Source: an uncultured Pelagibacteraceae bacterium (GTDB lineage: Bacteria > Pseudomonadota > Alphaproteobacteria > Pelagibacterales > Pelagibacteraceae). Taken from it: 13,856 bases of DNA. Both the position numbers and the translations under genes were made by a program. Of the stretch, positions 1 through 13,856 are shown in pieces (position 1 is the stretch's first letter; every line of letters starts with the position of its first letter). The stretch lies in the NCBI GenBank assembly GCA_913052435.1, contig CAJXDV010000019.1, positions 1-13,856 on the forward strand. The letters are read 5' to 3'. The notes under the pieces were generated by a model, which was not told the DNA's origin, did not search any database, and saw only the letters and a program-made list of their open reading frames with translations.

Positions 1-682
1 CATCACTTGCTAAATAAACGCCCAGTGAAGCAATTTCTTCAGGTTGACCCAAACGACCCATTGCCTGTCTGTTTATAAAATCAATTTTTGCTTGTTTGGG
101 ATCGTCAGCTTGAGACACTCTTCCCTCCCAAGAAGGTGTTTGTACGGTGCCTGGTAAGATCGCATTGCATCGTATCCCGTCTTTAACATAATCTGCTGCA
201 ACAGATTTTACAAATCCATTTAAGGCTGCCTTGGTTGTTCCATATATAAATCTATTAGGCGCACCCTTTACGTTAGAAGCAGCAGAAGAAACAATAATGA
301 TGCTGCCTTTTTTCTTCTTCAACATTTTTGGCAAAAGGTGTGTGGTCATCAAGTAGGCTGAATAGACATTAATGTTCATGGAATTATGAAATTCTTCTGA
401 AGAACAGTTCATTATGGTGCCATGGTGCACGAAACCAACTGCATGAAAAAGAACATCCATTACCTCCACGGAATTTGCGAATTTTACAACATCTTGTTTA
501 TTTGTTGCATCTAATTTCTGAATTTGAATCTCATTTTTTTCTTTTTTTAGCTCATTCAGTTTTTCTTCGTTAATGTCTAAAGCAAAAACATTAGCTCCTT
601 CATCAGCAAAAGCTAAGGCAGTGGCTCTGCCAATGCCCTGAGCGGCAGCAGTGACAACAATATTTTTATTTTTTAATCTCAT
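1..682 (-). CDS. SDR-family dehydrogenase, probable 2-keto-3-deoxy-L-fuconate dehydrogenase (C-terminus cut by window edge)
   Basis: A classical short-chain dehydrogenase, predicted to oxidise 2-keto-3-deoxy-L-fuconate to the 2,4-diketo acid with NAD in the cytoplasm. I translated 227 residues from ATG at 682; the family is about 245-250 long, so only some 20 C-terminal residues are missing. Visible features are TAAAQGIG (residues 11-18, nucleotide-binding loop with Ala for the usual first Gly), Asp36 in ALDIN after beta-2 (favours NAD), GFVHHGT (83-89), VSSAAS (131-136) with the catalytic Ser, Tyr147-x-x-x-Lys151, and LPGTVQTPS (176-184). TAAAQGIG, GFVHHGT and PGTVxTPS are the pattern of the DHRS6/BDH2 group, which includes bacterial fuconate-pathway dehydrogenases. 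At residues 80-81 His-Ala replaces the usual Asn-x-Ala of NNAG-like motifs. The start lies one base after the stop of the L-fuconate dehydratase, so the two are cotranscribed and act on consecutive intermediates. A 3-hydroxybutyrate dehydrogenase role is the main alternative. Confidence 0.85.
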   Translation of the reverse strand, partial: MRLKNKNIVVTAAAQGIGRATALAFADEGANVFALDINEEKLNELKKEKNEIQIQKLDATNKQDVVKFANSVEVMDVLFHAVGFVHHGTIMNCSSEEFHNSMNINVYSAYLMTTHLLPKMLKKKKGSIIIVSSAASNVKGAPNRFIYGTTKAALNGFVKSVAADYVKDGIRCNAILPGTVQTPSWEGRVSQADDPKQAKIDFINRQAMGRLGQPEEIASLGVYLASD

Positions 683-683
683 A

Positions 684-1985
684 CTAATTTAGCTTCGCCC
701 AATATTCACCTTTAGGGAAAAGATATCTATTAACAGACTCTTTCTTCATTTCAATAGAATACCCGTGGTCAAGAGGTGGCATATAATTGCCATTTTGAAT
801 ATTACATGGATATTTAAAATGTTCATGAAGGCTGTCTTGATATTCAACAACTTTATTGTCTTTTTCACCATTAATAAGAATATAGTCAATCATACATAAG
901 TGCTGGACATACTCACACAAACCAACCCCTCCAGCATGTGGAAAAACTGGAACCTTGAATTTATGAGCCATTAATAAAACAGTTAAAATCTCATTAATGC
1001 TTCCCAGTCTGCAGCTATCTATCTGACAAACATTCATAGCTCCTGACTCTAAAAATTGCTTAAACATTACCCTTCCTCCGCAAGCTTCTCCGGTAGCAAG
1101 ATTAATGTCTCCCACAGCTTCTTTAATTTTTTTAAAACCCAAAATATCATCTGGGCTTGTCGGTTCTTCCACGAAAAGTAAATTGAATTTCTTATATGCA
1201 TTTATATGTTTTATAGATTGTTCAACATCCCATAGTTGATTGGCGTCAACCATTATAAAACAGTCGTTACCAATCGTGTTTCTAATTATTTCCAATCTTT
1301 TGACATCTTGTTCTAAATTTAGACCAACTTTTATTTTGAAATGTTTCCACCCTTTTTCCATGTATTGTTTACAAAGATCAATTATTTTTTCATTGGAGTA
1401 ACCAAGCCAGCCCGCCGCAGTAGTATATGAAGGATACCCTTCTTTTAAAATTAAATTAATTCTTTCTTCTTTAAATTTTTGATTTTCTAATAATATTTCA
1501 TAAGCATCGTCTTTTGTCATTACATCTTCAATGTGTTTGAAAGTTAACCAACTCATTATCGTCTCAGGATCGCTTTCAACTACAAACTTCCAAAGAGGTT
1601 TCTTATTTTGTCTTGAAATCAAATCCCAAAAAGCATTAAAAATGGCGGCTACAGCCATGTGAACGACACCTTTTTCGGGACCAAGCCATCGAAGCTGGCT
1701 ATGATCTACGCAATCAAACCAAAGTTTACCGATATTTTTTTCTACTTCATTTAAGCTTAAGCCAATAAATAACGGAATATAATTTCTTACACATTCCGCT
1801 ACAATATCATTTCCCTTGCCTATAGTAAAAGCGATGCCAAAACCCCTTAAGTTGCTATCACTCGTATGTATTGTCACGTATGTTGCTGAATAATCAGGAT
1901 CAGTATGAACAGCATCGGAACCGGTTAAATCATTTGATGTTGGAAATCGGACATCATCAACGTTGATATTTAATATTTTAATCAT
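684..1985 (-). CDS. fucD: L-fuconate dehydratase (enolase superfamily)
   Basis: Predicted to dehydrate L-fuconate to 2-keto-3-deoxy-L-fuconate in the cytoplasm. At 433 residues it matches the long FucD/ENOSF1 family (about 440) rather than ordinary mandelate-racemase enzymes of 360-400. The N-terminal capping domain (about 1-140) carries FPTSNDLTGSDAVHTDPDYS-like residues at 14-33, typical of this family. In the barrel I see the K-x-K base motif (Lys217-Ile-Lys219), metal ligands Asp247 (VDANQ), Glu273 (FVEEP) and Glu300 (ATGEACGGR), and the Asp323/His350 dyad (QIDSCR, FPHAGGVGLCE). As I recall the Xanthomonas campestris enzyme, its metal ligands and dyad sit one position higher. The C-terminal PPLDHGYS and FPKGEYW also fit. 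All expected catalytic residues are present. It follows the other enolase-superfamily gene after a 59-bp gap and is followed one base later by the SDR for the next step. No Shine-Dalgarno is obvious before the ATG. Confidence 0.92.
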   Translation of the reverse strand: MIKILNINVDDVRFPTSNDLTGSDAVHTDPDYSATYVTIHTSDSNLRGFGIAFTIGKGNDIVAECVRNYIPLFIGLSLNEVEKNIGKLWFDCVDHSQLRWLGPEKGVVHMAVAAIFNAFWDLISRQNKKPLWKFVVESDPETIMSWLTFKHIEDVMTKDDAYEILLENQKFKEERINLILKEGYPSYTTAAGWLGYSNEKIIDLCKQYMEKGWKHFKIKVGLNLEQDVKRLEIIRNTIGNDCFIMVDANQLWDVEQSIKHINAYKKFNLLFVEEPTSPDDILGFKKIKEAVGDINLATGEACGGRVMFKQFLESGAMNVCQIDSCRLGSINEILTVLLMAHKFKVPVFPHAGGVGLCEYVQHLCMIDYILINGEKDNKVVEYQDSLHEHFKYPCNIQNGNYMPPLDHGYSIEMKKESVNRYLFPKGEYWAKLN

Positions 1986-2044
1986 TAATTAAAAAAATCA
2001 CACAATTACGATTTAACAATCAAAAGTTCAGCAATAGTCATTGT
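1986..2044. other. 59-bp gap, the longest within the left minus-strand gene run
   Basis: This AT-rich gap separates the K-x-H enolase-superfamily gene from fucD, whereas the other minus-strand neighbours here abut or lie within 3 bases. I see no convincing terminator or palindrome. On the minus strand there is an 11-codon reading frame (ATG at 2041-2039, encoding MTIAELLIVKS) beginning three bases after the upstream stop; nothing shows that it is translated. A weak internal promoter for fucD is possible but I could not find a clear -35/-10 pair. Confidence 0.4.
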
Positions 2045-3151
2045 TTATAATTTTTTAAAAGTTGAATTATCAATAAAATCCCAATCAAGATCAATTCCCA
2101 GACCGGGTTTGTCGGGCAGGTGAGCTCGCCCTCCTTCAACTTTTATGTCTTCTTTCAAGCCAAAATTAAAATATTCATAAGGTACTAGAACCTCAAAAAA
2201 TTCACTATTTTTTATGGCTGCACAACAATGCAAATTAACAAGTTCTAAAGGATGATAAATTGCCGTATGAATTTCACATTGAACGCCAAAGCTTTCGGCC
2301 AAATGAGCTGTTTTCATTGTGGCTGTAATACCACCGCTCCAAGAAACATCTGCTCTAACCATATCTACAACTCGAGTTGAAATACACTCTGCTACACTGT
2401 AGGGATGTTTAGCGATAACTTCTGTTCCTATTATAGGAATGTCCAGAATTCGCGTTAATTCCCTTAATCCATGAAAATTTTCATCAAACAGCGGTTCCTC
2501 ATACCAATAATAATTCAATTTTTCCAATTCACGACCAAAACGCAATGCCTCTTCAAAAGTATACGGTGCCACTGGATCACTCATTAATTTAAATTCATCA
2601 CCCACAGCTTTTCTAACAGCCTTGTGAGCCTCTAAATCAAAATCATAATTACCAGGGGGATGAAGTTTATAAGCATTGAAACCTCTTCTTTTATATTCAA
2701 GGGCTTCCTTTGCATAAGCTTCAGGACTTTTAAGAACTAAAGAACTTGCATAAATAGGAACGGCATCTCTATAAGCGCCTAAATATTTATAAAGAGGTTG
2801 TTCTGCTTTCAAAGCGGACAAAAGCCAGCAGTTTATATCAAAAGGACCGTAACTATAAATTGGCGCGTGATTCCACCAACGATCAGCCATGCGGTATTCA
2901 TGCCAGTGTTTTTCTCTATAAAGAGGGTCTTTGTTTAAAAAGAAAGGCTTAAAAATAGAATTTGCAATTTCCCCGGCCATTTCAGCTCCTCTTCCGGCAA
3001 AACCAAATGTTGATGCTGTTATGTCTTCATCAGTCTTAAAAGTAATAACTAAAAATTCTAAATTTGATTTATTACCATCTCGCATTTCGCTATTTTTCAT
3101 AACAGGCTGCTTATGACGACACATACGTATTTCAATATCTTTTATTTTCAT
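2045..3151 (-). CDS. Mandelate racemase/muconate lactonizing enzyme family protein with K-x-H motif, putative sugar-acid dehydratase
   Basis: A 368-residue enolase-superfamily protein with an N-terminal capping domain (about 1-125) and a TIM barrel (about 130-345). Likely chemistry is proton abstraction alpha to a carboxylate, giving dehydration or epimerisation of a sugar acid; the substrate is not identifiable. Metal ligands are Asp192 (LMSDPVAPY), Glu218 (WYEEP) and Glu244 (IIGTEV). The Asp268/His295 dyad of the mandelate racemase subgroup is intact (VRADVSWSGG, CEIHTAIYH). The second-strand motif, normally K-x-K, reads Lys162-Leu-His164 (AYKLHPPG), and the metal strand has SDP rather than DAN, so this is not a duplicate of the neighbouring L-fuconate dehydratase. 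It starts 3 bases after the CoA-transferase stop, within the MaoC/CaiB operon. Possible roles include dehydration of a second sugar acid or processing of a product made by the CoA module. Family confidence is high, substrate confidence low. Confidence 0.87.
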   Translation of the reverse strand: MKIKDIEIRMCRHKQPVMKNSEMRDGNKSNLEFLVITFKTDEDITASTFGFAGRGAEMAGEIANSIFKPFFLNKDPLYREKHWHEYRMADRWWNHAPIYSYGPFDINCWLLSALKAEQPLYKYLGAYRDAVPIYASSLVLKSPEAYAKEALEYKRRGFNAYKLHPPGNYDFDLEAHKAVRKAVGDEFKLMSDPVAPYTFEEALRFGRELEKLNYYWYEEPLFDENFHGLRELTRILDIPIIGTEVIAKHPYSVAECISTRVVDMVRADVSWSGGITATMKTAHLAESFGVQCEIHTAIYHPLELVNLHCCAAIKNSEFFEVLVPYEYFNFGLKEDIKVEGGRAHLPDKPGLGIDLDWDFIDNSTFKKL

Positions 3152-3154
3152 ATT

Positions 3155-4312
3155 CTATAAAGAAAACTCCTTTATGATTTGCTCTGTATGTTGTCCAATT
3201 AGAGGTGCTGCTATTTCAGATTTTAGTATGTCATTATTGAATCTAATTGGACATCGTAATGTTTCAATATCCAATCCATCGAATCTTTTTATATGTTGCA
3301 ACATATCAATAACTTTAAATCCTTCATGTTCAATCATCCTATCCCATTCTAAAACTTCCGAACACCAAACATCAGCAGGCTGTAATATATCTAACCAATA
3401 TTGGGTTGTGTTAGTAGCAATAAAATCACCGATTAATTTTTTTATTTCATCTCTTTTAATAAACCAGTCTTCTTGCTTAGTATATTTTTGAATTGATTCT
3501 AGATTTAACAGTTCGCCTAACTTTGGAACAGGCGTCATAGAAATAGCTATATAACCATCACTTGTTTTATAGATCCCATATGGTGCGGCAAGATATGCAT
3601 GAGCATTATTGTAATTACTTCTTTTGGGTTTTTTTTTACCGTTATTTAAATAAGTCGTTAGAACTTCGAATTGGAAATCTAGCATTGCTTCTATGAGGCT
3701 AGTTTGGACATGACTTCCTTCTCCTGTTTTTAAAACTTTAAACAGTGCTGACACTAGTCCTTGAACCAAAAAATGTCCTGCGAACATATCTGCAACGGCT
3801 AAGCCCATAGGGGTTGGCGCCCCATCTCCGTTTCCGTTTAACCACACAATTCCTGACCTAGATTGTGCTAATAAATCTTGACCAGGAAGATCTCTCCAAG
3901 GACCTTTATCTCCGTAACCAGTAATTGATCCATAGACTATTTTTGAATTAATTTTTTTTACATTATCATAATCTAAACCTATCCGTTCAATTACTCCTGG
4001 TCTGAAATTTTGAGTAATAATGTCAGCCTTTGTGATAAGATTTTTTATTCTTTCTAAGTCAGAAGGATTTTTTAAATCTGCTACAAAACTTTCCTTATTG
4101 CGATTAATTGCATGGAACAAACTATTATCACCACTTAAGTTTGTATCACTTAAATATATGTATCTGCAGAGATCGCCTACTTCAGGTTTTTCAATTTTTA
4201 TTACTCTTGCACCTAAATCTGACATGCGTAACCCTGCAACAGGTCCAGCTAAAAATTGACTGAATTCAAGGACAACAACTCCCTCAAGCGGTCTTTTAAT
4301 TTTATTAACCAT
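3155..4312 (-). CDS. CaiB/BaiF (class III) family CoA-transferase
   Basis: Predicted to move CoA between an acyl-CoA donor and a free carboxylic acid through an aspartyl-CoA anhydride intermediate; such enzymes form interlocked dimers in the cytoplasm. The protein has 385 residues, a normal length. Seen in sequence: N-terminal PLEGVVVLEFSQFLAGP (8-24) and DLGARVIKIEKPEVGD (32-47), NFRPGV (102-107), SITGYGDKGPW (129-139), catalytic Asp146 in PGQDLLAQ, DMFAGHFLVQGL (175-186), GEGSHVQTSLIEAMLD (197-212) and a C-terminal GQHTEQII. The start codon overlaps the stop of the upstream binding-protein-like gene by one base (TAATG), implying translational coupling, and the stop is 3 bases before the next enolase-superfamily gene. 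Position beside two MaoC proteins indicates that it activates an organic acid as a CoA thioester for hydration or dehydration. Acceptor and donor (for example succinyl-CoA) cannot be determined. Confidence 0.92.
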   Translation of the reverse strand: MVNKIKRPLEGVVVLEFSQFLAGPVAGLRMSDLGARVIKIEKPEVGDLCRYIYLSDTNLSGDNSLFHAINRNKESFVADLKNPSDLERIKNLITKADIITQNFRPGVIERIGLDYDNVKKINSKIVYGSITGYGDKGPWRDLPGQDLLAQSRSGIVWLNGNGDGAPTPMGLAVADMFAGHFLVQGLVSALFKVLKTGEGSHVQTSLIEAMLDFQFEVLTTYLNNGKKKPKRSNYNNAHAYLAAPYGIYKTSDGYIAISMTPVPKLGELLNLESIQKYTKQEDWFIKRDEIKKLIGDFIATNTTQYWLDILQPADVWCSEVLEWDRMIEHEGFKVIDMLQHIKRFDGLDIETLRCPIRFNNDILKSEIAAPLIGQHTEQIIKEFSL

Positions 4313-5442
4313 TATATAAAACTTTTTTTAAATTCGTGATTTAGTTTATCGTATATATCTTTCTCATTAAAATTATTTTTTAGAAAATCGTTAATAATAT
4401 CTCCGGCAAGATCTTGAAATTTCATATATCCATTATGTCTTGGTCTTATCCAGGCTCCCTCTAAAGTATCTCTCGTACCAGAGAAAAAATTATTAGTTTC
4501 TTTGTTGATTATCTTATCTTCCCAAGCTACAGCGTTACCAGGTTGCCCTCCATTCTTGTAATAAATATTTTTTTGGCAATCTGAACTTGCCACCCAAAGC
4601 GCGTATTCAAAAGCCTCCTCTTTAAAAGAACTTGTTTTTGAAACTGCAATGCCCGTTCCGCCCAGTTGAGTTCCAACTGGTCCATTACCTTTTAAATCCA
4701 TTACATTGGAGAACTGTAAAACATTTTTTTTAAAACCATTCCTTGAATAATTAGAAAAACCATAAATATAAGGACAATAGAATATATCATTATTTTCTGC
4801 CATATACTCACACGTCTGAATTGGATCCATTTGTAAACATTCATTGGGTAAATGCTTAACAATTTCTTTCATCATCATTAATGTTCTAATTGTTGTTTCT
4901 TTATTTACAAATTCCCTTAAGTTAGAATTAAAAGGTTTGTCGATGTTGTTACAAATACTATAAAAACTGCTGATTGCATGTATTGGTTTTAACGGCCAAA
5001 GTATTTTTTTATTTTTTGCTAATTCAACTAACTCATTCCAAGATGAAGGTAAAAAATTAATTAAATCCTTTCTAAATACAGAAACTTGTGTTGCTGCATC
5101 TATTGCTAAAGCCCACTGATGATCATTAATAAAATAGCTTTGATGGGAATTACCAACGCTTTCTTTCTTAAGTTTTGAAAGTTGGTCGAAATATTGAGGT
5201 TTATCAAAATAATCCAACAAACCATTAACTGCTACTTCCCCTACATGAGGGTGATCAATTACTATTAAATCATAATCTTCAGTCATTTCTTCAATTGGTC
5301 TGTCAGCAAAAGCTTGGAGCGGTCTTTTGTCCCAAGTTATACTAGTAAAATTATTATGTTTTTTTTTAAAAGATTCACTAGTTGCAACCATAGGATCAAA
5401 TCCTCTAGGATGATCCCAGGTCATTCCCTTTAAAGTAACCAT
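4312..5442 (-). CDS. Solute-binding-protein-like protein (family 1) lacking a signal peptide, predicted cytosolic
   Basis: A 376-residue protein resembling family 1 extracellular solute-binding proteins. It shows an early strand GMTWDHPRGFDP (6-17), TWDKRPLQAF (36-45), YDLIVIDHPHVG (57-68), an SSWNELVELAK segment (133-143), LGGTGIAVSK (260-269) and a C-terminal segment of the SGTRDTLEGAWIRPRHNGY kind (321-339). There is no signal peptide, lipobox or membrane helix. A longer N-terminus is impossible because the codon immediately before the ATG is the in-frame TAA stop of the MaoC-like gene. It is fixed in an operon between that MaoC gene (zero gap) and the CoA-transferase (1-base overlap), not with the ABC transporter. 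I recall similar signal-less proteins annotated as ABC substrate-binding proteins beside CaiB and MaoC genes, but know of no assigned function. It may bind a CoA-module substrate in the cytoplasm or serve as a sensor; this is speculative. Confidence 0.78.
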   Translation of the reverse strand: MVTLKGMTWDHPRGFDPMVATSESFKKKHNNFTSITWDKRPLQAFADRPIEEMTEDYDLIVIDHPHVGEVAVNGLLDYFDKPQYFDQLSKLKKESVGNSHQSYFINDHQWALAIDAATQVSVFRKDLINFLPSSWNELVELAKNKKILWPLKPIHAISSFYSICNNIDKPFNSNLREFVNKETTIRTLMMMKEIVKHLPNECLQMDPIQTCEYMAENNDIFYCPYIYGFSNYSRNGFKKNVLQFSNVMDLKGNGPVGTQLGGTGIAVSKTSSFKEEAFEYALWVASSDCQKNIYYKNGGQPGNAVAWEDKIINKETNNFFSGTRDTLEGAWIRPRHNGYMKFQDLAGDIINDFLKNNFNEKDIYDKLNHEFKKSFI

Positions 5443-6000
5443 TTATTTTTTTATAATTTGATCTTTAAATTTTTCTCGTTCCTTATAAAGAACAGAATGT
5501 AAATGCTCACAATATAAAACTATTTCACCCTCGCCTTTAAATACTTCATAGCTAGTTCGGACAAGTCCCATTTTTTCATATTTTGGAGTTTTTTCCATAT
5601 TGGTTCTTATCGTATAAATAGTTTCTCCGATAAAAACTGGCTTAATAAATCTTAAACGATCATAACCATAGCTAAAAGAATTCACACAATTAGTTGCTAC
5701 TAAACCAAGACCGTATGAAAATACCATTGCTCCTGCTACTAATCGTTTATTAAACATTCCTTCTTCCTTGGCAAAAATTTCGTCACCAACATAAGGGTGC
5801 ATATCTAAAACCATGCAATTAAATTGCATAGATTCGCCTTCAGAAATTGTTCTTCTAACCGAGCGAATTTTATGACCAATAATAACATCTTCATAAAACC
5901 AATTTTCAGAATTCCATACTGGAATTTCACTATGTTCTTTTGGCATACTTTTAGGATTGGTTGTTTCAATGCCCACTGTAGGTTTGTGTTTGCTATTCAT
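5443..6000 (-). CDS. MaoC-like hot-dog protein with degenerate active site
   Basis: A 185-residue single hot-dog-domain protein of the MaoC dehydratase/enoyl-CoA hydratase family. The first 35 or so residues are polar and probably disordered; the domain starts at [10 protein letters not shown] (33-42). The hydratase motif, usually D-x-x-P-x-H followed by an acidic turn, reads Asp66-Met-His-Pro-Tyr-Val71-Gly-Asp73. The Asp is kept, but the catalytic His position is Val71, with a His instead at position 68. [17 protein letters not shown] (112-128) closely parallels GFERLRFPNPVFIGDTI in the divergent MaoC gene, so the two are homologous. In paired MaoC systems such as ChsH1-ChsH2 of actinobacterial steroid degradation, one subunit lacks the catalytic residues, so this may be the non-catalytic partner. 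It is first in its operon, and the next gene starts directly after its TAA. No Shine-Dalgarno precedes the ATG; Met19 is an alternative start. Confidence 0.88.
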
Positions 6001-6053
6001 TACAAAATAATATTAAATGATAATGCGTATAAATAAAATTAGAATATAGCAAT
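6001..6053. promoter_or_regulatory. 53-bp shared divergent promoter region between the two MaoC genes
   Basis: This very AT-rich stretch must hold the start signals for both divergent MaoC genes and, on the minus strand, for the whole operon down to the left edge. A TATAAA at 6028-6033 is a plausible plus-strand -10 box, 20 bases before the plus-strand ATG. Minus-strand candidates are only weak AT-rich hexamers. Neither start has a recognisable Shine-Dalgarno site, so leaderless or short-leader transcripts are possible. The compact arrangement suggests joint regulation of the two homologues. Confidence 0.5.
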
Positions 6054-6500
6054 ATGGCTGAAATAGAACTTTATTTTGAGGATTACAAACTAGGAGACGA
6101 AAGGACCACTTTAGGCAGGACAATTACAGAAACCGATATAGTAATGCATGCTATGCACTCAGGAGATTTTTATCCTCATCATGTAGATGCTGAATTTGCA
6201 AAAAAAGGGCCTTTTGGCCAAAGGATAGCACAATTCAGTTGCACTTTTTCAATTGGAATAGCTTTAACTGCTGAAGTTGTGAATAAAAGAGCTTTCACGT
6301 ATGGATTTGAAAGATTACGTTTTCCTAATCCTGTATTTATTGGAGATACAATTCACACCAAGGTAACAATTAAAGAAAAAAAAGATGATCCAAAAAGACC
6401 GCAATATGGACAAGTTGTTGAGGCTTGTGAAATTATAAATCAGAATGACAAAGTTGTTTGCTATTCAGAACATATTTTATTAGTAGAAAGAAAAAAATAA
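6054..6500 (+). CDS. MaoC family dehydratase (catalytically intact)
   Basis: A 148-residue single-domain hot-dog protein, the typical length for R-specific enoyl-CoA hydratases and related MaoC dehydratases, acting on CoA thioesters in the cytoplasm. The active-site motif is intact: SGDFYPHHVDAEFA (36-49), with Asp38 and His43 in the D-x4-H spacing of the family. GPFGQRIAQFSCTFSIGIAL (52-71) covers the substrate-tunnel helix and strand, and GFERLRFPNPVFIGDTIHT (84-102) is the conserved strand after it. The protein closes with SEHILLVERKK. It is the only plus-strand gene in the central block. It diverges from the MaoC-like gene with a degraded motif and ends 6 bases from the stop of the convergent RraA gene. 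The natural reading is that the two MaoC proteins form a heteromer with this one as catalytic subunit; a stand-alone homodimer is equally allowed by sequence. The substrate is unknown, probably a small hydroxyacyl- or methyl-branched acyl-CoA. Confidence 0.92.
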   Translation: MAEIELYFEDYKLGDERTTLGRTITETDIVMHAMHSGDFYPHHVDAEFAKKGPFGQRIAQFSCTFSIGIALTAEVVNKRAFTYGFERLRFPNPVFIGDTIHTKVTIKEKKDDPKRPQYGQVVEACEIINQNDKVVCYSEHILLVERKK

Positions 6501-6506
6501 TAAAAT

Positions 6507-7160
6507 TTAAAATACACTAAATTTAATATAAGCTTCCTGCGGATCCATACCTTCTCTAATTGCTTTTCTAATTTCACTTTCAGTTGCAATAAGTTTTTCA
6601 GATTTTAGGAGTATATCCTCAGCTTTATCTTCAGGAATAATAACAACTCCATCAATATCTGCCATTACATAATCATCGTTGTTAATACTTGCATCTCCAA
6701 TCTTAATGGTTTCCTCTATCTTTGTTGGAGACCAATAAGCAACTACATCTCGGGGAGTATAAAAATTACACCAAACCGGAAAATCAATATTAAGAATAAA
6801 TTCCAAATCTCTACAACCCCCTTCTATTATACATCCTCTTATCCCTTTATTTTGTAAAGTTTCTGCAGAAAGTTCTCCCATTAAAGCTATTTCCTGATTA
6901 TTAGGTTGGCAAATAATTACTTTATCCTTTGGTGCCTTTGATAAAAACCCGGTCCAAGCTAGTAAACTTTCATGATGCGTAAGTTTATTATTGATTTCTC
7001 CTTCAATAGTAAAAATCTGTCCACTAATTTTATAATTTTTTTTTGTGGGAGTTATTGAAGATGGTAAAGTAAAACTCTTCAATCCCTCATCTCTCATAAC
7101 ATCATGGATTACACTGCTAAAACATTTTTGAAGACGATCTGCAATTTCAACTTTATTCAT
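6507..7160 (-). CDS. RraA/HMG-aldolase family protein (probable 2-keto acid aldolase or decarboxylase)
   Basis: A 217-residue protein of the RraA-like, 4-hydroxy-4-methyl-2-oxoglutarate (HMG/CHA) aldolase family. These are divalent-metal class II pyruvate aldolases, which also decarboxylate oxaloacetate. The family signature G-E-x20-R-D is exactly present: Gly95-Glu96 (LMGELSAET) and Arg117-Asp118 (GGCRDLEFI), binding metal and pyruvate. VMADIDGVVIIP (165-176) and the C-terminal IREGMDPQEAYIKF (201-214) also fit; this C-terminus is found in the aldolases and is longer than in the RNase E inhibitor RraA (about 160 residues), so the aldolase reading is preferred. It is last in the transporter operon, its ATG overlapping the ATPase stop by 4 bases (ATGA), and ends 6 bases from the convergent MaoC gene with no terminator visible between them. 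It could cleave a 2-keto-3-deoxy or 4-hydroxy-2-keto acid from the imported sugar into pyruvate plus an aldehyde or keto acid; that is inference. Confidence 0.88.
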   Translation of the reverse strand: MNKVEIADRLQKCFSSVIHDVMRDEGLKSFTLPSSITPTKKNYKISGQIFTIEGEINNKLTHHESLLAWTGFLSKAPKDKVIICQPNNQEIALMGELSAETLQNKGIRGCIIEGGCRDLEFILNIDFPVWCNFYTPRDVVAYWSPTKIEETIKIGDASINNDDYVMADIDGVVIIPEDKAEDILLKSEKLIATESEIRKAIREGMDPQEAYIKFSVF

Positions 7161-8251
7161 TTGATAATTTTTTTAGTTTCATTATCAAAAATATGAATTT
7201 TATTGAGATTTACTGCAAAGTTAATTTGTTCTCCAATTTCAATTTCTCTTGGATTATACATTCTACTGATAATTTCTTTATTTTTTAGTTTTATAAATAA
7301 CTGGGTTTCGGTTCCAAGTGGTTCAGCTAAATCTATATTTTTTTCAAAATACCAAAATTCGTCAGAAGTATTTGAATTTGAAGGAGATATATCCTCAGAT
7401 CTAATTCCTATAATAACTTTATTTTTTTGAGACAGAAGGCTCGCTTTTGATTCAGGACATGGCATTAATACATCTTGATCTAGTTCAAAATATATTTTTC
7501 CATCCCTTTTTATAATTTCTGCTTCCAAAATGTTCATTGGAGGACTTCCAATAAAAGTAGCTACAAATACATTAATAGGATTATTAAAAACTTCTATTGG
7601 AGAACCAATCTGTTCAATGTATCCATCCTTCATAATAATAATTCTGTCTGCTAGTGTCATTGCCTCTACTTGATCATGAGTAACATAAATAATAGTTGTT
7701 TGTAATTTTTGGTGAAGTTTTTTGATTTCTGTCCTCATCTGAGTTCTAAGTTTTGCATCTAAATTAGATAATGGCTCATCAAAGAGAAATGCATCTGGGC
7801 GCCTAACTATAGCTCTTCCCATAGCAACTCTTTGTCTTTGACCACCGGAAAGTTGAGAAGGTTTTCGTTTTTGTAATTCATCTAAACCAAGGATTTGAAC
7901 AGCTTCTTTAACTCTTTGCTCAATTTCCTTCTTATCAACTTTAGCAATTTTTAAACTAAATCCTAGATTTTCTTTAACTGTCATATGGGGATAAAGAGCA
8001 TAATTTTGAAATACCATTGATACATTTCGATCTTTTGGATCTTTTTCATTAACTAATTGATCTCCAATGTATATTTCTCCACTAGTAATTTCCTCTAAAC
8101 CTGCAATCATTCTTAATGTAGTTGACTTCCCACATCCTGATGGTCCTACTAAAACAAGAAATTCATTATGAGGGATGTTCAAATCCATATTTTGAACTGC
8201 AATCACATCACCATATTTTTTTGTTAGATTCTTTAAATCTACATTTGCCAT
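7157..8251 (-). CDS. CUT1 sugar ABC transporter ATP-binding protein (MalK/UgpC type)
   Basis: The ATPase energising the importer encoded upstream, acting as a homodimer on the cytoplasmic face of the membrane. It has 364 residues, the normal MalK/UgpC length. Seen: Walker A GPSGCGKST (36-44), Q-loop Gln82 (MVFQNYALYPHM), signature LSGGQRQR (134-141), Walker B FLFDEP (155-160), D-loop SNLDAK (162-167), switch His192 (VTHDQVEAM), and a C-terminal TOBE/regulatory domain (about 240-364) with IGIRSEDI (281-288) and PLGTET (311-316). All nucleotide-binding residues are intact. It begins one base after the stop of the permease gene, with AAAGGA just upstream of the ATG, and its stop overlaps the RraA start (ATGA). 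The substrate cannot be inferred from the ATPase, because this subunit is often promiscuous. Automatic annotation would probably call it UgpC, but no glycerol-3-phosphate link is implied. Confidence 0.96.
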   Translation of the reverse strand: MANVDLKNLTKKYGDVIAVQNMDLNIPHNEFLVLVGPSGCGKSTTLRMIAGLEEITSGEIYIGDQLVNEKDPKDRNVSMVFQNYALYPHMTVKENLGFSLKIAKVDKKEIEQRVKEAVQILGLDELQKRKPSQLSGGQRQRVAMGRAIVRRPDAFLFDEPLSNLDAKLRTQMRTEIKKLHQKLQTTIIYVTHDQVEAMTLADRIIIMKDGYIEQIGSPIEVFNNPINVFVATFIGSPPMNILEAEIIKRDGKIYFELDQDVLMPCPESKASLLSQKNKVIIGIRSEDISPSNSNTSDEFWYFEKNIDLAEPLGTETQLFIKLKNKEIISRMYNPREIEIGEQINFAVNLNKIHIFDNETKKIIK

Positions 8252-8252
8252 T

Positions 8253-9092
8253 TTATCCTTTTACTCCTCCAAAAGTTAGGCCAGATACTAAATGTTTTTG
8301 AACCATAAATGTTATTATAATCGCAGGAACAATCATTACTACAGCAATAGCACACATACCTGCCCAATTAATCGTAAATTCATCGAGATAATCCATCATT
8401 CCTATGGGCAAAGTTTTTGACTCAATGGTCCTGGTTAAAACTGAAGCTAATGCATACTCATTCCAGGAGAGCAAAAAAGCAAAAATTGCTGCAGCTCCGA
8501 TTCCTGGACCGGCAAGAGGTAATTCTATATTCCAAAAAGCTTGAAATCTTGTGCAGCCATCTGTTCTAGCTACTTCAGACATTTCCTTTGGTATCTGTCT
8601 AAAAAAACCATCAGTTAACCATATTGTGAAAGGAACATTCATAGCCACATAAACAATTATAACTCCAATGGAGGTGTTTATAATTCCAAGCTTAGCAAAA
8701 AGAATAAATAGAGGTAAACTTAAAGAAATTCCAGGTACCGCTCTTGCAAGCATTAGTCCAAGGAAAATTTTGTTTTTACCTTTAAAATTAAATCTAGCAA
8801 AAGCATATCCGCCCATCATACCTATTGTTATTGCAATTATTGTGCTAAAAAAAGAAATAATAATTGAATTCATTAAATACTTAAAAGCAGGAACGGAAAC
8901 GTAACCTTTAATACTAAACATTTGTGTAAACTCAAATATTGTCCATCTATCTGGTATCCAATTAGCAGGTTTTGATAATATTTCAGGATTAGGACGAAAT
9001 GCACTTACAAAAATCCAAATTCCTGGCAAGCAAACTAATAGTAAAATAAATAAAACTAAAAACCAAAACCCAATTTTTTTTATTTGTTTCAT
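8253..9092 (-). CDS. Sugar ABC transporter permease, MalG type
   Basis: The second inner-membrane permease of the importer, 279 residues. It has an N-terminal membrane segment (about 8-32) and further hydrophobic segments at about 72-100, 108-135, 140-158, 196-215 and 243-265, giving the six helices typical of MalG-like proteins. The EAA loop that docks on the ATPase is at 173-197 (EVARTDGC, then FWNIELPLAGPG). The C-terminal LVSGLTFGGVKG (268-279) is a hallmark of this subfamily. Its start overlaps the stop of the other permease by one base (TAATG), and the ATPase begins one base after its stop, so the three are almost certainly translated together. Confidence 0.95.
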   Translation of the reverse strand: MKQIKKIGFWFLVLFILLLVCLPGIWIFVSAFRPNPEILSKPANWIPDRWTIFEFTQMFSIKGYVSVPAFKYLMNSIIISFFSTIIAITIGMMGGYAFARFNFKGKNKIFLGLMLARAVPGISLSLPLFILFAKLGIINTSIGVIIVYVAMNVPFTIWLTDGFFRQIPKEMSEVARTDGCTRFQAFWNIELPLAGPGIGAAAIFAFLLSWNEYALASVLTRTIESKTLPIGMMDYLDEFTINWAGMCAIAVVMIVPAIIITFMVQKHLVSGLTFGGVKG

Positions 9093-9982
9093 TATTGTTG
9101 CCCTAATTCTCTTCTAGCTGCTACAAGTTTAGTAAAGAAGTAATAGGTAAAAGCTATAGATAAAATAATTGATACATATGACATCGCATTAGCAAAACCC
9201 ATATTCGCATCTTTGTAACCTACCCTTGCAATCATAGTCCAAATTAATTCTGTTCTCATTGCAGGGCCTCCACCAGTCATAATGTGAACAATGTCATATG
9301 CTCTTCCAACATCAAGAGACCTAATTGTTAGGGCTATAAATATAAATGGCATTAAAAAAGGAAGGGTAATGTTTTTAAATACTTGCCAACTATTACAACC
9401 GTCTACTCGTGCCGCTTCAATTGGATCTCTTGGAATGCCTAAAAGCCCTGCTAATAATAATATGGAAAATATGGCTGTATTTGCCCAAATTTCAGCAGCC
9501 ATAATTGATCCCATTGCAAGTTTTTTACCAATAAGCCATGGTATTGCAGACTCATACCCGAAGAGATATAAAAAATTATTTAGTAAACCAATATTATCAT
9601 TAAAGATGTATTTCCATTGAAAGCCGACCAAAATTGGTGAGAACATCATTGGAAACATCATTATGGTTCTTAATGTTCTTTGACCCCATGTTATTTTATT
9701 AATCAAAAGTGCGATGCCTAGTCCAAACAACAATTCTAAATTTAAAACTATTGCTAAGAATAAAATAGTTCTTCCGAAAGCTTTCCAGAATTTTACATTA
9801 TCAATTAATCGCTCATAATTTCTTAAACCTACAAAATTATAAAGACTGTCAGGACGTGTCAATTTATAAGAAGTAAAACTCGTATAAAAAGAAAATATTA
9901 GAGGGATAATTATTACAAAACCAATTGCTAATATAGATGGAAGAATTAAAATAATCGGACTGCTGAGAAATTTTCTATTCAT
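9092..9982 (-). CDS. Sugar ABC transporter permease, MalF type
   Basis: The first inner-membrane permease, 296 residues. It is a short MalF-like protein lacking the large periplasmic insertion of E. coli MalF, as usual for CUT1 transporters of environmental bacteria. Membrane segments lie at about 9-32, 70-96, 106-125, 157-182, 208-220 and 266-285. The EAA loop is at 189-213 (EAARVDGC, then FKNITLPFLMPF). Periplasmic-side FVGLRNYERL (50-59) and MTGGGPAMRTELI (235-247) are conserved family landmarks. Its ATG follows the stop of the Gfo/Idh gene with no gap (TAAATG), so an oxidoreductase is inserted between the binding protein and the permeases in what is otherwise a standard transporter order. 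Confidence 0.95.
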   Translation of the reverse strand: MNRKFLSSPIILILPSILAIGFVIIIPLIFSFYTSFTSYKLTRPDSLYNFVGLRNYERLIDNVKFWKAFGRTILFLAIVLNLELLFGLGIALLINKITWGQRTLRTIMMFPMMFSPILVGFQWKYIFNDNIGLLNNFLYLFGYESAIPWLIGKKLAMGSIMAAEIWANTAIFSILLLAGLLGIPRDPIEAARVDGCNSWQVFKNITLPFLMPFIFIALTIRSLDVGRAYDIVHIMTGGGPAMRTELIWTMIARVGYKDANMGFANAMSYVSIILSIAFTYYFFTKLVAARRELGQQ

Positions 9983-11065
9983 TTAATCAGCGTAACTTAT
10001 CTGTAATCCCCCTGACTGACTTGATATTCCACAAGAATCAACAACCGCCATTGTGTCAATAGAGTCATCTATAGATGTAATGAGTTTTTCATCTTCGTCG
10101 TTTTTAAATCTTTGCATATTAGACATGACACCAATAAACGCATCGGGAAACCATTTGCCTTTTATATCAATTTTGATCCAATCGGTATTTTCGGTAATGA
10201 TTTCTAATTCTTCAGGTTCTCCATTCGGGTAATCTAATAAAAGCCCTAGTTTCATTTTTGCGGCACCCTTGATGCCTTCCAATCTAATATATGCATCTTG
10301 ATTTTTTCTTCCAAAACTATGTGTGTGATTTATGGTCATGCAGCATCGCACTTGATCGCCATAATTAAATATGGCGCTTGTCCGACAATCTGCTAAATCT
10401 TTCACTTTAGGATGTTTTACAGATTGACAATACAAGCTTTTTGGATTTCCTAATACAGAGCGTATCCAATCAATATAGTGGATTGAATGAAGTGGTACTT
10501 CAACGCGGTCTAATGTTTTTAGAAAAGGCCATAACTCCCAAGGAGTATGAACATTTACATGAACTTCAAGCTCCACTAATTCACCTAGAAGATTTTTTTG
10601 AATAGCTTCATAGACGGGTAGCATAATCGGACTAAATCGTAATTGAAAATTCATACATGCTTTTATATTTTTTCTATGGCAGATTTTTCTTATTTCATTA
10701 CCTTCTTGCAAAGTTCTTCCAAGCGGTTTTTGAAAAATCGCATAAATATTTTCAGGGAGCTTTTCTACAACTTCCAAGAGTTTTGCTGGGGGTAAAGCTA
10801 AATCAAACACACAATCTTTATCTTCAAATGCTTCTTCAAAAGAACTGAAAACTGTGTTGATCTTATATTCTTTAGCCAGCAAGTCAGCCTTATCTTTGTC
10901 AACATCGTATAACCCAGCTACATCAAAACCTGCTTTATTATATGCTGGCAAATGAGCATCTTTAACAATTCCGCCTGTCCCTATAATTATAATTGGACTA
11001 GTTTTGCTTGGTATTGGCCAAGTTTGGCTTAAATTTTTTATTAATGTCTCTTGATCACTCATCAT
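9983..11065 (-). CDS. Gfo/Idh/MocA family oxidoreductase
   Basis: A 360-residue NAD(P)-dependent sugar dehydrogenase or oxidoreductase, predicted cytosolic. The Rossmann domain has IIIIGTGGIVKDAHLPAY (25-42; the usual GxGxxG reads GTGGIV), YDVDKDKA (53-60) with Asp54 near the ribose site, and LALPPAKLLEV (89-99). The lysine motif EKPLG is altered to Gln112-Lys113-Pro114-Leu-Gly, keeping the key Lys. In the C-terminal domain, HSIHYIDWIR (193-202) supplies the H-x-x-H-x-x-D pattern often catalytic in this family. An extra stretch of about 22 polar residues precedes the Rossmann fold; two adjacent ATGs (11065 and 11062) begin it, and no good Shine-Dalgarno is visible. It lies between the binding protein and the permeases, separated from the former by a strong hairpin, so it should act on the imported sugar. 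It could be the missing L-fucose or related sugar 1-dehydrogenase, or an inositol/aldose dehydrogenase. Confidence 0.9.
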   Translation of the reverse strand: MMSDQETLIKNLSQTWPIPSKTSPIIIIGTGGIVKDAHLPAYNKAGFDVAGLYDVDKDKADLLAKEYKINTVFSSFEEAFEDKDCVFDLALPPAKLLEVVEKLPENIYAIFQKPLGRTLQEGNEIRKICHRKNIKACMNFQLRFSPIMLPVYEAIQKNLLGELVELEVHVNVHTPWELWPFLKTLDRVEVPLHSIHYIDWIRSVLGNPKSLYCQSVKHPKVKDLADCRTSAIFNYGDQVRCCMTINHTHSFGRKNQDAYIRLEGIKGAAKMKLGLLLDYPNGEPEELEIITENTDWIKIDIKGKWFPDAFIGVMSNMQRFKNDEDEKLITSIDDSIDTMAVVDSCGISSQSGGLQISYAD

Positions 11066-11088
11066 AACAGAAAAAAATTTAGATTAAT

Positions 11089-11121
11089 TTGACTACTCCT
11101 TAAAAAATAAGGAGTAGTCAA
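11089..11121 (-). terminator. Perfect 14-bp inverted repeat, intra-operon stem-loop (attenuator or mRNA 3' stabiliser)
   Basis: Arms TTGACTACTCCTTA (11089-11102) and TAAGGAGTAGTCAA (11108-11121) are fully complementary around a 5-base loop. On the minus strand this lies 9 bases after the binding-protein stop and before the oxidoreductase gene. The T-rich tract comes about 9-10 bases after the stem rather than directly after it, so it is not a textbook intrinsic terminator. Such hairpins after binding-protein genes commonly let the binding protein be made in excess over the membrane subunits, by partial termination or by protecting the upstream mRNA from 3' exonucleases. Confidence 0.85.
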
Positions 11122-11130
11122 TAAAGATGC

Positions 11131-12483
11131 TTAATAATAACCAGCGTCTTGCATTAATAAGTCAGTTTCTTTGGCTGCAGCATCCAGCGCTTCCTTAACT
11201 GTTTTATCACCCACAATTGCTGCCTGCAACTCAGGGAAAATAATATTTGAAAAAGGAATCCATTCAGGAATCAGTGGTGGCGTGAATGCATCTTCTGCCA
11301 TTGAAGCTTTAAATGTAGAGAAAAGATTACTCATAAATGCATTTCCTTCTGCATCCATTTCATTAGCAATATCATCCCAAACTCTGGTCATTGTTGGAAG
11401 TTTACCTCCTCTTGCTTCATGCATTTGTGCTTCATGATTGGTTAGTATCCATATTAATGAAGCGGCAGCGTCTAGGTTTTCTTCAGGACAGCCGTTAAGA
11501 ATTGAATAGGTGTGAGAGCCTGACCAGCCACCTCTTTTTCCACCCGATCCCAAAGGAAATCTAACAAGTCCTACGTCTCCACCAATTTTAGAGTCAGCAC
11601 TGTTAAAATAAGCGCCCCATCCACCCCAGTCAAGGTTGAGAGCAACTGTTCCGCTAGCAAATCCAAGACCAGTTTCATCCCATAGATAGTTTAATACTCC
11701 TGCTGGTACGGCTTTTGCATTATATAAATCAACAAACCATTGAAGAGCTCTTTGCCCTGCTTCATCATTAAAAGTTGGATGCCATCCATCATCAAACAAA
11801 GCGCCGCCTTCAGCAATTACTAATTCATAAAAACGACCTGTAATAGCCTCTTCTTTACCAACATATTGTGTTCCATAAAAATTTGGCGGATCAGACCAAA
11901 AGATTGCTTGCTCTTTCCATTGATCCAACGTTTCTGGTGGCGCTAAATCATAACCATGTTCAGCTTTAAATTTTTTCTTATTGTCTGCATCCTCATAGAT
12001 GCTTTTTATATACCAAAGGTTGCTCACATCACTGTGTTGAGGAAGTTGAACAAGTCGTCCTTCAACTGTTGAGTGATCAAGTACAAGTGGTACAAATTCT
12101 GCAAGATAATCACCAGGAATAATTCCATTTAGATCTCTATAAATATCACCATATTGTGTTGCAAAACTAGTGTGGTTAGAAACAACGCAATAACTAATAT
12201 TACCTGCTGCAATATCTTGTTTTATTTCTTTATCTAACTCAAAGTGACTTTTCTTTGATAAGATTTTAACTTTACCTCCCGTTTTTTCTTCCCAGACAGG
12301 TATCATTTCTTGATAAAGTGGATCATATGGCGCTCCACCTATAAGTTTAACATCCAAAGTAATTCCACTATAATCTCCCCACATAGTTACTTTGTCATTT
12401 GGAAAACTTGTATCCACAGCCAAAGCTCCAAAAGAAAAAGAAAAAGTGGAAATAACTAATAAAATATTTTTAATTATTTTCAT
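11131..12483 (-). CDS. Secreted sugar-binding protein of the ABC transporter (family 1, CUT1)
   Basis: The periplasmic high-affinity receptor that delivers substrate to the two permeases encoded downstream. It has 450 residues. A clear Sec signal peptide covers 1-22: MKIIKN, a hydrophobic core, and ALA before VDTSF, which fits signal peptidase I with no lipobox Cys. The mature protein has family 1 features: PLYQEMIPVWEEKTGGKV (55-72), a segment FYELVIAEGGALFDDGW (218-234), FASGTVALNLDWGGWGAYF (about 275-293) with several aromatics suited to sugar stacking, and a C-terminal helical region. It is first in its operon and has the best ribosome-binding site in the window, so it should be abundant. 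A following hairpin probably raises its expression over the other subunits. Its ligand is not determinable by eye; the surrounding L-fucose-type catabolic genes favour fucose or a similar deoxy sugar. It is clearly different from the signal-less homologue at 4312-5442. Confidence 0.94.
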   Translation of the reverse strand: MKIIKNILLVISTFSFSFGALAVDTSFPNDKVTMWGDYSGITLDVKLIGGAPYDPLYQEMIPVWEEKTGGKVKILSKKSHFELDKEIKQDIAAGNISYCVVSNHTSFATQYGDIYRDLNGIIPGDYLAEFVPLVLDHSTVEGRLVQLPQHSDVSNLWYIKSIYEDADNKKKFKAEHGYDLAPPETLDQWKEQAIFWSDPPNFYGTQYVGKEEAITGRFYELVIAEGGALFDDGWHPTFNDEAGQRALQWFVDLYNAKAVPAGVLNYLWDETGLGFASGTVALNLDWGGWGAYFNSADSKIGGDVGLVRFPLGSGGKRGGWSGSHTYSILNGCPEENLDAAASLIWILTNHEAQMHEARGGKLPTMTRVWDDIANEMDAEGNAFMSNLFSTFKASMAEDAFTPPLIPEWIPFSNIIFPELQAAIVGDKTVKEALDAAAKETDLLMQDAGYY

Positions 12484-12488
12484 ATAAT

Positions 12489-12495
12489 CCTCCTT
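12489..12495 (-). promoter_or_regulatory. Strong Shine-Dalgarno site for the sugar-binding protein
   Basis: AAGGAGG on the minus strand lies 5 bases before the ATG at 12483. It is a near-perfect anti-16S match in a window where most genes have weak or no such site, and it fixes the start codon that yields the signal peptide. Confidence 0.88.
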
Positions 12496-12632
12496 AAAAA
12501 ATTAAATTAGAATTTTTCTAAATAATCAACATTAGAGTTAAAACCAATATATGCTTATAATCAAGCACAAAAAAAAGATATATTTCTTGTATTTACTTGC
12601 ATTATTATTAATATTAACTTTAAGGAACATCT
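12496..12632. promoter_or_regulatory. Divergent regulatory region between transporter operon and mutarotase
   Basis: This region drives the transporter operon leftward and the mutarotase (and perhaps the epimerase) rightward. It contains a dyad TTAGAATTTTTCTAA (12507-12521; arms of 6) in the leader of the binding-protein gene, and an imperfect dyad TGCTTATAATCAAGCA (12552-12567; arms of 5) that overlaps a perfect plus-strand TATAAT (12556-12561). AAGGA at 12622-12626 is the mutarotase Shine-Dalgarno, 6 bases before its ATG. I found no -35 box with good spacing for that TATAAT. The second dyad has the size of a repressor operator, but no regulator gene is in the window. Confidence 0.5.
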
Positions 12633-12962
12633 ATGACTGTAAAAAGATACGCAATGGCAGTAAGATTGAAAGATGATAAAAAAGATTTTTACTTAAAAAA
12701 TCATCAAAATGTCTGGCCTGAAGTATTAAGTGAATTAAAAAAAATAAAAGTTAAAAATTATAGTATATTTTTAAAAGAAGATTTTATGTTTGGTTACCTA
12801 GAATATGAAGGGGGCAATTTTGATCAAGATATGGCAGACATGCAAAAAATTCCTATTGTTGAAAAATGGACAAATTTAATGATAAGTTGTTTTAATCCAT
12901 TTCCTGGAAATGAGGATAATAATTCATGGGTGATGATGGATGAAATTTTTTATTTAGAATAA
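12633..12962 (+). CDS. RhaM/type 2 L-fucose mutarotase family protein
   Basis: A 109-residue ferredoxin-like-fold protein of the L-rhamnose mutarotase family (COG3254), which interconverts alpha and beta anomers of a 6-deoxy sugar in the cytoplasm. Typical features are the start KRYAMAVRLKDD (4-15), Tyr20 and His24 in FYLKNHQNVWPEV (19-31), corresponding to the catalytic Tyr/His of E. coli RhaM, NYSIFL (42-47), and C-terminal WVMMDEIFYLE (99-109). KRY at the start and the W-x-M-x-E-x-F-x-L ending fit the subgroup often called type 2 L-fucose mutarotase, agreeing with L-fuconate dehydratase in this window. An AAGGA site supports the start. It is divergent from the transporter operon and shares its regulatory region, so it is probably coinduced. 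L-rhamnose remains an alternative substrate, but no rhamnose isomerase, kinase or rhamnonate dehydratase signature was recognised here. Confidence 0.9.
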   Translation: MTVKRYAMAVRLKDDKKDFYLKNHQNVWPEVLSELKKIKVKNYSIFLKEDFMFGYLEYEGGNFDQDMADMQKIPIVEKWTNLMISCFNPFPGNEDNNSWVMMDEIFYLE

Positions 12963-12979
12963 ATAATCTTACAACTGTC

Positions 12980-12985
12980 TATAAT
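12980..12985 (+). promoter_or_regulatory. Possible -10 box (TATAAT) close to the epimerase start
   Basis: A perfect TATAAT lies 8 bases before the ATG at 12994, with no Shine-Dalgarno in between. If active it would give a leaderless or nearly leaderless transcript. No -35 hexamer was found at normal spacing, and such hexamers arise easily in DNA this AT-rich. Confidence 0.3.
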
Positions 12986-12993
12986 AATAAAAT

Positions 12994-13856
12994 ATGACAA
13001 TTTTAGTTACAGGTGCAACCGGTTATATTGGTAGTAGAGTTGTTCTCCAGTTGGCAAAAAGAAATTTAAAAATTGTCGCAGCCGATTTGGACATGGGTAG
13101 AAATAAAGACAAACTCAAAGAAAAATTTACGGCAGCGGGATATAACTTGAATTTATTGAAATTTGAAAAATTGGACATAACTAATTTAGAAAATATTGAA
13201 TCAATTTTTGAAAGATATCATTTTGATAGTGTTATAAATCTTGCCTACGGCATTGGAATGATATGTGAGAACAATCCACTATTGGCAAGCAAAATTAACA
13301 TTGTTGGTACAACATCTATTTTTGAAATGATTGTAAAACATAAAATAAGAAGATTAGTTTTTGCAAGCAGTGAAACAGTTTATGGAGCTAATCAATCTTA
13401 TTTTGGTCAAAGGCCGATTACTGAAAATGATTATAGCGGTATTGATCAGCATTTTTATACTTATGGCGTTATGAAATTATTGAATGAATTCATGGCCGAA
13501 AAATACATAAAGAAGCACGGTTGTAGCATAGCTTATACTAGGCCTTCCGTTGTTTTTGGTTATGGTCGGCAAAATACTGCTATAAATTGGGCTGAGGATT
13601 TTGCAGCAAAACCAGCACTCGGAGAACCTGCTCACTTGCCTTTTTCCAAAAAAAGTACTGATAACTGGATATATGTTGATGATTGCGCTGAACAACTTGT
13701 GAGACTTGCATTAAGGGACAAATTGAATTTTTCCTCATATAATTCAGGCTCACAAACAGTAACAGGAGAAGAATTAGAGAAAACCGTAAAAAAAATATTA
13801 CCTAATGCAGAAATTAATTTTGATGAAAAAAATCTAAGAACGCCCCTGATTGATGA
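12994..13856 (+). CDS. NAD-dependent epimerase/dehydratase (extended SDR), C-terminus cut by window edge
   Basis: Read from ATG at 12994, the frame stays open for 287 codons to the window end; family members are usually about 300-350 residues, so a modest C-terminal part is missing. It is an extended SDR, normally acting on nucleotide sugars or free sugars with bound NAD. Seen: GATGYIG (7-13) as the G-x-x-G-x-x-G dinucleotide loop, Asp31 in AADLD at the end of beta-2 (NAD preference), Asp61 (LDITN), VINLAYGIG (80-88), FASSETVYG (123-131) with the catalytic Ser region, Tyr157-x-x-x-Lys161 (TYGVMK), TRPSVVFGYG (182-191) and WIYVDDCAEQL (225-235). Catalytic residues are complete. It follows the mutarotase on the same strand after 31 bases and may be cotranscribed. 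The family also contains sugar lactone and aldose dehydrogenases, so a role in sugar oxidation is possible. Substrate unassigned. Confidence 0.88.
   Translation, partial: MTILVTGATGYIGSRVVLQLAKRNLKIVAADLDMGRNKDKLKEKFTAAGYNLNLLKFEKLDITNLENIESIFERYHFDSVINLAYGIGMICENNPLLASKINIVGTTSIFEMIVKHKIRRLVFASSETVYGANQSYFGQRPITENDYSGIDQHFYTYGVMKLLNEFMAEKYIKKHGCSIAYTRPSVVFGYGRQNTAINWAEDFAAKPALGEPAHLPFSKKSTDNWIYVDDCAEQLVRLALRDKLNFSSYNSGSQTVTGEELEKTVKKILPNAEINFDEKNLRTPLID

Follow-up and report, generated by a model that had tools for sequence, protein, structure and literature searches.

The stretch of DNA analysed here (the window, 13,856 nucleotides), which is assigned to an uncultured Pelagibacteraceae bacterium (contig CAJXDV010000019.1 of assembly GCA_913052435.1), encodes a homologue of MalE-type sugar-binding proteins without a signal peptide, referred to as cSBP, whose gene overlaps that of a class III CoA-transferase (CaiB). 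We propose that cSBP is a cytosolic descendant of a MalE-type binding protein that serves the CaiB step in the breakdown of sugar acids, a reading to which we assign a probability of about 0.46. It builds on the absence of an export signal, the predicted fold, the boundaries of the family, the linkage to CaiB genes and the existence of cSBP-CaiB fusions. The features of the window are listed in Table 1.

Table 1 Features of the window, with positions counted from its first nucleotide.
Feature	Position	Strand	Evidence
SDR dehydrogenase, runs off the window	2..682	-	domain search, translation
MLE1, L-fuconate-dehydratase-like enzyme	684..1985	-	sequence comparison
MLE2, enolase-superfamily sugar-acid dehydratase or related enzyme	2045..3151	-	sequence comparison
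CaiB, class III CoA-transferase, 385 aa; most constant partner of cSBP	3155..4312	-	Pfam, synteny
Junction TAATG: one-base overlap of cSBP stop and CaiB start	4310..4314	-	sequence
cSBP, MalE-type binding-protein homologue without signal peptide, 376 aa, ATG start	4312..5442	-	ORF, Pfam, predicted fold
cSBP family signature LKGMTWDHPRG, residues 4-14, start of fold	5401..5433	-	alignment
Junction TAA/ATG: MaoC1 stop directly 5' of cSBP start, same frame	5440..5445	-	sequence
MaoC1, MaoC-like hotdog protein	5443..6000	-	Pfam, alignment
MaoC2, MaoC-like hydratase, intact D....H motif	6054..6500	+	Pfam, alignment
RraA-like aldolase/decarboxylase family protein	6507..7160	-	domain search
ABC ATPase and two permeases of sugar importer	7157..9982	-	translations; syntenic in relatives
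GFO/IDH/MocA oxidoreductase	9983..11065	-	domain search
pSBP, secreted receptor of importer, SBP_bac_1, signal-peptide-like N-terminus	11131..12483	-	Pfam, translation

The initial annotation had described an open reading frame with zero gap to a MaoC-like gene and a one-base overlap with CaiB, and both junctions are found in the sequence: the MaoC1 stop codon lies at 5445-5443 and the cSBP ATG begins at 5442 in the same frame, while base 4312 is common to the cSBP stop (4314-4312) and the CaiB ATG (TAATG). Since this in-frame stop adjoins the ATG, an N-terminal extension of cSBP is impossible, in agreement with the claim that there is no room for a signal peptide. The claimed likeness to sugar-binding proteins holds as well, given a Pfam match to SBP_bac_8 (29.0 bits, just over the cut-off of 27) and the predicted MalE fold, and so does the existence of a separate secreted receptor (pSBP), which has an SBP_bac_1 domain and a signal-peptide-like N-terminus. 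A search of NCBIfam found no family that covers cSBP.

The lack of an export signal extends to the relatives of cSBP. In the 27 nearest loci (L004-L030), an in-frame stop is located 1-9 codons upstream of the cSBP start, and in less closely related members the open frame before the start extends over 0 to 458 codons. A crude signal-peptide test, applied to all possible cSBP starts as far as the signature, flagged 1/80 members in the genome-contig set, 0/10 on plasmids and 1/24 in a sample of the phylum (2/114 overall). Both flags are false, as the flagged starts sit at the signature itself. In L132, an upstream reading has moderate hydrophobicity (12-residue mean of 1.79) and was not flagged. 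The same test flagged 54 of 61 secreted receptors from cSBP-bearing operons. As controls, 20 ordinary binding proteins of the phylum sample were selected by hand from the upper part of its list of ordinary matches; 19 were flagged, and the twentieth is signal-peptide-like by eye. Judged from its N-termini, the cSBP family is without an export signal and thus lacks the signal peptide or lipobox that marks a MalE-type receptor. To the question whether homologues generally carry signal peptides, the answer among those examined is therefore no, which favours the initial annotation.

At E ≤ 0.001, a database search with cSBP returned 4574 homologues, of which the 120 listed are 60-91% identical and 370-378 aa long. 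Among 397 Pseudomonadota genomes sampled across the phylum, 77 have some match to cSBP; 25 of the matches, in 21 genomes (the window's included), are full-length and score 335-603 bits, the next match has 39.7 bits, and from there down the matches are ordinary binding proteins. With two score groups separated by such a wide gap, cSBP forms a discrete family at the level of sequence. Of 386 sampled genomes of the class, 10, again including the window's, have members at E ≤ 1e-40. In a plasmid collection, 145 records match, all at less than 60% identity, among them records of Sinorhizobium, Azospirillum, Streptomyces, Variovorax and the Bacteroidota genus Persicobacter; 40 of the 145 were listed and 10 opened, two of these without annotation. 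A search of phage records gave no match. The most distant member (L176/L182) is 26% identical, and its gene is followed by CaiB and crotonase genes. The genome-contig set used below consists of the best 80 of 170 loci; as similarity to the window was the criterion of choice, it contains many near relatives, and it overlaps in species with the plasmid and phylum sets.

Three loci that hold cSBP also encode a second binding-protein homologue, seemingly without signal peptide, beside a CaiB or GFO oxidoreductase gene (L086:11445-12674, L130:13538-14719 and L131:13498-14661). The one in L086 begins with MKEKLRIAIRKFGPFESAI and matches SBP_bac_1 with 84.5 bits. These proteins possibly represent another cytosolic family.

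The CaiB protein of the window matches CoA_transf_3 (PF02515) with 318 bits and contains the stretch GLAVADMFAG, corresponding to the conserved G...xD..xG, whose Asp we take to have a functional role in CaiB; the stretch is kept in 106 of the 111 CaiB proteins encoded in the loci. The nearest marine relatives are largely syntenic, with the gene order receptor, two permeases, ATPase, RraA, MaoC2 (on the opposite strand), MaoC1, cSBP, CaiB, MLE2, MLE1 and SDR. Counted from aligned gene edges, CaiB is located within 72 bases of cSBP on the same strand in 78/80 loci of the genome-contig set, the exceptions being one in which the contig ends (L033) and one without CaiB (L049). On plasmids, the distance is at most 111 bases in 9 of the 10 loci, and the tenth (L090) lacks CaiB over 17 kb. 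Among the phylum-sample members, CaiB is found within 82 bases in 19/24; it is one gene off in L104 and 6.4 kb off in L125-L127, and L137 has none in 15 kb. Eight further members from the class sample divide into three with adjacent CaiB (L169, L170 and L176) and five without (L171-L175). For most of the cSBP family, the partner is CaiB. Around the 20 ordinary binding proteins (7.3-8.6 kb each), a permease was found in 20/20 cases and CaiB in none. Tandem CaiB genes occur beside cSBP in L086, L132 and L133.

The five class-sample members without adjacent CaiB belong to an outer branch. Wider stretches around them (L177-L181, 8.8-15.1 kb) are free of CaiB, MaoC and crotonase genes in 5/5 cases, and their signature is a variant of that of the family (GLTWDHRRA or GLTWDHPRA). 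Their neighbours include sugar-acid dehydratases (MR_MLE, UxuA), FAA hydrolase, amidohydrolase, IclR and importers of other classes; several of the ORFs were called by a rough script, and in L179, where cSBP is on the minus strand, the neighbours are nearby rather than in the same operon. What runs through the whole family is thus sugar-acid catabolism. In a tree of 54 chosen members, in which the long branches L176, L090, L128 and P0212 are placed unsurely, the CaiB-adjacency label needs three changes, so that CaiB linkage does not correspond to one clade. Tree distances (mirror-tree) of cSBP correlate with those of all seven operon genes compared (0.78-0.88) and do not single out CaiB, with 0.865 for CaiB versus 0.875 for the ABC ATPase.

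The other genes around the pair are less constant. The order flips among loci between cSBP-CaiB and CaiB-cSBP, with the ends touching or overlapping, and the hydratase slot is occupied by MaoC in most close relatives and by crotonase in some Sinorhizobium loci as well as in the Variovorax and Azospirillum loci. Likewise, the transporter is an importer of the window type or another kind of sugar-ABC importer (the two being CUT1 and CUT2 in our naming), or else a RhaT symporter, and some loci have SBP_bac_5 or Peripla_BP_4 receptors. The coupling to CoA chemistry that had been read from the operon is thus upheld for CaiB, by synteny and by the fusions described below; for MaoC it is weaker, as crotonase may take its place, the order may change and the outer branch has neither.

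For the fusion search, a query of cSBP joined to CaiB was used with length limits barring single cSBPs, which gave 234 proteins. Among the 120 listed of these 234, four carry both domains (P0209, P0211, P0212 and P0214), all known from database ORFs alone, and 26 match CaiB once. The remaining 90 had the appearance of reversed fusions and turned out to be CaiB-CaiB doubles by Pfam (4 of them) and blastp (all 120). These doubles include P0121, P0126, P0137 and P0190, and several are named from Hymenobacter. P0209 and P0211 are 79% identical to each other, contain a complete binding-protein domain with a short, clean junction and form one clade in the tree, next to Persicobacter and two phylum-sample members. 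The junctions of P0212 and P0214 are irregular and may be artefacts of sequencing frameshifts. In an AF2 model of P0211, based on an alignment of 42 rows of which only 4 are fusions and with CaiB modelled as a monomer, both domains are mostly of high confidence and are connected by a disordered linker (375-379); the pTM is 0.57, meaning that the cSBP and CaiB domains are not confidently docked and that no interface can be claimed.

These data bear on the most conventional interpretation, namely that cSBP is an ordinary receptor of the ABC importer whose start was mis-called or whose signal peptide was lost. The Pfam assignment to SBP_bac_8, the importer genes in the same operon and the public annotation as substrate-binding protein would all fit. 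We nevertheless consider it highly improbable, because the in-frame stop adjoins the start, signal peptides are absent family-wide, the importer already has pSBP as its secreted receptor and cSBP occurs fused to a CoA enzyme. Moreover, transporter and gene order change while the cSBP-CaiB pair stays, which is not the behaviour of a receptor tracking its transporter. Homologues do often share an operon with permeases, but the window's importer has its own secreted receptor.

The predicted model of cSBP has the two-lobed, MalE-class periplasmic-binding fold across the whole chain, with 16-18% identity to T. maritima MalE3 and the T. litoralis trehalose/maltose-binding protein. Together with the missing signal peptide, this predicted fold supports the suggestion of the initial annotation that a periplasmic-binding fold works in the cytoplasm. 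The roles it put forward for such a protein, as substrate chaperone, allosteric subunit or sensor, are conjectural. An alignment of 34 cSBP sequences, the most divergent being 29% identical to that of the window, contains 36 invariant columns, including W9, H11, R13 and G14 of the signature as well as W37, D63, D115, Y227, Q300 and R333. In the periplasmic-binding fold, the loops after strand ends line the cleft. Twenty-two of the 36 invariant residues are located at a strand end or at most 6 residues after it, compared to 30% of all residues, a pattern expected for cleft loops. In a profile alignment to 1eu8, D63 is matched by Asp and R333 by Arg, and the cSBP family has GGT, GGA or GGC in place of GGW; we take these positions of 1eu8 to be ligand contacts. 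From these alignments, the cSBP cleft seems to be under strong constraint yet changed in kind. Of 12 operon genes compared across 29 marine loci (L004-L030, L064 and L073), cSBP is on average the least identical to its counterpart in the window (61%, compared to 65% for the ABC ATPase, 66% for GFO, 70% for CaiB, 89% for MLE2 and 90% for MaoC2), although its cleft residues are invariant.

The main rival of our proposal is that cSBP is itself an enzyme derived from a binding protein, acting on a sugar acid or CoA thioester, for example by dehydration, isomerisation or hydrolysis, beside CaiB. It owes this rank to the charged residues that stay invariant across differing partners and to the outer branch without CaiB or hydratase. 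Charged and aromatic residues, many of them post-strand (W9, H11, R13, D63, D115, Y227, Q300 and R333), are conserved regardless of the partner, and the outer branch, situated near genes for sugar-acid dehydratases and FAA hydrolases, retains the signature. As PMC7683729 documents, such a change of function can occur: cyclohexadienyl dehydratase is an enzyme that arose from a binding protein. On the other hand, cSBP contains no known catalytic motif, its identity among relatives is below that of the operon's other enzymes, and no enzyme derived from a binding protein (MqnA/D, Thi5 or cyclohexadienyl dehydratase) appeared among the matches listed, 50 in each of two fold comparisons. We regard a catalytic cSBP as quite possible, at rather less than even odds.

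The remaining genes point to the pathway in which the proposed cSBP-CaiB step would take place. MLE1 matches L-fuconate dehydratase with 449 bits and human ENOSF1 with 493 bits, and MLE2 is nearer to other enolase-superfamily proteins. An L-fuconate-dehydratase-like MLE1 is present in the operon with mutarotase-like, SDR and RraA genes, and genes for SDR, mutarotase, amidohydrolase or FAA hydrolase are found in related loci. The probable substrate of the operon is L-fucose or a relative, degraded by the oxidative route. In MaoC1, the position of the catalytic His is occupied by Val in 77/77 sequences (window included), with the Asp kept and D-x-H-P-Y-V-x-D invariant, whereas MaoC2 keeps both residues of D....H in 79/79 sequences (window included); Asp and His presumably both act in MaoC catalysis. 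From these motifs, MaoC1 and MaoC2 probably pair as hotdog subunits, of which one is active and the other altered. According to our proposal, cSBP would work with CaiB in the non-phosphorylative breakdown of a deoxy-sugar or sugar acid. It would close on the polyhydroxy carboxylate of the pathway, or on its CoA-bound form, and either hand the acid over to CaiB or hold it for CaiB in physical contact, after which a hydratase (the MaoC pair or crotonase) would act.

Binding proteins are natural ligand switches, and cSBP could instead be a cytosolic sensor whose ligand-bound form regulates CaiB, the importer (by trans-inhibition) or a transcription factor. Besides this established property of binding proteins, the low identity of cSBP relative to the operon would suit a part in which specificity is tuned, and IclR or LacI regulators are found near cSBP in several loci. 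We think this unlikely, since the regulators are separate genes and sometimes absent, the fusion to CaiB favours direct action at the CoA step, and a dedicated inhibitor of the importer is improbable where the importer type varies or is replaced by a symporter. 

A bolder reading, which we put forward tentatively and with more doubt than conviction, is an undescribed class of cytosolic enzymes or enzyme subunits derived from binding proteins, through which CaiB-type transferases would load CoA onto sugar acids. Sugar-acid catabolism would then have a CoA-dependent branch with cSBP, CaiB and a hydratase as one functional unit, the first two at times being one polypeptide.

The origin of the contig deserves a comment. 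Its GC content is 33.2%, compared to 24.5-30.7% in seven further stretches of this assembly, and in tetranucleotide profile the contig resembles the marine loci L004, L009 and L037 more closely than it does any of the seven. Full-length cSBP was found in 0/36 genomes of the same genus, two of which have partial matches (E about 9e-4), and the listed contamination of the assembly is 4.99%. A transferred island or a binning error may account for the contig, and either would leave the cSBP finding unaffected.

Public records label members of the cSBP family as extracellular or ABC-transporter substrate-binding proteins. This label assigns them to the wrong compartment, and receptors for uptake are overcounted in marine and rhizobial genomes as a result. 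That cSBP is paired with CaiB, and at times fused to it, is indicative of CoA chemistry acting on sugar acids. Among the papers that a search of the openly licensed PMC literature returned, none describes the cSBP family, a CaiB-linked binding protein or such CoA chemistry. With its large natural alignment, the family offers a test case for a MalE-type protein turned to intracellular metabolism.

Several known systems resemble the one described here in part. The oxidative L-fucose and L-fuconate pathways share with it the likeness of MLE1 and, in related loci, SDR, mutarotase, amidohydrolase or FAA hydrolase; the classical oxidative L-fucose pathway includes, to our knowledge, no CaiB, MaoC or cytosolic binding protein. 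MqnA/MqnD and Thi5/NMT1 are enzymes that evolved from binding proteins and, like cyclohexadienyl dehydratase and cSBP, put the binding-protein fold to a metabolic use other than import. All of these enzymes belong to other branches of the fold, and we know of no link between them and CaiB. In benzylsuccinate CoA-transferase, the partner is a second CaiB, whereas the partner here has a binding-protein fold. That enzyme (PDB 9fn0, assigned by molecule name) is, as in our loci, of the CaiB type and accompanied by a partner. With the MalE-type sugar-binding proteins (SBP_bac_1/SBP_bac_8), finally, cSBP has the fold in common, and it differs from them in being without an export signal and paired with CaiB.
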